Below, piece by piece: positions 1-64,000 of a DNA stretch of 64,000 nucleotides. The stretch comes from Verrucomicrobiota bacterium. GTDB taxonomy: Bacteria; Verrucomicrobiota; Verrucomicrobiia; Chthoniobacterales; Terrimicrobiaceae. The notes under the pieces were generated by a model, which was given only the letters and a program-made list of their open reading frames with translations, was not told where the DNA came from and searched no databases. The stretch lies in contig JAPLTG010000031.1 of assembly GCA_026398255.1 (NCBI GenBank), positions 1 to 64,000 of the forward strand, written 5' to 3'. The position numbers were made by a program, and so were the translations under genes. Numbering within the stretch: the first letter of the stretch is position 1; every line of letters begins with the position of its first letter.

Positions 1-2
1 CC

Positions 3-554
3 AAGCCTGTTTCGGCAGTGCCTGCTGCCCCAGGTCCTGCCAAACCTGTTTCCGTGGCTCCCACAGCGCCCGGAGTCGCGAAGCCAGTTTCCACGGCGGC
101 CCCCGCAGTTCCTGCCGCTTCGATTTCCCAAGCTGCACCCCCAATAGACCCTAAATTACAGACTGCAAAAATCAGTCTGCCTCCTGTCTCAAAGCCCGTT
201 CCGCAGGCGACTGTGAATTTGAAAGCCGCTCCGTCTCCAGGGGCTTCGGTGTCTGTGAAGCCCGGCATTTCTACCGCGCCAGCGACTCCCGGCTCCACCG
301 CGACTCAACCCAGTGTCAGTATTTCGGGTGTCAAACCCGGAGTCTCCACCGCGAAGCCTGGTGCTCCCGTATCGAAAGCCAGCGTTCTGGCTTCGAAGCC
401 CGGCTCCGATACAGCGCCTATCGCTCCGGTGTCCGTCGCAAAATCTTCGCCGATGATGGCGAGTCCTCAGGAAGCCCCGCCTGTCTTCGCCCTTGCGGCT
501 GCTGCGGTCGCTCTGGTCGCTCTTGGAGTGCAGATTTTGACCATGCTCGGGTAG
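3..554 (+). CDS. Pro/Ala/Ser-rich repeat protein with C-terminal membrane anchor (5' end outside window)
   Basis: The frame is open from the first bases and already reads the repeat unit KPVS, so the start lies upstream of the window; the GTG at 18 is probably internal. The 183 visible residues are low complexity, built from irregular copies of KPVS, KPGVS and KPGAPVS mixed with Ala/Pro runs. The last 25 or so residues are strongly hydrophobic (AAAAVALVALGVQIL) and would form one transmembrane helix ending almost at the C-terminus. This looks like a tail-anchored protein with an extended Pro-rich region that could span an envelope layer or act as a flexible linker. No enzymatic domain is visible. 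It ends 11 bases before thioredoxin and may be cotranscribed with it. Function unknown. Confidence 0.7.
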   Translation, partial: KPVSAVPAAPGPAKPVSVAPTAPGVAKPVSTAAPAVPAASISQAAPPIDPKLQTAKISLPPVSKPVPQATVNLKAAPSPGASVSVKPGISTAPATPGSTATQPSVSISGVKPGVSTAKPGAPVSKASVLASKPGSDTAPIAPVSVAKSSPMMASPQEAPPVFALAAAAVALVALGVQILTMLG

Positions 555-565
555 TTTTTTCTTTT

Positions 566-892
566 ATGGCACATCCTAATGTTACCGAACTGAACGACTC
601 GTCGTTCGCGAACTTCATCGAAAATGCCACTGGCCCCGTGCTGGTGGATTTCTGGGCTCCCTGGTGCGCTCCTTGCCGGATGCTTGGTCCGGTCGTCGAG
701 GAGGTCGCTGCTGAAAACGCGGGAAAATATCACATCGCGAAAGTGAATGTGGATGATGCTCCCGGAGTGTCGGCCCAGTTCGGCATTCGCAGCATTCCGA
801 CCCTCATGTATTTCCAAGGCGGAGCCAAAAAAGATCAGTCGATCGGAGTTTGCTCCAAGTCGGAAATCCTCTCCAAGCTCGCCGCGCTCTAA
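566..892 (+). CDS. trxA: Thioredoxin
   Basis: A 108-residue protein of exactly thioredoxin length, a cytoplasmic disulfide reductase normally recharged by thioredoxin reductase. The redox site reads WCAPC at residues 33-37, within FWAPWCAPCRML; the usual glycine between the cysteines is replaced by alanine, a variant known in some bacterial thioredoxins. The conserved cis-proline is visible in RSIPTLMYF, and the segment VLVDFWAPW matches the central strand before the active site. There is no signal peptide, so it acts in the cytoplasm. It starts 11 bases after the Pro-rich gene and is convergent with the corA-like gene. Family assignment is secure; the symbol trxA is by family. Confidence 0.93.
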   Translation: MAHPNVTELNDSSFANFIENATGPVLVDFWAPWCAPCRMLGPVVEEVAAENAGKYHIAKVNVDDAPGVSAQFGIRSIPTLMYFQGGAKKDQSIGVCSKSEILSKLAAL

Positions 893-946
893 ATCGGGCT
901 CGACCTTCGGCTGCTGCAGCCGGACAGCAAACGCCGCCGGTTCAGG

Positions 947-1941
947 TTACCATTTCCTGGACCGCGAGAACCAGATGATGCCGACCGACACGAGGATCGC
1001 CAGTGCATTCACCATCATGAACGGCCAAAGTTGACCCTCTGTCGGCATGGGGAGTGCCACATTCATCGAGAAAATTCCGACCACCAGATTGGCCATCATG
1101 ACGTCCAGATGGTGAATTTTTTGATGAGGGTGTTGAGGTTGTGGCTCACGATGGAGGCTCGGGCGTCCATGAGACCTGCCACAACCTGCGAGTAGATTTC
1201 CGAGCGGCGAAGGCACTGCTGGTTTTCGATGATGATGTCTTCCAAGATACCGAGCTGCTCGTGGTCGAAGCCAAGTCGCTCGGCGTAGCTTTTCATTTTA
1301 TCAAAAAGAGCGCTGTTGGAATTGATCGCGTTCAGGATGTAAACAAGGCTCTTCTCGAGAGCGAACATGTTGAGGAGGTAGCGGGTCTCCATCGAGGTGA
1401 TGATTCTCCTCTCGAGCGAGTCGGAGAGCATGTTGATGGCCTTCAAGTGACCTTCGAAATGGCTGATGCTCTGGTAGAGAAGTCGTAGGATCACATCCTG
1501 GACTGAAAAAATCCGAAGCGGTGCGCGCCCCTCGAAAAGCGGCGCGTCATCCGGCATCACGACCACGATGTGGTCCTCGTAAAGGAACACGCCGGTGGAG
1601 GTCATCTTCAAAAGAAAATTATCGTCCGCAGAGAAGCTTTTCGGGCGTTTGAAAATCAGCGCGGCGTGGTCGGCCTCAAATTCAAGTCGGGAGAGTTCGT
1701 CGGGGTCCAGCGAGGAGTGGAGCGTGTGATAGTCGATGTTGTAATACTCCATCAAGTCCGCCTCGTCCTCGATGGTGGGGGAGTTGAAGACGATGATTTG
1801 GGCCTCGGCGGGTTCGCAGCGAACGACCGTGCCAGCCTCCTCGGCCACGCGGTAATACGAGCGCACCCCGCCGGAGCGCGGCTCCGGAGCCGTTGCGGAG
1901 GACGGGTGGTCGGCCGCATGCAAGTCGGGCATCGTGGACAT
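947..1941 (-). pseudogene. corA: CorA-family Mg2+/divalent cation channel, frameshifted before TM1
   Basis: The reading frame from the ATG at 1941 encodes 281 residues of a CorA-type soluble domain (acidic N-terminus, long coiled-coil helices ending in NLNTLIKKFTI) and stops at 1096-1098, exactly where the first transmembrane helix should begin. The missing part continues in another frame to 947: MMANLVVGIFSMNV, then PMPTEGQLWPFM and a second helix ending SRSRKW. The canonical GMN signature of CorA channels appears as SMN. The total span (995 nt) is one base short of whole codons, so a single-base deletion between about 1093 and 1122 (which includes a run of six T/A) explains the break. It may be a genuine pseudogene or a sequence error; the rest of the protein shows no decay, which favours a recent event or an error. 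Confidence 0.8.
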
Positions 1942-2056
1942 TGAACCAAGACTCTCCCGAATTCACGAAGGGCGTCGATCCGTTTTTTTGTGAGCCTGTC
2001 ATTCTGTGTTGGAATTTCGGATTCCCCAAAAAAACTCGGAGGGTTAGGATTTCGAC

Positions 2057-3148
2057 ATGAGCAAGATTCGTTTCCGGATCATCCCCCCGGTAGACCGGCC
2101 CGAGGCCAAAGTTTTCATCACGGGTAGCCATCGCGATCTCGGCAGTTGGGATTCCGCAAAAGCCATGCCGTTGGAATTTGACGGGGTGTTCCACAATGGT
2201 TCCATCGAGGCGGATACCGGATCGCATGTGGAATACAAAATCACCCGAGGCTCCTGGGAGAGTGAGGCCGTGGAAGCCTTCGGTCATGTTCCCGCCAACA
2301 GCCGCCATGAGATTTGGCTCGATGCCACGCTCCAACACACGGTGGCTGACTGGAAGGATCGTTATTGCGGGCGGTTGACGCGCGAGCGTTTGCACTCCCG
2401 CATTCTAGCCGGGGAGCGCGAACTTCTCATCTGGCTCCCGCCAGGCTACGGCGCTCAGACGGAAACCCGCTTCCCGGTGATCTTCCTGCACGACGGCTCG
2501 AATGTTTTCGATCCCCTCGGGAGTGTTGTCTCGGGAGTGGACTGGGCTGCGGACGAATGGGCGGCGCTCCTGGCACGGCGTTCGGTGATTCCTGAAACGA
2601 TCGTCGTGGGTGTTTGTCACCCCGAGGGCTACTCGGATGACAATCTCACGATGCGCGATTTCGAGCTGTCGCCGGAATTCGGTGGAGCTGCCTATGCCCA
2701 GTTCCTCGTTTCCGAACTCGTCCCGCACATGGACCAGCATTACCGCACCATCGCCAAACGCTCGGCTCGCACTCTGGGCGGAGCGGGGCTTGGAGCGCTG
2801 AATGCCTTCCGCACAGCCCTCGCGCATCCCGGTGTCTTTCGGAATTTCCTCTGCCTTTCCACTTCTTTCGAGGATATGTCGCAATCGTTGCCGCGAGATT
2901 CCGCCTTGCTTCAAGCGCTCGAAGCCGAGCCAGCTTTGGACAAGGAGATCCGGATGTATTTCGACCATGGCGACCAGGGGTTGGACGAATGCTACCGGGG
3001 ATATCATGACCTCCTTGGCGAACATCTCCGCGCCAAGGGTTGGAAGGATGGAAAAGAATTCACCATCCGCGAGATCCCCGGCGGTTCGCACAGTGAAATC
3101 TCGTGGCGCGCGAGATTCGGGGAAGCCCTGAAATTTCTAGCGAGCTAG
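2057..3148 (+). CDS. CBM20-esterase-like fusion protein lacking the catalytic serine
   Basis: A 363-residue two-domain protein. Residues 1-100 resemble a CBM20 starch-binding domain (VFITGSHRDLGSWD is the typical strand-turn). Residues 105-363 resemble the esterase D / enterochelin-esterase alpha/beta hydrolases: LLIWLPPGY, FLHDGSNVFDP (oxyanion region), DQHYRT, then the nucleophile elbow, and GGSHSEISWRARF carrying the catalytic-histidine position. The elbow should read G-x-S-x-G; here it reads GGAGLGAL (residues 241-248), with glycine at the serine position. The protein is therefore probably not a serine hydrolase and may be a binding or regulatory protein for alpha-glucan. No signal peptide is visible. 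Its stop overlaps the stop of the convergent gene at 3145. The gene glgB lies 4-7 kb away in the same window. Confidence 0.75.
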   Translation: MSKIRFRIIPPVDRPEAKVFITGSHRDLGSWDSAKAMPLEFDGVFHNGSIEADTGSHVEYKITRGSWESEAVEAFGHVPANSRHEIWLDATLQHTVADWKDRYCGRLTRERLHSRILAGERELLIWLPPGYGAQTETRFPVIFLHDGSNVFDPLGSVVSGVDWAADEWAALLARRSVIPETIVVGVCHPEGYSDDNLTMRDFELSPEFGGAAYAQFLVSELVPHMDQHYRTIAKRSARTLGGAGLGALNAFRTALAHPGVFRNFLCLSTSFEDMSQSLPRDSALLQALEAEPALDKEIRMYFDHGDQGLDECYRGYHDLLGEHLRAKGWKDGKEFTIREIPGGSHSEISWRARFGEALKFLAS

Positions 3149-3672
3149 ATTTCCTTGTAGTGCAGGCTCAGCACTCGATGGGAGCTCCCGGTTTTTTCCG
3201 AGGTGAATAAAAACAGCCGCAGGCACATGTAGCCCTGGGTCCATTGGTAACCAATGAGCGTATGGAGAATGTCGGAATCAGGGTCGCGGTTTTTCTCGCG
3301 CACAATAATTCGGCCAGGGCCGTATTTTAAATCCACATTGCGTCGGACATCATCGAAGTAGAGGTCGTATTTGTTGGAGTCCCACGAGGGGTCGCCGTAT
3401 TGGAGTTCGATTTCGTTGAGGGAATCGTTCGAGAAATAAAACAGTGTTCGCTGAAGGGATTTCTGGGGGATGCCCTCCGCGGCCAAGACATGGCGGTTCT
3501 GGACGGTTTTGCGTTCGATGACACGGGCCTTGCTGCCGACGATGCTTTTTTCGACCCGTGCTTCGGATTCGCCCCATTGGAAATTAAAGGGAACCTTCAT
3601 CTGCGCGGCATCGACGGCTGGGGCGAAATATCCCAGGACCAACGACAGCACAAACGCTCGAAAAACTCTCAT
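3145..3672 (-). CDS. Small secreted protein, unknown family
   Basis: A 175-residue protein beginning with a typical Sec signal peptide (MRVFRAFVLSLVLGYFAPAVDA, cleavage likely after VDA). The mature part starts MKVPFNFQWGESEARVEKS and is rich in charged and aromatic residues, with a mostly beta-like alternation (FYFSNDSLNEIELQYGD, YDLYFDDVRRNVDLKYG). I do not recognise a family. The opening FQWGESEARVEK recalls small periplasmic proteins that begin with a 'W.s..e.v...' helix, but this is not diagnostic. It is convergent with the esterase-like gene, the two stop codons sharing the sequence ctag, and lies downstream of the lipocalin gene on the same strand. Confidence 0.65.
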   Translation of the reverse strand: MRVFRAFVLSLVLGYFAPAVDAAQMKVPFNFQWGESEARVEKSIVGSKARVIERKTVQNRHVLAAEGIPQKSLQRTLFYFSNDSLNEIELQYGDPSWDSNKYDLYFDDVRRNVDLKYGPGRIIVREKNRDPDSDILHTLIGYQWTQGYMCLRLFLFTSEKTGSSHRVLSLHYKEI

Positions 3673-3732
3673 CTGTGACCAATCTCCAAGTTCGCCGCGC
3701 CGCCGTCAACCATCGCGTCGGGGGTGGACCAT

Positions 3733-4266
3733 TTAAGGTTTTTTGGCTGCGGGCTGGGGGACTTTGACGATTCGAGAAATATCGTAGCCTTGCGCCTTTG
3801 CTGCCTGCAGGGCTCGTGCGTAGTCGGATTCCGACATCTCCGGCGAGCGGCTCATGATCCAGATCAAGTCTCGGTTCGGATAACCGATCGTGGTGAAGCG
3901 ATAATCCGGCGAGAGGTCGATCACGAGAAAGGGGGCTTCGAATGGCCAGAGGAATTGCACGCGCCATTCCGCGTTGGTTTTGGCGTTCACCACACGGGCG
4001 ACGGCCTTCATTTCCTTTCGAGGAGCCTCGAGGGATTTTTTGTGGAACGCGTAGGTGATATCGATTTTTCCATCGGGCCGGAGTTTGTAGATGTCCATCG
4101 TGCCGACATTGTTCTTTTCGACAAACCACGGGATCGTGCCGATGACATACCAGTCTCCCATGAAGCGCTGGAGGTCGAGATGATCGACGGTGCGGAGAGG
4201 CGGGAGCTTCGGTGTGGTGGAACAAGCGGCTAAAGCGAGGGTGGCGAGAAGGAGCACGGTTTTCAT
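3733..4266 (-). CDS. blc: Bacterial lipocalin (Blc family), outer-membrane lipoprotein
   Basis: A 177-residue lipoprotein. The ATG at 4266 is preferred over the upstream frame extension because it starts a lipoprotein signal (MKTVLLLATLALAAC with lipobox L-A-A-C) and is preceded by AGGAAA seven bases upstream. The mature protein has the lipocalin fingerprint GDWYVIGTIPWF near its N-terminus, followed by YAFHKKS and the C-terminal region DLIWIMSRSPEMSE typical of Blc (YxWILSRxP). Bacterial lipocalins bind fatty acids or lysophospholipids at the outer membrane. It is divergent from sbtA, with 50 bases between the two starts that must hold both promoters. Family assignment strong, ligand unknown. 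Confidence 0.9.
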   Translation of the reverse strand: MKTVLLLATLALAACSTTPKLPPLRTVDHLDLQRFMGDWYVIGTIPWFVEKNNVGTMDIYKLRPDGKIDITYAFHKKSLEAPRKEMKAVARVVNAKTNAEWRVQFLWPFEAPFLVIDLSPDYRFTTIGYPNRDLIWIMSRSPEMSESDYARALQAAKAQGYDISRIVKVPQPAAKKP

Positions 4267-4316
4267 AGAGTTTCCTGCTTCACAAACAAAGCAGACTGAC
4301 TCATTTTGCGCCGCGC

Positions 4317-5279
4317 ATGAGTCCTTGGGAATACCTATTACAACCCGCAATTTTGTTTTTCCTGCTGGGAGTGGTAGCTGCGTTGGTGAAGTCCGATTTG
4401 GAAATTCCCGGCTCGGTTTTGAAAATCCTGTCGCTCTATTTGCTTTTCGCGCTTGGTTTGAAGGGTGGGTGGGAACTTCAAAAAGTCACTGATCCCATGG
4501 CGGTGGCGGCTCCCTTGCTGGCATCCACGATAGCGGCATTTCTGATTCCGCTGATAATCTACCCAATTCTTCGGAGGAAATTCGATGCCCCCGATGCGGC
4601 GGCTCTTGCGGCAACCTACGGGTCGGTGAGCGCGGTGACATTCATTACGGCGGCTTCTTACCTCGGTGCACGCCAGATAGAATTCGGTGGCTACATGGTT
4701 GCAGCTCTTGTTCTGATGGAAAGCCCGGCCATTCTCATCGGCTTGATTTTCGCCCGACGGAAAAGTGCTTCCGGCCAAATCGGCGGACCGAGCTGGCAGA
4801 GTCTTATTCATGAATGCTTCGCCAACAAATCGGTGCTGGTTCTCCTGGGAAGCCTTCTAGTCGGTATGGTTACGCCAGCTTCCGGGCAAAAGGCACTGCA
4901 CCCGTTTGCCGTCGAGATGTTCCCCGGCATGCTGTGTTTTTTCCTGATGGATCTCGGCCTTGTCGCCACTCGCCGGATCGCGGATCTAAAAGGGCGGCGC
5001 GTTTTTTCGATTCTTTTTGGGATTCTCTTTCCGCTCGTCGCTGGCTCCGCCGCGATTTTTGTCGCCCGCGCCCTATCGATGGGGGAGGGGGATGCCTTGC
5101 TGTTCACGATACTCTGCGCCAGCGGGTCCTACATCGCCGTTCCTGCGGCCTTCCGAGCTGCCGTGCCGGAGGCGAACCCCGGCATTTATGTGGCTCTCGC
5201 GCTTGGGGTGACTTTTCCTTTCAATCTTCTGGTGGGTATTCCGCTGGCCTACTCTTGCGTTCACTCTCTTTGGAATTAA
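4317..5279 (+). CDS. sbtA: SbtA-type sodium-dependent bicarbonate transporter
   Basis: A 320-residue, highly hydrophobic protein with about ten transmembrane segments and an inverted-repeat architecture. Family-typical segments include FALGLKGG, DAAALAATYGSVSAVTF, MESPAI (near residue 140) and ASGSYIAVPAA in the second half. In cyanobacteria SbtA is a high-affinity Na+/HCO3- symporter controlled by the PII-like protein SbtB; no sbtB-like gene follows here. The gene ends 13 bases before fabD, and bicarbonate supply to acetyl-CoA carboxylase would be a plausible link to fatty acid synthesis, but that is inference. The start was chosen as the first ATG giving the N-terminal helix; no clear Shine-Dalgarno is present. 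Confidence 0.85.
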   Translation: MSPWEYLLQPAILFFLLGVVAALVKSDLEIPGSVLKILSLYLLFALGLKGGWELQKVTDPMAVAAPLLASTIAAFLIPLIIYPILRRKFDAPDAAALAATYGSVSAVTFITAASYLGARQIEFGGYMVAALVLMESPAILIGLIFARRKSASGQIGGPSWQSLIHECFANKSVLVLLGSLLVGMVTPASGQKALHPFAVEMFPGMLCFFLMDLGLVATRRIADLKGRRVFSILFGILFPLVAGSAAIFVARALSMGEGDALLFTILCASGSYIAVPAAFRAAVPEANPGIYVALALGVTFPFNLLVGIPLAYSCVHSLWN

Positions 5280-5292
5280 CCACGACTCGATC

Positions 5293-6225
5293 ATGAAAAA
5301 AACCGCACTTCTCTTCTCCGGCCAAGGTGCCCAGTCCGTCGGCATGGGCAAAGACCTCGCTGCCGAGTTCCCCGCCGCTGCCGCGCTTTTTGAAAAAGCC
5401 GACTCGATCCTCGGATATCCGCTCAGCCGGATCGCCTTCGAGGGGCCGAGCGAGGAGTTGACCAAAACCTCGGTGTGCCAGCCCGCGTTGTATGTTCACG
5501 GACTCGCCTGCCTCGCGGTGCTGAAGGAAAAGTTCCCCGCGCTCGAATTCCACGCCGCCGCCGGTCTTTCGCTGGGTGAATTCACCGCCCACGCCGCTGC
5601 GGGAACTTTTGATTTTGAAACCGGACTTCGCCTCGTGGACAAACGCGCCCGCGCGATGCAGGAGGCCTGCGAGGCTTCTACCGGCGGGATGGCCGCCATC
5701 ATCGGCGGGGAGGAGGACCGCGTGCGCGAACTCGCCGCCGCCGCCGATGTCGATGTCGCCAACATCAACGCGCCGGGCCAAATCGTGCTCTCAGGCGAGG
5801 CTTCGAAAATCATCATGGCCGTTTCTCTCGCGAAGGAATACAGCGCCCGCAAGGCCGTGGAACTTACCGTCGCCGGGGCTTTTCACTCCCGCTTGATGGA
5901 GCCCGCCTACCAATCGCTCTCCATCGCTTTGGCCGAAACCCAAATGCTCGCGCCTCGGGTGCCGGTCGTTTGCAATGTCGATGCCATCGAGGTGCGCGAT
6001 CCCCAAACAATTCGCCGCACGCTGGCCGATCAAGTCACCGGCAGCGTGTGCTGGTCGCAGAGCGTGGAGTATTTGATCGACCGACTCCACATCGAGCAAT
6101 TCATCGAACTCGGGCCCGGCGGCGTCATCGCCGGTCTCGTCGGCCGCATCCGCAAAGGAACGCCGATCACCTCGGTCTCGAATGTTGCCACGCTTGAAGA
6201 GGCGGTGGCGTTTCTCTCGGCCTGA
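5293..6225 (+). CDS. fabD: Malonyl-CoA:ACP transacylase
   Basis: A 310-residue cytoplasmic enzyme that loads malonyl groups onto acyl carrier protein for fatty acid elongation. The N-terminus reads LLFSGQGAQSVGMGKDL, and the nucleophile elbow GLSLGE (about residues 96-101) carries the catalytic serine. The FHSRLM segment supplies the catalytic histidine, and the C-terminal ELGPGGVIAGLVGRI is typical. Length matches the family. It lies 13 bases behind sbtA and is not accompanied by fabH, fabG or acpP as in many genomes. Function is secure. Confidence 0.95.
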   Translation: MKKTALLFSGQGAQSVGMGKDLAAEFPAAAALFEKADSILGYPLSRIAFEGPSEELTKTSVCQPALYVHGLACLAVLKEKFPALEFHAAAGLSLGEFTAHAAAGTFDFETGLRLVDKRARAMQEACEASTGGMAAIIGGEEDRVRELAAAADVDVANINAPGQIVLSGEASKIIMAVSLAKEYSARKAVELTVAGAFHSRLMEPAYQSLSIALAETQMLAPRVPVVCNVDAIEVRDPQTIRRTLADQVTGSVCWSQSVEYLIDRLHIEQFIELGPGGVIAGLVGRIRKGTPITSVSNVATLEEAVAFLSA

Positions 6226-6255
6226 TTTTGGCAAGGCAGAGTTCGGCTGGTCTGT

Positions 6256-6486
6256 CTATTTGCTTGCCGTGGCGAGACGCTCTGCAATCCAGACTTTAAT
6301 GAGGGATTGTCGGGGCACGCCAAGACGATCCGCTTCGAAGTCCAACCGCGAAATCATCCAAGAGGGGAAATCAACATTGACTCGTTTGGCTTGATGCCCC
6401 GGCCGAACGGCCTTGGCCAAGTCCAGATAAGGGAGAATGTCTTCCTCTCCTTTGTCGAAAATTTCATCCAGTTGTTCAGCCGTCAT
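6256..6486 (-). CDS. brnA: BrnA-like antitoxin (ribbon-helix-helix)
   Basis: A 76-residue protein with an acidic N-terminal segment (LDEIFDKGEEDILPYLDL) that would wrap the toxin, and a C-terminal ribbon-helix-helix DNA-binding region (KRVNVDFPSWMISRLDFEADRLG, then VPRQSLIKVWIAERL). It overlaps the upstream toxin gene by 11 bases in the order toxin then antitoxin, which is the usual brnT-brnA arrangement. BrnA neutralises BrnT and represses the operon together with it. Assignment rests on order, size and motif rather than a full-length match. Confidence 0.8.
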   Translation of the reverse strand: MTAEQLDEIFDKGEEDILPYLDLAKAVRPGHQAKRVNVDFPSWMISRLDFEADRLGVPRQSLIKVWIAERLATASK

Positions 6487-6736
6487 AGTAAGTTTTCTCC
6501 TCGTTTTTTCGGGCTCTTCTTACCGATATAAGTCTAATCGCTGTCCCTCGCATCGTATAAAAAGCAACCCAAACCTTTTCTTCTTTCAGGGCAATAAGAG
6601 CGTTGCGATCTTCCGTGTCGCTTTGAGCTGGTAAGTTGATTCGGTCCTCGTCGAGCCAAAGCGATTGAGCTTCGTCGAAGTCAATGCCGTGCTTCTCTTT
6701 GTTGGCCTGGCTTTTGTTTGGATCATACTCAAACAC
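6476..6736 (-). CDS. brnT: BrnT-family ribonuclease toxin
   Basis: An 86-residue protein with the BrnT pattern: FEYDPNKSQANKEKHGIDFDEA at the N-terminus (F-[EWD]-x-D-x-x-K-x-x-N-x-x-KHG), then RGTAIRLISVRRARKNEEKTYY at the C-terminus (R-I-I-S-x-R-x-A). BrnT is a type II toxin that folds like RelE and cleaves RNA. It is the first gene of the pair and its stop overlaps the antitoxin start. The pair and its upstream region are visibly more A+T-rich than the flanking fabD and glgB genes, as expected for a mobile accessory module. Confidence 0.85.
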   Translation of the reverse strand: MFEYDPNKSQANKEKHGIDFDEAQSLWLDEDRINLPAQSDTEDRNALIALKEEKVWVAFYTMRGTAIRLISVRRARKNEEKTYYDG

Positions 6737-6742
6737 GATGAG

Positions 6743-6778
6743 GTATAAAAAATATACAGCTCATATGGAGCGACTCAA
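6743..6778 (-). promoter_or_regulatory. Candidate brnTA promoter and overlapping palindromic operator
   Basis: Read on the minus strand, TTGAGT (6773-6778) and TATATT (6751-6756) are separated by 16 bases and lie just upstream of the brnT ATG at 6736. A perfect inverted repeat, GTATA-AAAAA-TATAC, occupies 6743-6757 and overlaps the -10 element. Its position fits an operator for autorepression by the BrnA ribbon-helix-helix protein, as known for other brnTA operons. Not experimentally shown here. Confidence 0.5.
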
Positions 6779-6825
6779 GGGGTTTTTCCTAGAATTGTCA
6801 GACGCCCGTCATGTTCGCTCCCGCG

Positions 6826-9033
6826 CTACCTGCTCGGGTGGTGCTTGAAACCCACCACCGCGAGGGGAGGGAGGTTCACGAGGATCGAGTGGGGTTTGCC
6901 CTGCCAGGACCAGTCTTGATGTGCAGGCGTGCCGCCGTAGTTGCCGATATTGCTGCCGTTGTAGGTTTCGGCGTCGGAGTTGAGGATTTCCTCGTAGAAG
7001 CCGGGATCTGAAACTCCCACGCGGTAGGCTTCGCGAACGACCGGCGTGGCATTGACCACGAAAATCAGCGTGGCGCCGGTGCGGGATTTCCGCATGAACG
7101 ACCACACGGTGTTATCGGCATCGTTGAAATCAATCCACTCGAAGCCGTCGTAACTGTCGTCGAGTTCGGAGAGAGAGGGTTCGTTTTGATAGAGCCAATT
7201 CAGGTGCTGGACAAGGCGGCGCAGGCCGTCATGCGCGGGCATCTGCGTGAGGTGCCAGTCGAGGCTTTGGTCGTGCTTCCACTCGATGAATTGGCCGAAC
7301 TCGATGCCTTGGAAGATCAGCTTCTTGCCGGGGTGCGCCCACATCCAGGCGAGGAACATCCGGCAGTTCGCGAATTTCTGCCAGTAGTCGCCGGGCATTT
7401 TGTCGATCAGGGAGCCTTTGCCATGAACGACCTCGTCGTGGCTGAGCACGAGAACAAAATGCTCGTGGAAGGCATAGAGCATCGAGAAGGTGATCTCGCT
7501 CTGGTGGAATCGGCGGTGAATCGGATCCTTGCTGATGTAGCGCAGGCTGTCGTTCATCCAGCCCATGTTCCATTTGAAGCCGAATCCCAGCCCACCGGTG
7601 TAGGTGGGACGCGAAACTCCCGGCCAGGAGGTGGACTCCTCGGCGACCATGGCCACGCCAGGGAATCGCTCATAGCAAATCTCATTGCAGCGTTTCAGAA
7701 AACTGATCGCGTCGAGGTTTTCCCGCCCGCCGAAGCAGTTTGGAACCCACTCGCCGGCTTTGCGCGAGTAATCGAGGTAAAGCATCGACGCCACGGCATC
7801 CACGCGCAGGCCGTCGATGTGGTATTCATCAAGCCAGAAAAGCGCGTTGCCGATCAGGAAATTTTTCACCTCGTTGCGGCCGTAGTTGAAGATGAGCGTG
7901 CCCCAGTCCTGATGCTCGCCGAGGCGTGGATCCTCGTGTTCGTAAAGCGCGCTGCCATCGAATCGGGCGAGGCCGTGGGCATCCTTCGGAAAATGTCCGG
8001 GCACCCAATCGAGAATCACGCCGATGTTGGCTTGGTGACAGCGGTCCACGAAATTTCGAAACTCGTCGGGGTTTCCGAAGCGACTGGTCGGCGCGTAGTA
8101 GTTCACCACTTGGTAGCCCCAAGACCCGTCGAAGGGATGCTCCATCACGGGCATTAATTCGATGTGAGTGAATCCCATTTCCTTCACATACGGAATGAGT
8201 CGGTCGCCGAGTTCGCGGTAACTCAAAGGGCGGTTTCCGTCGTCCAAGATTCGTTGCCACGAGCCGATGTGAACCTCGTAAATGCTCATCGGGCTGTTGA
8301 AGTGATCGATGCGCGGGCGGCGGTGCATCCAGTCTTGGTCACTCCACTGGTAGCGATCGAGATCGAAAACCATACAGCCGGTCTGCGTGCCGTGCTGGGC
8401 GAAGAAAGCGTAGGGATCGGTCTTTAAATGTGAGTCGCCGTGCTCGCCGCGGATCTCGAATTTGTAATGCGCTCCTTCGTGCACGCCGGGGAGGAAAATT
8501 TCCCAAACGCCCGAGGGAACGAGCTTGCGCATCGGGTGGGTGCGGCCGTCCCAGTTGTTGAAGTCCCCGACCACGCTCACACGCTGGGCGGAGGGCGCCC
8601 ACACCGAGAAATGCACGCCGGGCACCTCGTCGATCACCTTCACATGGGCGCCGAGTTTTTTGTAGATGTCGTAGTGCGTGCCTTCGTTGAAAAGATAGAT
8701 ATCCATCTCGCCGAGCACCGGACCGAACGAGTAGGGATCGCGCTGGCGCCACTTGGCGCCTTCATGATTGGTGAGTTCGAGCGAGTAACCCGTGCCGGCC
8801 TTGAATCCTTCGATTTCCCCTTCGAACAACCCTTCTTGATCGAGACGCTTCAGCGCCTGAGGTTTCGCCTTTTTGCCGTCGAGAATGATCTCAACCTTTC
8901 CGGCATCCGGACGAAACACGCGCCCGATCCATTTTCCATCCTGCTCGCGGATTCCCAGAATGCGGAAGGGATCACAGTGGCGGGCTTCGATGAGCGGGTA
9001 GTAGTCGTCGTCCGGGAGTAAGGAAGGATTCAT
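6826..9033 (-). CDS. glgB: 1,4-alpha-glucan branching enzyme
   Basis: A 735-residue GH13 enzyme that makes alpha-1,6 branches in glycogen. An N-terminal CBM48-like domain (with a second beta domain, VHFSVWAPSAQRVSVVGDFNNWDGR, split across residues 140-165) precedes the catalytic barrel. Catalytic motifs are visible: DGLRVDAVASMLY (nucleophile aspartate), VAEESTSWPGVS (acid/base glutamate) and LSHDEVVHGKGS. The C-terminal beta domain is intact, and the length matches two-domain-N GlgB proteins. No other glycogen gene (glgA, glgC, glgP) is adjacent. Downstream is the brnTA module on the same strand. Confidence 0.97.
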   Translation of the reverse strand: MNPSLLPDDDYYPLIEARHCDPFRILGIREQDGKWIGRVFRPDAGKVEIILDGKKAKPQALKRLDQEGLFEGEIEGFKAGTGYSLELTNHEGAKWRQRDPYSFGPVLGEMDIYLFNEGTHYDIYKKLGAHVKVIDEVPGVHFSVWAPSAQRVSVVGDFNNWDGRTHPMRKLVPSGVWEIFLPGVHEGAHYKFEIRGEHGDSHLKTDPYAFFAQHGTQTGCMVFDLDRYQWSDQDWMHRRPRIDHFNSPMSIYEVHIGSWQRILDDGNRPLSYRELGDRLIPYVKEMGFTHIELMPVMEHPFDGSWGYQVVNYYAPTSRFGNPDEFRNFVDRCHQANIGVILDWVPGHFPKDAHGLARFDGSALYEHEDPRLGEHQDWGTLIFNYGRNEVKNFLIGNALFWLDEYHIDGLRVDAVASMLYLDYSRKAGEWVPNCFGGRENLDAISFLKRCNEICYERFPGVAMVAEESTSWPGVSRPTYTGGLGFGFKWNMGWMNDSLRYISKDPIHRRFHQSEITFSMLYAFHEHFVLVLSHDEVVHGKGSLIDKMPGDYWQKFANCRMFLAWMWAHPGKKLIFQGIEFGQFIEWKHDQSLDWHLTQMPAHDGLRRLVQHLNWLYQNEPSLSELDDSYDGFEWIDFNDADNTVWSFMRKSRTGATLIFVVNATPVVREAYRVGVSDPGFYEEILNSDAETYNGSNIGNYGGTPAHQDWSWQGKPHSILVNLPPLAVVGFKHHPSR

Positions 9034-9125
9034 CTGGGTTGGAATAAATCAAAGCCCACCGCCTGAACAGATTTTCCTCGTGGGGAGAACGCCTGAGGCG
9101 GGCTCATCGCCGCCGTCTGCGGGAC

Positions 9126-9190
9126 AGAGGACTGCCGTTGCTGCAACGGATTTTCTCCGTGTCCCCGTGCCTCCGTGAGAGTCCCTGTTT
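9126..9190. repeat. 65-bp intergenic direct repeat, copy 1
   Basis: Begins agaggactgcc and ends tgcctccgtgagagtccctgttt. It matches the second copy at 9355-9419 over its whole length with only a few differences in two short internal patches. Inside is a short inverted repeat, ACGGA-ttttc-TCCGT (9146-9160). The gap between cutA and glgB (9034-9419) contains no plausible gene; these two copies are its main structure. Confidence 0.75.
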
Positions 9191-9354
9191 TACAAAGCGG
9201 CCGAGACGAGCGATCCACCCTCTTTGCGGATTTGGGTCTTTGCGTGAGGAATTGGTTTGAGGGGAAACGGCGCCTTCGCGCCTGAAGCTTGGGTCGTTTG
9301 CGGCAAAACAACCCTACCTTGGTTTTTTCGATTCGCGGTTCGATGCCACGCGCC

Positions 9355-9419
9355 AGAGGACTGCCTTTGCCACAACGGATTTTCTCCGTGGCTCTGTGCC
9401 TCCGTGAGAGTCCCTGTTT
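9355..9419. repeat. 65-bp intergenic direct repeat, copy 2
   Basis: Second copy of the repeat at 9126-9190, in the same orientation, 229 bases apart. It abuts the stop codon of cutA at 9420. It contains the same ACGGA-ttttc-TCCGT inverted repeat (9375-9389). Similar 'ctccgtg' intergenic repeats occur dispersed in many Verrucomicrobiota genomes; that link is from general knowledge and not tested here. Confidence 0.75.
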
Positions 9420-9740
9420 CTACTCGCCGGCGGCGCAGCTAGAGACGATCCACTCCGCGTAGGCGTGGCAGACGGCGGCGGGGTCGAAGGCCACGATCTC
9501 GGGAACCTCGTAGGGGTGAATCTCTCGAAGTTCTTTCTCGAAGGAGCTGAAATTCGCCTTCGGGATTTTGAAAATCACGACGACTTCCTTGGCCTCCTCG
9601 ATCGAGCCTTTCCAATTATAGATCGAGCGGGCGCCAGGGATAATCGTGCCGCAGGCGGCGACTTTTTCGGCGACGAGTTGATGGACGATGTCGGCGGCGG
9701 TGGCTTCGTCCGGGAGTGAGGTGAGAACGAATCGTGTCAT
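9420..9740 (-). CDS. cutA: CutA1 divalent-cation-associated trimeric protein
   Basis: A 106-residue protein starting at the ATG at 9740, chosen because MTRFVLTSLPDEATAADIVHQLVAEKVAAC is the standard CutA1 opening. Upstream in-frame sequence is a shadow of mnmA. Family motifs: AACGTIIPGARSIYNWKG, VVVIFKIPKANF and HPYEVPEIVAFD. CutA1 forms very stable trimers related in fold to PII; it was linked to divalent cation tolerance but its biochemical role is unresolved. The start codon overlaps the mnmA stop (ATGA), so it is translationally coupled as the second gene. Confidence 0.93.
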   Translation of the reverse strand: MTRFVLTSLPDEATAADIVHQLVAEKVAACGTIIPGARSIYNWKGSIEEAKEVVVIFKIPKANFSSFEKELREIHPYEVPEIVAFDPAAVCHAYAEWIVSSCAAGE

Positions 9741-10834
9741 GCGGGGACTGGTGCGGGTTGGCGAACGATCCAGCCTCCGCCGACCACGGCATCGCCATCG
9801 TAAAAAACGGCGGCTTGGCCGGGAGTGACGGCGCGCTGGGGCGTGTCGAGTTGGATTTTGGCCTTGTGGCCGGGAAGGGCTTGGATCGAGGCCTCGGTGC
9901 CGGGGTGGGCGTAGCGGATTTTGACGCTGATTCGCTCCGTGCCCTCGGGTTCGCCGCGCAGCCAATTCACGCGGTCGACTTCGAATTCCTCGCGAACCAA
10001 ATCCTCCTCGTCGCCGACGATCACGCTACTGGTCTCGGGATCGATATCCACGACATAGCGCGGTTTGGGTGACCCGCCGGGCAGGCCCTTGCGTTGGCCG
10101 ATGGTGAACATTTCGATGCCCTCGTGCTTGGCGATGAAATTCCCCTGCGTGTCGTAGATCGATCCGGGATGAAATTCCCCCTCGCCGAGGTGTCCTTTGA
10201 GGAATGCCTTGTAGTCATTGCCGGGAACGAAACAAATTTCCTGGCTATCGACCTTGTCGGCGACCTTCAGGCCGATGCCCCGCGCGATCTCGCGGATTTC
10301 GGATTTTTCCATGCCGCCGAGCGGGGTGAGGGCGTGCTGGAGTTGATCCTGGCTGAGGCTGAAAAGGAAATACGACTGGTCCTTGCGCGCATCGCGGCCT
10401 TTTTTAAGCACCGCATGGTCGGCGTGGTGCTCGATGATCGCGTAATGCCCGGTGGCGATGAAGTCGGCTCCGAGGGCTTTGGCCTTGTCGCGGAGTTTTC
10501 CAAATTTCAGGTGCTCGTTGCACATCACACAGGGATTCGGGGTTCGGCCGAGTCGGTATTCGCTGGCGAAATAGTCGATGACGATTTTTTCGAAGTTATC
10601 GGCCTCGTCCACGACATAGTGAGGGATGCCGAGTTTGTGGGCGACCCCGCGCGCATCCGCGATGGCGGAGGGACCGCAGCATTTGTCCTCGGCGCGCGAG
10701 ATGCAGTCCTGCGGCCAGACTTTCATCGTCACACCGATGACCTCCCATCCGTCGCGTTGCAGCAACGCCGCCGCGACGCTGGAATCCACACCGCCGCTCA
10801 TTCCGAGAAGAACCCTCCTGCCATTGCCATTCAT
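9737..10834 (-). CDS. mnmA: tRNA-specific 2-thiouridylase
   Basis: A 365-residue cytoplasmic enzyme that installs 2-thio on U34 of tRNAs for Lys, Glu and Gln. The ATP pyrophosphatase loop GMSGGVDSSVAA lies at residues 9-20. The two catalytic cysteines are visible in RTPNPCVMCNEHLKFG and SQEICFVPGNDY. The C-terminal region GQRKGLPGGSPKPRYV and the beta-barrel domain are intact. The start gives GNGRRVLLGMSGG. It is first of a two-gene unit with cutA (ATGA overlap). Function secure. Confidence 0.96.
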   Translation of the reverse strand: MNGNGRRVLLGMSGGVDSSVAAALLQRDGWEVIGVTMKVWPQDCISRAEDKCCGPSAIADARGVAHKLGIPHYVVDEADNFEKIVIDYFASEYRLGRTPNPCVMCNEHLKFGKLRDKAKALGADFIATGHYAIIEHHADHAVLKKGRDARKDQSYFLFSLSQDQLQHALTPLGGMEKSEIREIARGIGLKVADKVDSQEICFVPGNDYKAFLKGHLGEGEFHPGSIYDTQGNFIAKHEGIEMFTIGQRKGLPGGSPKPRYVVDIDPETSSVIVGDEEDLVREEFEVDRVNWLRGEPEGTERISVKIRYAHPGTEASIQALPGHKAKIQLDTPQRAVTPGQAAVFYDGDAVVGGGWIVRQPAPVPA

Positions 10835-10937
10835 GGGGTCGAATTTATAGATGCCACACCTCCGGCGTCAAACCGCAGGATCGGGGAAAACTTCGCGGCT
10901 TGCGGATGGGGGAGGGCGGGGATTACAAGAAGCGTCT

Positions 10938-11540
10938 ATGAAATCTGTCTCCGGTTTGTCGGGTGGAAACGCCCGCGCGGTCTTTGTGGCGGGGCTGTGC
11001 ATTGTTCTGCTGGCCGTCTTCCGCGTGCTGCGGGCCGCTTATTTGCCAGAGTTGCCCAATTTCTCGCCCGTCTCGGCTGTGGCGGTTTGTGGCGCGTTCC
11101 TGATTCCCGGGGTGCTGGGTTGGTTGATTCCGCTCGGGGCGTTGATGGTATCCGATCTACTCCTCGCGTTGGTGCTGGGCTACCCAGCAGTGAGTGGTGC
11201 GCAATTGGTCGTGTGGGGAACGATCCTCGCGCTGGTTGGCTTCGCCCGGTTGGCGGGCCGTGGGGGATTTTCGCCGGTTCGTTATTTTGGATCCGTCCTC
11301 GGTGGCGGCGTCATTTTCTACCTCGTCACCAACGCCGCCTCGTGGATCGCGAATCCCGCCTACCCGCGTGGATTGGGCGGGCTCTGGATGTCACTCACAA
11401 CCGGCCTGCCGGGTTTCCCTCCGACCTGGATGTTTTTCCGGAATTCGCTCGTCTCCGATTTTCTTTTCGCCGTCCTTCTTCTCGCCGTTTGGGCACTGGC
11501 TTCCCGCACCGCACCCCGCGCCCTCCAGAGCGCTGCCTAA
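10938..11540 (+). CDS. DUF6580-type integral membrane protein, putative transporter
   Basis: A 200-residue protein with five to six predicted transmembrane helices. The segment YLPELPNFSPVSAVAVCGAF near residues 35-54 matches the pattern 'PNF(S/T)P.(A/G)A.AL.gg' of DUF6580 putative transport proteins. The ATG at 10938 is preferred over the longer frame because the extra upstream residues are not hydrophobic and would overlap the divergent promoter region of mnmA. It ends 12 bases before gltX. Substrate unknown; related small membrane proteins act as ECF-type substrate-binding components, but that is only an analogy. Confidence 0.7.
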   Translation: MKSVSGLSGGNARAVFVAGLCIVLLAVFRVLRAAYLPELPNFSPVSAVAVCGAFLIPGVLGWLIPLGALMVSDLLLALVLGYPAVSGAQLVVWGTILALVGFARLAGRGGFSPVRYFGSVLGGGVIFYLVTNAASWIANPAYPRGLGGLWMSLTTGLPGFPPTWMFFRNSLVSDFLFAVLLLAVWALASRTAPRALQSAA

Positions 11541-11552
11541 TTTTTTCCATTC

Positions 11553-12875
11553 ATGACCGTCCGCACCCGCTTCGCACCATCACCCACCGGCTTTCTCCAT
11601 GTCGGTGGCGCTCGCACCGCCCTTTTCAACTGGCTCTTCGCCCGCAAACACGGCGGCCAATTCATCCTCCGCATCGAGGATACCGATGAAAAACGCAACA
11701 CCGCCGAGGCGAACCAGGTCATCTTCGACGGCCTGAACTGGCTCGGCCTCGATTGGGATGAAGGTCCCGACAAGGGCGGCGACTACGGTCCGTATCGCCA
11801 GAGCGAGCGGAATGCCGTTTACGAAAAACACCTCGCCGTTCTCGAGGCCGGTGGCCATGTCTACGAGGACGAGGGAGCGATCCGCTTCCGCTCGCCGCGC
11901 AAGATGGTCGTCGTGGAAGACATGGTTTGCGGTCGCATCGAATTCGACATGTCGAATCCTGCCACGCATCCCGACATGACGATCCGCCGCCCGGATGGAT
12001 CTTGGATTTTCCATTTCGTGAATGTCGTGGATGACATCGAGATGAAGCTCACGCATGTGATCCGCGGCGAGGACCACCTCTCGAACACGCCCAAACACAT
12101 CGAACTCTACAACGCCCTTGGCGCGACCCCGCCGAAGTTCGGCCACATTCCGCTCATCTTAAATCACGAAGGGAAGAAACTGAGTAAGCGCGACGGCGGT
12201 TCGAGCATCACCTACTTCATGGATCTCGGCTACACACCCGAGGCCGTGATCAACTATCTCTGTCTCCTCGGTTGGTCGCCTGGCGAGAACCGTGAGCGAC
12301 TCGATGTCGCCGAGATCCGCGAGCTTTTCGATTTGGAACACATCAACCGCCGCAATGCGATTTTTGACCTCGACAAATGTTTTTGGCTGAATGGTCAGCA
12401 CATCCTCGCGATGTCGCTTGAGCGTTTTGTCCAACTCGCCAAGCCGTTTGTGGATAAGGCGGGCATTCCCTACGGCACCGAGGCCGCGCTTCTGCCCGCG
12501 CTCGCGATCGTGAAGCCGAAGGTGAAACACCTCAGCGATGTGCCCGATTGGATCGGATTCCTCTTCACCGAGGATTTCGCGATGGATGCCGAGGCTGTGG
12601 AGAAAAGCCTGAAAAAACCCGGCGCCGCCGCGCGACTCGAGGCTCTTTCGGAGGCATTCGCCACCGTGACGGATTGGGCGCATGCCTCCCTCGAAACCAC
12701 CCTCAAAGCAACCGCCACGACCCTTGGAATCAAGACCGGCGAGATGGTTCACCCCGCCCGCGTGGCCCTGAGCGGTCGTTCCGTCGGTCCCGGCCTTTAC
12801 GAGATGATCGAGGTTCTCGGAAAAGACCGCACGCTCGCCCGGCTGGAACGGGCCAAATCCCTCGCCGCAGAATGA
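11553..12875 (+). CDS. gltX: Glutamyl-tRNA synthetase
   Basis: A 440-residue class I aminoacyl-tRNA synthetase. The HIGH-type motif is in APSPTGFLHVGGARTALFNW (HVGG), and the KMSKS-type motif is GKKLSKRDGG. The glutamate-recognition region FRSP and the typical FHFVNVVDDIEM, HVIRGEDHLSNTPKH follow. The length is slightly shorter than the 465-490 usual for bacteria, mainly in the C-terminal anticodon-binding part. Whether it is discriminating or also charges tRNA-Gln cannot be told from sequence alone. It overlaps argC by four bases (ATGA), placing it at the head of the arginine operon. Confidence 0.95.
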   Translation: MTVRTRFAPSPTGFLHVGGARTALFNWLFARKHGGQFILRIEDTDEKRNTAEANQVIFDGLNWLGLDWDEGPDKGGDYGPYRQSERNAVYEKHLAVLEAGGHVYEDEGAIRFRSPRKMVVVEDMVCGRIEFDMSNPATHPDMTIRRPDGSWIFHFVNVVDDIEMKLTHVIRGEDHLSNTPKHIELYNALGATPPKFGHIPLILNHEGKKLSKRDGGSSITYFMDLGYTPEAVINYLCLLGWSPGENRERLDVAEIRELFDLEHINRRNAIFDLDKCFWLNGQHILAMSLERFVQLAKPFVDKAGIPYGTEAALLPALAIVKPKVKHLSDVPDWIGFLFTEDFAMDAEAVEKSLKKPGAAARLEALSEAFATVTDWAHASLETTLKATATTLGIKTGEMVHPARVALSGRSVGPGLYEMIEVLGKDRTLARLERAKSLAAE

Positions 12876-13912
12876 GCGCCGAGCGCATCCCTGTCGCCAT
12901 CGTCGGCGCCAATGGCTACTCCGGTGAGGAACTCTGCTCGATCCTCGCGCGCAATCCGGGAGTTCGCGTTGTCGCCATCACCTCCCGCCAGCACGCAGGC
13001 AAGCAAGCCGGGGAGGTTTTGCCGAGGCTCGCAGGGGTGGGGGATTTCTCGAAACTGATTTTCATCGAACCCACGATCGACGCCTTGCTCCAGTGCGGAG
13101 CTGATTTTTTCTTCCTCGCGCTGCCGCATGGTCTCGCGGCCGAGTTCGCTGTTCCTCTCCACCGTGCAGGAAAGCGGGTGATCGACCTCAGTGCGGATTT
13201 TCGTCTTCGCGACGCGGCGACTTATCAGGATTTCTACAACGAGGCCCACCCGGCTCCGCAGTTGCTCCAAGAAGCGGTCTATGGATTGCCCGAGCTTCAC
13301 CGCGCCGAAATCCAATCTGCCAAACTCGTCGGCTCCGCAGGTTGCTATCCTACCACGATTCTTCTGCCGCTCGTTCCATTGCTTCGCCAAAAATTGATCG
13401 ATCCCGCCGAGATCATCGTCTCCAGCGCCAGCGGAGTGAGTGGGGCGGGACGCAAGGCCGAGACCGCGCTCCTCTACGGCGAATGCAATGAAAGCCTCCG
13501 CGCTTACGGCCTGCCCAAACACCGGCACCTCTCCGAGATTGAGCAGGAGCTCTCCCTCGCCGCCGGCCGCCCAGTTGTTATCTCGTTCACGCCGCACCTC
13601 GCGCCGATGAATCGCGGCATCCACTCGACGATTTTTACCAAACCCGCTCCCGGCGTTTCGCCTGAGTCGATCCTCCCCACGCTCGAAGCCGCCTACGCGA
13701 ACGAGCCATTCGTCCGCGTTTCGAAAAATCTCCCCGACACCAAAAACACAACCGGCACGAACTTTTGCGACATCTCCGCGCGGTTCGACGCCCGCACGGG
13801 TCGCCTCATCCTGCTCTCCGCCGAGGACAATCTCGTCAAAGGCGCGGCGGGACAGGCGGTGCAAAATTTCAATCTCATGGCGGGTTTGCCGGAGACGACA
13901 GGTTTGATATGA
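12872..13912 (+). CDS. argC: N-acetyl-gamma-glutamyl-phosphate reductase
   Basis: A 346-residue NADPH-dependent enzyme of arginine synthesis. The dinucleotide-binding motif VAIVGANGYSGEELCSIL is at the N-terminus, and the catalytic cysteine lies in VGSAGCYPTTILL (about residue 150). The histidine-bearing segment FTPHLAPMNRGIHST is present. The start ATG overlaps the gltX stop and the stop overlaps the argJ start, so translation is coupled along the operon. Function secure. Confidence 0.96.
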   Translation: MSAERIPVAIVGANGYSGEELCSILARNPGVRVVAITSRQHAGKQAGEVLPRLAGVGDFSKLIFIEPTIDALLQCGADFFFLALPHGLAAEFAVPLHRAGKRVIDLSADFRLRDAATYQDFYNEAHPAPQLLQEAVYGLPELHRAEIQSAKLVGSAGCYPTTILLPLVPLLRQKLIDPAEIIVSSASGVSGAGRKAETALLYGECNESLRAYGLPKHRHLSEIEQELSLAAGRPVVISFTPHLAPMNRGIHSTIFTKPAPGVSPESILPTLEAAYANEPFVRVSKNLPDTKNTTGTNFCDISARFDARTGRLILLSAEDNLVKGAAGQAVQNFNLMAGLPETTGLI

Positions 13913-15096
13913 GCCAACTCAAAAAAATCGCAGGCGGGGTTTGCGCCCCGGAGGGATTCGCGGCCGGAGCCACCGGTTGCGGTATTAAAACAGGAAAAGT
14001 GCTTCGCGATGACATCGCCATTGTTTGGTCGGAGTCGCCCTGCGCCTCGGCGGCCACTTTCACCACCAACAAAGTCAAGGCGGCGCCCGTCCTCGTTTCT
14101 GCCGAACATCTCAAAGCCGGCCGCAACCGCGCGGTGGTTCTGAACAGCGGCAATGCCAACGCCTGCACCGGCGCGCAGGGACTCAAGGACGCCCGCGCCA
14201 TGGCTGCCGCCGCTGCGAAATTGCTCGAACTGGAGCCCAAGGAGGTTCTCATCTGCTCAACCGGCCGCATTGGAGTTTCCATGCCGATGGACCTCGTGGC
14301 AAAAGGCATCGCGGCGCTGGAGCCAACGCCCTCTGGCAGCAAGGCCGCCGCCGCCGCGATCATGACGAGTGATACTTTCGCCAAGGAATTCGCGGTCGAG
14401 GTGAAAACCTCGAAGGGCAACTTCCGCATCGGCGGCATCGCCAAGGGGGCCGGCATGATCGACCCGAACATGGCCACCATGCTTTGTGTGGTTTCCACCG
14501 ACGCTGCCCTCCCACAGCCCGTCCTCCGCAAGGAACTCCGCCGCTCGGTCGCGAATTCCTTTAACCGGATCACGATCGATGGCGACATGAGCACGAACGA
14601 CACAGTGATCCTCCTCGCCAACGGCCTGAGCGGCACCACGCCGGCGCTTGCCGATTTTTCCGAGGCTTTGGATGAAGTCACCCGCGCGCTGGCCCGAATG
14701 ATTGTCTCCGATGGAGAAGGTGTTTCGCGTTTCGTCGAGGTCGAGGTTTTGGGGGCGGCGAACGACAAGGAGGCCCGCACGGCTGCCGAGGCGATCGCAA
14801 ACTCCACACTCGTCAAGTGCGCTTGGGCCGGGGGCGACCCGAATTGGGGCCGCATCCTCGACGCGGTCGGCTACTGCGGCGTTCGCATGAACGAGGCGAA
14901 AACAGATATTTTTTACGACAAGCTCGCCGCCGTGAAAAACGGCATCGCCTCCAAAACCTCGCCGGAAAAACTCCGCGCCATCACCAAGAAGAAAGCCTTC
15001 AAGGTCAGCGTGGACCTCCACATCGGCAAGGGCTCCTACTATGTCTGGACCACCGACCTCACCGAGGAGTATGTGCGTCTGAACCTCGGCGAATAA
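13909..15096 (+). CDS. argJ: Bifunctional glutamate N-acetyltransferase / ornithine acetyltransferase
   Basis: A 395-residue precursor that self-cleaves into two chains before a threonine. The cleavage site is recognisable as KGAGMIDPNMATMLCV, where the threonine becomes the nucleophile. The N-terminal APEGFAAGATGCGIK and C-terminal DLTEEYVRLN are typical. ArgJ transfers acetyl from N-acetylornithine to glutamate, so the pathway is cyclic; no argE or argA is needed nearby. Starts with ATGA overlap after argC. Confidence 0.96.
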   Translation: MSQLKKIAGGVCAPEGFAAGATGCGIKTGKVLRDDIAIVWSESPCASAATFTTNKVKAAPVLVSAEHLKAGRNRAVVLNSGNANACTGAQGLKDARAMAAAAAKLLELEPKEVLICSTGRIGVSMPMDLVAKGIAALEPTPSGSKAAAAAIMTSDTFAKEFAVEVKTSKGNFRIGGIAKGAGMIDPNMATMLCVVSTDAALPQPVLRKELRRSVANSFNRITIDGDMSTNDTVILLANGLSGTTPALADFSEALDEVTRALARMIVSDGEGVSRFVEVEVLGAANDKEARTAAEAIANSTLVKCAWAGGDPNWGRILDAVGYCGVRMNEAKTDIFYDKLAAVKNGIASKTSPEKLRAITKKKAFKVSVDLHIGKGSYYVWTTDLTEEYVRLNLGE

Positions 15097-15974
15097 TGGC
15101 AAAAATGACTCCCGAAGCCCGTAGCGAGACGCTCATCGAGGCGCTTCCCTACATCCAGCAATACCGCGGCCACACTTTTGTCATCAAATACGGCGGCTCC
15201 GCGATGGAGGACGAGCAGGTGGTGGACAAATTCCTGCGCGATGTCGTGTTTCTCGAGGCGGTCGGCATCAATCCGGTCCTCGTTCATGGGGGCGGCAAGG
15301 CGATCACCGCAAAAATGAAAGCCGCCGGCCTCACCGCGCATTTCATCGACGGGCTCCGTGCGACGAACGAGACGGCGATCCACATTGTCGAGGAAACCCT
15401 CGATCGTGAGATCAATCCCTCGATTGTTGAAAAAATCCAAGAGTTCGGCGGACGCGCCCGAGGTTTTTCCGGCAAGGATGTTTTCGTGGCCCGAAAGCTC
15501 GAGCGCCAAGCCGTGGTGGATGGTGAAACGATCGATATCGGATTCGTGGGCGAGGCGGAGGGCGTCCATGCCGCTGCTGTCGGCGAGGCGGTCCACGCGG
15601 AGATCGTTCCTGTCATCAGCCCGATCGGTTCGACGCGAGAAGGGTTGGTTTTGAACATCAACGCCGACATCGCCGCCGCCTCGCTCGCCGCCGAGTTGAA
15701 GGCGAGCAAGCTCATCTATGTCACCGATGTGGCCGGCATTATGCGTGACCCCACGCAACCCGACTCTCTGATTTCCAGTGTCACGATCGCCCAGATCGAA
15801 GAACTCATCGAACGGAAGGTCATCGCCGGCGGGATGATTCCCAAAGTCCGCTCGGCCACCGAGGCTCTGAAAAATGGGGTCGGAAAAATCCACATGATCG
15901 GTGGCCACATCCAGCACTGCCTGTTGCTCGAAATCTTTACCGACGCCGGCATTGGGACGGAAATTATTCACTAA
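15096..15974 (+). CDS. argB: Acetylglutamate kinase
   Basis: A 292-residue amino-acid kinase. The motifs FVIKYGGSAM and NPVLVHGGGKAI form the phosphate- and substrate-binding loops, and GGMIPKVRSATEAL is the C-terminal signature. An N-terminal helix (residues 1-25, TLIEALPYIQQYRGHT) is present, a feature of hexameric, arginine-inhibited enzymes, so feedback inhibition by arginine is likely (inference). The start overlaps the argJ stop by one base (taATG). Last gene of the gltX-argCJB unit. Confidence 0.96.
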   Translation: MAKMTPEARSETLIEALPYIQQYRGHTFVIKYGGSAMEDEQVVDKFLRDVVFLEAVGINPVLVHGGGKAITAKMKAAGLTAHFIDGLRATNETAIHIVEETLDREINPSIVEKIQEFGGRARGFSGKDVFVARKLERQAVVDGETIDIGFVGEAEGVHAAAVGEAVHAEIVPVISPIGSTREGLVLNINADIAAASLAAELKASKLIYVTDVAGIMRDPTQPDSLISSVTIAQIEELIERKVIAGGMIPKVRSATEALKNGVGKIHMIGGHIQHCLLLEIFTDAGIGTEIIH

Positions 15975-16043
15975 CAAGATGTCTGGCTTTCGGCGCAAAA
16001 ATATTCTGGACGCCCAATACAATTTTGAAATTATTTCGAGCAC

Positions 16044-16325
16044 ATGAGCGCCCCCTCGCCAAAATCCGTTGACGGCGGACTTGTCAGCTTCAACGGACTC
16101 CGCGTCAAAAAAACGACCGTTACCAACTTGGTGGATTCCCTGGTCAAATCCGACCCCATGAAAGCTCCGACGGGCGAGAACTTGTCCGACAATCGCCGCC
16201 GCGACATCGGTCTTCTCCTCGAAGGTCGACTCGATCGGGAGAGTTCGCTCCGCCTTCTTTCCACTCTGGAAGCCGACGAAGTCGCCTTGCGATACCTGAC
16301 CGGCTTGATGGCCTCTCGAGCCTGA
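16044..16325 (+). CDS. Small hypothetical protein
   Basis: A 93-residue protein with no signal peptide or membrane segment. The N-terminal half is basic (RVKKTTVTNLVDSLVKSD). The C-terminal half is predicted helical and leucine-rich (RRDIGLLLEGRLDRESSLRLLSTLE), ending ALRYLTGLMASRA. The second half vaguely recalls the helical N-termini of anti-sigma or zf-HC2 proteins ('LLEGRLD..') but lacks zinc ligands, so I do not assign it. It lies 69 bases after argB and 77 before kamA, all on the plus strand. Probably a real gene by codon use. Confidence 0.6.
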   Translation: MSAPSPKSVDGGLVSFNGLRVKKTTVTNLVDSLVKSDPMKAPTGENLSDNRRRDIGLLLEGRLDRESSLRLLSTLEADEVALRYLTGLMASRA

Positions 16326-16402
16326 GGCTCTGGTTGATCTCCGAACAGGCGAATCCCCACATTGACAGGTTTTGCGTTCATCGTAGCCTCACACCACATT
16401 TC

Positions 16403-17590
16403 ATGTCGGACTTTCATTTTGCGTCCACCGAACGCTTCATTTCACACGCTCCCGGGCACTGGCCTGAGGTTGGTCCTGATTCGTGGAACGACTGGCGTTG
16501 GCAGCAGAAAAACCGTGTCACCACTCTAGCCGGCTTGGAGAGTCGGTTGAATCTCACCACCGAGGAGCGGGCGGGGGTTCTTCTGGCTGGCAGCAAGCTC
16601 GCGCTCGCTGTGACGCCTCACTATTTCAATCTCATCGAACCCGAGAACCCGGATTGCCCGATCCGTCGGCAAGTGGTTCCTCGCATGGAGGAGGGTTGGG
16701 ATTCGCCCCACGACATGGCGGACCCTTGCGGAGAAGACGCCGCGATGCCCGTTCCAGGCTTGGTCCACCGCTACCCGGATCGCGTTCTATTTTTGGTAAC
16801 CGACCGCTGTGCCTCGTATTGCCGGTATTGCACTCGCAGTCGGGTCGTGAGCGGGGTGGGGGAACAGGAACTCCACACCGACTTCGAGGAGGCCTTCCGC
16901 TACTTGGAAAAACACACCGAGATTCGGGATGTCCTACTCTCCGGTGGTGACGCGCTGTTGCTCTCGGACTCGAAATTGGAGGGAATCCTGAAACGCCTGC
17001 GCAGCATCCGCCACATCGAGTTTTTGCGGATTGGATCGCGTGTTCCGATTTTTATGCCACAGCGCATCACGCCGGAGCTTTGCACGATGCTCCGCCAATA
17101 CCACCCGCTTTGGATGAGTGTGCATGTGAACCACCCGCGCGAATTGACCGTCGAGGTGCGCGATGCCCTCGGCCGCCTCGCCGACGCGGGGATTCCGCTG
17201 GGGAACCAAAGCGTGCTGCTCGCGGGAGTGAACGACAACGCCGCCATCATGCGGGAACTCGTTCACAAGCTTCTGCTCTGCCGCGTGCGGCCTTATTATC
17301 TCTACCAGTGCGACCTCATTCGCGGCTCCTCGCACTTGCGGACTTCGGTTTCAAAGGGCATAGAAATCATCGAATCCCTCCGAGGCCACACCAGCGGCTA
17401 CGCGATTCCCCAGTTCGTCATCGATGCCCCCGGAGGTGGCGGCAAGGTCCCGGTGAATCCGAGCTATGTCGTCTACCACGACCAGGAAAAAATCGTCCTC
17501 CGCAATTTTGAAGGCCGCATATTCGAATACCCGGAATTGCCCGCGCACCCCGTCTCAAACCACCACGAGAGCGAATTAGTAACGGTGTAA
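16403..17590 (+). CDS. kamA: Lysine 2,3-aminomutase (radical SAM)
   Basis: A 395-residue radical SAM enzyme. The cluster motif CxxxCxxC is CASYCRYC at about residues 138-145. The PLP-dependent part is recognised by IDAPGGGGKVPVNPSY, where the lysine binds PLP, and by LIRGSSHLRTSVSKG and GHTSGYAIPQF. KamA interconverts L-lysine and beta-lysine; beta-lysine can be acetylated to a compatible solute by AblB or used in lysine fermentation. No ablB-like acetyltransferase is adjacent. Shorter EF-P-modifying EpmB is a second possibility, but the length favours KamA. The ATG at 16403 gives a normal N-terminus; a TTG at 16334 would add 23 residues. Confidence 0.88.
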   Translation: MSDFHFASTERFISHAPGHWPEVGPDSWNDWRWQQKNRVTTLAGLESRLNLTTEERAGVLLAGSKLALAVTPHYFNLIEPENPDCPIRRQVVPRMEEGWDSPHDMADPCGEDAAMPVPGLVHRYPDRVLFLVTDRCASYCRYCTRSRVVSGVGEQELHTDFEEAFRYLEKHTEIRDVLLSGGDALLLSDSKLEGILKRLRSIRHIEFLRIGSRVPIFMPQRITPELCTMLRQYHPLWMSVHVNHPRELTVEVRDALGRLADAGIPLGNQSVLLAGVNDNAAIMRELVHKLLLCRVRPYYLYQCDLIRGSSHLRTSVSKGIEIIESLRGHTSGYAIPQFVIDAPGGGGKVPVNPSYVVYHDQEKIVLRNFEGRIFEYPELPAHPVSNHHESELVTV

Positions 17591-17631
17591 CTTCAGAAAA
17601 AGTGAGCGTGACCCGCGCACCAGCCTGAGGT

Positions 17632-19062
17632 TTATCCCAGCGCTGATTGAAAGCGGGAGAGGAGTTCTTGGATCGGCTCGGCACCGACGGCGACCCGGAG
17701 AAGGTGGGGGTCGATCCCGCAGGAGCGGGCCCAGTCCAATTCGTGATAGTGGGCCAATTGCACATACGGGCAGACCAGTGTGTAGGAGGTTCCAAGGCTG
17801 ATTCCGTGGTTCACCGCGAGGCGCTCGAAAATCTCTGGAGTATGCTTTTCGGCGTTTTTCGGAAGGAAGGAAAGAACGGCACCATAACCGCCCCGGGGCT
17901 TGCGAAGGGAATTATAAGCGGGCGAGGGGTCGAGGCTCGGATGCCAGACGGATTCGACAGTGGGATGGTTGGAAAGAAAACGCGCCAACTCGAGGGCGTT
18001 GGCGTTGCAAATCTGCATCCTCTCTGGAAAGTCGCGTGAGTTTTTTTCCAACACCTCCAAGTCGCGGGAATAAATCCCATGCGTTGTCGGCAGGAAGGAT
18101 TCGAGGTCGGGGTGTTTGGAGCAACAGAGCAGCGCGCCGGCCAACACATCGCCTTCGCCGGAGATGGCTTTTGTGAGACTCGTGGCCACGAGGTCGCAGT
18201 GGGGAAGGACATCGACATTGAAGCTCGTGCCGATCGTGTCATCCACGACGACAGGGATATCAAAGCGCCGTCCCAAATCGGCCAATGCGGGAAGGTTGGG
18301 CGTGTGGAGGAGCGGGTTGCTCGGCACTTCGCAGAAAATCCCGGCGAGTGTTTCGTTCTGCAAAAGCTCGGCGAGGCGCTGGAGATCGGCTTCATCTCCA
18401 CGAGGAAAAAATTCCACGCCCGGCCCAAACTTTTGCAGGATTTTCAGCGTGTCGGTGTAGGGGAAACCAAACATGACCATTCGCTTTCCAGGTCGGCGGG
18501 AAAGCAAGGTCTGAAAGGCGGCGTAAATTGCCGCCATGCCGCTCGGGTGGAGGCTGATTTTTTCGGCTTCGGCACCGCTCCAACCAGCGAGACGGGTTCG
18601 GAGTTCCAGCTCCAGGCGGGGATTTGCTGGGGCGAGGGTTTGGGTTTTGAGCCAATCCTCGGCCGCACGGGAGGAGAGGATTCGTCCGGCGTGCTGCCAA
18701 TAAGCTCGAGCGGAGGCATGGGCGTTGGATGGAAAAAAGGCTGCCGGAATGCCGTTCAGCATCTTCGCTGTTCCCCCGGTGAGAGCCGCGCATTCTTGGG
18801 CGGCTATTTCATCGGAAAAAGGAAGGACCGAAAATCCCTTGGGTGGTGCAAGCACCTCGCAAACCCGCTGGATGAGGGGGTGTAGAAAAAACCGTGGATA
18901 ACCGGTCTTCATGCGGTCAATGACTCGGGACTCCTTTTCCTCGTATCCAATCACATCCGCCCAAGTCGGCAGACACACCGAAACGGCATGAAGCGAGTTC
19001 GGGATCGGAAAACCCAAATCCTCGCCCCGGCAGAGTGGATGGGAATGAAGCGGATGGATCAT
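17632..19062 (-). CDS. Cys/Met-metabolism PLP enzyme, cystathionine gamma-synthase-like
   Basis: A 476-residue PLP enzyme of the MetB/MetC family. The PLP lysine is in TSLTKAISGEGDVLAG, preceded by VVVDDTIGTSFNVDVL. It is about 90 residues longer than bacterial MetB (about 385). The additional N-terminal part (LPTWADVIGYEEKESRVIDR, then GYPRFFLHPLIQRV) resembles the fungal STR2-type cystathionine gamma-synthases. The likely reaction joins an activated homoserine with cysteine to form cystathionine. The ATG at 19062 overlaps the stop of the preceding gene (ATGA), so the two PLP enzymes are coupled. Another C-S lyase activity cannot be excluded. Confidence 0.8.
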   Translation of the reverse strand: MIHPLHSHPLCRGEDLGFPIPNSLHAVSVCLPTWADVIGYEEKESRVIDRMKTGYPRFFLHPLIQRVCEVLAPPKGFSVLPFSDEIAAQECAALTGGTAKMLNGIPAAFFPSNAHASARAYWQHAGRILSSRAAEDWLKTQTLAPANPRLELELRTRLAGWSGAEAEKISLHPSGMAAIYAAFQTLLSRRPGKRMVMFGFPYTDTLKILQKFGPGVEFFPRGDEADLQRLAELLQNETLAGIFCEVPSNPLLHTPNLPALADLGRRFDIPVVVDDTIGTSFNVDVLPHCDLVATSLTKAISGEGDVLAGALLCCSKHPDLESFLPTTHGIYSRDLEVLEKNSRDFPERMQICNANALELARFLSNHPTVESVWHPSLDPSPAYNSLRKPRGGYGAVLSFLPKNAEKHTPEIFERLAVNHGISLGTSYTLVCPYVQLAHYHELDWARSCGIDPHLLRVAVGAEPIQELLSRFQSALG

Positions 19063-20204
19063 CGGCTTGCCAACGCCTTGGCCATGCGGGCGAGTGCCTC
19101 GTCGAGTTGGGAGCGGGGACACCCGAAGTTGAGTCGCAGAAATCCTTGTGGGGCTCCGAAAGGCACGCCGTCCGAGAGGCCCACGCCGTGGTCTTCAAAA
19201 AACTTTGCTGCATTGGGGAGTTTCAATTCCCGCGCATCGAGCCAAGCCAGGTAGGTCGCCTCGAGATGCCAGGTGCGAATCCCCGGCAACGAGGTGGCGA
19301 CGAAATCCTCCACGCGGTCGCGGTTCAAGCGCAGCGTTTGGATCATCTCCCGGTGCCAAGGCCATCCAAACTTCAACGCGGCCTCGCACCCGGCATAGCC
19401 GAGAGCATTGATTTCAGTAATCAGGCCCCGTGCGGATTTTTGAAAAACGCGTCGGGTGTTGGCGTCAGGAATGACGACAAAAGCGCACGCCAGACCGGCC
19501 AGATTGAAGGTTTTGCTGGGAGCGAACATGGAAAGAACCGGCGGACCGGCGGGACCCGCGAGTTTCAGCCCGCTCGTGTGAGGCAAATCGTCGAGCACCA
19601 AGTCGCAGTGGATTTCATCCGAGATGAGCACGAGTCCGTGACGGCAGCAGAACTCGGCAAGCCGCTCCAGTGTGGCGCGTGGAAAAACTCGGCCAACGGG
19701 ATTGTGGGGATTGCAAAGAATGAAAAGTTTGGTGTTTGGCGTGACGGCTGACTCCAACCCATCGAAATCGATCTCCCAGACGCCGTTAATTTCCATCAAA
19801 TCCACGGTTTTCAAACCCACTCCCGCAAATTCTGGTGAGGACAAAAATGGGGGATATACCGGCGTGCAAGTGAGGACTTCTGAGCCCGCTGGAACGAAGG
19901 CGCGACACGCGACATTCAGCGCTGGGACCAATCCCGGAAACCACACGATTTGTTCGGGCGTGACCTCCGCCCCGTGGCGTTCGCGCAGATACGCTATCGC
20001 GGCCTCGACCGTTGACGAAGGAGGCACCGTGTAGCCGAAGACTCCGTGGGATACTCGGTCGTGCAGGGCCTCGATGATCTCTGGGGCCGAAGTGAAATCC
20101 ATATCGGCGACCCACATCGGAATCACATCCCGGCCGGCGTAACGCTCCCACTTGAGCGAACCGCTGCCGGCGCGGTCGGGGCAGGTATTGAAATCGTAGT
20201 TCAC
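19059..20204 (-). CDS. patB: PatB/MalY-type cystathionine beta-lyase (PLP)
   Basis: A 381-residue fold-type I aminotransferase-like C-S lyase. Motifs: IPMWVADMDF near residue 30, FGYTVPP, LCNPHNPVGRVF, DEIHCDLVL and the PLP lysine in SMFAPSKTFNLAGL. The family cleaves cystathionine to homocysteine. With the downstream cystathionine gamma-synthase-like gene it would form a two-step route from activated homoserine to homocysteine. The start codon is GTG at 20204 without a good Shine-Dalgarno. The upstream 57 bases end in a terminator-like hairpin (20261-20313). Confidence 0.9.
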   Translation of the reverse strand: MNYDFNTCPDRAGSGSLKWERYAGRDVIPMWVADMDFTSAPEIIEALHDRVSHGVFGYTVPPSSTVEAAIAYLRERHGAEVTPEQIVWFPGLVPALNVACRAFVPAGSEVLTCTPVYPPFLSSPEFAGVGLKTVDLMEINGVWEIDFDGLESAVTPNTKLFILCNPHNPVGRVFPRATLERLAEFCCRHGLVLISDEIHCDLVLDDLPHTSGLKLAGPAGPPVLSMFAPSKTFNLAGLACAFVVIPDANTRRVFQKSARGLITEINALGYAGCEAALKFGWPWHREMIQTLRLNRDRVEDFVATSLPGIRTWHLEATYLAWLDARELKLPNAAKFFEDHGVGLSDGVPFGAPQGFLRLNFGCPRSQLDEALARMAKALASR

Positions 20205-20600
20205 AGAAATTCAGAAAACATCATCACTCCCGTGGCGACAAGGCTGAGGCTTGTCATCGTAAAAAATCTCGTTGCCCAACCTTGACTTTGGATTCCCTCT
20301 GACGAGATTTTTTCCCAGCCCCCTTTGTTCTTTTCCATCTCTCACCAAATTTCAGCGGCTTCGGCCGCAAAGGATTTGCCCTTCTGTGTTCGCGATTAAA
20401 CGAAACAAACTCCCGGGCCGATGTTTCATTAAACCCGGAGGCTCAGCTCTCGGTCGAAATGACAGGCCTTTATTGGAAGTCAGATTAACCGCGGGCGGTC
20501 ATCCACCCTAAACTTAGGGAACGGGAACTGATTCGAAACGGCACAAGAGGGGCAATTTTTTTGTCTGCGAATCGGAACCTCTCCAGTAGCGGAATTTTTC
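20205..20600. other. 396-bp gap between recQ and patB, no gene
   Basis: No credible open frame on either strand. Read on the minus strand it follows recQ and forms the leader or promoter region of patB and the cystathionine synthase gene. It contains the 12-bp inverted repeat at 20261-20313 and a short hairpin ACAAG-cctcagc-CTTGT between that and the patB start. Nothing that I can match to a known SAM-I, SAM-II, SAH or cobalamin aptamer. Confidence 0.6.
20261..20313 (-). terminator. Perfect 12-bp inverted repeat, terminator- or attenuator-like
   Basis: Arms AAAAAATCTCGT (20261-20272) and ACGAGATTTTTT (20302-20313) are perfectly complementary around a 29-base loop. The ACGAGA/TCTCGT core is flanked by A6 and T6, the form of a bidirectional intrinsic terminator. 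On the minus strand it lies after recQ and 57 bases before the patB start, so it could end recQ transcription or act as an attenuator in the leader of the methionine genes. The large loop and AT-rich arms lower confidence. Confidence 0.45.
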
Positions 20601-22532
20601 CTACAGGGAGGCTTCCAGATGATCCAAAACTCGGGCGAAGGGGATGGCTTCGAGATAGCCGAAGGCGTCATGGCGAGTGAGACGGTCGCGGGTTGTGGCG
20701 GGGCTGCTGATGCCGCAGAGAAATCGTGCGAGAGCGCGTTTGCTTCGTAGGGCGGCGTGGCCTTCGTTGCGGAGGGATTGGATGGTTGCGATGTCCTCGG
20801 ATGTAATTTCTGGAATGGGGGACGCCGGCAGGGATGTGGCGATTTGGCCCGCGCATGCTCCGCAATGACCGCAGGGTTTTGGGAGTTTCTCACCGAAGTA
20901 GGCGAGTAGGCGCGCGGTCAGGCAGCCTGGTCCCGTGGCGAAGGCGATGATGCCTTCCAACCTTTCGAGGTCGCGTGCCTCGCGGTTGGTGAAGAGTTCG
21001 AAAAGCCAGGAGGCCACTTCGTGTGGAGTTCGATTTTTCGAATCGGGCAGGAGATGGAAGCGATGCCGGAGTCCGGCAGGCTTCATTTCGATATCGCCGG
21101 CTTCCTCGAGATATCGAAGGGCTTTGATGATTCGGTCTTTCGACTCATCAATGGCCGTGGCGGAAGCCTCGATATCGAGTGTCAGGAGCCGGTATCCGCG
21201 TTTGCCCGAGTCGAAGATGGACTTGAGGAAACGCTGCCGGGCGGGCGTGTGGCCTGCGATGACGCGATCCTCAGGATGACGAAAAGCGATTTGATAGCGC
21301 GAGTGGAACATGCCCGCAGGTTCGAGGATTCGCTCTTTTTCGAGATGGGCGATGACTGTTTCGAGAACGAGTTGGCGGATGTCCGTGGTGCGCGAGAGAT
21401 CGTATCGGCTGATGTCGAACTCCTCTCCTTGGCGTAGGAGGTGGTCCACCAAGCGGCGGAGTGAGGGTTCGTCCGGAGTGTCGCCCAAGATGAAGTTGCG
21501 AAGAACGGTGAGATCGTCCGCACAGGCAAGTAGCTCGCACCGGGATGGCAATCCGTCACGGCCCGCGCGGCCGATTTCCTGCTGATAGTTTTCAAGGGTT
21601 TTTGGCAGGTTGAAATGGATCACCGAGCGGATGTCGGCCTTGTCGATCCCCATGCCGAAAGCGATCGTGGCGACGATAATGTCGCATCGCCCCTGCATGA
21701 AATCATCCTGCGCCGAGGCGCGAACCTCGTCCGCCATCCCAGCGTGGTAGGCCCTCGCGGAGAGACCGCTCGATTTTAAATGCGCGGCGACTTGCTCGGC
21801 CGTGCGCTGGAGAGTCACATAAACAATGGCTGGGTGGCGTGAGGAGTCTTGGATCCGTTCCACCAAAATCCCCAAGCGCTCGGCGTCGGAGGTCGGGGTG
21901 ATATGGATCGAGAGGTTCCGACGATGAAAAGATGTGGTCGTGCAGTCCTCCTTGCGGATGCGGAAGCCTTTTCGAATTTCTTCAGCCACAGGAGGCGTCG
22001 CCGTGGCGGTCAGCGCCAGCACACGAGGGATGCGGAGTTTTTTTGCCAGAGCGGCGAGACGGAGATAGTCCGGACGGAAATTGTGCCCCCACTCGGAAAT
22101 GCAATGGGCCTCGTCAATCGCAAGCAGGGCGGGGGGATTTTTGCGGAGACGGGATAGAAATGCCTCACTGGAGAAGCGCTCTGGAGCGACATAGAGCAGC
22201 TTGAGCGTTCCCGCAGAAATGGCGGAGAGGACTTCTGCCGTCTCCTCGGCGGTGAGTGTGGAATCCAACCGAGCGGCGGCGATGCCACGCTTTTGCAAGG
22301 CATCGACTTGATCCTTCATGAGCGCGATGAGCGGCGAAACCACAATGGATAAACCGTCCAGAAGAACAGCCGGGAGTTGGTAGCAAAGGGATTTCCCCGC
22401 ACCGGTCGGAAAGATGGCCAGTGCGTGGCGTCCCTCGAGGAGGATTTCGATCACACGCCGCTGACCCTCGCGAAAGCCAGCGTGGCCGAAGTGTTTCTCC
22501 AAATCCCTCTCCAAATCCCGGTCGTTCAGCAT
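20601..22532 (-). CDS. recQ: ATP-dependent DNA helicase RecQ
   Basis: A 643-residue SF2 helicase (ATG at 22532 chosen over a TTG at 22568). Motifs: FREGQRRVI (motif 0), FPTGAGKSLCYQLPA (Walker A), AIDEAHCISEWGHNFRPDY (DEAH plus the RecQ aromatic loop), ALTATATPP, and motifs IV-VI ending NYQQEIGRAGRDGLPS. Zinc ligands of the RecQ-Ct domain are visible as GPGC and CGHCGAC. No clear HRDC domain; the protein ends soon after a partial winged-helix region. Acts in recombination and fork repair. Its start is about 150 bases from tRNA-Lys. Confidence 0.95.
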   Translation of the reverse strand: MLNDRDLERDLEKHFGHAGFREGQRRVIEILLEGRHALAIFPTGAGKSLCYQLPAVLLDGLSIVVSPLIALMKDQVDALQKRGIAAARLDSTLTAEETAEVLSAISAGTLKLLYVAPERFSSEAFLSRLRKNPPALLAIDEAHCISEWGHNFRPDYLRLAALAKKLRIPRVLALTATATPPVAEEIRKGFRIRKEDCTTTSFHRRNLSIHITPTSDAERLGILVERIQDSSRHPAIVYVTLQRTAEQVAAHLKSSGLSARAYHAGMADEVRASAQDDFMQGRCDIIVATIAFGMGIDKADIRSVIHFNLPKTLENYQQEIGRAGRDGLPSRCELLACADDLTVLRNFILGDTPDEPSLRRLVDHLLRQGEEFDISRYDLSRTTDIRQLVLETVIAHLEKERILEPAGMFHSRYQIAFRHPEDRVIAGHTPARQRFLKSIFDSGKRGYRLLTLDIEASATAIDESKDRIIKALRYLEEAGDIEMKPAGLRHRFHLLPDSKNRTPHEVASWLFELFTNREARDLERLEGIIAFATGPGCLTARLLAYFGEKLPKPCGHCGACAGQIATSLPASPIPEITSEDIATIQSLRNEGHAALRSKRALARFLCGISSPATTRDRLTRHDAFGYLEAIPFARVLDHLEASL

Positions 22533-22682
22533 GAGAAGGAATTGAATCCGATTATCCCTCGGTTGCAAACCCTGGACCCTGCAAATTGAGTAGAAGGAAC
22601 GATTGTCAGGAGACGCAGAATTTAAGGGCCAAAAAACCTGCTGGCCTAGGTTTCATGCGCTGTCCGATCAAAAAAGAGGGCT

Positions 22683-22754
22683 TGGGTTGGGTGGGACTCG
22701 AACCCACAACCAACGCCTTAAAAGGGCGCTGCTCTACCATTGAGCTACCAACCC
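22683..22754 (-). tRNA. tRNA-Lys (TTT)
   Basis: On the minus strand the 72-nt cloverleaf begins gggttggtagctc and ends with the matching acceptor ccaaccc plus discriminator A. The D-loop ctcaatggtagag, the T arm gtgggttcgagtcccac and an anticodon stem gcgcc/ggcgt closing the loop ctTTTaa are all present. The anticodon TTT specifies lysine. CCA is not encoded. This tRNA is a substrate of the MnmA enzyme encoded in this window. Confidence 0.95.
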
Positions 22755-22814
22755 GAAAGAGGCGAAAAATCTAGTGGCTTGATGAGCTGTTGCAATACTG
22801 AAATCTGGAATTTC

Positions 22815-24251
22815 TCATTGCTCGGGGCTCATGAGTGCTGCGGCGCGGCATTTTAATCGGAAGAATAAATCGCCATCTTCAAATTTCCGGAGGTCCTCAG
22901 GGGCGCTTCGGTCGAAGTCTGCCAAGAACATGGTCTCAAGCTGGTCGGCGAAGTTTTTATCCTGAACCGCGGCGGAGAGTTCGAAGTTCAGCATGAACGA
23001 TCGGTAGTCCACATTGATCGATCCGACGATGGCGATGTCGTCGTCGGCGAGCAGGACTTTCTGGTGCATGAACCCGGGTTGGTAGCGCCAGAGTTTGACG
23101 CCGGCTTCGCGGAGTTTCGGGTAGTAGGTGAAGGACGAGAGCCAAGGCAGAAGGTGGTCTGCCATTTGAGGAAGGATGATCCGGACATCAACGCCCCGGA
23201 TGGCTGCGTGGCAGATGGCGAAAAATAAAGGGCTGCCTGGAACAAAGTAGGGACTGGCAATCCAGAGTCGGCGTGTGGCGGAGTTGATAATCGAGAGGTA
23301 AACCGCCGGGCAGATGCTCCAACTTTCTGCGGGGCCGGAGGCGATGGGGAAGACCACGGGGGAGGGGGTGGTTTCCACGGCGGGTTTGGGAAGTCGGAAG
23401 GGCGGAACTTCGCCGGTGATGTAGTTCCAATCTTCGAGAAATGAGAGTTGAAATCCGGGAACGCAGGGCCCTTCGATTCGAATGTGGGTGTCGCGCCAGG
23501 GGCCGAATCGCCGACTGCGTCCCAAGTATTCATCGCCGACATTGAGCCCGCCGAGGAATGCGACAAGGGCATCGACGATCACGAGTTTGCGGTGGTTTCG
23601 GAAATTGATTTGGAAGCGGCGGCCGAATTGGCGGTTGGTCACGAAGCTTTGAACGAGCACGCCTTCTTGGCGGAGACGGGCCGACCAGGAGGGGGGAAGG
23701 CTTTTGGAGCCGACTTGATCGAACATCACACGGCATTCCACGCCACGACGTGCGGCGGCTACGAGACGGTCGGCGAGCTCTCGGCCAATGCGGTCGTCGT
23801 GAATGATGAAAAACTGAACCCAGATGGATTCCTTGGCGGCATCGATGGCGGCGAAGATCGACTGGAAGGTTTCGTTGCCATCAATCAGGAGGTCAATTTT
23901 GGATCCACTCGTGGCTGGAATCCTCGAGAGGTTGTTTGCCATTTTGGAGGCTTCGCGGAACTCGCCGGTGAAGTCGGCTTGGTAACCATCCAAGTGTCGA
24001 ACGATGGAGTGAAAAGCCTCGTCGAGTTTTTGGGAGCCTTTGCGGCCGGCGAGGGTGTATCCGGCAAATCGGGACTCTCCAAAAATTAGAAATAGCGGAA
24101 TGGCGACAATGGGCAGAACGACCAAGCCGCAGGACCAAGCGATGGCGGATTGAGGAGTCCTGGCGATCAGGATCGCCCGCATGGCTAGCAGGATTCCAAC
24201 GATCTCGAGTGCGAGGGAGATCGAGGCGATAAGCGGATTCAAAAACGACAT
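22815..24251 (-). CDS. cls: Cardiolipin synthase
   Basis: A 478-residue phospholipase D superfamily membrane enzyme. Two N-terminal transmembrane helices (about residues 8-30 and 36-57) precede two PLD domains with HKD motifs H220-x-K222-x4-D227 (FRNHRKLVIVD) and H396-x-K398-x4-D403 (FMHQKVLLADDD). It condenses two phosphatidylglycerols to cardiolipin and glycerol. It follows, by 12 bases, the membrane protein that sits downstream of a histidine kinase; all three are probably one transcript. Confidence 0.93.
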   Translation of the reverse strand: MSFLNPLIASISLALEIVGILLAMRAILIARTPQSAIAWSCGLVVLPIVAIPLFLIFGESRFAGYTLAGRKGSQKLDEAFHSIVRHLDGYQADFTGEFREASKMANNLSRIPATSGSKIDLLIDGNETFQSIFAAIDAAKESIWVQFFIIHDDRIGRELADRLVAAARRGVECRVMFDQVGSKSLPPSWSARLRQEGVLVQSFVTNRQFGRRFQINFRNHRKLVIVDALVAFLGGLNVGDEYLGRSRRFGPWRDTHIRIEGPCVPGFQLSFLEDWNYITGEVPPFRLPKPAVETTPSPVVFPIASGPAESWSICPAVYLSIINSATRRLWIASPYFVPGSPLFFAICHAAIRGVDVRIILPQMADHLLPWLSSFTYYPKLREAGVKLWRYQPGFMHQKVLLADDDIAIVGSINVDYRSFMLNFELSAAVQDKNFADQLETMFLADFDRSAPEDLRKFEDGDLFFRLKCRAAALMSPEQ

Positions 24252-24263
24252 GCCTCGCCCGAT

Positions 24264-25178
24264 CTACAGGTCGGCGGGGTTTTCGCCGGGGGTGGGGGCT
24301 GGGTGATCCGGTTGGTAATGGGCCAGTTCGCCACGCAAGCGGGTGAGATCATCGTTTAAGCGTCTGACTTGGCTTTTGTGGGAATGATGAACGCGGGCCT
24401 CGTGATCGTTGAGGAAAACGGCAAGCAAAACTGTGGCAGGGGCCAGCATGATGAGGGTGAAAAGCGTGAGAATGAAAAAGAACCGACCGTCGTCGGCATC
24501 GGCTTTGAGCAGTGTGAGGATTCGCAAATCGATGGCCGACTGCATGGCTGAAAAGTCATCGTTCAATCGAATGCGGCGGGCTTCGTAGGAATGCTCCGTG
24601 AGAATGGAGGTAGCGGCGTCGGATTTGGACTGTTCAACACCTTCAAGCGTGGGCGCGTTGCCATTCAAGGAGGCGAGGGCTTTTTCGTCCACGCTGCGGA
24701 GCTTGGAGAATTCATCGGCCACGCGATCGAAGCGAAGCCACTCGGTTTCGCCAAATGCGATGGAGGCGTTGCGGAGCTTCAGGTTGGAGGGGGTCACATC
24801 CACCAGAGTGTTTAAAATCGTGTCCGCAGTGGTTGGAGTTTCGAGAACAGGGCCCAACTTTTTCCTCACCAAAGCCTCGTAGGAATTGATGTTTTCCTTA
24901 GTGGGTGAGGCGATGGCTAAACTCAGTAGGCGACCGAGTTGGAGTGAGTCCTGGCGGGACTCGGAGATGATTTCATTGGCACGAAAAAGAATCCGCTGGT
25001 CCTCGAGGACGAGGGTTTGCTGACGCCAGTATCGAAACGCTGCCACGGCAATCACCAATTCCAAAAAAAGCAAAACACTGAAGAACGGAAGAATCCTTTT
25101 TCGGATATCCAGGATATCTTTCGGAGGCTTTTGAAGCTTTCCGTAAAATTGATCAGGTCGCGTGTATCTTTTACTCAT
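24264..25178 (-). CDS. Two-TM sensor-like membrane protein, unknown
   Basis: A 304-residue protein (ATG at 25178). The N-terminus is cytoplasmic and basic. One transmembrane helix (about residues 28-48, FFSVLLFLELVIAVAAF) is followed by a periplasmic, helical domain of about 180 residues, then a second helix (FFFILTLFTLIMLAPATVLLAVF) and a short cytoplasmic coiled-coil tail ending in a proline-rich stretch. This matches the layout of the sensory half of a histidine kinase or chemoreceptor without output domain. It overlaps the stop of the upstream hybrid kinase by 8 bases and may feed signals to that soluble kinase (inference). No family recognised. Confidence 0.7.
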   Translation of the reverse strand: MSKRYTRPDQFYGKLQKPPKDILDIRKRILPFFSVLLFLELVIAVAAFRYWRQQTLVLEDQRILFRANEIISESRQDSLQLGRLLSLAIASPTKENINSYEALVRKKLGPVLETPTTADTILNTLVDVTPSNLKLRNASIAFGETEWLRFDRVADEFSKLRSVDEKALASLNGNAPTLEGVEQSKSDAATSILTEHSYEARRIRLNDDFSAMQSAIDLRILTLLKADADDGRFFFILTLFTLIMLAPATVLLAVFLNDHEARVHHSHKSQVRRLNDDLTRLRGELAHYQPDHPAPTPGENPADL

Positions 25179-27105
25179 CAAGGACTTGTCGGATGGCTAG
25201 TAGGATAGTCTGTGAGTTGCAGGGCTTGCCAAGAATCTTTCGCAGCCCGAGAGCTCGGAGGGTCTCTTGGTCGGGGTGGGTGTCGAGGCCGCTTGTCCCG
25301 AGGACTGGAATGGACGGCGAGATTTTATGAATGGCGGCGGTCATTTCCGGACCATCCAGACCAGGCATGGACATATCTGTGATGACGAGATCGATTTCCC
25401 CGACATGGCGCTTGAATACGGAGACGCCTTCCTCACCATCATGCGCGGTCAGCACTCGGTATCCGGATTTTTCCAGCGAGCGCTGCATGACTTTTAAGAC
25501 GGTGGATTCGTCATCAACCAACAGGATGGTTTCCCCGCCCCCGGCAGTCTTCGGTTCCAGTTTGATGGCGTGCGAGGGATTCGGCGCTTCGGCTGCCGAT
25601 GTCGCAGCGGGAAGGAAAACATGAAAGCTGCTTCCGGAACCCTCTTCGGTTTCGAGGGTGAGGAACCCTCCATGGCGGCGAATGATGCCGAGCACGGTCG
25701 CCAATCCCAAGCCGGTGCCTTTTTCCGGACCCTTGGTGGTGAAAAACGGCTCGAAGATTTTTTTTCGAATCTGGCGGGGGATTCCGGATCCGGTGTCGCT
25801 CACGCTGACGCGCACATAGCGGCCTGGTTTGGCGAGCGGTTGGCGGGCGGCGAATGTGTCATCGACTTCAAATCCCACCGCCTCGAGTCGCAAGGTCCCG
25901 CCATCCCTCATGGCGTCACGGGCATTCACGCAGAGATTTAAAATCACCTGCTCCATCTGGGTTTGGTCGCCGAGAATGGGAGGAAGTTTATCCTCGAGGG
26001 AAACCTGGAGCTGGATGGCTTTTGGGAAAGCCTGCCGAACGAAATTCGCCACCTCGCCAAAAAGGGAATTTATCTCGACGGTCTGCCGCTCGGGACCCAC
26101 GCCACTGGTAAAGGTTAGAATCTGGCGGACGAGTTCCGTGGCGCGACGCACATTCGAGTCCAGCATTCCCAAAACCTCCTGGCTTTCATTGTCTGCCAAG
26201 CGCCCCCGGAACATATCGAGCGCGATCGAGATGGGTTGGAGGATGTTGTTCAAGTCATGGGCGATGCCACCGGCCAGATTGCCAATGCACTCCTGGCGTT
26301 GCGCCCGGAGGCGTTCCTCCTCGAGGAGGCGCGACTCGGCGGCGTCCTCGTTGATGATGAGAATCGATTGAGGGTTTCCGGATTGGTCACGGAGGAGAGC
26401 CCAGCGGCTTTCCGCCACAAACTGCGTGCCGGTCGTTGTGGAATTCTTTAACTCACCGCGCCACTCCCCGGCGCTCAGGGCGATGCGTCTGGCTTCGGTG
26501 AGGATTTGGGGATCATTCCCGAGCTCTCGAGGAAGGGGGCGGCCGATCGCTTCGAAGGCGGGTAGTCCATAGAGTCTCTCCGCACCCATGCTCCAATAGA
26601 TCACCTGTCCCTCGAGATTTTGGATGATGATCGCCTCCTCGTTCCGGAGCAAAAGCTCGGTCTGTTCGCGTGCGTGGACTTCAGTCCTTTTGCGAAGCGA
26701 GTGGTCGCTGATGGCGCAGTAAATTTCGCCAAGCGAACCACCGGAAGTCTCGGCTCCCGCATCGATCACGACATGGCGGGTCGATCCATCTTTGCAAAGC
26801 AGACAAGCCTCTTGGTTTGCCACCTTCCCGATCATCTCGATGCGTTTCTTGAGGAATTTGAAATCGATCGAATCAACGAGAAAATCATCCGCCGGGCGGC
26901 TTAGAAATTCGGCGGGATCATAACCCAAAAGCTCCCCGCTGGCGCGGTTGGCGGCCAAGACGAATCCCTCGGCGGAGAGTTTCCAGATGATCACCGGCAG
27001 CAGGTCCCAAGTTTCGTGATTTGATAATGCACCCATTGTCGCGGAAGGCTGAGTGGTCGGGAACGGTGGAGTGAGGAGGGGGGCGGAAACGGCTGGTTTG
27101 GCCAT
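25171..27105 (-). CDS. PAS-containing hybrid histidine kinase with C-terminal receiver
   Basis: A 644-residue protein starting at the ATG at 27105. Order: two PAS domains (about residues 25-140 and 150-260), a HisKA dimerisation helix with phospho-acceptor in AGGIAHDLNNILQPIS (His at about 283), an ATPase domain (DTGSGIPRQIRKKIFEPFF, then TTKGPEKGTGLGLATVLGII), and a receiver in the last 120 residues (ILLVDDES, VITDMSMPGLDGPE with the phospho-aspartate). No transmembrane segment, so a cytoplasmic sensor. No separate response regulator or DNA-binding output is adjacent. First gene of a likely three-gene unit with the two-TM protein and cls. Confidence 0.9.
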   Translation of the reverse strand: MAKPAVSAPLLTPPFPTTQPSATMGALSNHETWDLLPVIIWKLSAEGFVLAANRASGELLGYDPAEFLSRPADDFLVDSIDFKFLKKRIEMIGKVANQEACLLCKDGSTRHVVIDAGAETSGGSLGEIYCAISDHSLRKRTEVHAREQTELLLRNEEAIIIQNLEGQVIYWSMGAERLYGLPAFEAIGRPLPRELGNDPQILTEARRIALSAGEWRGELKNSTTTGTQFVAESRWALLRDQSGNPQSILIINEDAAESRLLEEERLRAQRQECIGNLAGGIAHDLNNILQPISIALDMFRGRLADNESQEVLGMLDSNVRRATELVRQILTFTSGVGPERQTVEINSLFGEVANFVRQAFPKAIQLQVSLEDKLPPILGDQTQMEQVILNLCVNARDAMRDGGTLRLEAVGFEVDDTFAARQPLAKPGRYVRVSVSDTGSGIPRQIRKKIFEPFFTTKGPEKGTGLGLATVLGIIRRHGGFLTLETEEGSGSSFHVFLPAATSAAEAPNPSHAIKLEPKTAGGGETILLVDDESTVLKVMQRSLEKSGYRVLTAHDGEEGVSVFKRHVGEIDLVITDMSMPGLDGPEMTAAIHKISPSIPVLGTSGLDTHPDQETLRALGLRKILGKPCNSQTILLAIRQVLDE

Positions 27106-27196
27106 GAGAAAATGTGGGCGCAAGGTAAGAACTCGCGCCTGCCCGGTCAACCGCAAAGGCCCCGGTGGGCGATGTGTTTTTTCCAACCGCAGGCTG

Positions 27197-27226
27197 TTGA
27201 CCCGTCCGATCCAAAGCGTGTAGCGT
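27197..27226 (+). promoter_or_regulatory. Candidate promoter of the bactofilin pair, near-leaderless
   Basis: TTGACC (27197-27202) and TAGCGT (27221-27226) are spaced by 18 bases. The expected transcription start would fall only a few bases before the ATG at 27237, and there is no Shine-Dalgarno. Either a leaderless mRNA or a coincidental match. Suggestive only. Confidence 0.35.
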
Positions 27227-27236
27227 CCCGCTCGAC

Positions 27237-27650
27237 ATGAACCTCAACAACATCACCTCCTTGGTTTCGGAACCTTCCACCTCCAAAAACATCCTCACCA
27301 GCGATGTCGAGCTGACCGGCACGCTCAAGTTCGACAGCGAAATGATTTTCGACGGCAAACTCGACGGCGAGATCATCTCCGAAGGCGTTCTCACTCTCGG
27401 CAAAAATGCGGTCATCAAAGGCGAAGTTCGCACCAAGTCCGTCACGATCCACGGCACCGTGAATGGCAATGTGACGGTCCAAGAGCGCTGCGAGTTGAAG
27501 TCCAACGCGGAACTCCTCGGCGACCTCAAGGCCATGCGCATCATCATCGAGGAAGGCGCGACATTTATCGGACATTCGGAGGTTACGCCCGCCAAGACCA
27601 GCGGCCTCGGATCCCGCTCCAACTCCTCCTCCATCGAAAGCGCCGCCTAA
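27237..27650 (+). CDS. Bactofilin
   Basis: A 137-residue bactofilin (DUF583). A short disordered N-terminus precedes a right-handed beta-helix of repeating VxLxGxIxxxG units (residues 18-115: SDVELTGTLKFDSEMIFDGK, LDGEIISEGVLTLGKNAV), and a Ser/Gly-rich disordered C-terminus follows. Bactofilins polymerise without nucleotide into cytoskeletal filaments and act in cell shape or as scaffolds. The next gene, six bases on, is a second bactofilin-like protein, so the two may form one structure. Confidence 0.92.
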   Translation: MNLNNITSLVSEPSTSKNILTSDVELTGTLKFDSEMIFDGKLDGEIISEGVLTLGKNAVIKGEVRTKSVTIHGTVNGNVTVQERCELKSNAELLGDLKAMRIIIEEGATFIGHSEVTPAKTSGLGSRSNSSSIESAA

Positions 27651-27656
27651 GGCTCC

Positions 27657-28424
27657 ATGCCTCCCACACCGCCGAAGACACCGTTTCGGTGCCCGGAGTG
27701 CGGTTTTGTGCAGCTCGAGTCGCCCAACCTCGTCTCGACCAACTGCCGTTCCTGCGGCGCCCATTACGAAGTCACTGCCTCGGATCAAGTCCGCGCTGGC
27801 GGTGAAACTTCCCTACCTTCCTTTGCCGGAAAAAAAACCGGTCAGGGCAAGCCGGTTCATTGTCTCAAGTGCGGTCGCACGCATGAGGTATCGCAAAAAG
27901 CCCAGAGCACGATCTGCCCCGGTTGCTACGCGCCGATCGAGCTCATCGATGTCAGCATCAACGAAAGTATTTCCCGCGCGGTGGACACACGCGGTCACCT
28001 CAAGCTTGGCCCCAAAGGCATCATTGGGAATCCTTGGATCGTGTGCGGCAGTGCGCGCATCGAGGGGATTTTCAATGGTCACCTCCGCTGCGAGGGCGAG
28101 GCGCGCCTGGCCATGCAAAAACCCTGCCCCGGCCGCATCAGCGCGGGCTCGGTCATCATCGAGCGCAAATCCCAAATCGACAGCGCGCATCCCATCGAAG
28201 CCGATCAATTCGCCATCGAAGGCAAGCTCCGTGCCCCGATCAAATCCCGAGGCATCGTCCGAGTCCTCAAGGGCGGTTGGCTGGAAGGCTCCGTCACTGC
28301 GCCCTCCATGGTTGTGGAAAAAGGCGGCGTATTCGTCGGCGATTGCCGCATCCAAGCCGCACCCAAGCCCGCTCCTCCTGTCGAGGAATCCGTCGAACCC
28401 TCGGCTGAAAACTCCGAGTCCTAA
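27657..28424 (+). CDS. Bactofilin-like protein with two N-terminal zinc ribbons
   Basis: A 255-residue protein. Residues 10-35 and 67-92 are two zinc ribbons: CPEC (12-15) with CRSC (30-33), and CLKC (69-72) with CPGC (87-90), all eight cysteines present. Residues 115-235 form a bactofilin-type beta-helix (HLKLGPKGIIGNPWIVCGSA, EGIFNGHLRCEGEARL, IEGKLRAPIKSRGIVRVLKG), followed by a Pro/Glu-rich tail. The combination suggests a bactofilin filament that recruits or is anchored to a zinc-ribbon partner such as nucleic acid or protein. It lies six bases after a canonical bactofilin. Confidence 0.85.
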   Translation: MPPTPPKTPFRCPECGFVQLESPNLVSTNCRSCGAHYEVTASDQVRAGGETSLPSFAGKKTGQGKPVHCLKCGRTHEVSQKAQSTICPGCYAPIELIDVSINESISRAVDTRGHLKLGPKGIIGNPWIVCGSARIEGIFNGHLRCEGEARLAMQKPCPGRISAGSVIIERKSQIDSAHPIEADQFAIEGKLRAPIKSRGIVRVLKGGWLEGSVTAPSMVVEKGGVFVGDCRIQAAPKPAPPVEESVEPSAENSES

Positions 28425-28496
28425 AAGGTCGTGCGTCCAGCCCGTGTTCTGTCTTTACAGCAAAATAGCCCCTCGCCGATAGTCTTCGCCCTTTAA

Positions 28497-29795
28497 ATGA
28501 GCAAACCAATCGGCATCGGACTCGCAGGCTTCGGCACAGTGGGCGCGGGGGTTTACAAAAACCTACAGCGCAATGGCGCCCTCCTCGAGCAACGCATCGG
28601 CAGAACCTTCGAGGTCAAAAAAATCGCCGTGCGTGATCTTTCGAAGGCCCGCGATGTTCAAGCGCCGGCATCGCTTTTCACATCGAATCCTGACGAAATC
28701 CTCGGCGACCCTTCGATCCAGATCGTCGTGGAGTTGATGGGCGGAATCGATTTGCCGCTGGCTTTCGTTAAAAAAGCCATCGCAGCCGGCAAGATTGTCG
28801 TCACTGGCAACAAGGCTCTCCTGGCCGAGCACGGAAACGAGATTTTCGAACTCGCCCGCGAGAAGCGCGTGCCGGTTCTCTATGAAGCCGCCGTGGCCGG
28901 TGGCATCCCGATCATCAAATCCGTCCGCGAGGCATTTGTTGGAAACCGTTTCGAGGCGATTCATGGCATTTTGAATGGAACGAGCAACTACATCCTCTCG
29001 CGCATGACGGGGGAGGGGTTGGATTTCGCTCCGGTCCTCGCCGAAGCCCAAAAGCTCGGTTACGCCGAGGCCGACCCCGCGCTGGACATCAATGGCTGGG
29101 ACGCCGCCCACAAAGCCATCATCCTCGCCTCTCTCGCTTATGGTTTCTGGATCGACCCGAAGGATGTCCTCGTCGAGGGAATCGAAAAAGTCACCGCCGC
29201 CGACATTCGTTTCGCCGAGGAACTCGGCTACCGGATCAAGCTCATCGCCTCCATCAAAGCCGACGAATCCGGGGCCATCGAGGTCCGAGTCGTTCCGACT
29301 CTCATCCCGAAATCCCATGTCCTCGCCTCGGTGAATGGCGTCTTCAACGCGGTGGCGGTGAAGGGCGATGTCGTCGGTGAGGCCCTGTTTTACGGGCGCG
29401 GCGCCGGGCAGGACCCCACATCCAGTTCCGTCCTTGGCGACCTCGCCGAGGCCGCGGCCTTTTTGGAATCCCCGCGCCAGTCGGTGGGTTTCACAGCTCA
29501 CAGCCTTTACGGTCGTTCGAAGCCGATCGACGACACTATTTCCAAATACTACCTCCGCCTCGGGGTGGAGGACCGGCCTGGCGTCCTGGCCCAAATCGCA
29601 GGAACGCTCGCCAAGGCCGACATTGGCATTCTTTCCGTCATTCAGCCCGAGGGATTGGTCGATGGCTCGGTGCCGCTCATCCTCACGCTCCACGACGCCC
29701 CATTCGGTCCGATGAAAAAAACCGCACAAGAGTTGGCCTCGCTTCCCTGCGTGAAAGGCACACCGCTCCTTCTCCACATGGAGACTTTCCAATGA
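28497..29795 (+). CDS. hom: Homoserine dehydrogenase
   Basis: A 432-residue NAD(P)H enzyme converting aspartate semialdehyde to homoserine. Nucleotide-binding motif GLAGFGTVGAGVYKNL; catalytic region GGIPIIKSVREAFVGNRF and GILNGTSNYILSRM; KLGYAEADPALDINGWDAAHK is the family signature. A C-terminal ACT domain (about residues 350-430, LRLGVEDRPGVLAQIAGTL) implies feedback inhibition, typically by threonine. The stop overlaps the thrC start by four bases. First gene of hom-thrC-lysC. Confidence 0.97.
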   Translation: MSKPIGIGLAGFGTVGAGVYKNLQRNGALLEQRIGRTFEVKKIAVRDLSKARDVQAPASLFTSNPDEILGDPSIQIVVELMGGIDLPLAFVKKAIAAGKIVVTGNKALLAEHGNEIFELAREKRVPVLYEAAVAGGIPIIKSVREAFVGNRFEAIHGILNGTSNYILSRMTGEGLDFAPVLAEAQKLGYAEADPALDINGWDAAHKAIILASLAYGFWIDPKDVLVEGIEKVTAADIRFAEELGYRIKLIASIKADESGAIEVRVVPTLIPKSHVLASVNGVFNAVAVKGDVVGEALFYGRGAGQDPTSSSVLGDLAEAAAFLESPRQSVGFTAHSLYGRSKPIDDTISKYYLRLGVEDRPGVLAQIAGTLAKADIGILSVIQPEGLVDGSVPLILTLHDAPFGPMKKTAQELASLPCVKGTPLLLHMETFQ

Positions 29796-30886
29796 AGCCT
29801 CTGCTCAACGACAAGGGCGTGATCGCCCGCTACCGTGAATTTTTGCCCTTCACCGACTCGACCCCTGTTGTTTCGCTGAGCGAGGGATCCACGCCACTCA
29901 TCCACTCGCCGAAACTCAGCGAAAAAACCGGCGCTGAGGTTTACTTGAAATACGAGGGATTGAATCCCACCGGCTCCTTCAAAGATCGCGGCATGACGGT
30001 TGCCATTTCCAAAGCGGTCGAGGACGGCGCGCACACAGTCATTTGCGCCTCCACCGGCAATACCTCCGCCGCCGCAGCCGCCTATGCCACTCGCGCCGAT
30101 ATTCAGTGCGTGGTCATCCTTCCTGCCGGAAAAATTGCCATCGGCAAACTCGCGCAGGCCTATGTTTATGGCGCCAAAGTCGTCGCGATTCGCGGCAACT
30201 TCGACGACGCCCTCCGCATCGTTCGTGAATTCGGCGGAGTCGAGGGCGTGGGCATCGTGAATTCGATCAATCCCTACCGCATCGAGGGCCAGAAGACCGC
30301 TTCGTTCGAAATCATCGAGGATTTGGGCGACGCACCAGACATCCACATTCTCCCGGTCGGAAACGCTGGAAACATCACGGCGTATTGGAAGGGCTACCGC
30401 GAATTCCAAAACCTCGGCCTCTCCACGCGTCTCCCTAAAATGGTGGGCTTCCAAGCCGCCGGCTCCGCTCCGCTTTTCCTCGGCCATCCGGTTGAAAATC
30501 CTGACACCATTGCCACGGCCATCCGCATCGGAAATCCCGCGAGCTGGGATGGCGCGAAGAACGCTGTCTCCGAATCCGGCGGTTGCATCGACATCGTCAC
30601 GGACACCGAAATCCTCGACGCCCAAGCTTGGCTTGCTGGCAACGAAGGAATCTTCGTCGAACCCGCCAGTGCCGCCAGCGTGGCCGGATTGATGAAGTGT
30701 TTTTCGAACGCACGCTGTGCCACCTGCCCATTTGGCGCAGGGATTCGCCCCGGCGCAAAGGTCGTCCTGACCGTCACCGGCCACGGTCTCAAGGACACCG
30801 AGGCTCCTGTGAAGCACGGCGGATTCCAACCGTTGGAGGCCGACGCCACCCTCGATTCCGTCCGCTCGGTTCTCGATAAAAGCTAA
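29792..30886 (+). CDS. thrC: Threonine synthase
   Basis: A 364-residue PLP enzyme turning phosphohomoserine into threonine. The PLP lysine is in NPTGSFKDRGM (about residue 60), the phosphate loop reads PVGNAGNITAYW, and CASTGNTSAAAAAYA is the substrate-binding signature. This is the shorter bacterial class. A homoserine kinase (thrB) is not in the window. Coupled to hom by ATGA and nine bases before lysC. Confidence 0.96.
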   Translation: MKPLLNDKGVIARYREFLPFTDSTPVVSLSEGSTPLIHSPKLSEKTGAEVYLKYEGLNPTGSFKDRGMTVAISKAVEDGAHTVICASTGNTSAAAAAYATRADIQCVVILPAGKIAIGKLAQAYVYGAKVVAIRGNFDDALRIVREFGGVEGVGIVNSINPYRIEGQKTASFEIIEDLGDAPDIHILPVGNAGNITAYWKGYREFQNLGLSTRLPKMVGFQAAGSAPLFLGHPVENPDTIATAIRIGNPASWDGAKNAVSESGGCIDIVTDTEILDAQAWLAGNEGIFVEPASAASVAGLMKCFSNARCATCPFGAGIRPGAKVVLTVTGHGLKDTEAPVKHGGFQPLEADATLDSVRSVLDKS

Positions 30887-30895
30887 TTTCCTGAA

Positions 30896-32116
30896 ATGGC
30901 ACTGATCGTCCAAAAATACGGAGGAACCTCGGTCGGCAATCCCGAACGAATTCAAAATGTCGCTCGGCGTGTTCTCGAATCCCAGCGTGCGGGGAATTCC
31001 ATTGTTGTTGTCGTTTCCGCGATGTCTGGCGTTACGGACGGCCTCATCAAACTCGCAAAGCAGGTCTCCACATCACCCAGCGACCGGGAGATGGATGTTC
31101 TCCTCTCCACAGGCGAGCAAACCACGATCGCTCTCACGGCAATGGCCATCAATGCCATGGGCGGCAAGGCCGTTTCCCTCACTGGCGCCCAGGCGGGCAT
31201 CATCACGAGTGGAGTTCACACCAAGGCCAAAATCTCGAACATCGCGCCGCGCCAAGTCCGCCAATTTCTCGATGAGGGAAATGTCTGCATCGTCGCGGGA
31301 TTTCAGGGCCAGACTCAGGAAGGCGAGATCACCACGCTAGGCCGCGGCGGCTCGGATCTCACGGCAATCGCCATTGCCTCGGCGCTCAAAGCCGACATGT
31401 GCGAGATTTATACCGATGTCGATGGCGTCTACACCTGCGACCCGCGCGTGGTGCCGGATGCCCGCAAGATCGACGTCATCGCCTACGACGAGCTTTTGGA
31501 AATGGCCAGCAGCGAATCGAAGGTCATGCAAAGCCGCTCGGTCGAATTCGCCAAAAAATTCAAAGTGCCTTTTGAGGTGCGCAGCAGTTTCAACAATAAC
31601 AGGGGAACCATCGTGAAAGAAGAATCCATCGGACTCGAAAATGTCGTTGTTCGCGGCATCAGCCTCGAACGCAAGCAGGCCAAGGTCACCATCTGCCATG
31701 TGCCTGACAAGCCGGGTTCAGCCTCCCGCATCTTCACCGCGCTCGCCGAGTCGAATGTCATCATCGATGTCATCGTTCAGAATGTCTCCGTCAGCGGAGC
31801 CACGGATATTTCTTTTACGATGTCTGCCGACGAACTAGAAAAAGTTGGCTCTGTCATCGACCGCATTGCGGGAGAAGTCGGTGCCGGCGAGGTCATCAAA
31901 AAAAGCGGCATCGCCAAGCTCAGTGTGGTCGGAATCGGCATGCGCTCGCACTCCGGCGTTGCAGCCACCCTTTTCGAATGCCTCGGCAACGGCGGCGTTA
32001 ACATCCAAATGATCTCCACTTCCGAGATCAAAATCGCCGTCATTCTCGACGAGTCCCAGATCGACCACGCAGCCAAACTTGCTCACGCTGCCTTTGGGCT
32101 CTCCGCTGGCAAGTAG
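30896..32116 (+). CDS. lysC: Aspartate kinase
   Basis: A 406-residue class of aspartokinase with one kinase domain and two C-terminal ACT domains (about residues 260-400). Motifs: IVQKYGGTSVGN at the N-terminus, GFQGQTQEGEITTLGRGGSDLTA for the active site, and MRSHSGVAATLFECLGNGGV in the second ACT. First step for lysine, threonine and methionine, feedback-controlled through the ACT pair. Within the frame an internal start for a separate beta subunit is possible, as in other two-ACT aspartokinases. Last gene of hom-thrC-lysC. Confidence 0.96.
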   Translation: MALIVQKYGGTSVGNPERIQNVARRVLESQRAGNSIVVVVSAMSGVTDGLIKLAKQVSTSPSDREMDVLLSTGEQTTIALTAMAINAMGGKAVSLTGAQAGIITSGVHTKAKISNIAPRQVRQFLDEGNVCIVAGFQGQTQEGEITTLGRGGSDLTAIAIASALKADMCEIYTDVDGVYTCDPRVVPDARKIDVIAYDELLEMASSESKVMQSRSVEFAKKFKVPFEVRSSFNNNRGTIVKEESIGLENVVVRGISLERKQAKVTICHVPDKPGSASRIFTALAESNVIIDVIVQNVSVSGATDISFTMSADELEKVGSVIDRIAGEVGAGEVIKKSGIAKLSVVGIGMRSHSGVAATLFECLGNGGVNIQMISTSEIKIAVILDESQIDHAAKLAHAAFGLSAGK

Positions 32117-32175
32117 CTTTAAGAGCAGTGAATGGGGGATTTGGAGCGGACCCAAACGTCAAAAGCGTTTCGTTT

Positions 32176-32562
32176 TTAATCCAAGCCGCGATCGAAGAGA
32201 TCGGCTTCGTCCCAACCGAGAAAATGGCCGAACTCATGGAGCAGTGTCACGCGGACTTCTTCGCGGTAGGCGGCTTCGTCGTCTTCGCACATATCCCAGA
32301 GGTTGCCGAGCCAGAGAACGATTCGGGGAGGCTGAGGTATGCCCGAGTCTGCCGTCGTGCCGCCCTCGAAGACGCCGAGTTGGTCGCCGGCAATGCCATC
32401 GTCGAGCGCTTCAGGCGAGGGGAATTCCTCGAGAATCACGGGAACGGCCCCCAAGGCTTCGCGGATTTCGGCAGGAAGTGCGGTGAGTGTGGCGAGGAGT
32501 TCGTCTTCGGCCAAACGGAGGAGGTGGGAAAACGGGGTGTCGATATCGCCATCAAACTTCAT
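32176..32562 (-). CDS. Small zincin-like metallopeptidase
   Basis: A 128-residue protein starting at the ATG at 32562. The zinc motif HEFGHFLGWDEADL (HExxHxxGxxE/D-like, with aspartate as third ligand) lies near the C-terminus, and the segment RIVLWLGNLWDMC precedes it. This matches the short 'metallopeptidase family' proteins (DUF1025-type). These lack signal peptides and substrates are unknown. It is convergent with lysC and starts 38 bases after the stop of the long secreted protein. No partner identified. Confidence 0.82.
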   Translation of the reverse strand: MKFDGDIDTPFSHLLRLAEDELLATLTALPAEIREALGAVPVILEEFPSPEALDDGIAGDQLGVFEGGTTADSGIPQPPRIVLWLGNLWDMCEDDEAAYREEVRVTLLHEFGHFLGWDEADLFDRGLD

Positions 32563-32600
32563 GGCCACCCTCGCCCTAAAAAAACTGGGTCTGCCATCGA

Positions 32601-35600
32601 TCAGTTCGCGGGTTTGCGAACGGTTCGGAATCCGGTTTCTGGCGTCCGTTTGTTTGGGTAGTTGAAATCGGAAACGGAAACGGAGCAGTCGAAGGATTGA
32701 TCTCCAGCCCCGCCGCCACGCACGCGGCGGTAGTCCTTGTGGGCATCCCATACCCACTCGCGGGCATTGCCGCTCATGTCGTGAACTCCAAGTTCGTTTG
32801 GCAATTTGCCGGCGACGGGTTTTGTTTTTTCTTTCCCGCTGTTGCTTGCAAACCACGCCACGGTGTTGGGGTCATTGGCTCCGCTGTAGCTACTGCCTTT
32901 GGATGCGGCGCCGCCACGAGCGGCCCATTCCCACTCGGTCTCGGTGGGGAGGCGGTAACCATCGGCACCGGGTGCCAGAGAGGGGGCGGTTTCGCCAGAT
33001 TTAAAAACTTTGCCGTCGATGACATAGGCCGGTTGGAGACCTTCGAGTTCGCTGCGGAGGTTGCACCATTTGATGGCATCAAACCAACTGACATTGGTGA
33101 CTGGGTGGGCGTCATCCGGAGCATTGCCGACCTTGCCGATGTCGTAACCGCGGGCGTCAGCTTGCGTCTGGATTTTTTTCCATTCGGCCAAGGTCACCTC
33201 GGTGCGATCGATGACAAACTGGCCGACGGGTTGTTTTCCAAGGGGCGAGGTGATGGGTAGTTCGCCGCCACTGACCAAAACCCCCGAGCCGGACGGGGCG
33301 GGCGATTCGGCTTGGGGTTGAGGAGTTGGCTCGGGTGTTGGAGCGGGCGTCGGTGAAGGCGCCGGAGTGGGCGTGGGTTCAGGCGTTGGAGTTGGTGCGG
33401 GAGTCGGGGAAGATTCGGGCGTGGGAGTGGGTGCTGGAGTTGGATCCTTAACGAGCAGCGTAAAATCCTTGGTTGTCGAGGTCATTTTGGAATCGATCGC
33501 CACAATGCGAACCGAGAAAGAGCCGCCGGCTTCTGGAGTGCCGAGGATTCCAGCCTCTCCGAGAGTGAGTCCGGGCGCGAGGGCTGTGCCGGGTTCGATT
33601 CCGAGTGTGACGGGAGGAATTCCCCCGGAGGTTTCGACTTTTTGACTGTAGGGCACTCCTTTTTTACCCGGGGGCAGTGTTGCGGTTTCGATTTTTAATT
33701 CCCCGGCACTGACAACGATGGATCCGTTGCGTGTGGCTGAGAGGCGATTGGCGTCGGTGACTTTGAAGGTGATGGGGAACTCTCCAGTGGTTTGAGGTTT
33801 TCCGGTGAGTGAGCCGCTTTGCGACTTGAGGAGGATGCCGACTGGGAGTTTGCCCTCGATTTTCCAAACATAAGGGGGCTTGCCGCCATTGGCTGAGAGC
33901 GTGACGGCGAGAGTTTGGTCGTATTTTGCCGTGATCGGGGCAGCGAGCGTCTCGGAGACATGCAGGTCGTAGGCGGAAACGGAGAGGTCGATTTTTGTTT
34001 CGGTGGATTCTTCCCGGGAGTCGGTCGCGACAAGGAGGGATGAGAAGTTTCCAGGCTCCGCTGGTTTTCCTTCAATTGCCCCCTTGGTGCCGGTGAAGTC
34101 GAGTTCCATGCCCGGTGGCAGCGTGCTGCCTTCTTTAAGCTTCAGTGAGTAAGGCGGCACTCCGCCTTGGATCGCGAAGGTTCGGCGGGTTGCGAGGCCG
34201 GATGTGGCCAGCTGGGATTCGGTGGCATCGACGACGATTTGGAGTGGGTCGGCGGTGATGACGAGTTTGCCATCGGTCGCCGCCGAGATGTTGTTCGAGT
34301 CGGTGACTTTTAGGGTGATTGGAAAATCGCCGGTGGTGTAGGGGGTTCCATCCAGCTTTCCGGAGGAACTGCTGAGCCAAGTCCCATTCGGGAGCGGGCC
34401 GGTGATCGACCATCTGTAAGGCGGTTTGCCGCCAGTGGCTGTGAGCGGAACATCAAGCGTCTGCCTGAATTTACCAATGAGCTTTTGGGTGGACTCGGGG
34501 GCGATGGTGAGGTCGTAGGCTCCAAAGGTCAACGAGGCTTGCAGGGGGGCTTTTCCGCCCAGCGAGTCGGTGGCCTCGAGCGAGATCGGGAAGGTTCCGT
34601 TCGCGGCAGGTTTGCCCGAGACTTTGCCGGTTGCGCCGGAGACTGAGGCGGAAAGCCCTTCCGGGAGGGTGGTATCGGTGGCTGGTTTCAGCGAGTAGGG
34701 AGGCACTCCACCGGCGAGGGTGATGTTCCAAGTGTAGGCAAGACCGGCGACTCCGGCGGGCGGCTCGGGAGTTTCCGGAGTGAGGCGCAGGGGAGCGGTG
34801 GTGATCTCGATGGTGGCATTCAGGGAGACGATGATGTTTTTCACATCCGACACCTTGATGATGATGGGGAATTTTCCGGCAGCGGTGGGTTTGCCGGAGA
34901 AGGTCCCGGTGAGCGCCTTCACGCTCAGGCCAGGCGGGACCTTGCCGACAACAGCCCAGTAGTAGGGAGGGCGGCCGCCGGTGGCGTTGAAGGTGATCGT
35001 GTAATCCTCGAGATATTTGGCGGCGAGTTGATCAGGGGACGGTTCGGTGATCGCGAGACTGTATGGAGCTACGGAAATCTCGGCTGGCAGGGAGGTGGTG
35101 GTATTGAGGGAATCAGAGGCTTCCAGGGTCACGGAGAAATTTCCGGGTTCGGTGGGGATTCCAGTGATTCGCGCGGTGGATCCGCTATTGGAAATGGTGA
35201 GGCCTTTCGGGAGGGTGGATCCTTCGGCGAGTTTCACCGAGTAGGGCGGCACGCCGCCGGTGAGTGAGAAGCTCCGGGAGAATTCCATATTCACATTGCC
35301 GGATGCGGGGTTTTCAGGGCTGGCTGTGATTTGGATGGGCACCACGGAGATGGTCAAAGGAACCACACGAAACGCCTCAAAACCTTTCGCGTCACGGAGG
35401 CGTAGAACGATATTTGTCGTGCCTCCGATCAAGGGCTTTCCGGTGAGTTCACCAAGTTGGGGGTCGAGGTTGAGCCCGCGCGGGAGCTTGCCGACGGTGT
35501 TCCAGCGATATGGAGAGGAACCGCCTATCGCGGCGAAGGCTACGGAGAGGGGTTCGTTGTATTTTGCGGCGATTGCGGCGGGTTCGGGATCGATCGCGAG

Positions 35601-37409
35601 GCCGTAAGGAGTGACTCGCAGGATGAATTCTCGCTCGATGGAATTTTTCACAGGATTGGAGGAATCCGTGGCGACGAGGGTGAGGCGGAAGTCGCCTGCG
35701 GCTTTTGGCGCGCCTTGGATTTCGCCATCTTTGAACTCCAATCCCTCGGGGAGTTTTGTGCCTGGCTTGAGGGTGACGGCGTAGGGAGATTTCCCGCCGG
35801 CGAGTTCGATTTTCGCTGTGTAATCCATGCCGCTGGTGGCATTGGGCAGCGTGGCATGGGTGGAAAAATCCAGGGCGGGTTCTGCGGGTGGTTGCTGGGC
35901 GAGCAGGGAAGCGTCTGCGAGATTGCGGGCCATGCGGAAGCCGAGGAAATCGAACTTGTTTTCGGGTCCATTGAAACTCCGGCGAGACACCTCGCAATCG
36001 GCGGGTGAGCCGAACCAAGCTCCGCCACGGACTCGGCGCGAACCGCCATCTGCCTCGTCCCAGCACCACTCGGCGACATTGCCGCTCATGTCATAAATCC
36101 CGAGTTCGTTCGGCTTTTTCGTTCCGACCGGGGCGGTGCCGCGACCATCGACCAAATCCTCACCCGCCGCCGCGGAATTTTCCCAATACCATGCCACGGC
36201 GTCGACATCCTCGCCGCCGCTGAAGCGCCAGCGCTCCGACCATTCGGTCAGTTCGGCGGGAGCATTTGCATCCAATTCCTTCCCGCCGCTGATGGTGGCC
36301 CCGACGGACTTTATTCCGCCGCGCGCGGCCCATTCCCACTCGATTTCCGTGGGTAGTCGGTAGCCATTCGCTTCGGGGTTTGCAACGGGGGTGGCAACGC
36401 CTGAACGGTAGATTTCGCCATTTCCTGCGTAGACCGGTTGGAGATTTTCCTGCTGGCTGCGGGCGTTGCAAAATTTGACCGCGTCGTGCCATGTGATGTG
36501 GCGCACGGGGCGGTTTGGAGTCGCGCCTTCCGGGGCGGCGGGAAGGTCGTAACCATTTTTTACTGCGAATTCGCGCAGGGCATTCCATTCGCCCCAGGTC
36601 ACCTCATGCGTGCCGATGTGAAAGGTTTTCACCTCCGTGCCAGCGAAGGCCGAGCCTTGCGGAAGTTGTCCTGTGAGAACAGTCGCCATTCCCCTTGGAG
36701 CGGGCAGGGGGGCTGCGGCGGTTCCGGTAATCTCCAAGGCGGTCGTTCCTTGGCCGAGAGAGAGATTCACGGTGACTTGGCCTGAGTAGGTCTTGGGCTC
36801 CTTGGGTGAAAAAACCAGCGGGACTTTTTGTTCCTGACCCGGCTCGATCTGGCCGCTGAAAGATCCAGTGAATCCCTCGGGGCACGAGATGGCGTTGACG
36901 GCGAGCGGGGCGTTGCCGGTGTTGCGCAGAATGAACGCGCCGGTCGCCTTTTCGCCCACGGGGATTTGGTCAAAGGGCGTTTCTTTGGAGAGTTCGAGGA
37001 TTCCGGATAACTCCTTCGCGGTGCCAGTCGCAGGGACTTCAAGTTTGCCGCCATTCGATGTGAGGACGAGAGCACCTTGCAGGCTGCCAGGTTTGGTGGG
37101 GGAAAATTTGACATTGATCACCAGTGTGCCGTTGGGCTCCACCGTCGCGGGTTTGTCGTGGCCCGAGAGACTTTCCGGATACGAAATCGCGGAGATCACC
37201 AGAGGAGCGGTCCCCGTATTTTTAACGGTTAACGCTTTCGAGGCTGTTTCGCCAACGGCGACATCCGAAAAATCCAAGGAGCCCTCGATTTTACCAATCG
37301 GTGCCGGAGCGGGTTGCTGGGGAACGGGCGTCTCCGGTTTCTTGGCATCGCAAGAAGTGGAGAGCGCGAAGAAGGCTACAAATAACGGGAGGCAAGCAAA
37401 ATGGCGCAT
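32601..37409 (-). CDS. Secreted multidomain protein: two SUMF1-like domains around nine Ig-like repeats
   Basis: 1602 residues. Signal peptide residues 1-20 (FALSTSC may be lipidated, though the lipobox is imperfect). Two ASH-like modules (about 38-235, ...FSDVAVGETASKALTVKNTG and its second copy). A first SUMF1/FGE-like domain (about 240-500). Nine He_PIG Ig-like repeats (about 510-1320) of two alternating types. A Pro/Thr-rich linker (about 1320-1375). A second SUMF1/FGE-like domain (1376-1602). In FGE enzymes two cysteines follow RGG; here the first is lost in both copies (RGGAWFGSPADC and RGGGAGDQSFDC) while the second remains, so sulfatase-type activation is unlikely. Probably a cell-surface binding protein. 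Confidence 0.88.
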   Translation of the reverse strand: MRHFACLPLFVAFFALSTSCDAKKPETPVPQQPAPAPIGKIEGSLDFSDVAVGETASKALTVKNTGTAPLVISAISYPESLSGHDKPATVEPNGTLVINVKFSPTKPGSLQGALVLTSNGGKLEVPATGTAKELSGILELSKETPFDQIPVGEKATGAFILRNTGNAPLAVNAISCPEGFTGSFSGQIEPGQEQKVPLVFSPKEPKTYSGQVTVNLSLGQGTTALEITGTAAAPLPAPRGMATVLTGQLPQGSAFAGTEVKTFHIGTHEVTWGEWNALREFAVKNGYDLPAAPEGATPNRPVRHITWHDAVKFCNARSQQENLQPVYAGNGEIYRSGVATPVANPEANGYRLPTEIEWEWAARGGIKSVGATISGGKELDANAPAELTEWSERWRFSGGEDVDAVAWYWENSAAAGEDLVDGRGTAPVGTKKPNELGIYDMSGNVAEWCWDEADGGSRRVRGGAWFGSPADCEVSRRSFNGPENKFDFLGFRMARNLADASLLAQQPPAEPALDFSTHATLPNATSGMDYTAKIELAGGKSPYAVTLKPGTKLPEGLEFKDGEIQGAPKAAGDFRLTLVATDSSNPVKNSIEREFILRVTPYGLAIDPEPAAIAAKYNEPLSVAFAAIGGSSPYRWNTVGKLPRGLNLDPQLGELTGKPLIGGTTNIVLRLRDAKGFEAFRVVPLTISVVPIQITASPENPASGNVNMEFSRSFSLTGGVPPYSVKLAEGSTLPKGLTISNSGSTARITGIPTEPGNFSVTLEASDSLNTTTSLPAEISVAPYSLAITEPSPDQLAAKYLEDYTITFNATGGRPPYYWAVVGKVPPGLSVKALTGTFSGKPTAAGKFPIIIKVSDVKNIIVSLNATIEITTAPLRLTPETPEPPAGVAGLAYTWNITLAGGVPPYSLKPATDTTLPEGLSASVSGATGKVSGKPAANGTFPISLEATDSLGGKAPLQASLTFGAYDLTIAPESTQKLIGKFRQTLDVPLTATGGKPPYRWSITGPLPNGTWLSSSSGKLDGTPYTTGDFPITLKVTDSNNISAATDGKLVITADPLQIVVDATESQLATSGLATRRTFAIQGGVPPYSLKLKEGSTLPPGMELDFTGTKGAIEGKPAEPGNFSSLLVATDSREESTETKIDLSVSAYDLHVSETLAAPITAKYDQTLAVTLSANGGKPPYVWKIEGKLPVGILLKSQSGSLTGKPQTTGEFPITFKVTDANRLSATRNGSIVVSAGELKIETATLPPGKKGVPYSQKVETSGGIPPVTLGIEPGTALAPGLTLGEAGILGTPEAGGSFSVRIVAIDSKMTSTTKDFTLLVKDPTPAPTPTPESSPTPAPTPTPEPTPTPAPSPTPAPTPEPTPQPQAESPAPSGSGVLVSGGELPITSPLGKQPVGQFVIDRTEVTLAEWKKIQTQADARGYDIGKVGNAPDDAHPVTNVSWFDAIKWCNLRSELEGLQPAYVIDGKVFKSGETAPSLAPGADGYRLPTETEWEWAARGGAASKGSSYSGANDPNTVAWFASNSGKEKTKPVAGKLPNELGVHDMSGNAREWVWDAHKDYRRVRGGGAGDQSFDCSVSVSDFNYPNKRTPETGFRTVRKPAN

Positions 37410-37473
37410 CCGCTTTGATTAACGATCCGCTCTCTCGGGCTCAAGAACGGAGTGGGCACCGCAAGACGCTTTT

Positions 37474-38196
37474 TTACCCAAGGGCGGATTTTTGGATGGC
37501 CAAAAGCTGTTCGATTCCCGACTTCGCGGCGGAGGTCAATTTCTCGAGTTGCGAGGCGCTGAAGACGCTCTCCTCGCCGCTGCCCTGCACCTCGACATAG
37601 TCGAGTTTGTCGGTCATCACGACATTCATATCGACCTCGGCATCCTTGTCCTCGAGGTAGTCGAGATCGACCAAAACCTCGCCTGCCACGATGCCGACGC
37701 TGACAGCGGCGACTCGGTTTTTCACGGGGAGTTCTTTGATTTTTCCCTGCTCGACGAGCCAGCGTCCGGCGAGTTCCACGGCGAGCGAGGCGCCGGTGAT
37801 CGCGGCGGTGCGGGTGCCGCCATCGGCTTGGAGGACATCGCAATCGACCCACAGGGTGCGTTGGCCGAGTTTTTTGAGATCGACGACGGCGCGGAGCGAG
37901 CGGCCGATGAGTCGCTGGATCTCGGTGCCGCGTCCATCGGGGCGGCCGCGCGAGGAGTCGCGTTGTTTGCGGGTGAGTGTGGAGTAGGGGAGCATCGAGT
38001 ATTCCGCCGTGATCCAACCGCCGGGGACATTCTGCTCTTTCATCCAACGCGGCACCGATTCCTCGATCATGGCGGCGCAGATGACCTTGGTGTTTCCGAA
38101 GGAAATCAAAACCGAGCCTTGGGCGTGCGGGGCGATGGATTTTTCGATGGTGATCGGGCGGATTTGGCCCGGCTGGCGGTTGTCGTGTCGGCTCAT
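37474..38196 (-). CDS. rph: Ribonuclease PH
   Basis: A 240-residue phosphorolytic exoribonuclease that trims the 3' ends of tRNAs. Family signatures: SVLISFGNTKVICAAMIEE, YSMLPYSTLTRKQRDSSRG, GRGTEIQRLIGRSLRAVVDL and DCDVLQADGGTRTAAITGA. Residues for RNA and phosphate binding (the RGR segment) are present. The length is typical. It is divergent from rpsU, 162 bases between starts. Confidence 0.95.
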   Translation of the reverse strand: MSRHDNRQPGQIRPITIEKSIAPHAQGSVLISFGNTKVICAAMIEESVPRWMKEQNVPGGWITAEYSMLPYSTLTRKQRDSSRGRPDGRGTEIQRLIGRSLRAVVDLKKLGQRTLWVDCDVLQADGGTRTAAITGASLAVELAGRWLVEQGKIKELPVKNRVAAVSVGIVAGEVLVDLDYLEDKDAEVDMNVVMTDKLDYVEVQGSGEESVFSASQLEKLTSAAKSGIEQLLAIQKSALG

Positions 38197-38297
38197 TGGG
38201 GGACTCTGCGGGATGAGGAAGGAAGCGGCAAGATTGGAGTTTTCAAAAAATGCAAAACATAGGAAACGAGTGAAATAAATATTATCTGAACCCTTTC

Positions 38298-38327
38298 TTG
38301 ACGGGTCGGGATTTGAGCGGCTAGTCT
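38298..38327 (+). promoter_or_regulatory. Candidate sigma-70-type promoter of rpsU
   Basis: TTGACG (38298-38303), an 18-base spacer and TAGTCT (38322-38327). The ATG of rpsU at 38359 is preceded by AGGTGA (38349-38354) at a good spacing. The same 18-base spacing is seen at the bactofilin promoter candidate. Confidence 0.55.
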
Positions 38328-38358
38328 GACCCCCTATTTTTAGAAAGTAGGTGAATTT

Positions 38359-38565
38359 ATGCCGGAAGTATTAGTTAGAAAAGGTGAACCAATCGACCGC
38401 GCTCTCAAGAGATTGAAGGGCAAGATCGACGCGGAGGGATTGATGGATGAAGTCCGTCGACTCCGTGCTTTCGAAACTCCCGTTCAGCGCGTGCGCCGCA
38501 AAGCGAAAAACAACGCCAAGCGTGCCAAGCTGAAGATTCGTTTCAATTTCAACCCACAGGGCTAA
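38359..38565 (+). CDS. rpsU: 30S ribosomal protein S21
   Basis: A 68-residue basic protein of the small subunit, assembling near the anti-Shine-Dalgarno. The core EVLVRKGEPIDRALKRLK and the basic C-terminal stretch VRRKAKNNAKRAKLKIRF identify it. A good Shine-Dalgarno (AGGTGA) precedes it. The stop at 38563-38565 is directly followed by a TTG that would start the next frame, so no spacer exists between the two genes. Confidence 0.94.
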   Translation: MPEVLVRKGEPIDRALKRLKGKIDAEGLMDEVRRLRAFETPVQRVRRKAKNNAKRAKLKIRFNFNPQG

Positions 38566-39414
38566 TTGCAGCCTAAACGGGTAGTTCTTGCCGGCTGCGG
38601 CTTCCTTGGGGAGGTCGCAGCCGGTTTGTTTTTTAAGAATGGCTGGGAGGCTCTCGGCCTGTGCGCCACGGCGGGAACCGCTGCCAGACTCGCTTAGCAG
38701 CCGTTTCCGGTTAGCGTGGCGGATATTTCAAAACCTCTCGCGTCTCCCGAGGGGTGGAGCCAGCCGGATTTGTTGATCCACTGTGCAAGCTCCGGAGGCG
38801 GGGATGCGGAGGACTACCGCGCGGTGTATCGCGATGGGCTGCAAAATTTGATCGCGGCCTTTGCGCCAGGTAGGGTGATTTTTACGGGTAGCACCTCGGT
38901 CTATGACCAGCAAAACGAGGAGGTCGTGGATGAAAACTCACCCACCGAACCGCTCCGCGAAACCGCGCGAGTCCTTCTCGAAGCCGAGGCCGTCGCGCTC
39001 CGAGCAGGGGGAATTGTGGCCCGACTTGGGGGAATTTACGGGCCGGGGCGGTCGATGTTTTTGCGGAAATTCGCCGAAGGCAGTGCGGTGGTGGAAGCGG
39101 GCGGCGAGCGGTTCATCAACCTGATCCATCGCGAGGACGCCGCTTGTGCCCTCCTGCGGTTGGCCGATCCGCAGGTTCCAGCAGGTGTCTATAATGTCTG
39201 CGACAGTCACCCTCCGACGCAGCGGGAACTTTACGGGTGGATTTCCGAGTTTCTGGGCAAACCCATGCCGCCGGACGGGCCGATCGACCCGCATCGCAAG
39301 CGGGGACTCAACAACAAGCGGGTCTCCAACCAAAAACTCCGAGCGATAGGTTGGGCGCCGGAGTTTCCGTCTTTCCGAGAGGCTTTGCCGTCGCTGGTGC
39401 GCGAGGGGTTTTAG
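38566..39414 (+). pseudogene. NAD-dependent epimerase-like protein interrupted by an in-frame amber codon
   Basis: A continuous frame begins at TTG 38566 immediately after the rpsU stop and encodes a Rossmann N-terminus (RVVLAGCGFLGEVAAGLFF, GxGxxG pattern) and GWEALGLCATAGTAARLA. At 38695-38697 the codon is TAG, after which the same frame continues to 39414 through IHCASSGGGD, FTGSTSVYDQQNEEVVDE and the family motifs of SDR epimerases of the YeeZ type. Without the TAG the product would be 282 residues, a normal length. A GTG at 38716 could start the remainder, but that form lacks the NAD-binding loop. Most likely a recent nonsense mutation, a sequence error, or readthrough. Confidence 0.7.
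38591..38634 (+). terminator. Terminator-like hairpin after rpsU, overlapping the epimerase frame
   Basis: Perfect 9-bp arms CCGGCTGCG (38591-38599) and CGCAGCCGG (38616-38624) with a 16-base loop, followed by tttgtttttt (38625-38634). It lies 26 bases after the rpsU stop. It is encoded within the Rossmann loop of the epimerase frame, so it could limit transcription of that gene. It may be chance, since the palindrome also encodes conserved residues. Confidence 0.6.
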
Positions 39415-40757
39415 TCGCTGAGGGAGGGTTCCTCTTCCTCGATTTTCTCGGGTTTGGGAGTCCTCGGGATGACCAGAACTTTGTCGATGCGCTGGCGGTC
39501 CATGTCGATGACTTCGAAGTCGAAGCGGTCCCAATGGAATTTCTCGCCTTCGCGGGGGATGTGGCCGAGTTGGCTGAGGATGAATCCTCCGAGAGTGGAG
39601 TAGCGGTTGATGTCCTCGCCCGGCAAATCCTCGTCGATTCCAAGGCTTTTCTTGGTTTCGTCAATATCGAGCATGGCATCGATGAGCCAGCTTCCATCTT
39701 GGCGGAGGAAGGCCTTGGGCTCATGGCGCTGCTCGCGTTCGGGCAGGTTGCCCACGATCGCCATCATCACATCGTTCAGAGTCACAAGCCCCTGCAAACC
39801 ACCGAACTCGTCGACCACGAGCGCGATGTGTTTTCCGGATTTCTTAAATTCCTCGATGAGCTTGCTCACGGGCATCGCGGTCGGCACATAGAGCGGCGGG
39901 GTGACGAGGGCGCGGAGTTCCACGCGACCGGCGAGGGAGAGGTTGGCCCAGAGCGACTTAACGCTCACCATGCCGGTGACATTGTCCCGGGTTTCCTGGT
40001 AAACGGGAAAATGCGAGTGGCCGCTGCCGGCGATTCGGCGCCAGTTTTCCTCGTCGGTATCATCTATGGACAGCCAGATCATCCGGGCCCGAGGAGTCAT
40101 GAGGTCGCCAGCGGTGAGTTCGTCGAGTTCGAAAACGCTCTCGACCATCTCTTTTTCGGCTTTCTTGAAAATGCCGGCACTCAGGCCCTCATCGATCAAG
40201 ACGCGCACTTCTTCCTCGGAAACAACGGATTCCTTTGCTTTTCGAATTCCCATGGAGGCCATGAGGAAATTGCTCGAGAGATTGAGAAGGTTCACCAAGG
40301 GCGAAAAAAGTTTTGCTAGGCTGAACATCGGGCGGGCCAAGGTCGACGCGATACGCTCGGGATTATTCAGAGCGATGCGTTTGGGAACGAGTTCTCCGAT
40401 AATGACGGAGAGGTAAGTGATGGATCCTACGATGATGACGAGGGCCAGGAGGTCGGCGTAATTTTCGAGTGCGGGGATTTTTTTGAAAAACTCTGCCAAG
40501 CGGTCGCTGATTCTCGCGCCGCCCAAGGCGCTGGCGAGGACTCCCACAAAGGTGATTCCGACTTGGACGGTGGAAAGAAATTTGCCCGGGGCATTGGCGA
40601 GGGCGAGGGCAAGGCGGGATCCGCGGTCGCCTTCATCGGCCATGCTCTTGAGGCGCGCCTTTCGGGAGGTCACCACGGCGATCTCCGCCATGGCAAAGAG
40701 GCCGTTTGCCAGCAAAAGCAACAAAATGAAAATGATCTCTAACGATAATCCGGACAT
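39411..40757 (-). CDS. CorC/HlyC-type CNNM transporter with CBS domains
   Basis: A 448-residue membrane protein (ATG at 40757; a TTG at 40799 would add 14 residues). Order: CNNM/DUF21 membrane domain (about 1-180, LSLEIIFILLLLLANGLFAM and YLSVIIGELVPKRIAL), two CBS domains (about 200-330, with MTPRARMIW) and a C-terminal CorC_HlyC domain (about 350-430). Proteins of this type are linked to Mg2+ efflux or metal tolerance. It is convergent with the epimerase-like frame, with a 4-base overlap of the stops. Confidence 0.9.
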   Translation of the reverse strand: MSGLSLEIIFILLLLLANGLFAMAEIAVVTSRKARLKSMADEGDRGSRLALALANAPGKFLSTVQVGITFVGVLASALGGARISDRLAEFFKKIPALENYADLLALVIIVGSITYLSVIIGELVPKRIALNNPERIASTLARPMFSLAKLFSPLVNLLNLSSNFLMASMGIRKAKESVVSEEEVRVLIDEGLSAGIFKKAEKEMVESVFELDELTAGDLMTPRARMIWLSIDDTDEENWRRIAGSGHSHFPVYQETRDNVTGMVSVKSLWANLSLAGRVELRALVTPPLYVPTAMPVSKLIEEFKKSGKHIALVVDEFGGLQGLVTLNDVMMAIVGNLPEREQRHEPKAFLRQDGSWLIDAMLDIDETKKSLGIDEDLPGEDINRYSTLGGFILSQLGHIPREGEKFHWDRFDFEVIDMDRQRIDKVLVIPRTPKPEKIEEEEPSLSD

Positions 40758-40871
40758 AACGAAGGGGGAGACTTTAGGAAGGAAATCCTCGGGGGGCAAT
40801 GAGAACCTTTGATATTTTTAGTAGAAACCCCAACCCTCTTTTGTAAAGAGGATTGTTGGTTTTTTAAAAAA

Positions 40872-42017
40872 TCAGCGGGCGCGGATGGCGGCCATCACGC
40901 CTTTGGTATTCTTCGAGACGGGGCCAATGTTCCAGAGCAGGAATCCGCCACGGGGTCGGGGCGAGATGGATTTTTCGAGGGAAAGCTGACGGTCGATCTC
41001 GGAGGATGGCCAGCCTTGGGACTCGAGGCGATCGACGGCAATTCCAGGGACGATGGCGACGCCTCGCGGGTTGACCTTGGGATTTCGCCACCAACTGAGC
41101 AGGGTCGAGAAGCTCTGGGGTCCAGAGTCTTTCCAATAAAGCTGCGGCGAGAGGTAATCGACCCACCCCTGACGGAGCCAGACCACAGGATCGGAGAAGA
41201 GTTCGTGGTATTGATCCACGCCGACTTTGATGCTCGAGGGCGCGGTGTCTTTGCTGTGGATGCCGAAGGGGCTGACGCCAAAAAGCAGCCCCGGGCGCGC
41301 GGAGTGGACGGTCTGGCTGAGGTCGCGAATCAGAAAATGCACATTCTGGCGGCGCCAATCGGCTTTCGAGAGTTTGCCGCCGGAGGAGCGGTAGGCGGCG
41401 TAGGTTTTGTCGTCAGGAAAATGCGGGAGTCCGCCTTTGGCCGTGGGGTAGGGGTAGAAATAGTCATCGAGGTGGACGCCGGCGATGTCGTAGCGCTCGA
41501 CGAGTTCGCGCACGACGGAGTTGATGTGGCGGCGGACTTCGGGCGAGCCGGGGTCCATCCAGAGCGTGGAGCCGACTTTGTAGCAATACTGGGGATAGAC
41601 GCGGCTGATGTGTTTTGAGGAGCGGGGGTGGGAGGAATTGGCGCCGGCGCGGTAGGGGTTGATCCAAGCGTGGACTTCCAAGCCGCGGGCTTTCGCTTGG
41701 GCAATAAAGTAGGCGAGGGGATCGTAGCCGGGATTGGCGCCCTGCGTGCCCGTGAGGTAGCGGCTCCAGGGCTCGAGGCTCGAGGAGTAGAGGGCGTCGC
41801 CCTCGGGCCGGACCTGGAGCATCACGGCGTTGAGGCCTGCGGCCTTCGCGGTGTCCAGCAGGCGGTTGGCTTGTTGTTTTTGGACCTCGACGGGCAGGCC
41901 TTGCTTGGAGGGAAAGTTGATGTTGTGGACGGAGGCGATCCAGGCGCCTTGGAGGTCGGCGCGGGATTGGGCGGCGAGGGAGAAAAGGGCGGCGAGGACG
42001 GGCAGGAGTCGTTTCAT
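40872..42017 (-). CDS. Secreted GHL10-type glycoside hydrolase (YngK-like)
   Basis: A 381-residue secreted protein (ATG at 42017 after a GTG extension; signal peptide MKRLLPVLAALFSLAAQSRA). The domain signature is GAWIASVHNINFPSKQGLP at the N-terminus, followed by LNAVMLQVRPEGDALY and EVHAWINPYRAG, and IAGVHLDDYFYPYP. This matches the GHL10/DUF187 family of barrel hydrolases, linked to peptidoglycan or glycan degradation. Two acidic residues in HLDDYF are plausible catalytic residues. Its stop is 114 bases from the corC-like start. Confidence 0.88.
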   Translation of the reverse strand: MKRLLPVLAALFSLAAQSRADLQGAWIASVHNINFPSKQGLPVEVQKQQANRLLDTAKAAGLNAVMLQVRPEGDALYSSSLEPWSRYLTGTQGANPGYDPLAYFIAQAKARGLEVHAWINPYRAGANSSHPRSSKHISRVYPQYCYKVGSTLWMDPGSPEVRRHINSVVRELVERYDIAGVHLDDYFYPYPTAKGGLPHFPDDKTYAAYRSSGGKLSKADWRRQNVHFLIRDLSQTVHSARPGLLFGVSPFGIHSKDTAPSSIKVGVDQYHELFSDPVVWLRQGWVDYLSPQLYWKDSGPQSFSTLLSWWRNPKVNPRGVAIVPGIAVDRLESQGWPSSEIDRQLSLEKSISPRPRGGFLLWNIGPVSKNTKGVMAAIRAR

Positions 42018-42021
42018 GGAT

Positions 42022-42849
42022 TTAATAAACAAAGGATTCACGGGGAGGTTCGGTTTCGGTGACGGATTCGGCGATGACGAGCGGAGTGCGGCGACCGCCT
42101 TCGACGGGGAAGGTGGCTTTGCCGCGAACCTTCACCCAGGTCATCTCGGGGAAGTTAGCGGCTTGGTTGTCCTGGATCGAAATACCGACCGGGCGGGCGT
42201 CGGCGGCGCAGCACATGACGAACATGCGAACGAGCCGGAAGCGGTCCCCCGAGGAATTGCCGGTTCGGGCGGGGAGGAATTGGCCAACGAGTTCGACCTC
42301 CTGGTTTTCAAAATCCCCGAGCAGGTCGGCGTCGCCCGCCGCGTAAACGAGGTCGATGAGTTCGGCGAGGATTTGGCCGGAGTCGTTTTTTTTCAGATAA
42401 AGCGAGGGGTCCATCAAGGTGGCTTCGCCGATGGATCCGTCATGGTTTGGCAGGGCGGGTTCAAAGGCGGGCGAGTAGCCGGGGAGGTCGGCGATGTGGC
42501 TCACGACGCCTCGGTTTTTCACCGCCGTGGCGCCGAAGCTGCTTTGGGAAATTTTGGTCGCGGCCAAAAGCGGCACCACGAGGATGAGGAGCGAGGCGAT
42601 TCCTCCGCTGAAGAAATGGCTTGGGTGGTCGTGGTCCTCGCAACAAGAGTCGCCGTCGTGGTCTTTGGGAAAGGTCAGCAGCATGGCGGCCGAAAGGAAA
42701 ACCAGAACGCCGCCCGAGATCGCCACATAGAGGTGGAATGCGGGGTGGAGGTAGGAGGCGATGCGGCCGGAGAGTTGGAAGTAAAGCAACACGACGCCCC
42801 AGACCATCAGAACGCCAGAGGAACAAAACCGTGAGGCGGTGTGATTCAT
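42022..42849 (-). CDS. YcgQ-like TIGR03943 family membrane protein
   Basis: A 275-residue protein (ATG at 42849). Three hydrophobic segments in the first 120 residues, with a His/Asp/Cys-rich loop (DHDGDSCCEDHDHPSHFF) that looks metal-binding. The C-terminal half is soluble, with VYAAGDADLLGDFENQEVE and the sequence FVMCCAADARPVGI, and ends in a beta domain. This is the partner of DUF318 permeases (YcgR/YraQ type) in a conserved two-gene unit. Its start overlaps the permease stop (ATGA). Function of the pair unknown; some DUF318 proteins efflux organoarsenic or metals. Confidence 0.8.
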   Translation of the reverse strand: MNHTASRFCSSGVLMVWGVVLLYFQLSGRIASYLHPAFHLYVAISGGVLVFLSAAMLLTFPKDHDGDSCCEDHDHPSHFFSGGIASLLILVVPLLAATKISQSSFGATAVKNRGVVSHIADLPGYSPAFEPALPNHDGSIGEATLMDPSLYLKKNDSGQILAELIDLVYAAGDADLLGDFENQEVELVGQFLPARTGNSSGDRFRLVRMFVMCCAADARPVGISIQDNQAANFPEMTWVKVRGKATFPVEGGRRTPLVIAESVTETEPPRESFVY

Positions 42850-43769
42850 AGGCCGATGACGGAAAGCCTCACGCACAGGAGGCCGATCAAAACAAAAAGC
42901 CCGATGGCGAGCCCCAGGACAAATCGCTTGGTGAAAACCGCGCTGTAGATGAACAGGAGTTTCAAATCCATCATCGGACCGAATACCATAAACGCGAGTT
43001 TCGCAACGGCGGGAAAGGAAACGAAGGTCGCGGCGATGAAGGCGTCCGAGGAACTGCACAGCGACAGCACGCCGGCGAGCGTCATCATCGAGGGAACGGC
43101 GAGCCAGTCGTTCAGCGCCAGTGGGAGGAAAAGTTCCTGGTTTACAGCCGTGCTGAAGACCGAGGCCACGGCAACTCCGAGGATGAAATAAACCATCACA
43201 TCCAGAAAATCGCGCACGCCGGCATCCATCGCGCCGACGAGTCGTTGGCCGAATGGAACAGGGGCGTGTTGGTGGTCATGCGGCGGGTGTGCAAGTCCGG
43301 CGAGGATTTTACTCCGGAGCACGGCTGTGAGCGGGAGATTGAGAACGGCGAAACCGACGAGGACGGCGACAAAGTAGCCGAGGCCAAGGCGGAGCACGGT
43401 GAACTCCTCCGCGCCCTGGCCTCGAAAGGCGGCGTAGGTGCTCACGGCGACGATGGGATTCACAATCGGCGCGGCGAGCATGTAGGTGATGGCGTTCGAG
43501 ACCGGCAGGCCCTTGGCGATGAGGCGGCGGATCACCGGGACGATGCCGCATTCGCACATTGGAAAAATCAGGCCCAGCGAGCCGCTCAGGCAGATGCCGA
43601 GGAAGGCGCTTCGCGGCAAAAAGCGAGTCATCACTCGCGAGGGAAGGAATTGGTCGATGAGGCCGGAGATGAGCGTGCCGAAAAGAATGAACGGCACGCC
43701 TTCGAGCAACACGCTCAGGAAGGCATATGAAAAATCGGGAAGGCTGAAAGAGAACCAGTCCCCACTCAT
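42846..43769 (-). CDS. DUF318/ArsP_1-type permease
   Basis: A 307-residue polytopic protein (ATG at 43769). Typical motifs: LEGVPFILFGTLISGLID, FPMCECGIVPVIRRLIAKGLP (conserved Cys-x-Cys site), AAPIVNPIVAVSTYAAF, and SLCSSSDAFIAATF. A central cytoplasmic loop carries HPPHDHQHAP, a His-rich stretch that could bind metal. The next gene encodes the YcgQ partner (4-base overlap). The cargo of such permeases is unclear. Confidence 0.85.
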   Translation of the reverse strand: MSGDWFSFSLPDFSYAFLSVLLEGVPFILFGTLISGLIDQFLPSRVMTRFLPRSAFLGICLSGSLGLIFPMCECGIVPVIRRLIAKGLPVSNAITYMLAAPIVNPIVAVSTYAAFRGQGAEEFTVLRLGLGYFVAVLVGFAVLNLPLTAVLRSKILAGLAHPPHDHQHAPVPFGQRLVGAMDAGVRDFLDVMVYFILGVAVASVFSTAVNQELFLPLALNDWLAVPSMMTLAGVLSLCSSSDAFIAATFVSFPAVAKLAFMVFGPMMDLKLLFIYSAVFTKRFVLGLAIGLFVLIGLLCVRLSVIGL

Positions 43770-43786
43770 CGGAAAACTCGCGGCAA

Positions 43787-45418
43787 TCAAACGGCGGCCG
43801 CCCCGATGGACTCGCGATTGGCGACGCGAGAGCGTGGTTTGCGGGCACGGCTTGGCTTGGGTTTCTCGGCGGCTTTGGTTTTTTTCTTGGCGGGCGCGTG
43901 ACCGTTTATACCGGCGACTTTTTCGGGAGAGGCCGAGGGAGATTCCAGCGCGGAGTCAAAGCCAGGAAATACGGGCTGGGACGGATCGGATTCCAAGACG
44001 GGCGCCGTTGGCTTTTCCAAGACAACCACCGGCTCGACGGGATTGGGGGTGGGCTCGGGTGGTGCCACGCGCTTGGTGATTTTTTTGCGGACCACAGGGC
44101 GAGGTTTTGGGTCGGCAAGTTTCGAGGTTTTGGGAGGTTTTGGGGGTTTGACGGGAAGGAGAGCTCTCGCGCTCAACAGAGTCGGGAGAGGCACGGCTTC
44201 GTCCTCATAACCCTCGAATTGCCGAACGGGAGTTGGTCTTCCGGATTTGATATCGGCGGCGGCTTCAAGAAAGCGGGTGACATTGGTGCCCCAAGTGGCG
44301 TGCTCCTCAAAAGCCTCCCAATTGGCTTCTGGAAGGACGCCATGCAAAAGCGTCGCCATGCCATCGGCTACGGCCTCGCTGGAATCGGGTTCCACAAAAA
44401 CGCCGAGGCCAAAATGCTCGACAAGGTCGCGCATGGGGCTGCCGCCACTGGATGCGAGAACATGGCGGCGGGCTTTCACCGCCGTGGCCAAGGTCGCGCT
44501 CTGCGAGTGGAATCCCGAGGAATAGGTCGAAACTATGAAATCCGCGGCTTCAAAATAACTCTGGCGTTTTTCATCGGGCACGAAGTCATCGCTGATGAAA
44601 ACACGCTTCGACAATCCCAAGTCCTCGGCGAGCATTTGGTAGTATTTGAGAGGGCGGTCGCGATGGTTGGATACCCGACCGAGGATGACGAGGGCGGCTT
44701 GGGGATTTTCGAGCAAAGCGCGAATGACGAGGTCGAGATTCTTGTGATTGCGGATGTGACCGAAGGCTAAAAAGATTTTTTTTCCACGAGCGACTTTCCA
44801 CTTTTGGCGGATTTTTTTGGGATTCTCGCGAATTTGCTGGGTCTTCTCGGGTCCAATTGGAACCTCAACGGTGCGAATGAATTTCGGGATCGGGCTGGGG
44901 TCTGGAAGACGCTTGTGGGCGACCGCAATTCGGAATGGCTTGTAAGCAAGGTGGCTGCCGAGTTTTTGCCACCATTTCGGTCCCAAGTGGTGGTCGCGAT
45001 TGGCGAAGTGGAGGTTCATTCCGTAGATGGTCTTGCGCAAGAAAACCAAGAGAATGTGCGGCCACACCCACAGGGGGCTTTGGCTATCCACATGGCTGGC
45101 CGCCAGCACAAGCGCCGGATTGTTTTTATAAACTTCCCAAGCAAAAATCAGTTGATTCCTCATGGTCTGGAGGGCTTTGCCCATTTTGCGGGAGAAGGCA
45201 TTTGTGCGATTCGTCGTGGCGCCCTCGAGCATGCAGGGGATCGTGGCGTAAGCGACGCTGCGCGAGCGTTCGTAGGCGTCGCAACAGAGGACAATCACCT
45301 TAAATCCAAACTCATGCATAGCTGTAGCTTGTTCATGAACATGGTCGGGAATCACGCCATGCGAACCCGGGCACTGGATCAAGATATCGACTGGCTCTTT
45401 CGGGTTTGGCTGGGACAT
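43787..45418 (-). CDS. Glycosyltransferase-like protein with long basic/proline-rich tail
   Basis: A 543-residue protein. Residues 1-410 have a GT-B fold appearance: IPDHVHEQATAMHEFGFKVIV near the start, FLAFGHIRNHKNLDLVIRAL, AALVILGRVSNHRD, and the donor-binding segment SYFEAADFIVSTYSSGFHSQS. The nearest family is GT4. Residues 430-543 are low complexity, rich in Lys, Pro, Ala and Arg, ending RKPRSRVANRESIGAAAV. No membrane helix. Acceptor unknown; a cell-envelope or exopolysaccharide role is likely. No adjacent polysaccharide genes are seen. Confidence 0.75.
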   Translation of the reverse strand: MSQPNPKEPVDILIQCPGSHGVIPDHVHEQATAMHEFGFKVIVLCCDAYERSRSVAYATIPCMLEGATTNRTNAFSRKMGKALQTMRNQLIFAWEVYKNNPALVLAASHVDSQSPLWVWPHILLVFLRKTIYGMNLHFANRDHHLGPKWWQKLGSHLAYKPFRIAVAHKRLPDPSPIPKFIRTVEVPIGPEKTQQIRENPKKIRQKWKVARGKKIFLAFGHIRNHKNLDLVIRALLENPQAALVILGRVSNHRDRPLKYYQMLAEDLGLSKRVFISDDFVPDEKRQSYFEAADFIVSTYSSGFHSQSATLATAVKARRHVLASSGGSPMRDLVEHFGLGVFVEPDSSEAVADGMATLLHGVLPEANWEAFEEHATWGTNVTRFLEAAADIKSGRPTPVRQFEGYEDEAVPLPTLLSARALLPVKPPKPPKTSKLADPKPRPVVRKKITKRVAPPEPTPNPVEPVVVLEKPTAPVLESDPSQPVFPGFDSALESPSASPEKVAGINGHAPAKKKTKAAEKPKPSRARKPRSRVANRESIGAAAV

Positions 45419-45566
45419 GGGAAAAAAGGAAAATTACAGGCGGGATACGAAGAGCCGTTTTGTAGACGCCGACGTTGTAGGGCCAATGTGCGAAATCATC
45501 TCCATCCGAGGGGCGGAACCTTCGCCACGGGCTTCCGTGCCAGCAAGTTTTTTTTCCGGAGGGATT

Positions 45567-46724
45567 CTAACCATTCGGAAGCAGATCGCGGTGTTGGAGC
45601 GCGAGGTAGCGGTCGGTCATGCCGGAAATGTAGTCCGCCGTGGCGCGATGAAGACCATCGCGGCCGATGCGGTTTTGGGCTTTGCGACCGAGGTTTTCGG
45701 GATGTTCGATCAGGTGCTGGAACAGCTCGGAAATCCTGCGAGCGGCCTTGTTGTTGGCCTCGGCAACTTCGGGGCTGCGGTAGAGGTTTTGAAACAAATG
45801 ACGCCGGAGGGAAGAGAGTTCCTGTCTTGTCGGCTTGCTGAACGAGGCGAGACGCGTCGGGTGGTTGCGGAGGTCCTCGAGGGATTGGATCTTGGCCTCG
45901 CGGAGATTCGTGGTGGTCTGGCAAACGAGGTCATCCACCAAGAAGTTCACTAGGCAGCGAATCACAAATCCCCGATAGCGTGAGAGATCAAGATCAGGGT
46001 ATCCCCTCCGCGCGGAATCCTCGGCGCGCTTCCAAAGTGGCACCTCATCCAGCGAGGCGAGTGCGAGCAGGCCGGCATCGAGCCCATCGTCGAGGTCATG
46101 GCTGGAGTAGGCGATCTCATCCGCCAAATCCGTGACCTGCGCTTCGAGAGAAGGGGAGGGATACCGCTTTTCGGAATCTGGAAAAACATAACCGTCGGCG
46201 TGTTTTTGGATCCCCTCACGCACATCCCAGGTGAGGTTCAATCCTGAAAACCCCGGGTATTTTTCTTCCAGGATTTCCACGACGCGGAGGCTTTGGGCAT
46301 TGTGGTCGAATCCGCCATGGCCTTTCAAAAGGAGATCCAATTCCTCCTCCCCCCGATGACCGCAGGGCGGGTGACCGAGGTCGTGCGCCAACGCGATGGC
46401 CTCGGCCAAATCCTCGTTCAGTCGCAAAGCCCGAGCGATCGTGCGACTGATCGAGGCGACCTCGATCGTATGCGTCAGCCGGGTGCGGTAGTGGTCGCCT
46501 GTGCCGTTCAGGAAAACTTGAGTCTTCCCGTCAAGTCGGCGGAAGGAAGTGCAGTGGATAATCCGGGCGCGGTCGCGCTGGATTTCCGAGCGGTAGGTAT
46601 GGCTGGGCTCCGCGTGGAGGCGGCCAGCCGAGCCATTTGGCGAAACCGCCCAAGGCGCAAGTTGGCGGGATTCCTCGCTGGCGAAATCCCCGCTGCTTCG
46701 AGTCGAGAGGATTTCGATGCTCAT
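45567..46724 (-). CDS. dgt: Deoxyguanosinetriphosphate triphosphohydrolase-like HD protein
   Basis: A 385-residue HD-domain phosphohydrolase (ATG at 46724 overlapping the stop of the ABC transporter). Motifs: SFRRLDGKTQVFL, RTRLTHTIEVASISR, AIALAHDLGHPPCGHRGE (HD), and TDLADEIAYSSHDLDDGL (second aspartate). Members hydrolyse dNTPs to deoxynucleosides and inorganic triphosphate, controlling pools or defending against phage. The substrate preference cannot be told here. It is translationally coupled to the ABC transporter gene, an unusual pairing. Confidence 0.88.
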   Translation of the reverse strand: MSIEILSTRSSGDFASEESRQLAPWAVSPNGSAGRLHAEPSHTYRSEIQRDRARIIHCTSFRRLDGKTQVFLNGTGDHYRTRLTHTIEVASISRTIARALRLNEDLAEAIALAHDLGHPPCGHRGEEELDLLLKGHGGFDHNAQSLRVVEILEEKYPGFSGLNLTWDVREGIQKHADGYVFPDSEKRYPSPSLEAQVTDLADEIAYSSHDLDDGLDAGLLALASLDEVPLWKRAEDSARRGYPDLDLSRYRGFVIRCLVNFLVDDLVCQTTTNLREAKIQSLEDLRNHPTRLASFSKPTRQELSSLRRHLFQNLYRSPEVAEANNKAARRISELFQHLIEHPENLGRKAQNRIGRDGLHRATADYISGMTDRYLALQHRDLLPNG

Positions 46725-48427
46725 ACGAGATGGCGCCTTTCGCATCCGATACATGTCACGAAAAGCCCGGCGGCGACATGTGCCAAGAGCACCCACAGGC
46801 AAAGCGAAAGGGGACTGAGCGGGCTCTGAACCACCGTTTGCACGATGTCATAGTAGCGTTCGCTTTTCAGCGTCTGTAGGATTCCCGACCAACTCCAATA
46901 GGCGGAAATGAACGGCCGCACCGCATCGCCGAGCAAGGCTGGAAGCGCCAGCACCGCGCCGGAGAGTGGCAACTGGAATCCCACAAGGTAGATCGAAACC
47001 AAGGAGGCCTGCTCGGCGCTGGACATGAGGCTCGACACGCCCAGACAGACCGAGGTCATCGCGGCATTCACCAGCACCAGCAGGAGCAATTGCGTCACAA
47101 AATCCCCGGGGAAACCGCAGACATGGTGGACAAAAATTCCCATCCAGATCGACTGCGCGAGGACGAGGCCGAGGAGAAACGCGGCCTTGCTCGCGACATA
47201 AGCGCTGGTATTCAGGCCCGAGAGTTTTTCCTTCTCGAAAATCCGACGCTCGGCGGCGATTTCGCGGCCGGAATTATTCGCGCCCATGAGGGTAAGCAGA
47301 ATCACTTGGAACATCACAATCCCCGAGACGAGGCTGCCGACCTTGCTGGATTGGATCAAAAAATCCCGCGCCTCGCTGAGTTGCCGCGCCAGATCGAGGT
47401 CCAACCCCATACTCAAGTTCATCACCGCCGGCAGGCCGTTCCATGCGAACACCGCGACCAGTAGTGGGAAGCCCAGGATGAGTCCGAGTTGGAGGAAAAT
47501 TTGCGCGCGGCTGCGGGTGAAAATCAGCATTCGACGCTCCAGAAGAGCGAGGAATTGGCTGCTTGCGCCGGGCAATTCCACAGGCGGTGCGGGCTTTTCC
47601 GGTGACTCCTCAGCGGGGGCATTTTTTGCGGGCTCGGCGGCTTTTTGAATGGCCTCTTGGTGTTTTTTCCAAGAAGCCGCCCAATCTGCCGGTTCGCGGA
47701 GTTCGAGGCGTTCGTAAAGTTTGTTCGGCGAATCCACGCTGAAGTAATGGGCCAAAAAAGCCGGCGGGCCTTGGTAGGCGACGATTCCCCGGTAGAGCAC
47801 CAGCACCGAATCGTAGAGATTCAAATGCTCGAGGCTGTGCGTGACCGAAAGAACGAGTCTGTTTTTTCGACGGGAAAGATTGTGGAGAAGTTTCACAATC
47901 TCGTCCTCCGAACGCGGGTCGAGACCGCTGGTGACCTCGTCGCAGAGCAGGATTTCGGGCTGGCTCGTCATTTCCATCGCCAGAGCGAGCCGCCGACGCT
48001 GGCCGCCCGAGAGGACCTGCACACGCTGGTCGGCAAATTCCTCCATACGCACCTCAGAGAGCAATTGGTCCACCGCCGAGGCTCGGTCCACTCCCTCCGC
48101 GTTGCGCACACGCAGACGCATGGCGAACTCCACGCACTCGCGAACCGTGAGTTCCTCATGCGCGATACTGAATTGCGGGACATACGAGATTTCGGTGGAA
48201 AGGAAATCCTCCTTTTCCAGATTGCGTCCCTTCCAAAAAACCGTGCCCTCCTCGTCGCCGTCGACGATACCCGCGACCAGTTTGAGCAGGGTCGTCTTGC
48301 CGCAACCGGACGGGCCGATGATGGCGCCGAAGTGTCCGAGCGGAAATCGCGCTGAAACATTGGAAAGAAGTTCGCGCTCGCCCTCAGGGGAGGGGACCTT
48401 CAGGAAAACATCGTTGATCTCAAGCAT
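46721..48427 (-). CDS. ABCG-like half transporter (ATPase fused to ABC2 membrane domain)
   Basis: A 568-residue protein. Residues 1-240 form an ABC ATPase: Walker A GPSGCGKTTLLKL, Q-loop VPQF, signature LSGGQRRRLALAME, Walker B ILLCDEVTSGLD and a switch histidine VTHSLEH. Residues 255-300 form a linker, and residues 310-565 six predicted helices of ABC2_membrane type. NBD-before-TMD order resembles eukaryotic ABCG half-transporters and bacterial lipid or drug exporters. It would act as a homodimer. It precedes dgt with an ATGA overlap. Confidence 0.85.
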   Translation of the reverse strand: MLEINDVFLKVPSPEGERELLSNVSARFPLGHFGAIIGPSGCGKTTLLKLVAGIVDGDEEGTVFWKGRNLEKEDFLSTEISYVPQFSIAHEELTVRECVEFAMRLRVRNAEGVDRASAVDQLLSEVRMEEFADQRVQVLSGGQRRRLALAMEMTSQPEILLCDEVTSGLDPRSEDEIVKLLHNLSRRKNRLVLSVTHSLEHLNLYDSVLVLYRGIVAYQGPPAFLAHYFSVDSPNKLYERLELREPADWAASWKKHQEAIQKAAEPAKNAPAEESPEKPAPPVELPGASSQFLALLERRMLIFTRSRAQIFLQLGLILGFPLLVAVFAWNGLPAVMNLSMGLDLDLARQLSEARDFLIQSSKVGSLVSGIVMFQVILLTLMGANNSGREIAAERRIFEKEKLSGLNTSAYVASKAAFLLGLVLAQSIWMGIFVHHVCGFPGDFVTQLLLLVLVNAAMTSVCLGVSSLMSSAEQASLVSIYLVGFQLPLSGAVLALPALLGDAVRPFISAYWSWSGILQTLKSERYYDIVQTVVQSPLSPLSLCLWVLLAHVAAGLFVTCIGCERRHLV

Positions 48428-48554
48428 GGTGTGGAATCATGGGTTACAGGAATGACGTCAGAGGCTTACCAGTTCCACCTCCCGCGCACAATCGGCGAGT
48501 CGCATTCTTGACCCATGCTTGCACCGCAAGCCGCCATGGCCGATACAGAAACCC

Positions 48555-50120
48555 ATGAGCGATCCCGTGCTTCCCACCCCGGAGCAGTTGCAGCGCCGCT
48601 TGCAGGAACTCCTGCGGACGACCTTTGCCGCGCCGGGCAATTCCCCTGAAAACCCGCCGACGCCCACCGAGCCAGCCGACAAGGTCCCTCCGGCGATTCA
48701 GGATTTTCATCTTACCCCCCGCGAGGTGAAGGCTCACCTCGACCGCTTTGTCATTCGACAAGACGAGGCCAAGAAAGTCCTCGGGATCGCTGTGTGCGAC
48801 CACTACAACAACGCCCGGGTGATGGCCTCCCGCGAGGCAGGCGCCCCGCCGCTGGAATACGCCAAACAGAATGTCCTCATCGCGGGCCCAACGGGGGTCG
48901 GTAAAACCTATCTCGTCAAACATGTCGCCGATTTGATCGGGGTGCCGTTCGTCAAGGCCGACGCGACGAAATTCAGCGAGACCGGCTATGTCGGCGGCGA
49001 TGTCGATGATCTCGTGCGGGAGTTGGTGCAAAAAGCCGACGGCAATCTGGCCCTCGCGCAATACGGGATTATTTACATCGACGAGATCGATAAAATCGCG
49101 ACCTCCCGCGAAGTCACGGGCCGAGATGTGAGCGGGCGGGGCGTGCAGACGACTTTGCTCAAGCTCATGGAGGAAACGGATGTCGCGCTTCGTGGCGGCA
49201 ACGACCTCCAATCCCAAGTCCAAGCCGCCCTCGAATTTCAAAAACGCGGCAAGGTCAACCGCGAATCGATCAATACCCGCCACATCCTTTTCATCGTCTC
49301 CGGCGCGTTCGACAAGTTGACCGATGTCGTTTCCCGCCGGTTGAAAAAAACAGGGATCGGTTTCGGTGCCGACCCGGCGGCGGCGACAACTTTGCCCGCC
49401 GAGCTTCTGCGGCTCGCCGGCACGAGCGATTTTGTGGATTACGGCCTCGAACCCGAATTTATCGGACGACTCCCAGTGCGCGTCGTTTGTGAAAGCCTCG
49501 CCGAGGGCGACCTTTTCGAAATCCTCAAGCAATCCGAGGGTAGCCTCATTCGCCAATACGAGCGGGCTTTCGCTGCTTACGGGATCGAGGCGGTTTTTTC
49601 TGATGAGGCTCTCCGCCACATCGCCTCGCTGGCCGTTCGAGAGAACACCGGCGCCAGGGGATTGATGACGACCTGCGAGGGGTTGCTGCGCGAATTCAAA
49701 TACCGTCTCCCCGGAAGTCCGGTGCGAACTTTGGAGGTCACGCCCGCCGTTTTAGAAAATCCCGATGCCGCCATCGAGCGCCTGCTCCAAACTGGCGCGG
49801 AGGATGCCCGGCAGGCCCAGAGCCGCGTCATTACTCAATTCGCCGAGCGTTTCGGGGAGCAACATGGCTACCGCTTCCGCTTTTCGCCGGAGGCGGTGGA
49901 GGCGATTTTAGCGAAGTCCCTGGAGAAAAACATTTCTGCTCGCGACTTGTGCGAGGGGCTTTTCAAAGATTATCAATTCGGGCTGGGCCTGATCCATCGC
50001 AACAGCGGTCAAACCGATTTCGAAATTCCCGCCGAGGCGGTCGAGTCGCCGGACCGCGTGTTGAGCCAGTGGGTCGTGGCCTCCCACCGCACGCAAGACG
50101 AACACGATGAGAATTCTTAA
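48555..50120 (+). CDS. ClpX-like AAA+ ATPase without the N-terminal zinc domain
   Basis: A 521-residue AAA+ protein. It starts at ATG 48555 with a disordered Pro-rich stretch in place of the zinc-binding domain of ClpX. Walker A GPTGVGKT (111-118), pore loop GYVG (144-147), Walker B IIYIDEID (172-179), and a sensor segment GLEPEFIGRLPV (about 297-308) are intact. The ClpP-docking tripeptide IGF is present in KKTGIGFGAD (residues 268-270). The C-terminus is extended about 100 residues (about 420-521) with no recognised domain. It probably unfolds specific substrates for ClpP, with altered substrate choice. It overlaps the cyclase-like gene by 14 bases. Confidence 0.82.
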   Translation: MSDPVLPTPEQLQRRLQELLRTTFAAPGNSPENPPTPTEPADKVPPAIQDFHLTPREVKAHLDRFVIRQDEAKKVLGIAVCDHYNNARVMASREAGAPPLEYAKQNVLIAGPTGVGKTYLVKHVADLIGVPFVKADATKFSETGYVGGDVDDLVRELVQKADGNLALAQYGIIYIDEIDKIATSREVTGRDVSGRGVQTTLLKLMEETDVALRGGNDLQSQVQAALEFQKRGKVNRESINTRHILFIVSGAFDKLTDVVSRRLKKTGIGFGADPAAATTLPAELLRLAGTSDFVDYGLEPEFIGRLPVRVVCESLAEGDLFEILKQSEGSLIRQYERAFAAYGIEAVFSDEALRHIASLAVRENTGARGLMTTCEGLLREFKYRLPGSPVRTLEVTPAVLENPDAAIERLLQTGAEDARQAQSRVITQFAERFGEQHGYRFRFSPEAVEAILAKSLEKNISARDLCEGLFKDYQFGLGLIHRNSGQTDFEIPAEAVESPDRVLSQWVVASHRTQDEHDENS

Positions 50121-51372
50121 AGCCGCCATCCTCCTAGGCGCCATTTCCGCAACCCTGGCCATGCTCCTTCTGGCATCGGGGTTCCCCGCCGTCATCGATG
50201 AGGGGTTACTCAAATCACTCCGGATCCCGATGGATGGCCGTCCACTCTGGGGATCGCCGATTTTCGTCTCACTGGTTCTGGCCTTCGGCATTGCTTGGAC
50301 GACCCTCGACATCACGCGGAACTCCCTGCGGATTTTCATCGTCTTGGCCACGGCGATCCTTCTTTGCACCTGGTCGGGCGTGGTTTCGATCTACGGGCAG
50401 TTTTTCTCGCCCGTCCTTCCGGTATTCACTGTCCTCTGTAGCGCCACCCTCGGCCTTCTTTGGGTTCGCACCCGGAGCGGTTCCAGAAAACAAAATCTCG
50501 AGCGCCTCTTTGGTCCCAGAATGTCCCGCGCAGGCTTCCGCGAGATTTTAAATTCCCGCTTCGACGCCTCATTTCCCGGTCGCAAATTGCAAGCGAGCGT
50601 GCTGGTGGTTTCCGTTCACAACCACGCCGAGTTGATGGAACTCCTTTCGCCCGCCGACTACACGGCGATCACGAATTTTTACCTCCAGACCGCCTCCGAT
50701 TACCTCGTGGAATCCGGCGGCTACCTGGATGAATGCAATGGCGAGTGCATTCGAGTCGTCTTCGGTGCGCCCCAGCCCGACGAGCGTCACGCCACCCGCG
50801 CCTGCCGCGCCGCGATCGATCTCGCCGCCCGCATCGATGAACTCAACAAGGAATGCGACGCCCGCTGGCAGCGGCGTCTCGATGTCCGCATGGGCCTCGA
50901 CTCAGGGGAAATTGTCGCCGGTCTTTTTGGCGGAAATCGACTCGCGAACTACAGCGTCGCCGGCCAAGCGGTGGATTTCGCGCGCCGCCTCTGCTCCGCA
51001 AGTTCCTCCTATGGCGCCCGGATTTTGATTGGCCCCGATGCCTACAGCCCGGCGGCTGAGTCGCTCGAAGTCCGTCCGATCGAAATCCTCAAAGTCAGCG
51101 CCCGCCGTCGCCGTGTGGAAATCTACGAAATCCTCACGGCCAAACACGGCCTCTCGCCGGAACGCGAACGCAGTCGCGATCATTTCTGGACCGGCGTTCT
51201 CCACTACCGCGAAAAGCAGTGGGAAAAAGCCGTCGATGAATTCACGAAGGCCCGCATCACCGGCTTGCCCGACCCCGCACTGGATTTCTACCTCCGCCGG
51301 ATCGAGCAATCCCGCCGCCTCGCTGAAGATTCGCACAAGGAATCCATGCCTGCCTTTCAGCACAACGCGTGA
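50107..51372 (+). CDS. Degenerate class III cyclase-like membrane protein
   Basis: A 421-residue protein with a membrane part of four predicted helices (about residues 5-25, 52-68, 75-98, 103-120) and a cytoplasmic class III cyclase-like domain (about 160-340). The fold is recognised by LVESGGYLDECNGECIRVVFGAP and YSVAGQAVDFARRL. Both metal-binding aspartates are replaced (S169 where VFADI carries Asp, and E213 in the GD position), and the adenine-side residue is altered (NYS for DYT), so cyclase activity is doubtful. A C-terminal segment (about 350-400) is TPR-like. It sits between the ClpX-like and heptose adenylyltransferase genes, overlapping both. Confidence 0.75.
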   Translation: MRILKAAILLGAISATLAMLLLASGFPAVIDEGLLKSLRIPMDGRPLWGSPIFVSLVLAFGIAWTTLDITRNSLRIFIVLATAILLCTWSGVVSIYGQFFSPVLPVFTVLCSATLGLLWVRTRSGSRKQNLERLFGPRMSRAGFREILNSRFDASFPGRKLQASVLVVSVHNHAELMELLSPADYTAITNFYLQTASDYLVESGGYLDECNGECIRVVFGAPQPDERHATRACRAAIDLAARIDELNKECDARWQRRLDVRMGLDSGEIVAGLFGGNRLANYSVAGQAVDFARRLCSASSSYGARILIGPDAYSPAAESLEVRPIEILKVSARRRRVEIYEILTAKHGLSPERERSRDHFWTGVLHYREKQWEKAVDEFTKARITGLPDPALDFYLRRIEQSRRLAEDSHKESMPAFQHNA

Positions 51373-51875
51373 ACCCCGCCCAAACCCTCGCCCAATTCCT
51401 CCCGCGCATTCTCACCCCTTCGGAAATGCGCGCCGAGCGGGACCGTCTCCATGCCGAGGGCCGAACCCTTGTTTTCACCAACGGCTGCTTCGACATCCTC
51501 CACCGAGGCCACGCCGACTACCTCGCCTTCGCCCGCTCCCAAGGAGATGCCCTCGTTGTCGGACTCAACAGCGACGCCTCCGTCCGCCGCGCCAAAGGCC
51601 CAACCCGCCCCGTCAATCCCGAGCAAGACCGAGCCTATGTCCTCGGCTCCCTCCGCGCGGTGGATTTCGTGGTGATTTTTGAGGAGGACGAACCCCGCGA
51701 CCTTATCTCCCAAATCCTCCCCGATGTCCTGGTGAAGGGAAAAGACTGGGCGCACTATGTGAGTGGCCGCGACATCGTCGAGGCCAACGGCGGCCGCGTC
51801 GTCCTCGCTGAAATGGTCGAGGGCCGCTCCACCACCGCCACAATCGAGCGGATGCGGTCGTCGCAGCCTATATGA
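51369..51875 (+). CDS. rfaE2: D-glycero-beta-D-manno-heptose 1-phosphate adenylyltransferase
   Basis: A 168-residue cytidylyltransferase-fold enzyme. The nucleotide site is TNGCFDILHRGHADYL (HxGH), followed by VVGLNSDASVRRAKGPTRPV, PEQDRAYVLGSL and VLVKGKDWAHY. This is the separate C-terminal half of HldE: it makes ADP-heptose, the precursor of LPS inner core and also of TIFA-type signals. The kinase half (HldA/RfaE1) is not in the window. The start is GTG at 51369, overlapping the cyclase-like stop (GTGA). A chimeric copy of parts of this gene lies at 58431-58652. Confidence 0.9.
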   Translation: MNPAQTLAQFLPRILTPSEMRAERDRLHAEGRTLVFTNGCFDILHRGHADYLAFARSQGDALVVGLNSDASVRRAKGPTRPVNPEQDRAYVLGSLRAVDFVVIFEEDEPRDLISQILPDVLVKGKDWAHYVSGRDIVEANGGRVVLAEMVEGRSTTATIERMRSSQPI

Positions 51876-52010
51876 GACAGGGATTTTTTTCGTCTTCTAC
51901 GAAAAACTGGGGAACTGGGGTTAAGGAAATGCTTTTATCTTGAGAGGACGGATATTGCTTCCACATGCCAGATCGAAGGGCCGTAGCCGAAACCGTCGGC
52001 GGATGGGTGA

Positions 52011-53507
52011 TTATTTGCGCGTGCCGGGGTTCAGTTTTTGTTCGGTGAAGCGGGCGAGGCGCACGAAGGGCAGGCCGATGAGGAGGTAGAAGGTGGCGAC
52101 GAGAAGCCCCGCGCCGAAGTAGTCGAAGGTCTGCGTGGCGATCTGTTTGTAGGCTCCGGTGAGGTCGACCAGCGTGACCATCGAAACGAGGGAGGAATCT
52201 TTGAGGAGCGAGATGAAGTCGTTTGTCACAGGCGGCAGGACGAGGCGGAAGGATTGGGGGATGACCACATGGAAGAGGCCTTGGCGCTGGGTCATGCCGA
52301 GGGCGCGGGCGGCTTCCATCTGGCCTTTGGGGATGGCCAGCAGACCGGCTCGGTAATTTTCGGCTTCGTAGGCGGCGTAGTTGAGAGCAAGGCCGAGAAC
52401 GCCGGCCACAAAGGGCTCGAGCTTGATGCCGATATTCGGCAGTCCGTAAAAAAGGATCAGGAGCTGGATGAGGAGAGGCGTGCCGCGAATGAGTTCGATG
52501 TAAAGGGTGGCGATCCAGCGCAAGGGGAACGGCCCGTAGACCCGCATGATGGCTAGTGCGAAGCCGAGGAGAACGGCGCCGACCATTCCGAGAATGCTGA
52601 CTTCTATTGTGAGAAGCGAGGCTTGGAGCAGGAGCGGCCAGAAGCGCGCGTAGCCGATGATGCGGTTCAGCAGGGAGGGCTGCTCGGCGGTGGCGGCGAC
52701 AAAGGCCCGATACTCGGTGTCGGGCAGTGAGGGATCCTCGGGCTGGCCGAAGGTATCGGCGACCATGGCGGTCCACAGGCCCCAGCGCGAAAGGATGTCG
52801 CGCATCTCGCCGCTGGCGAGGACCCGGCCGAGGGCGGCATTCATTTCCTCGAGGAGGGCGGGGTTCGTCCTCGATAGGGCGATACCGTAGCTGATCTGGC
52901 CGAACGGCGGGCCGGTGAATTGCAGGTTCGGGTTGGCGAAGGCGTAGTATTTTGCGATCGGATAGTCGAGGAGCACACCGAACAGGCGGCCGTTCACGAC
53001 ATCGGCGTAGGCATTGACCTCCTCGTCGTAGGTTTTGACGATGACGCCCGGGATTTTCGAGAGCATGACGAACGAGGCGGTCTGGCTGAGCGTGCCGACC
53101 TGCTTGCCGGCGAGTTGGTCGAGGCTGGCCACACGAGGTGTGCCGCGCTTCACGACGAACTGCTCGTAGGTGACATAGTAGGGATTGGTGAAGCGGACTT
53201 CCTGGGACTTCTCGGGCGTGATCTCGATGCCGCAGATGACGCAATCGTAGAGACCGCGTGAGAGGCCCGGAATGAGGCCGTCCCAGTCATTCGGCACAAA
53301 AACGGGTTCGCGCCCCATCTCGCGGGCGATGGCTTGGATGATCTCCAGCTCAAAGCCGGTGAGTTTGTTGCCGGGACCGTAGAAGGCATACGGCGCATTG
53401 CTGTCGGTCGCCGCCGCCCAGCGCAGGGGCGGTTGGTCTGCGGCAAGCGCGAAAGGCGCGAACAGAATGGCCAGGGCGCAGAGCAAAAGCAGGGTGGTTT
53501 TTTTCAT
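52011..53507 (-). CDS. Amino-acid ABC transporter, substrate-binding protein fused to permease
   Basis: A 498-residue fusion. Signal peptide residues 1-22 (LLLLCALAILFAPFALA). Residues 25-265 are a family-3 substrate-binding domain (AATDSNAPYAFYGPG, GFELEIIQAIAREMG, GIEITPEKSQEVRFTNPYY). Residues 285-490 are a His/Glu/Gln-type inner membrane permease (LLQASLLTIEVSILGMVGA, ELIRGTPLLIQLLILFYGLP with the EAA-like loop). SBP-permease fusions are known in Gram-positives (GlnPQ) and a few others. The stop of the ATPase gene overlaps the start (ATGA), giving a complete importer. Confidence 0.92.
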   Translation of the reverse strand: MKKTTLLLLCALAILFAPFALAADQPPLRWAAATDSNAPYAFYGPGNKLTGFELEIIQAIAREMGREPVFVPNDWDGLIPGLSRGLYDCVICGIEITPEKSQEVRFTNPYYVTYEQFVVKRGTPRVASLDQLAGKQVGTLSQTASFVMLSKIPGVIVKTYDEEVNAYADVVNGRLFGVLLDYPIAKYYAFANPNLQFTGPPFGQISYGIALSRTNPALLEEMNAALGRVLASGEMRDILSRWGLWTAMVADTFGQPEDPSLPDTEYRAFVAATAEQPSLLNRIIGYARFWPLLLQASLLTIEVSILGMVGAVLLGFALAIMRVYGPFPLRWIATLYIELIRGTPLLIQLLILFYGLPNIGIKLEPFVAGVLGLALNYAAYEAENYRAGLLAIPKGQMEAARALGMTQRQGLFHVVIPQSFRLVLPPVTNDFISLLKDSSLVSMVTLVDLTGAYKQIATQTFDYFGAGLLVATFYLLIGLPFVRLARFTEQKLNPGTRK

Positions 53508-54274
53508 CAGTGGAACCTCCTGAGGAAGCGGCGGGTGCGTTCGTCCTTCGGGTTGTCGAAGATTTCGTCCTCGTCGGAAATCTCCACGATATGGCCGCCC
53601 TCCATGTAGATGATGTAGTCGCTGGCATCGCGCGCGAACCGCATCTCGTGGGTGACGACGATCTGCGTCATGCCCTCGGCATCGAGTGCTTTCATGACAT
53701 GCAGGACCTCATCGACCAGCTCGGGGTCGAGCGCGCTGGTCGGCTCGTCGTAGAGCATGACTTTTGGCTGCATGGCGAGAGCACGTGCAATGGCGGCGCG
53801 TTGTTGCTGGCCGCCGGAGAGGTTGGCGGGGTAGCGGTCGGCGTGAGCGCCGAGGCCGACTTTCTCGAGAAGCGTGCGGCCGGTTTTTTCGGCATCCTCG
53901 TGGGGAACGCCCCGGACGATGATCGGAGCCATCATGGTGTTCTCCAAAAGCGTGCGGTGGGGGAAAAGATTGAATTGCTGGAACACCATGCCGACGCGTT
54001 GGCGGAGGGCGTGGGCGGTCTTCTCGAAATCGGCATCCAGCTTTGCGCCGGGCTTTCTGGAAATGGTCGCCCCGGCCGCGGTGATGACGCCCGAATCCAA
54101 GGTCTCAAGCCCGTTGATGCATCGGAGCATCGTGCTTTTGCCGCATCCCGAGGGGCCGATGACCGAGACCAGATCGCCCTCCTCGATCGCGAAGCTCACG
54201 CCTTTGAGAATCGGCGTGTCATCGAAGCTTTTGTGCAAATCCTGAATCGAGACGAGTGGCGTGAAGGAATCCAT
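53507..54274 (-). CDS. Amino-acid ABC transporter ATP-binding protein (GlnQ-like)
   Basis: A 255-residue ATPase. Walker A GPSGCGKSTMLRCIN, Q-loop VFQQFNLFPHRT, signature LSGGQQQRAAIARAL and Walker B VMLYDEPTSALDPE are present; the switch region VTHEMRFARD follows. These give the polar amino-acid uptake subfamily. It is the first gene of the operon, followed by the SBP-permease fusion. Upstream (54285-54302) is a short palindrome that may be an operator. Confidence 0.95.
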   Translation of the reverse strand: MDSFTPLVSIQDLHKSFDDTPILKGVSFAIEEGDLVSVIGPSGCGKSTMLRCINGLETLDSGVITAAGATISRKPGAKLDADFEKTAHALRQRVGMVFQQFNLFPHRTLLENTMMAPIIVRGVPHEDAEKTGRTLLEKVGLGAHADRYPANLSGGQQQRAAIARALAMQPKVMLYDEPTSALDPELVDEVLHVMKALDAEGMTQIVVTHEMRFARDASDYIIYMEGGHIVEISDEDEIFDNPKDERTRRFLRRFH

Positions 54275-54284
54275 CTGTGAGTGG

Positions 54285-54302
54285 CTGTCCTAGGATGGAC
54301 AG
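54285..54302. promoter_or_regulatory. Short palindrome upstream of the amino-acid transporter operon
   Basis: CTGTCC-taggat-GGACAG, perfect 6-bp arms with a 6-base centre, lying 11 bases upstream of the ATPase start and between two divergent transporter genes. It could be an operator for either the ABC operon or the PiT gene. No PHO-box repeat was found here. Confidence 0.3.
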
Positions 54303-54411
54303 TGCTTGAAAACAAGGGCCGAAATGTGACCGATTTGTGCTGGGATACGCAGGGCGGGGATCGACGATTTTGTTACATCGAGTGGGTTGCCGGAACATCG
54401 CCACATAATGC

Positions 54412-55923
54412 ATGAAAGCTTACCTCATGACTCTGGCATCCACTTTCACCGATCCCACATTTCTAACCTATTTCCTCCTCGCTGTGGCGGTGGGGCTCGC
54501 GCTCGGTTTTGAGTTTGTGAACGGCTTCCACGATACGGCGAATGCGGTGGCGACCGTGATCTACACGAACACTCTCAAGCCCACGCCGGCTGTCGTTTGG
54601 TCGGGAATCTGGAATTTGATCGGGGTGCTTACCTCGTCCGGCGCGGTGGCGTTCGGTATTGTCGCGTTGTTGCCGGTCGAGCTGGTCTTGAATGTCGGCT
54701 CGGCAGCAGGGTTTGCGATGGTGTTTTCGCTGTTGGTCTCGGCGATCGTGTGGAATCTCGGCACCTGGTGGCTCGGGTTGCCGGCGTCGAGTTCGCACAC
54801 GCTCATCGGTTCGATCATCGGCGTGGGGGTGGCTAACGCGCTCATGGGGCCGACCCATGCGGTCACGGAAGGCGTGAACTGGGCGAAGGCACAGGAGGTC
54901 GGGATCGCCCTGCTGGTCTCGCCGCTGGTGGGTTTTTGCGCGGCCGCACTGCTTCTGATCGTCGCCCGCCTCGCTCTCAAGAAGCCCGAGCTTTTCAAGG
55001 CGCCGGAAGGCGGAAAGCCGCCACCAACATGGATTCGAGGGATTTTGATGCTCACCTGCACCGGCGTGAGTTTCGCGCACGGATCGAATGATGGCCAAAA
55101 AGGCATGGGCCTGATCGTGCTGATCCTTGTAGGAATCCTCCCCGGCACCTATGCGCTCAACATGGCGGCGAGCCGCGAGTCGGTCACAGGCCTTGCGAAG
55201 GAGACGGCCGAGATGTCCTCGGTGTTCGAGGCACAGGGCGGCGGGAAAATCCTGACTGGAAAGGACGCCAACGACACGCTCGCCACCTTTCTGAAGCCTC
55301 AAGAAAAACCTTCACCGGCCGTGTTCTCGGCGTTGGCCGGGATCTGCGATGACATTTCCAACAGGCTGCGCAGCGCGGAGGGCTTTCAAAGCCTCCCGGC
55401 CGCCGAGCGCGGGGATTTGCGCACCGACCTTTATCTTGTGTCGAAAACGCTCACGAAACTCGACAAGGCCGGAAAGCTCGACATCACGCCCGGCGTGCGG
55501 GAGCAGCAGCGCTCGCTCGCCCGCCACGCCGATTTGCTCACCAATCACATCCCCGACTGGGTAAAAATCTCCGTCGCCCTCGCCCTCGGGCTGGGAACGA
55601 TGATCGGCTACAAACGGATCGTCCGCACGGTCGGCGAGAAGATCGGCAAGAGCCACCTCACTTACGCGCAGGGCGCTTCGGCGGAACTTGTCGCGATGGG
55701 CACGATCATGATCGGCGACCATTTCGGCCTGCCCGTCAGCACCACGCATGTGCTCTCCTCGGGTGTCGCAGGAACGATGGCCGCAAACGGCTCGGGGGTC
55801 CAAGGAGACACGGTGCGGAACATCATTCTCGCCTGGGTGCTGACGCTTCCCGTGTGCATTTTCCTCGGCGCGCTGCTTTTCGCCGGCGCGCTGAATGTGA
55901 TCGCCCTCATCGGCATCGGGTAA
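54412..55923 (+). CDS. pit: PiT-family inorganic phosphate transporter
   Basis: A 503-residue polytopic protein with the duplicated family signature: GFEFVNGFHDTANAVATVIY near the N-terminus and DHFGLPVSTTHVLSSGVAG near the C-terminus, which carry the ion- and phosphate-binding sites. A large soluble insert (about residues 255-385) separates the two halves. It imports metal-phosphate or phosphate with protons or sodium. It lies nine bases before ppk2 on the same strand, so phosphate uptake and polyphosphate metabolism appear linked. Confidence 0.93.
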   Translation: MKAYLMTLASTFTDPTFLTYFLLAVAVGLALGFEFVNGFHDTANAVATVIYTNTLKPTPAVVWSGIWNLIGVLTSSGAVAFGIVALLPVELVLNVGSAAGFAMVFSLLVSAIVWNLGTWWLGLPASSSHTLIGSIIGVGVANALMGPTHAVTEGVNWAKAQEVGIALLVSPLVGFCAAALLLIVARLALKKPELFKAPEGGKPPPTWIRGILMLTCTGVSFAHGSNDGQKGMGLIVLILVGILPGTYALNMAASRESVTGLAKETAEMSSVFEAQGGGKILTGKDANDTLATFLKPQEKPSPAVFSALAGICDDISNRLRSAEGFQSLPAAERGDLRTDLYLVSKTLTKLDKAGKLDITPGVREQQRSLARHADLLTNHIPDWVKISVALALGLGTMIGYKRIVRTVGEKIGKSHLTYAQGASAELVAMGTIMIGDHFGLPVSTTHVLSSGVAGTMAANGSGVQGDTVRNIILAWVLTLPVCIFLGALLFAGALNVIALIGIG

Positions 55924-55932
55924 GATTTTAAA

Positions 55933-56826
55933 ATGAACACGATCGCACATTCCGAGATGGACGCGAAGATTCGCGCCGAGATTTTGGATAACCTGGACGA
56001 AGAACTGGAGCTTGAGATGGAAGAGACCAGCGGCCCGGGAGCTACTCCCGATGCGGGTTTTCGGGCGGTGTATTTCAAAGAGCTGTTCCGCATGCAGGCC
56101 GAGTTGGTGAAGTTGCAGGACTGGGTGGTGGCCAGCGGGAAGAAGATCGTGGTGTTGTTCGAGGGACGCGACGCGGCGGGCAAGGGCGGCGTGATCAAAC
56201 GAATCACCCAACGCCTGAATCCCCGGGTGTGCCGCGTGGCGGCGTTGCCCGCGCCGAACAACCGCGAGAAGACGCAGTGGTATTTCCAGCGTTATGTGGA
56301 GCACCTACCGGCGGCGGGGGAGATCGTTCTATTCGACCGCAGTTGGTATAATCGCGCCGGGGTTGAGCATGTGATGGGCTTTTGCTCGCCCGAGGAATAT
56401 GAGGCATTTTTTCGGGATGTGCCCGAGTTCGAGAAATTGATCATCCGCTCCGGAATCCAGCTCGTGAAATACTGGTTCTCGATTACCGACGCCGAGCAGG
56501 CCTTCCGCTTCAATGCGCGGATTGCGGACCCTTTGAAGCAATGGAAGCTGAGCCCGATGGATCTCGAGTCGAGATCGCGCTGGGAGGACTACACGCAGGC
56601 CAAAGAGGTGATGCTTTCGCGGACGAGCACCCCCGAGGCGCCATGGTGGGTGGTGAAGGCGGTGGACAAAAAGGGGGCGCGGTTGAATTGCATTCGCCAT
56701 CTGCTCTCGCTCGTGCCCTACGAAACTGTGCCGCACGATCCGGTGCTCCTCCCCGAGCGGGTTCACCATCCCGACTACCACCGCCACGATGTCCCGCCAG
56801 ACATGCTGGTGCCGGAATTTTATTGA
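55933..56826 (+). CDS. ppk2: Polyphosphate kinase 2
   Basis: A 297-residue P-loop kinase. Walker A FEGRDAAGKGGVIKRI, Walker B DRSWYNRAGVEHVMGF and the lid segment with YTQAKEVMLSRTSTPEAPW are typical of class I PPK2. It transfers phosphate between polyphosphate and ADP or GDP, usually making NTP from polyphosphate. The short acidic N-terminal region precedes the domain. Nine bases after pit; the porin gene follows 31 bases later. No ppk1 in the window. Confidence 0.93.
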   Translation: MNTIAHSEMDAKIRAEILDNLDEELELEMEETSGPGATPDAGFRAVYFKELFRMQAELVKLQDWVVASGKKIVVLFEGRDAAGKGGVIKRITQRLNPRVCRVAALPAPNNREKTQWYFQRYVEHLPAAGEIVLFDRSWYNRAGVEHVMGFCSPEEYEAFFRDVPEFEKLIIRSGIQLVKYWFSITDAEQAFRFNARIADPLKQWKLSPMDLESRSRWEDYTQAKEVMLSRTSTPEAPWWVVKAVDKKGARLNCIRHLLSLVPYETVPHDPVLLPERVHHPDYHRHDVPPDMLVPEFY

Positions 56827-56857
56827 GAAAAACCCACAAGAAAAAATTTCCTCAAAC

Positions 56858-58330
56858 ATGAACCTGAAGCACACAACCCTCGGGGTTCTTTTCACCTTAG
56901 CGGCCTGGTCGACCCACGCGGCAAACAGTTGGTGGCAATGGCATCCGGTGGTGGACCGCGGGTCCGGAAACTACCTCAGCGGCGCTGTGCTTTCCGGCAC
57001 AGCTGGAACGATTGGCGGGGTTCGCGAGCGGGCGCACGAACGGGATTTAAGCTTGCCGTGGAGCGACTGGTGGAACGGGAAATACATGCTCGGCGGGAGG
57101 GGGAATCCCTTGTTCGACGCGAGGCGGGCGGCGGGCGACCGGGGACTGACTTTCACCGGGTATTACCAAGGGGCTTTTTTCGGAGCGGTGGCGGCGCAGG
57201 GGGGATCGAAGGGATTCTGGGACGAGCAACTGACCTTTGGAGCGGACCTGGATTTCGGGAAGCTTCTCCAGGTCGAGCCGCTCGAGGGCGTGTCGGGCTT
57301 TGTTCTGGCGCGCTACCGTGACTCGTGGCCCGGCTCGAATCCGAACACCGTGGTCGAGGCGCAATCGATGTTCAACCCCTCGAACTGGCAGAGCGGAACC
57401 CAGGCCCGGCTTTTGGCGATGGGCTTGTATTTTGGCTCGGGAACGAGATTGGCGATGAAGGACATGGTGGTGATGCGGCTTGGCTGGCTGCAGCCGCAGC
57501 GGGATTTTGCAGACCAGCCGCTCTCGAAACTTTTCCTGAATAACGCGGTGAACAGCGCCAAGGGCATTGGCGGGAATATTCCGTTTTCCTCGAGTTTTTC
57601 GACCTGGGGCGGTGTCTTGAAGCTTCGGTTGCATGACACCGTGCAGTTCAACAATGGCCTCTACATGTCGTTCCCAAGCCCCACGGCATCGGCAAACCAC
57701 GGCCTGCAGTTCGAGGGAAGCCCCGGCAAAAACGGTTTGTTTTACATGAGCGAGGCGAGCTACATGCCGCTCGTAGGCGAGGCGAAACTGGCCGGCAAAT
57801 ACGCGTTCGGCGGCTACTACTATGGAACACCCGGCGGGCAGACGGTGACTTGGAACGTCAACACGGCACCGGGCCAATACGGGTTTTATTTTCAGGCCGA
57901 CCAGATGCTGTATCGTGAACCCGAGGCGGTCGTGGCAGGGGGCGGAAAGAACTTCAAAGAAGCAGAGCCTGCCAAAGAGCAGCAACTGCGCAAACAGGGG
58001 TTGAGCGCATTCAACTTGCTGACTTTCGCGCCAGGGTATGCGAAGGCGAACAACTTCCCGTTCTATTTTCAGAGCGGCTTGGTCTACACCGGCCTGTTCC
58101 CCTCGCGGGGCGAGGATTTGACGATGGCCTCGATCGGCTACGGTGCCTATCAGGGCGGCGTGGGTTCGGTGGAGAAAAGCTACACGGCGGTGCTCGAAGG
58201 CGGATACCGCTGGCAGCTGAACGGCTGGTCCTACGTGCAGCCGTTTGCGCAATATTTCGTGAGGCCGAATGGAACTTCTCAGGTCCAAAACGCGACGGTG
58301 CTGGGCTTTCTGGCGGGCTTGGTTTTGTAG
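56858..58330 (+). CDS. OprB-type carbohydrate-selective porin
   Basis: A 490-residue outer-membrane protein (ATG at 56858 with signal peptide MNLKHTTLGVLFTLAAWSTHA). After the leader, residues are rich in alternating aromatic/Gly beta-strand patterns, and the protein ends VQNATVLGFLAGLVL, an outer-membrane-type end. The pattern LTFTGYYQGAFFGAVAAQGG and YVQPFAQYFVRPNG fits the OprB family of carbohydrate porins. It is third on the strand after pit and ppk2; a role as nutrient entry pore is inferred. The chimeric fragment follows after one base. Confidence 0.82.
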   Translation: MNLKHTTLGVLFTLAAWSTHAANSWWQWHPVVDRGSGNYLSGAVLSGTAGTIGGVRERAHERDLSLPWSDWWNGKYMLGGRGNPLFDARRAAGDRGLTFTGYYQGAFFGAVAAQGGSKGFWDEQLTFGADLDFGKLLQVEPLEGVSGFVLARYRDSWPGSNPNTVVEAQSMFNPSNWQSGTQARLLAMGLYFGSGTRLAMKDMVVMRLGWLQPQRDFADQPLSKLFLNNAVNSAKGIGGNIPFSSSFSTWGGVLKLRLHDTVQFNNGLYMSFPSPTASANHGLQFEGSPGKNGLFYMSEASYMPLVGEAKLAGKYAFGGYYYGTPGGQTVTWNVNTAPGQYGFYFQADQMLYREPEAVVAGGGKNFKEAEPAKEQQLRKQGLSAFNLLTFAPGYAKANNFPFYFQSGLVYTGLFPSRGEDLTMASIGYGAYQGGVGSVEKSYTAVLEGGYRWQLNGWSYVQPFAQYFVRPNGTSQVQNATVLGFLAGLVL

Positions 58331-58331
58331 G

Positions 58332-58661
58332 CTCAGCTCCTCCGGTTCCTATTACAGAGCCCGGATTTTGATTGGCCCCGATGCCTACAGCTCAGTGGCG
58401 GAGTTACTCGAAGTTCGCCCGATTGAAATTCTCAACAGCGATGCCTCTGTCCGCCGAGCCAAAGGCTCAACCTGACCTGTCAATCCGGAGCAAGACCTCA
58501 TTTCTCAAATCCTCCCCGATGTCCTGGTGAAGGTTAAAGACTGGGCGCATTATTTGAGTGGCCGCGACATCGTCGAAGCCAACGGGGGCCGCGTCGTCCT
58601 CGCCAAAATGGTCGAAGGCCGCTCCACCATCGCCACGATCGAGCGAATGCGGGGCGGGTAG
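58332..58661 (+). pseudogene. Chimeric cyclase/heptose-adenylyltransferase fragment
   Basis: Three blocks match other parts of this window in the same order. 58332-58434 matches 50989-51091 (cyclase-like domain). 58431-58497 matches 51564-51630, and 58494-58652 matches 51699-51857 (both rfaE2). The missing parts are about 475 and 72 bases. Joins fall at shared short words (ctcaa and gacc). The blocks read in one frame: RARILIGPDAYSSVAELLEV, then SDASVRRAKGST, a TGA at 58473-58475, then PVNPEQDLISQILPD and on to a stop at 58659-58661. Many differences are third-position changes. No start codon or signal peptide belongs to it. Most likely a decayed remnant of a partial duplicate. Confidence 0.85.
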
Positions 58662-58664
58662 CCC

Positions 58665-59402
58665 CTACATCCGCCGCTCGAACCAATCCTCCGGGGGGAG
58701 GGGGGGCGGTTGGCGCTCCAAATCCTCTCGGTAGTTGGCGAAGCGGATTTCGTCCTGAGCGCCGTTGAAGACAAAGATTGCGATCAGCATGAGCATGAAG
58801 TTCCCTTGCAGAAATCCCCCCACGCAAAATGCCCCCGCCAAAACCTGCCCGGTCCGACCCGCGATCCGCGTGGCTTTTGTCCAACGAATCTTCATCGCCA
58901 AGAGGGATCGAAAAACTCGTCCGCCATCCATCGGGAAGGCCGGAATCATGTTGAAGACGACCAATCCCAGATTCACCAAAAGCAAATTGTGCAGGATCTC
59001 TCGAGTCTCGCCGGCGGGTCCGCTGAAAAGACCGCCTGTCAGCCACAAGACGGGAGCCAGCACCGCCGCGATGACGACATTCACTGCCGGTCCGGCCACG
59101 GCGATGACGAATTCCTCCTTGGGTTTGTCCGGAACCGCCAGCATCCGCGCCACCCCGCCGATGGGCAGGAGAGTAATGTCTGGCGTTGGCACCCCGTAAT
59201 GCCGGCCCGCGAGAGCGTGGCCGAACTCATGGAGAAGCACGCAGATGAAAAGCAGGAAAATAAACAACACCGCCCGAACGGCTTCAGTGGACCCACCAGC
59301 TTGCCAAGCCACCCATCCAAAATACAGCGGGAGCAACAGGAATGTGATGTGAATCCGCACATCGATCCCCGCGATCCGCGCGATGCGATACGACCATTTC
59401 AT
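58665..59402 (-). CDS. Site-2 protease-like M50 intramembrane metallopeptidase
   Basis: A 245-residue polytopic zinc protease. The zinc motif HEFGH (residues 58-62, VLLHEFGHALAGRHYG) and the third-ligand segment NMIPAFPMDGGRVFR are present, plus six hydrophobic segments. No CBS domain and no PDZ domain, so a minimal SpoIVFB-type form. Such proteases cleave membrane-bound factors in regulated proteolysis. The substrate is not evident from neighbours. It is divergent from serA, with about 100 bases between the starts. Confidence 0.9.
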   Translation of the reverse strand: MKWSYRIARIAGIDVRIHITFLLLPLYFGWVAWQAGGSTEAVRAVLFIFLLFICVLLHEFGHALAGRHYGVPTPDITLLPIGGVARMLAVPDKPKEEFVIAVAGPAVNVVIAAVLAPVLWLTGGLFSGPAGETREILHNLLLVNLGLVVFNMIPAFPMDGGRVFRSLLAMKIRWTKATRIAGRTGQVLAGAFCVGGFLQGNFMLMLIAIFVFNGAQDEIRFANYREDLERQPPPLPPEDWFERRM

Positions 59403-59503
59403 AAAAATTGTTTTCCGTAGGCCGCCGTTCGCCCTAAATGGAAGCCTCGGCAGCCACCAAACCCTGCCACTTTTTTAACAAACCGCACCATCTCATTCCG
59501 AAA

Positions 59504-61108
59504 ATGTCCTCATCCAAACCCAAGGTCCTCGTGGCCGATCCCGTTTCTCAACGCGGCGTAGACGAACTCGCCAATGGCGGCGCCCTCGAGGTTGTAGTCA
59601 ATACCGGCCTGCCTGAAGCCGAACTCATCAAAATCATCCCCGAATTTTCCGCTCTCGTCGTCCGCAGTCAGACGAAAGTCACTGCCGCCGTTCTCGAGGC
59701 CGCTACGAAGCTCCGAGTCGTCGGTCGTGCCGGGGTGGGGGTGGACAATGTCGATGTGGACGCCGCCACGCGCCGAGGTGTGATCGTAATGAATACCCCC
59801 GGCGGAAATACGATCTCCACCGCCGAGCATGCCTTCTCGCTCCTCGTCAGCGTCGCCCGCAGCATCCCACAAGCCGATGCCTCGATGAAGGCCGGCAAGT
59901 GGGACCGTAAGAAATTCGAAGGCGTCGAACTCTACAATAAAACCCTCGGCATCCTCGGCATGGGCCGCATCGGCACCGAGCTCGCCCGTCGCGCGATGGC
60001 CTTCGGCATGCGAGTTGTCGCCTACGATCCCTACCTTTCCGTTAGCCGAGCCCGCAGCCTTCAGGTCGAACTCGTCGAGGATCTCGACGCGCTCATGCCG
60101 CAGGTCGATTTTATTAGTATGCACATGCCGCTCACCGACGAGACCCGCCACATGCTCGACGCCCGTCGCCTCGGACTTTGCAAAAAAGGCGTCCGCATCG
60201 TGAACTGCGCCCGTGGCGGTTTGGTGGATGAAACCGCGCTCGGCGAGGCCCTTCACTCCGGCCAAGTCGCCGGCGCCGCGCTCGATGTTTACGAAGTCGA
60301 GCCCCCGCCTGCCGACTTTCCGCTCCGCTCCGCGCCGAACATTGTTTTTACTCCGCACCTCGGAGCCAGCACCGCTGAAGCCCAGGAAAATGTCGGCATC
60401 GAAATCGCCCAAGCGATCGGCGCTGCCCTCCTCGATGGCGAAATTCGCAACGCCGTCAACATGCCGAGCATCGATGCGAAGACCGCCGCAGTCGTTCGTC
60501 CTTACCTCACCCTCGGCGACAAACTTGGCCGTTTCGTGGCCCAACTCGCACCGAAGCGCAACGACCGCATCGTCATCACCTACGGCGGCAAGGCCGTTGA
60601 AATGCCCACCGACGCGATCAGCCGCGCGATCCTCACCGGGTTCCTCAAGCACGCCGGTGGAGAGGAAGTGAACAGCGTGAATGTCCGCAGCATGGCGGCG
60701 ACCCTCGGCCTCGATGTGGAGGAAATTCGCTCCAGCGAGCAGACCGATTTCAACGAGTGGCTCCATGTGGCCGTCTTCAGCGGGGACAGCAAAGTCTCGG
60801 TCGGCGGCACTTTCTTCGGCGCGAAAAACGATCCCCGCATCGTGCGAGTGAACAGCAACCCGGTGGAGGTCACTCCCTCCGGCGTGGTGCTCATGCTCGA
60901 GAACCGCGACCGTCCCGGCATCGTCGGCTACATCGGCACTTTCCTTGGCCAATCGAACATCAATATCGCCAGCATGAGCCTCTCCCGCACCGAGCAGGGC
61001 GGACGCGCGCTCACGATGTTGAATCTCGACAGTCTGCCCAGCGAAGAGGTGATGAAAAAACTCGCCGCTGATCCGGACATGTTCGCCGTGAAGGTCATCT
61101 CGCTGTAA
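59504..61108 (+). CDS. serA: D-3-phosphoglycerate dehydrogenase
   Basis: A 534-residue NAD enzyme (ATG at 59504). Order: substrate domain, Rossmann domain (LGILGMGRIGTELARRAM), catalytic Arg in NCARGGLVDE and His in FTPHLGASTAEAQ, an intervening ASB domain (about 325-450), and a C-terminal ACT domain (about 455-534, VLMLENRDRPGIVGYIGTFL). This is the long form, usually serine-inhibited through ACT. First committed step to serine. An upstream ATG at 59438 gives an extra 22 residues unlike the family. Confidence 0.95.
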   Translation: MSSSKPKVLVADPVSQRGVDELANGGALEVVVNTGLPEAELIKIIPEFSALVVRSQTKVTAAVLEAATKLRVVGRAGVGVDNVDVDAATRRGVIVMNTPGGNTISTAEHAFSLLVSVARSIPQADASMKAGKWDRKKFEGVELYNKTLGILGMGRIGTELARRAMAFGMRVVAYDPYLSVSRARSLQVELVEDLDALMPQVDFISMHMPLTDETRHMLDARRLGLCKKGVRIVNCARGGLVDETALGEALHSGQVAGAALDVYEVEPPPADFPLRSAPNIVFTPHLGASTAEAQENVGIEIAQAIGAALLDGEIRNAVNMPSIDAKTAAVVRPYLTLGDKLGRFVAQLAPKRNDRIVITYGGKAVEMPTDAISRAILTGFLKHAGGEEVNSVNVRSMAATLGLDVEEIRSSEQTDFNEWLHVAVFSGDSKVSVGGTFFGAKNDPRIVRVNSNPVEVTPSGVVLMLENRDRPGIVGYIGTFLGQSNINIASMSLSRTEQGGRALTMLNLDSLPSEEVMKKLAADPDMFAVKVISL

Positions 61109-61128
61109 GCGGCGGCAACTCTGTTGCC

Positions 61129-61656
61129 ATGGAACAAACAGAGGCCATCCTGATCCGCCGGCAGCCGTGGAGTGACACGAGCCTGATCGTGACATGGTTC
61201 ACGCTCGCCCACGGCAAGATCGGCACGATGGCCAAAGCCGCCCGCCGGGCCAATAGCCCGTTTGCTGGTCACCTCGATCTCTTCCATCGCGTCGAGATCG
61301 GCTACCTCCCGGGCCGCAAAACCCCGCTCGGCACTTTGCGTGAGGTTCGAATCCTTTCCCTTTTCGAGTCGAAATCCGCCGCGAATGTTTTTCTCGGTGG
61401 CTACTTCGCCGAATTGCTCGACCTCGTCACGCAACCCGCGCACCCGCACCCCGAGCTTTTCGATCTCCTCTCCCGCGCCGTCGTCCACCTCAGCGCCAAG
61501 CCTGCCACACTTCGGGCCTTGGATTTTTTTGAACGGGAACTCGTCCGTCTTCTTGGCATCGAGGAGGCGGAAACCCATCCGCTTGCTGCAATCGAAACCT
61601 ATTGCGGACGCATCCCGGCGTCCCGTCGAGCCGCTATCCAAATGCTCGCGCCATGA
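61129..61656 (+). CDS. recO: DNA repair protein RecO, short form
   Basis: A 175-residue protein. The N-terminal OB-fold (about 1-80: EAILIRRQPWSDTSLIVTWF and GKIGTMAKAARR) matches RecO, which loads RecA with RecR. The usual length is 230-250 residues; the helical domain is shortened and the cysteine ligands of a C-terminal zinc finger are absent. It lies 20 bases after serA and overlaps rlpA by ATGA. Truncation is consistent with lineage-specific shortening, not a frameshift. Confidence 0.82.
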   Translation: MEQTEAILIRRQPWSDTSLIVTWFTLAHGKIGTMAKAARRANSPFAGHLDLFHRVEIGYLPGRKTPLGTLREVRILSLFESKSAANVFLGGYFAELLDLVTQPAHPHPELFDLLSRAVVHLSAKPATLRALDFFERELVRLLGIEEAETHPLAAIETYCGRIPASRRAAIQMLAP

Positions 61657-62123
61657 CCAAATCCTCGCTCACTCTCCTTCTCCTCGTCTCGATCTTCCTC
61701 GGCGGATGCGCGGCGTCCTATGACGGCTACAAATACAAGCCCTACACCCTGCGCGGTGAGAGCTACCATCCCATGCACCCGCGCCAAGCGGTCGGTCATG
61801 TCGAAACCGGCGTGGCTTCCCATTACAGCGAACATTTTTTGATCTTCCCCGGCAAAACAGCCATCGGCGAAAAGCTCTGGCCCTGGACCCGCTGCGCCGC
61901 CCACAAAACCCTCCCGCTTCCGTGCTTCATCCGCGTGACCAATCTCCAAAATGGAAAATCCACCAATGTCCGCGTCAATGACCGAGGCCCCTTCATTCGA
62001 GGCCGTATGCTCGATGTGACCAAGCCCGTGGCCGATCAACTGGGCTTCACCGGCCAAGGATTGACTCAAGTCCGCATCGAAGTCCTCAGCGTTGGCGACG
62101 GCCCGCACCGGATCCTGCGCTAA
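61653..62123 (+). CDS. rlpA: RlpA-like lipoprotein (double-psi beta-barrel)
   Basis: A 156-residue lipoprotein with signal and lipobox LGGC (MTKSSLTLLLLVSIFLGGC). The DPBB domain shows VETGVASHYSEHF, KTAIGEKLWPWTRCAAHKTLP and the catalytic-type aspartate in VRVNDRGPFIRGRMLDV. Septal RlpA proteins are lytic transglycosylases acting on denuded glycan. No C-terminal SPOR domain is present. The start codon overlaps the recO stop (ATGA). Confidence 0.88.
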   Translation: MTKSSLTLLLLVSIFLGGCAASYDGYKYKPYTLRGESYHPMHPRQAVGHVETGVASHYSEHFLIFPGKTAIGEKLWPWTRCAAHKTLPLPCFIRVTNLQNGKSTNVRVNDRGPFIRGRMLDVTKPVADQLGFTGQGLTQVRIEVLSVGDGPHRILR

Positions 62124-62126
62124 AAA

Positions 62127-63392
62127 TCATCGGCAAAACTTGCAGGCTGTTTGCGCCGCGAGGGTCCCCGTGGCGAAGCAGGCCTGGAGCAGAAATCCGC
62201 CCGTCGGAGCCTCCCAATCGATCATCTCCCCAGCCACAAAAAGCTCCGGAATTTTTTTCACCATCAAATCCTCGGTGAGTTCCTCCCAACGAAAGCCACC
62301 CGCACTCGAGATGGCTTCGGCAATCGGTCTCGGGCCTTTGAGAGTGATCACGCAATTCTTTGCCTCGCGGGCGAGCGATGGCGCGTCTTTCCATTCTTTA
62401 CGGGCGAGTAGGGCGCAGGCGGCATCACCAAGTTTCCAGCGCAGACGAGCGTCTGAAGCAAAACTCCGACGCACGGATTCCATTTTAGCCACGAGTTGAT
62501 CGACAGAGTGGGCCGGCTTGAGATCGATCGAAATGGCGGGAGCATCCATCGTGCGCAGCGCCGAGCCGAGCGCGTATAGCGGCCCGCCTTCCAGCCCGTA
62601 GCGCGTGAGGATCAGTTCGCCCGAGGCGGATTTTTCTCCGGCGGTGACGCGGATGTTTTTGAGAGGCTTCCCCTCGGCGGCTTGGAGGACTTCGGGAGGC
62701 CAGTCGTGCTCCCAGCCACAATTCGCCGGGGCGAGGGGACGCGTTGCGAGGCCGAGCTTTTCGAAAAGTGGGAACCACCGGCCATCCGAGCCCGTTTCCG
62801 GCCAAGAGCCGCCTCCGAGGGCAAGGATCACGGCATCAGCTTCGGTGCGGGCGCCATTTTCAAAAACGAGTTGGAATGGTCCACCGGGCTTAAGATCCAC
62901 GAGCCGGTGATTCGTCTGAAAAACCACGCCTATCTCGCGCAGACGCGCCACCCAGCGCCGAAGCAGGCCAGCGGCCTTGAGGTCCTTCAAATAAACCCGT
63001 CCGCTTTTTGTCGCGAAGGTTTCAAATCCCAGTTCCAACGCCCATTCCCGCAGGTCGCCGCTATCAAAAACCTCAAGAACCCCGCGCCAGAAATCCGAAG
63101 TTTTTCCCGAATACCTGTTGGCAATAATCTCCCGCGGCTCGGCATTGGTAAGATTCAACCCGCCCTTCCCCGCGACGAGAAACTTCCTCCCGACCGATCG
63201 CTCGGCGTCGAAAAGAACGACCTTCATCCCCGCCGCCGCACAAACCTCCGCCGCCCGCAGACCAGCAGGCCCGCCACCGACGATCGCGATGCGCTTCGCT
63301 TCGAATATCACTTGGCCGGCACCCAGCGTTTCAAGGCATGACAAGGGGTCGCAGTCGAAAGCCCAAGAGACGAGCGGCTTGGCGCCCGCCAC
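62127..63392 (-). CDS. HI0933/YhiN-like flavoprotein
   Basis: A 421-residue FAD protein. Dinucleotide-binding motif IAIVGGGPAGLRAAEV, then DAERSVGRKFLVAGKGGLNLTN, DAVILALGGGSWPETGSDG, TRYGLEGGPLYALGS and the C-terminal ELFVAGEMIDWEAPTGGFLLQ. Family members bind FAD/NAD(P)H but their substrates are unknown. The start is uncertain: the frame opens at GTG 63392 with no ATG before the Rossmann motif; a GTG at 63311 (VIFEAKRIAIVGGG) is another possibility. Convergent with rlpA. Confidence 0.88.
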   Translation of the reverse strand: MAGAKPLVSWAFDCDPLSCLETLGAGQVIFEAKRIAIVGGGPAGLRAAEVCAAAGMKVVLFDAERSVGRKFLVAGKGGLNLTNAEPREIIANRYSGKTSDFWRGVLEVFDSGDLREWALELGFETFATKSGRVYLKDLKAAGLLRRWVARLREIGVVFQTNHRLVDLKPGGPFQLVFENGARTEADAVILALGGGSWPETGSDGRWFPLFEKLGLATRPLAPANCGWEHDWPPEVLQAAEGKPLKNIRVTAGEKSASGELILTRYGLEGGPLYALGSALRTMDAPAISIDLKPAHSVDQLVAKMESVRRSFASDARLRWKLGDAACALLARKEWKDAPSLAREAKNCVITLKGPRPIAEAISSAGGFRWEELTEDLMVKKIPELFVAGEMIDWEAPTGGFLLQACFATGTLAAQTACKFCR

Positions 63393-63556
63393 TGTCTAAA
63401 GATTTTTGCAACCGCTGTCATAGTTACAAAAGGTTTCTACTGCTGAGAGCTTCAAACCACCGAGAGAAAAATTCCAAAGAGGGAGCGCCACATCCGAGAC
63501 ATCCCCGAGTAAAAACTTGCCCCGACCCATCTCGATAGATACTTTTTTTCCTTCGC

Positions 63557-63629
<73 letters not shown>

Positions 63630-63922
63630 CTCCCTCTCTTTATCGAGTATTTAAGGGGATGCTCATGTCAAAATCAGTCAAAGTGTGAAAGAAAGTGGGA
63701 AAATGTCTTCTGATTTCCGCCAGTTTCCATGGATGGTTTTTCGCGTGCTCCCATCAGCTCGTTTGCAGCGATTCGGCGAAAGATTTTCATTAGCGAGTGA
63801 TGAGTCAGGCTCATCGCACGGGTGCGGGACGATTGCCTTTGGGAGTCGATAAAAGTTTTTTCAGAAAAAAATCTGATCCCCCCGTAAATGTCCTGCCGGC
63901 GCTTGTAGGCTTTCCCCCCGAA
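63630..63922. other. Gene-free stretch after tRNA-Phe
   Basis: About 290 bases without a convincing reading frame on either strand. It is A+T-richer than average and contains no hairpin terminator that I can support. Probably the promoter and leader of a gene that starts near the right edge. Confidence 0.5.
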
Positions 63923-64000
63923 ATGATCACAAAATTATTCCATCAACTCATTGCTGGGTTTGCTTCCATCCGCCCGCTGCACGGCTTCCAGAAACGATTC
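63923..64000 (+). CDS. Possible start of a gene cut by the right edge
   Basis: An ATG at 63923 opens a frame with no stop to the window end (26 codons: MITKLFHQLIAGFASIRPLH and six more). It is too short to identify. Support is only the open frame and its position after a gene-free stretch. Could be chance. Confidence 0.3.
   Translation, partial: MITKLFHQLIAGFASIRPLHGFQKRF

Follow-up and report, generated by a model that had tools for sequence, protein, structure and literature searches.

An interrupted epimerase frame behind rpsU

The stretch of DNA analysed here (the window, 64,000 nucleotides from a Verrucomicrobiota bacterium) raises the question of why an enzyme frame that is otherwise open should carry an amber codon near its start. 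The gene could have been broken recently, the base could be wrong, the stop could be suppressed or read through, or translation could begin only behind it. We put the probability at roughly three in four that the codon arose by a recent nonsense mutation in an rpsU-linked SDR/epimerase gene that the cell can do without, which would make the frame an incipient nonsense pseudogene. An ordinary, recently broken gene is thus most likely, not a new reading of the genetic code.

The rpsU gene and the epimerase frame, with the features inside it, lie on the forward (+) strand. The gene for ribosomal protein S21, rpsU, was identified at 38359–38565 by its sequence and by matches to PF01165 (E 5.3e-14) and TIGR00030 (E 3.1e-15), and its TAA stop (38563–38565) directly abuts, in the same frame, the TTG codon at 38566. 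From this TTG a frame of 282 codons plus the stop runs to 39414, where it is closed by a TAG (39412–39414). As the earlier note had correctly described, it passes through a GCGFLG motif (38593–38610), the glycine-rich dinucleotide-binding loop that is common to the aligned relatives, and is broken solely by TAG at 38695–38697 (codon 44). The longest uninterrupted remainder was also correctly placed: it starts with GTG at 38716, extends to 39414 and encodes 232 amino acids, so that the NAD-binding loop would be lost together with the rest of the initial 50 residues.

The portion downstream of the amber codon matches the Epimerase model PF01370 with 27.5 bits (curated cut-off 20.9), and the whole read-through frame reaches 31.3 bits against the same cut-off. 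The nearest solved structure is PDB 3gpi, an NAD-dependent epimerase/dehydratase, to which the downstream portion alone aligns over residues 48–280 (E 3e-24); counting the amber codon as an amino acid extends the alignment to residues 4–280 (E 2e-28). Because the match lengthens once the portion preceding the stop is added, the two parts belong to one gene, one that resembles 3gpi over its whole length and differs from it in being interrupted at codon 44. The GxxGxxG loop near the N-terminus is present as AGCGFLGE (residues 9–16) in the window frame and in the relatives, 5′ of the stop. The classical YxxxK pair is absent from the window frame, where STSVYDQQNEE has no Lys four residues past the Tyr; the aligned 3gpi stretch, VYGQEVEE, likewise has no Lys at that place. 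Many 'atypical' SDRs are missing the YxxxK pair, and in this respect the window enzyme resembles an atypical SDR more than a classical one.

The amber codon in relatives

A search of 39 genomes, the window's own included, gave some match at E ≤1e-3 in 38 of them and a strong match (E <1e-50) in 35, again counting its own. One genome (G005) holds a gene fragment only, at a contig edge, and no strong gene match was found in G004, G016 or G025. The nearest relative among the genomes searched is a sister species (G015, locus L031), represented by contig CALFPA010000023.1 from a metagenome-assembled genome (MAG) of an uncultured Spartobacteria. Its alignment with the window is free of gaps over 1600 bases, with 94% identity in DNA and 91% in protein. 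At the position of the amber codon the sister species has a serine codon, and its 282-residue frame is fully open. This sister genome also contains dispersed short repeats of ~80 and ~40 bases (for example, L147:7979-8059 and L147:10750-10793), present in many copies and in both orientations.

None of the 33 aligned relatives, the sister species among them, has an internal stop in the frame, so the amber codon, which the earlier note had proposed to look for in sister strains, is not shared by any of them. Stops flagged within the match at two loci, L011 (one TAA) and L020 (one TAG), were judged by eye to be the normal termination codons of these genes, beyond which the match extends. In the alignment column of the amber codon the 33 rows hold Gly (19), Asp (3), Ala (3), Arg (2), Thr (2), Ser (1, the sister species), Glu (1), Asn (1) and a gap (1). 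This column is variable and mostly Gly, the position is tolerant, and the suggestion that a Glu, Lys or Gln codon had been lost finds no support: Glu occurs in one of the 33 rows, and Lys and Gln are absent from the tally.

Decoding of the amber codon

Release factor 1 was found above cut-off by a profile search of the window's own genome. The same genome gave 43 tRNA matches, 42 of them above cut-off, and ARAGORN detected no CUA anticodon among those 42; at the single match below cut-off (22.2 bits, C6:37083-37189) ARAGORN finds no tRNA. The stops of 24 window genes comprise 10 TAA, 10 TGA and four TAG, the SDR/epimerase gene being one of the four, and TAG is an ordinary terminator here. With release factor 1 present, no CUA tRNA among the 42 and ordinary use of TAG, we reject a change of genetic code or a suppressor tRNA. 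The suppressed amber entertained by the earlier note therefore has nothing in its favour, the stop also not being conserved.

Low or regulated readthrough, by which a little full-length enzyme would be made, is a separate proposition. The low average dN/dS of the gene (see below) agrees with it, and PMC7918605 describes in-frame stops under purifying selection as widespread in bacteria. The paper also finds that such stops do not last long, with a lifetime comparable to that of polymorphisms within populations, and the stop here is conserved in none of the 33 aligned relatives; together with the tRNA, release factor and TAG counts above, this makes readthrough very improbable.

Also to be weighed is a useful truncated protein made by reinitiation at GTG 38716, 18 bases past the amber codon. 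The GTG is there and 232 open codons follow it, but the product would begin without the part equivalent to 3gpi residues 1–47, and hence without the first strand, the helix and the glycine-rich loop of the nucleotide-binding fold. There is no evident purine-rich ribosome-binding stretch ahead of this GTG, and none of the 30 translated relatives among the matches listed starts at this point. The proposal that the gene is expressed only from GTG 38716 is thus hard to credit: the NAD loop would be lost, and no aligned relative is built in this way.

Selection and the age of the stop

Measured against the sister species, the whole frame has a dN/dS of 0.167 and its portion beyond the stop one of 0.133 (48 synonymous and 23 nonsynonymous differences), and both values fall within the spread seen in the genes nearby. 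The first 43 codons, up to the stop, differ by one synonymous and three nonsynonymous changes, too few to use. Values this low, which reflect purifying selection averaged over the whole divergence, imply that most of the divergence accrued while the gene was functional, so the stop is young.

The earlier note had seen no other decay in the frame. This holds for stops and frameshifts, as there is no further stop and no gapped codon relative to the sister species, but it overlooked two missense changes. Codon 29 (38650–38652) encodes Ala in the window and Val in every relative aligned at that column, and codon 118 (38917–38919) encodes Glu in place of a Gly that is equally constant; both changes (V29A and G118E) fall on the window lineage, at residues invariant in all other aligned rows. 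Two such changes are the maximum among the 34 rows, a number also reached by L017 and L024, which have much longer branches (0.38 and 0.75); of the rows on short terminal branches, only the window departs from otherwise invariant residues (2 of 38 columns). Its protein branch length is 0.081 versus 0.020 for the sister species, a ratio of ~4.

Amino-acid changes were polarised with 12 outgroups from the same genus, which assigned 13 changes in the gene to the window, three to the sister species and nine to neither. Four control genes were treated in the same way. Three of them were fetched by separate searches because most neighbours in the window are not syntenic in the outgroup stretches; for these, close full-length matches within the genus were used (9, 7 and 13 of 16 loci), and own, sister, fragmentary and paralogous matches were left out. 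Pooled, the controls have seven changes on the window side versus 11 on the sister side, and the contrast with 13:3 gives a Fisher p of 0.017. Synonymous changes in the SDR/epimerase gene are even (18 in the window, 15 in the sister species), and the contrast within the gene, 13:3 for amino-acid versus 18:15 for synonymous changes, gives p 0.11. Five of the 13 window changes fall in residues 190–208, beside a mutation-dense tract, and leaving out residues 190–210 reduces the comparison to 8:3 versus 7:11 (p 0.13). In the tract itself, at 39140–39199, the window and the sister species differ at 23 of 60 bases, as against 0–8 in the surrounding 60-base bins of the gene, and from this pattern it looks imported or gene-converted. 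Overall, the polarised changes give a modest signal, drawn from few changes, that constraint on the window lineage is relaxed, and with the two invariant-residue changes they suggest that decay of the gene has probably already begun.

Sequence error as the main alternative

The main rival to a genuine nonsense mutation is an error of base calling or polishing, or a mixture of strains, in which case the gene would be intact in the organism; we regard this as rather unlikely. A single substitution accounts for the break, the remainder of the frame is open and on average under purifying selection, and the genome is a draft in 44 contigs, all of which fits an error. V29A, G118E and the 13 versus 3 changes, on the other hand, are independent, if modest, signs of relaxed constraint, and they weaken this explanation because one wrong base would not yield them.

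The quality of the assembly was gauged with 72 genes of the sister species that show coding-like dN/dS, taken from the sister contig and three regions of ~20 kb (~88 kb in total) and checked against the window's own genome. Seven of the 72, the SDR/epimerase gene included, have a stop in that genome before the end of the gene. One of these stops is the second-last codon of its gene (328 of 329), at the C-terminal end, and five were judged by eye, from the translations, to precede the conserved protein, within a start extension or a shadow-like frame. The SDR/epimerase gene was accordingly the only one of the 72 judged to have a stop inside a conserved domain; net indels not divisible by three were found in five of the 72. 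Because one gene in 72 is interrupted in a conserved domain, the assembly does not appear to be generally riddled with false stops, which counts against an error here too. Among bacterial genomes one such gene in 72 is nothing unusual, and it gives no hint of widespread base errors.

A probable young nonsense allele

Of the four options that the earlier note had raised, a recent nonsense mutation is therefore the best supported, given the intact sister species and the 33 relatives without an internal stop, the low dN/dS, and V29A and G118E. The frame is interrupted where intact orthologues exist, and the release factor and tRNA searches revealed no alternative decoding of the stop, as expected for a nonsense pseudogene. 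If the base is taken as correct, translation would start at TTG 38566, beside the S21 stop, and would terminate at the amber codon, leaving a short peptide of 43 residues without a catalytic domain. The full enzyme would be absent, with no product made, and the gene would stand at the onset of decay, with missense changes at two invariant residues.

In-frame stops in bacterial genes are common and short-lived according to PMC7918605. The present case resembles the nonsense pseudogenes and polymorphic stop alleles described there in that a single in-frame TAG interrupts a gene which is otherwise intact and mostly constrained, that this stop is absent from close relatives and that it is presumably short-lived. 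The case differs from those alleles in being known from a single genome and in its extra missense changes at invariant residues, which point to decay and not to readthrough. A bolder proposal is that the amber codon acts as a switch at the level of the population, turning the rpsU-coupled SDR down to readthrough levels in some strains, and that the residue changes are adaptive and not decay; it strikes us as far-fetched.

As many such alleles exist in bacterial genomes, a single lesion carries little weight. It has some value in illustrating how, without reads, a base error can be distinguished from a young nonsense allele that is real, namely by setting polarised amino-acid changes against those of neighbouring control genes. 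The case also points to the SDR gene that stands right behind rpsU throughout the family.

Linkage to rpsU and dispensability

Among the matches listed, rpsU is directly upstream in all 22 loci of the same family (L001-L019, L023, L026, L027) and in two of eight loci outside it (L020, L024). By eye, a TTG in frame lies within ~15 bases of the S21 stop in 21 of the 22 family loci, and a GTG takes its place in L013. With this arrangement, rpsU and the SDR/epimerase gene are probably translationally coupled; a literature search found no paper on rpsU with an epimerase in Spartobacteria.

The window's own genome has a single copy of the gene at E 1e-3. In G016, a member of the same family, rpsU is kept and is followed (L146:1501-1780 for the two together) by only ~60 bases resembling the start of the gene, with a one-base shift within the GCGFLG codons, and then by unrelated sequence. 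When this stretch was aligned pairwise to nine references and compared with 200 shuffles, its score beat all shuffles for six references, tied for two and failed for one. It is a probable remnant of a frameshifted gene, which would represent an independent loss within the family. The assemblies of G004 and G025 contain neither rpsU nor the SDR/epimerase gene, and the absence of both may reflect incomplete assembly.

Elsewhere in the window, an open frame of 1602 amino acids at 32601–37409 contains motifs that recur, among them GGKPPY and GGVPPYSLK, along with a (TPEP)n-like linker. It evolves faster than its neighbours apart from 62127–63392 (dN/dS 0.19).

Follow-up and report, generated by a model that had tools for sequence, protein, structure and literature searches.

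A probable relic of a second cyclase-hldE2 copy beside a 6.5-kb insert in a Verrucomicrobiota genome

The window analysed here (64,000 nucleotides, positions 1 to 64,000 of contig JAPLTG010000031.1) contains a stretch of 330 bases between a porin gene and an M50 peptidase gene, which joins parts of two genes located 7 kb away. Does this stretch represent a new fusion gene, or is it what remains of an old one? We consider it probable, at about 0.85, that positions 58332-58661 once formed the 3' part of a second cyclase-hldE2 copy and are now a relic without function, that is, an ordinary pseudogene and not a new fusion gene. A literature search found nothing bearing directly on this locus.

The two parent genes are intact. 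The product of the first carries an adenylate/guanylate cyclase catalytic domain, and the second encodes an HldE2 protein (RfaE domain II) with the nucleotidyltransferase HxGH motif in the form HRGH at 51501-51512:

50107-51372, plus strand: cyclase-like gene with a Guanylate_cyc domain (Pfam PF00211, E-value 4e-10)
51369-51875, plus strand: hldE2 (rfaE2), D-glycero-beta-D-manno-heptose 1-phosphate adenylyltransferase, TIGR02199 above cut-off

We searched the genome itself (2.6 Mb in 44 contigs) with positions 58232-58761 as the query and recovered, apart from the query, exactly three other places with E-values between 1e-58 and 1e-15. A self-BLAST of the window returned the same three. Positions 58332-58652 accordingly consist of three blocks matching the cyclase-hldE2 pair with order and orientation kept, as the first-pass annotation had described. 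In the following list BLASTN identities are given for the resident copy and for the copy of the sister species G015:

58332-58434, plus strand: block 1, part of the cyclase-like gene, source 50989-51091 (82% resident, 86% G015)
58431-58497, plus strand: block 2, middle of hldE2, source 51564-51630 (88% resident, 87% G015)
58494-58661, plus strand: block 3, 3' part of hldE2, source 51699-51857 (91% resident, 91% G015), with a short new tail ending in TAG at 58659-58661

The fragment starts directly 3' of the porin stop codon (58328-58330), and its terminal TAG lies three bases from the stop codon of the M50 gene on the opposite strand. Relative to the source, the block offsets correspond to internal deletions of 476 bp and 72 bp. 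Blocks 1 and 2 overlap by the microhomology CTCAA, giving 5 bp at the join of the larger deletion, and 4 bp (GACC) are shared at the join of the smaller one. These are the joins proposed before, with the larger deletion estimated then at about 475 bp. Since random deletions in the region reach an equal microhomology at only 2.1% of positions for 476 bp and 3.4% for 72 bp, both internal deletions likely arose by short-homology deletion.

Offsets and translation agree with the earlier reading of a single frame: all three blocks share it, interrupted by one TGA at 58473, and the translation is LSSSGSYYRARILIGPDAYSSVAELLEVRPIEILNSDASVRRAKGST*PVNPEQDLISQILPDVLVKVKDW...MRGG*. In the source, the two genes share 4 bases and are read in different frames; the larger deletion puts them into a common frame, which the smaller one preserves. 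One common frame is expected after two random deletions with a chance of about 1/9. An assembly artefact as the source of the arrangement can be excluded only indirectly: the fragment differs by 9-18% from any other sequence in the genome, the contig around it measures 71 kb, and no long identical repeat is located nearby. Elsewhere in the window a 70-base direct repeat was observed (9125-9193 and 9354-9423, 90% identical, 229 bases apart).

Several properties of the fragment point to loss of function. The region corresponding to 51501-51512 falls inside the first deletion, and the HxGH motif expected of TIGR02199 members is therefore absent. Since this motif is missing, the predicted product cannot function as an adenylyltransferase. 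In addition, valine has taken the place of a conserved glycine (LVKGKDW to LVKVKDW). We looked for an own start codon and found no plausible one; the only in-frame upstream start, at 58269, lies inside the porin gene. The fragment thus combines homology to its parents (82-91% over the three blocks) with disabling lesions, namely the TGA at 58473, the 476-bp deletion that took the HxGH motif, and the lacking start. It also shows relaxed constraint: dN between fragment and resident copy is 0.065 versus 0.009 between the resident copy and G015, on a branch that was constrained for part of its length. Like other bacterial pseudogene relics it is truncated, internally deleted, intergenic, contains a stop codon and evolves faster than the functional copy. 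Unlike them, it has parts of two operon genes joined in one frame, as could happen by chance. Blocks 2 and 3 go back to an HldE2 family gene, but the fragment lacks the catalytic region and so is not a functional member of the family.

The fragment could instead be a selected chimeric short protein or a regulatory RNA. The single frame with only one TGA and the excess of synonymous changes would fit such a role; however, the missing start, the deleted catalytic motif and the stop codon argue against it, as does the lack of conservation, since the fragment was found in none of the other genomes of the genus or family searched. We regard this reading as barely credible. The first-pass annotation had taken the retained frame as a sign of past translation or selection, and this argument is not supported, given the chance of 1/9 and the loss of the motif.

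Past coding constraint is nevertheless detectable. We compared the fragment, the resident copy and the G015 copy over 320 aligned bases. The dS values are 0.39 between fragment and resident copy, 0.31 between fragment and G015, and 0.16 between the resident copy and G015, with a bootstrap 95% interval of 0.06-0.37 for the synonymous excess of the fragment's distance. The dN/dS ratio of fragment versus resident copy is 0.16. Private changes number 31 in the fragment and 10 in each of the other two, half of those in G015 falling in its altered 3' tail. Synonymous changes make up 17 of the 31 fragment-private changes, compared to 10.8 expected when the same mutation types are placed at random (P = 0.008). 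The codon alignment proposed earlier as a check thus yields a coding signal. Replacements account for 14 of 31 changes on the fragment branch versus 32 of 121 between the two functional copies. We infer that the second copy was long under coding constraint and became a relic later.

The same alignment bears on the source of the fragment. We found no clear derived change shared by fragment and resident copy in the 320 aligned bases, and the private changes of the resident copy are all absent from the fragment. The G015 pair matches it about as well as the resident copy or better (86, 87 and 91%). Topology tests on these bases accept all three placements of the fragment (AU 0.39/0.61/0.39). We place the divergence of the second copy near the separation of the window's species and G015, or earlier; it would have begun either as a duplicate or as an allele of a close relative. 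A recent within-species duplication of the resident 51-kb operon would fit the location in the same genome, in the same orientation and only 7 kb apart. Yet no private change of the resident copy recurs in the fragment, which is as close to G015 as to the resident copy, or closer; site patterns and dS led us to reject a recent copy, which we judge quite improbable. The present genes at 51 kb, named as the source in the first-pass annotation, are accordingly unlikely to be its immediate source. The suggestion made there of an old operon duplicate stands in part: the fragment appears to be an old copy shrunk by short-homology deletions, but only the 3' part and not the whole operon is present.

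Comparison with G015 places the putative relic at the edge of an insert. Collinearity of G015 with the window extends (at about 93.5%) to 51847, where hldE2 ends, and resumes (at 94%) at 58665, where the M50 gene ends. The features between and beside these points, with gene assignments from Pfam and NCBIfam, are:

51876-58331: insert relative to G015, 6.5 kb, missing between the collinear flanks
52011-54274, minus strand: fused binding-protein/permease gene and ATPase gene
54412-55923, plus strand: PiT phosphate transporter
55933-56826, plus strand: PPK2
56789-58330, plus strand: OprB-type porin
58665-59402, minus strand: M50 peptidase, right flank where collinearity resumes (96% protein identity to G015)

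The reading frame at 52011-53507 fuses a substrate-binding domain of the amino-acid ABC transporter type to a permease, a fusion that is conserved within the genus and, beyond it, in some families of the same order. Searches of the G015 genome (99% complete) with the permease, PiT, PPK2 and porin genes of this module yielded no orthologues; such genes are present in many other genus members, mostly at separate places. Between hldE2 and M50, G015 carries about 0.94 kb (L045:8123-9062, contig C23) with a mazEF-like pair, of which one reading frame matches MazF models weakly, below cut-offs, and the small neighbouring one resembles a MazE-type antitoxin by position and sequence only. This stretch has relatives at 82% (G007) and 68% (G010) identity and no counterpart that we could find in the window's genome. 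Because G015 is collinear on both sides with a different filling, the fragment would be the second, decaying copy at the border of an insert, and the junction it marks is variable within the genus.

Among the genomes examined, hldE2 adjoins M50 only in the window's genome and G015, and most sublineages of the genus differ in the genes located 3' of hldE2 (loci L127-L135, L137 and L138). Synteny thus appears to break repeatedly at the 3' end of hldE2. In the other genomes of the genus we sought an ancestral linkage of the cyclase-hldE2 pair with M50 or with the module, and in relatives we looked for remains of the insert's left edge and for a circular or donor form of the insert. None was found, nor was a ready-made donor segment seen. 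Plasmid origin was rejected as the fragment with its flanks gave no plasmid match, and foreign base composition of the insert was rejected as its G+C content resembles the flanks and third-position G+C is only slightly higher. G015 carries a degraded OprB-type porin remnant (L046:5628-5936, contig C84), a second porin being lost in that species. It is an orthologue of an intact porin (G000:C42), and we rejected it as a remnant of the insert's porin. In G010 (C5:15544-18565, L161) porin and PiT homologues each occur in two pieces, representing frameshifted pseudogenes or assembly errors.

The order in the window is cyclase-hldE2, module, truncated cyclase-hldE2, M50. Such a direct-repeat arrangement would be expected from single-crossover (Campbell-type) integration or from segmental duplication. 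In the case of integration, a circular molecule bearing the module together with a cyclase-hldE2 end would have entered by a single crossover. The redundant right-hand copy would then have lost its function, because the intact copy at 50.1-51.9 kb supplies it, and would have decayed through short-homology deletions and point mutations rich in C-to-T changes. Both the decay of pseudogenes and integration by a single crossover are invoked here as general background. As in known scars of this type, the insert lies between same-orientation copies of a locus, the right border is at the original neighbour M50, and the outer flanks are collinear with an uninserted relative, G015. In contrast to them, the right copy is truncated and diverged, and neither a circular or duplicated intermediate nor a donor was seen.

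For the origin of the relic two models can be weighed on 320 bases and 15 genomes of the genus. The common ancestor with G015 may have had two cyclase-hldE2 copies around the module. G015 would then have lost the second copy together with the module, possibly when the two copies recombined, while the window's species kept a decaying remnant. This would explain why the fragment is more distant in dS from either species than the two are from each other, and why module genes widespread in the genus were not found in G015. However, neither the module nor the fragment has left a trace in G015, whose hldE2 tail does not resemble the fragment, and the second close copy that the first-pass annotation had proposed to look for next to the porin and M50 genes is absent from the other genus members. 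We hold this model to be tentative, somewhat short of even odds. Alternatively, the fragment may have come, alone or together with the module, from a functional gene of a third close relative and integrated at the homologous hldE2 end. Coding constraint on the fragment's own branch, its large synonymous distance and the direct repeats around a module that the sister lacks are consistent with such an introgression, although no donor was found among 97 relatives, the resident hldE2 has no foreign 3' part (dS of 0.16 to G015 in hldE2) and the module has a G+C content like its flanks. It too is a possibility that we would not put at one half. Under both models the copy would be superfluous beside the intact pair and in the course of being lost. 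A further, rather unlikely proposal is that the remnant marks a cargo swap at a recurrent insertion point behind hldE2, with homologous hldE2 ends as the entry point.

As a probable relic, the fragment would be a clear case of bacterial gene-order change, in which a redundant operon end beside an insert was eroded by short-homology deletions. It also cautions against taking frame-preserving relics for fusion genes. The loci of named records place the genus in the freshwater Spartobacteria/Verrucomicrobia, and the 3' end of hldE2 is indicated as a recurrent breakpoint in it. If a cargo swap did take place, sister species would hold different modules, for nutrient uptake in one and a mazEF-like pair in the other, at one and the same junction.
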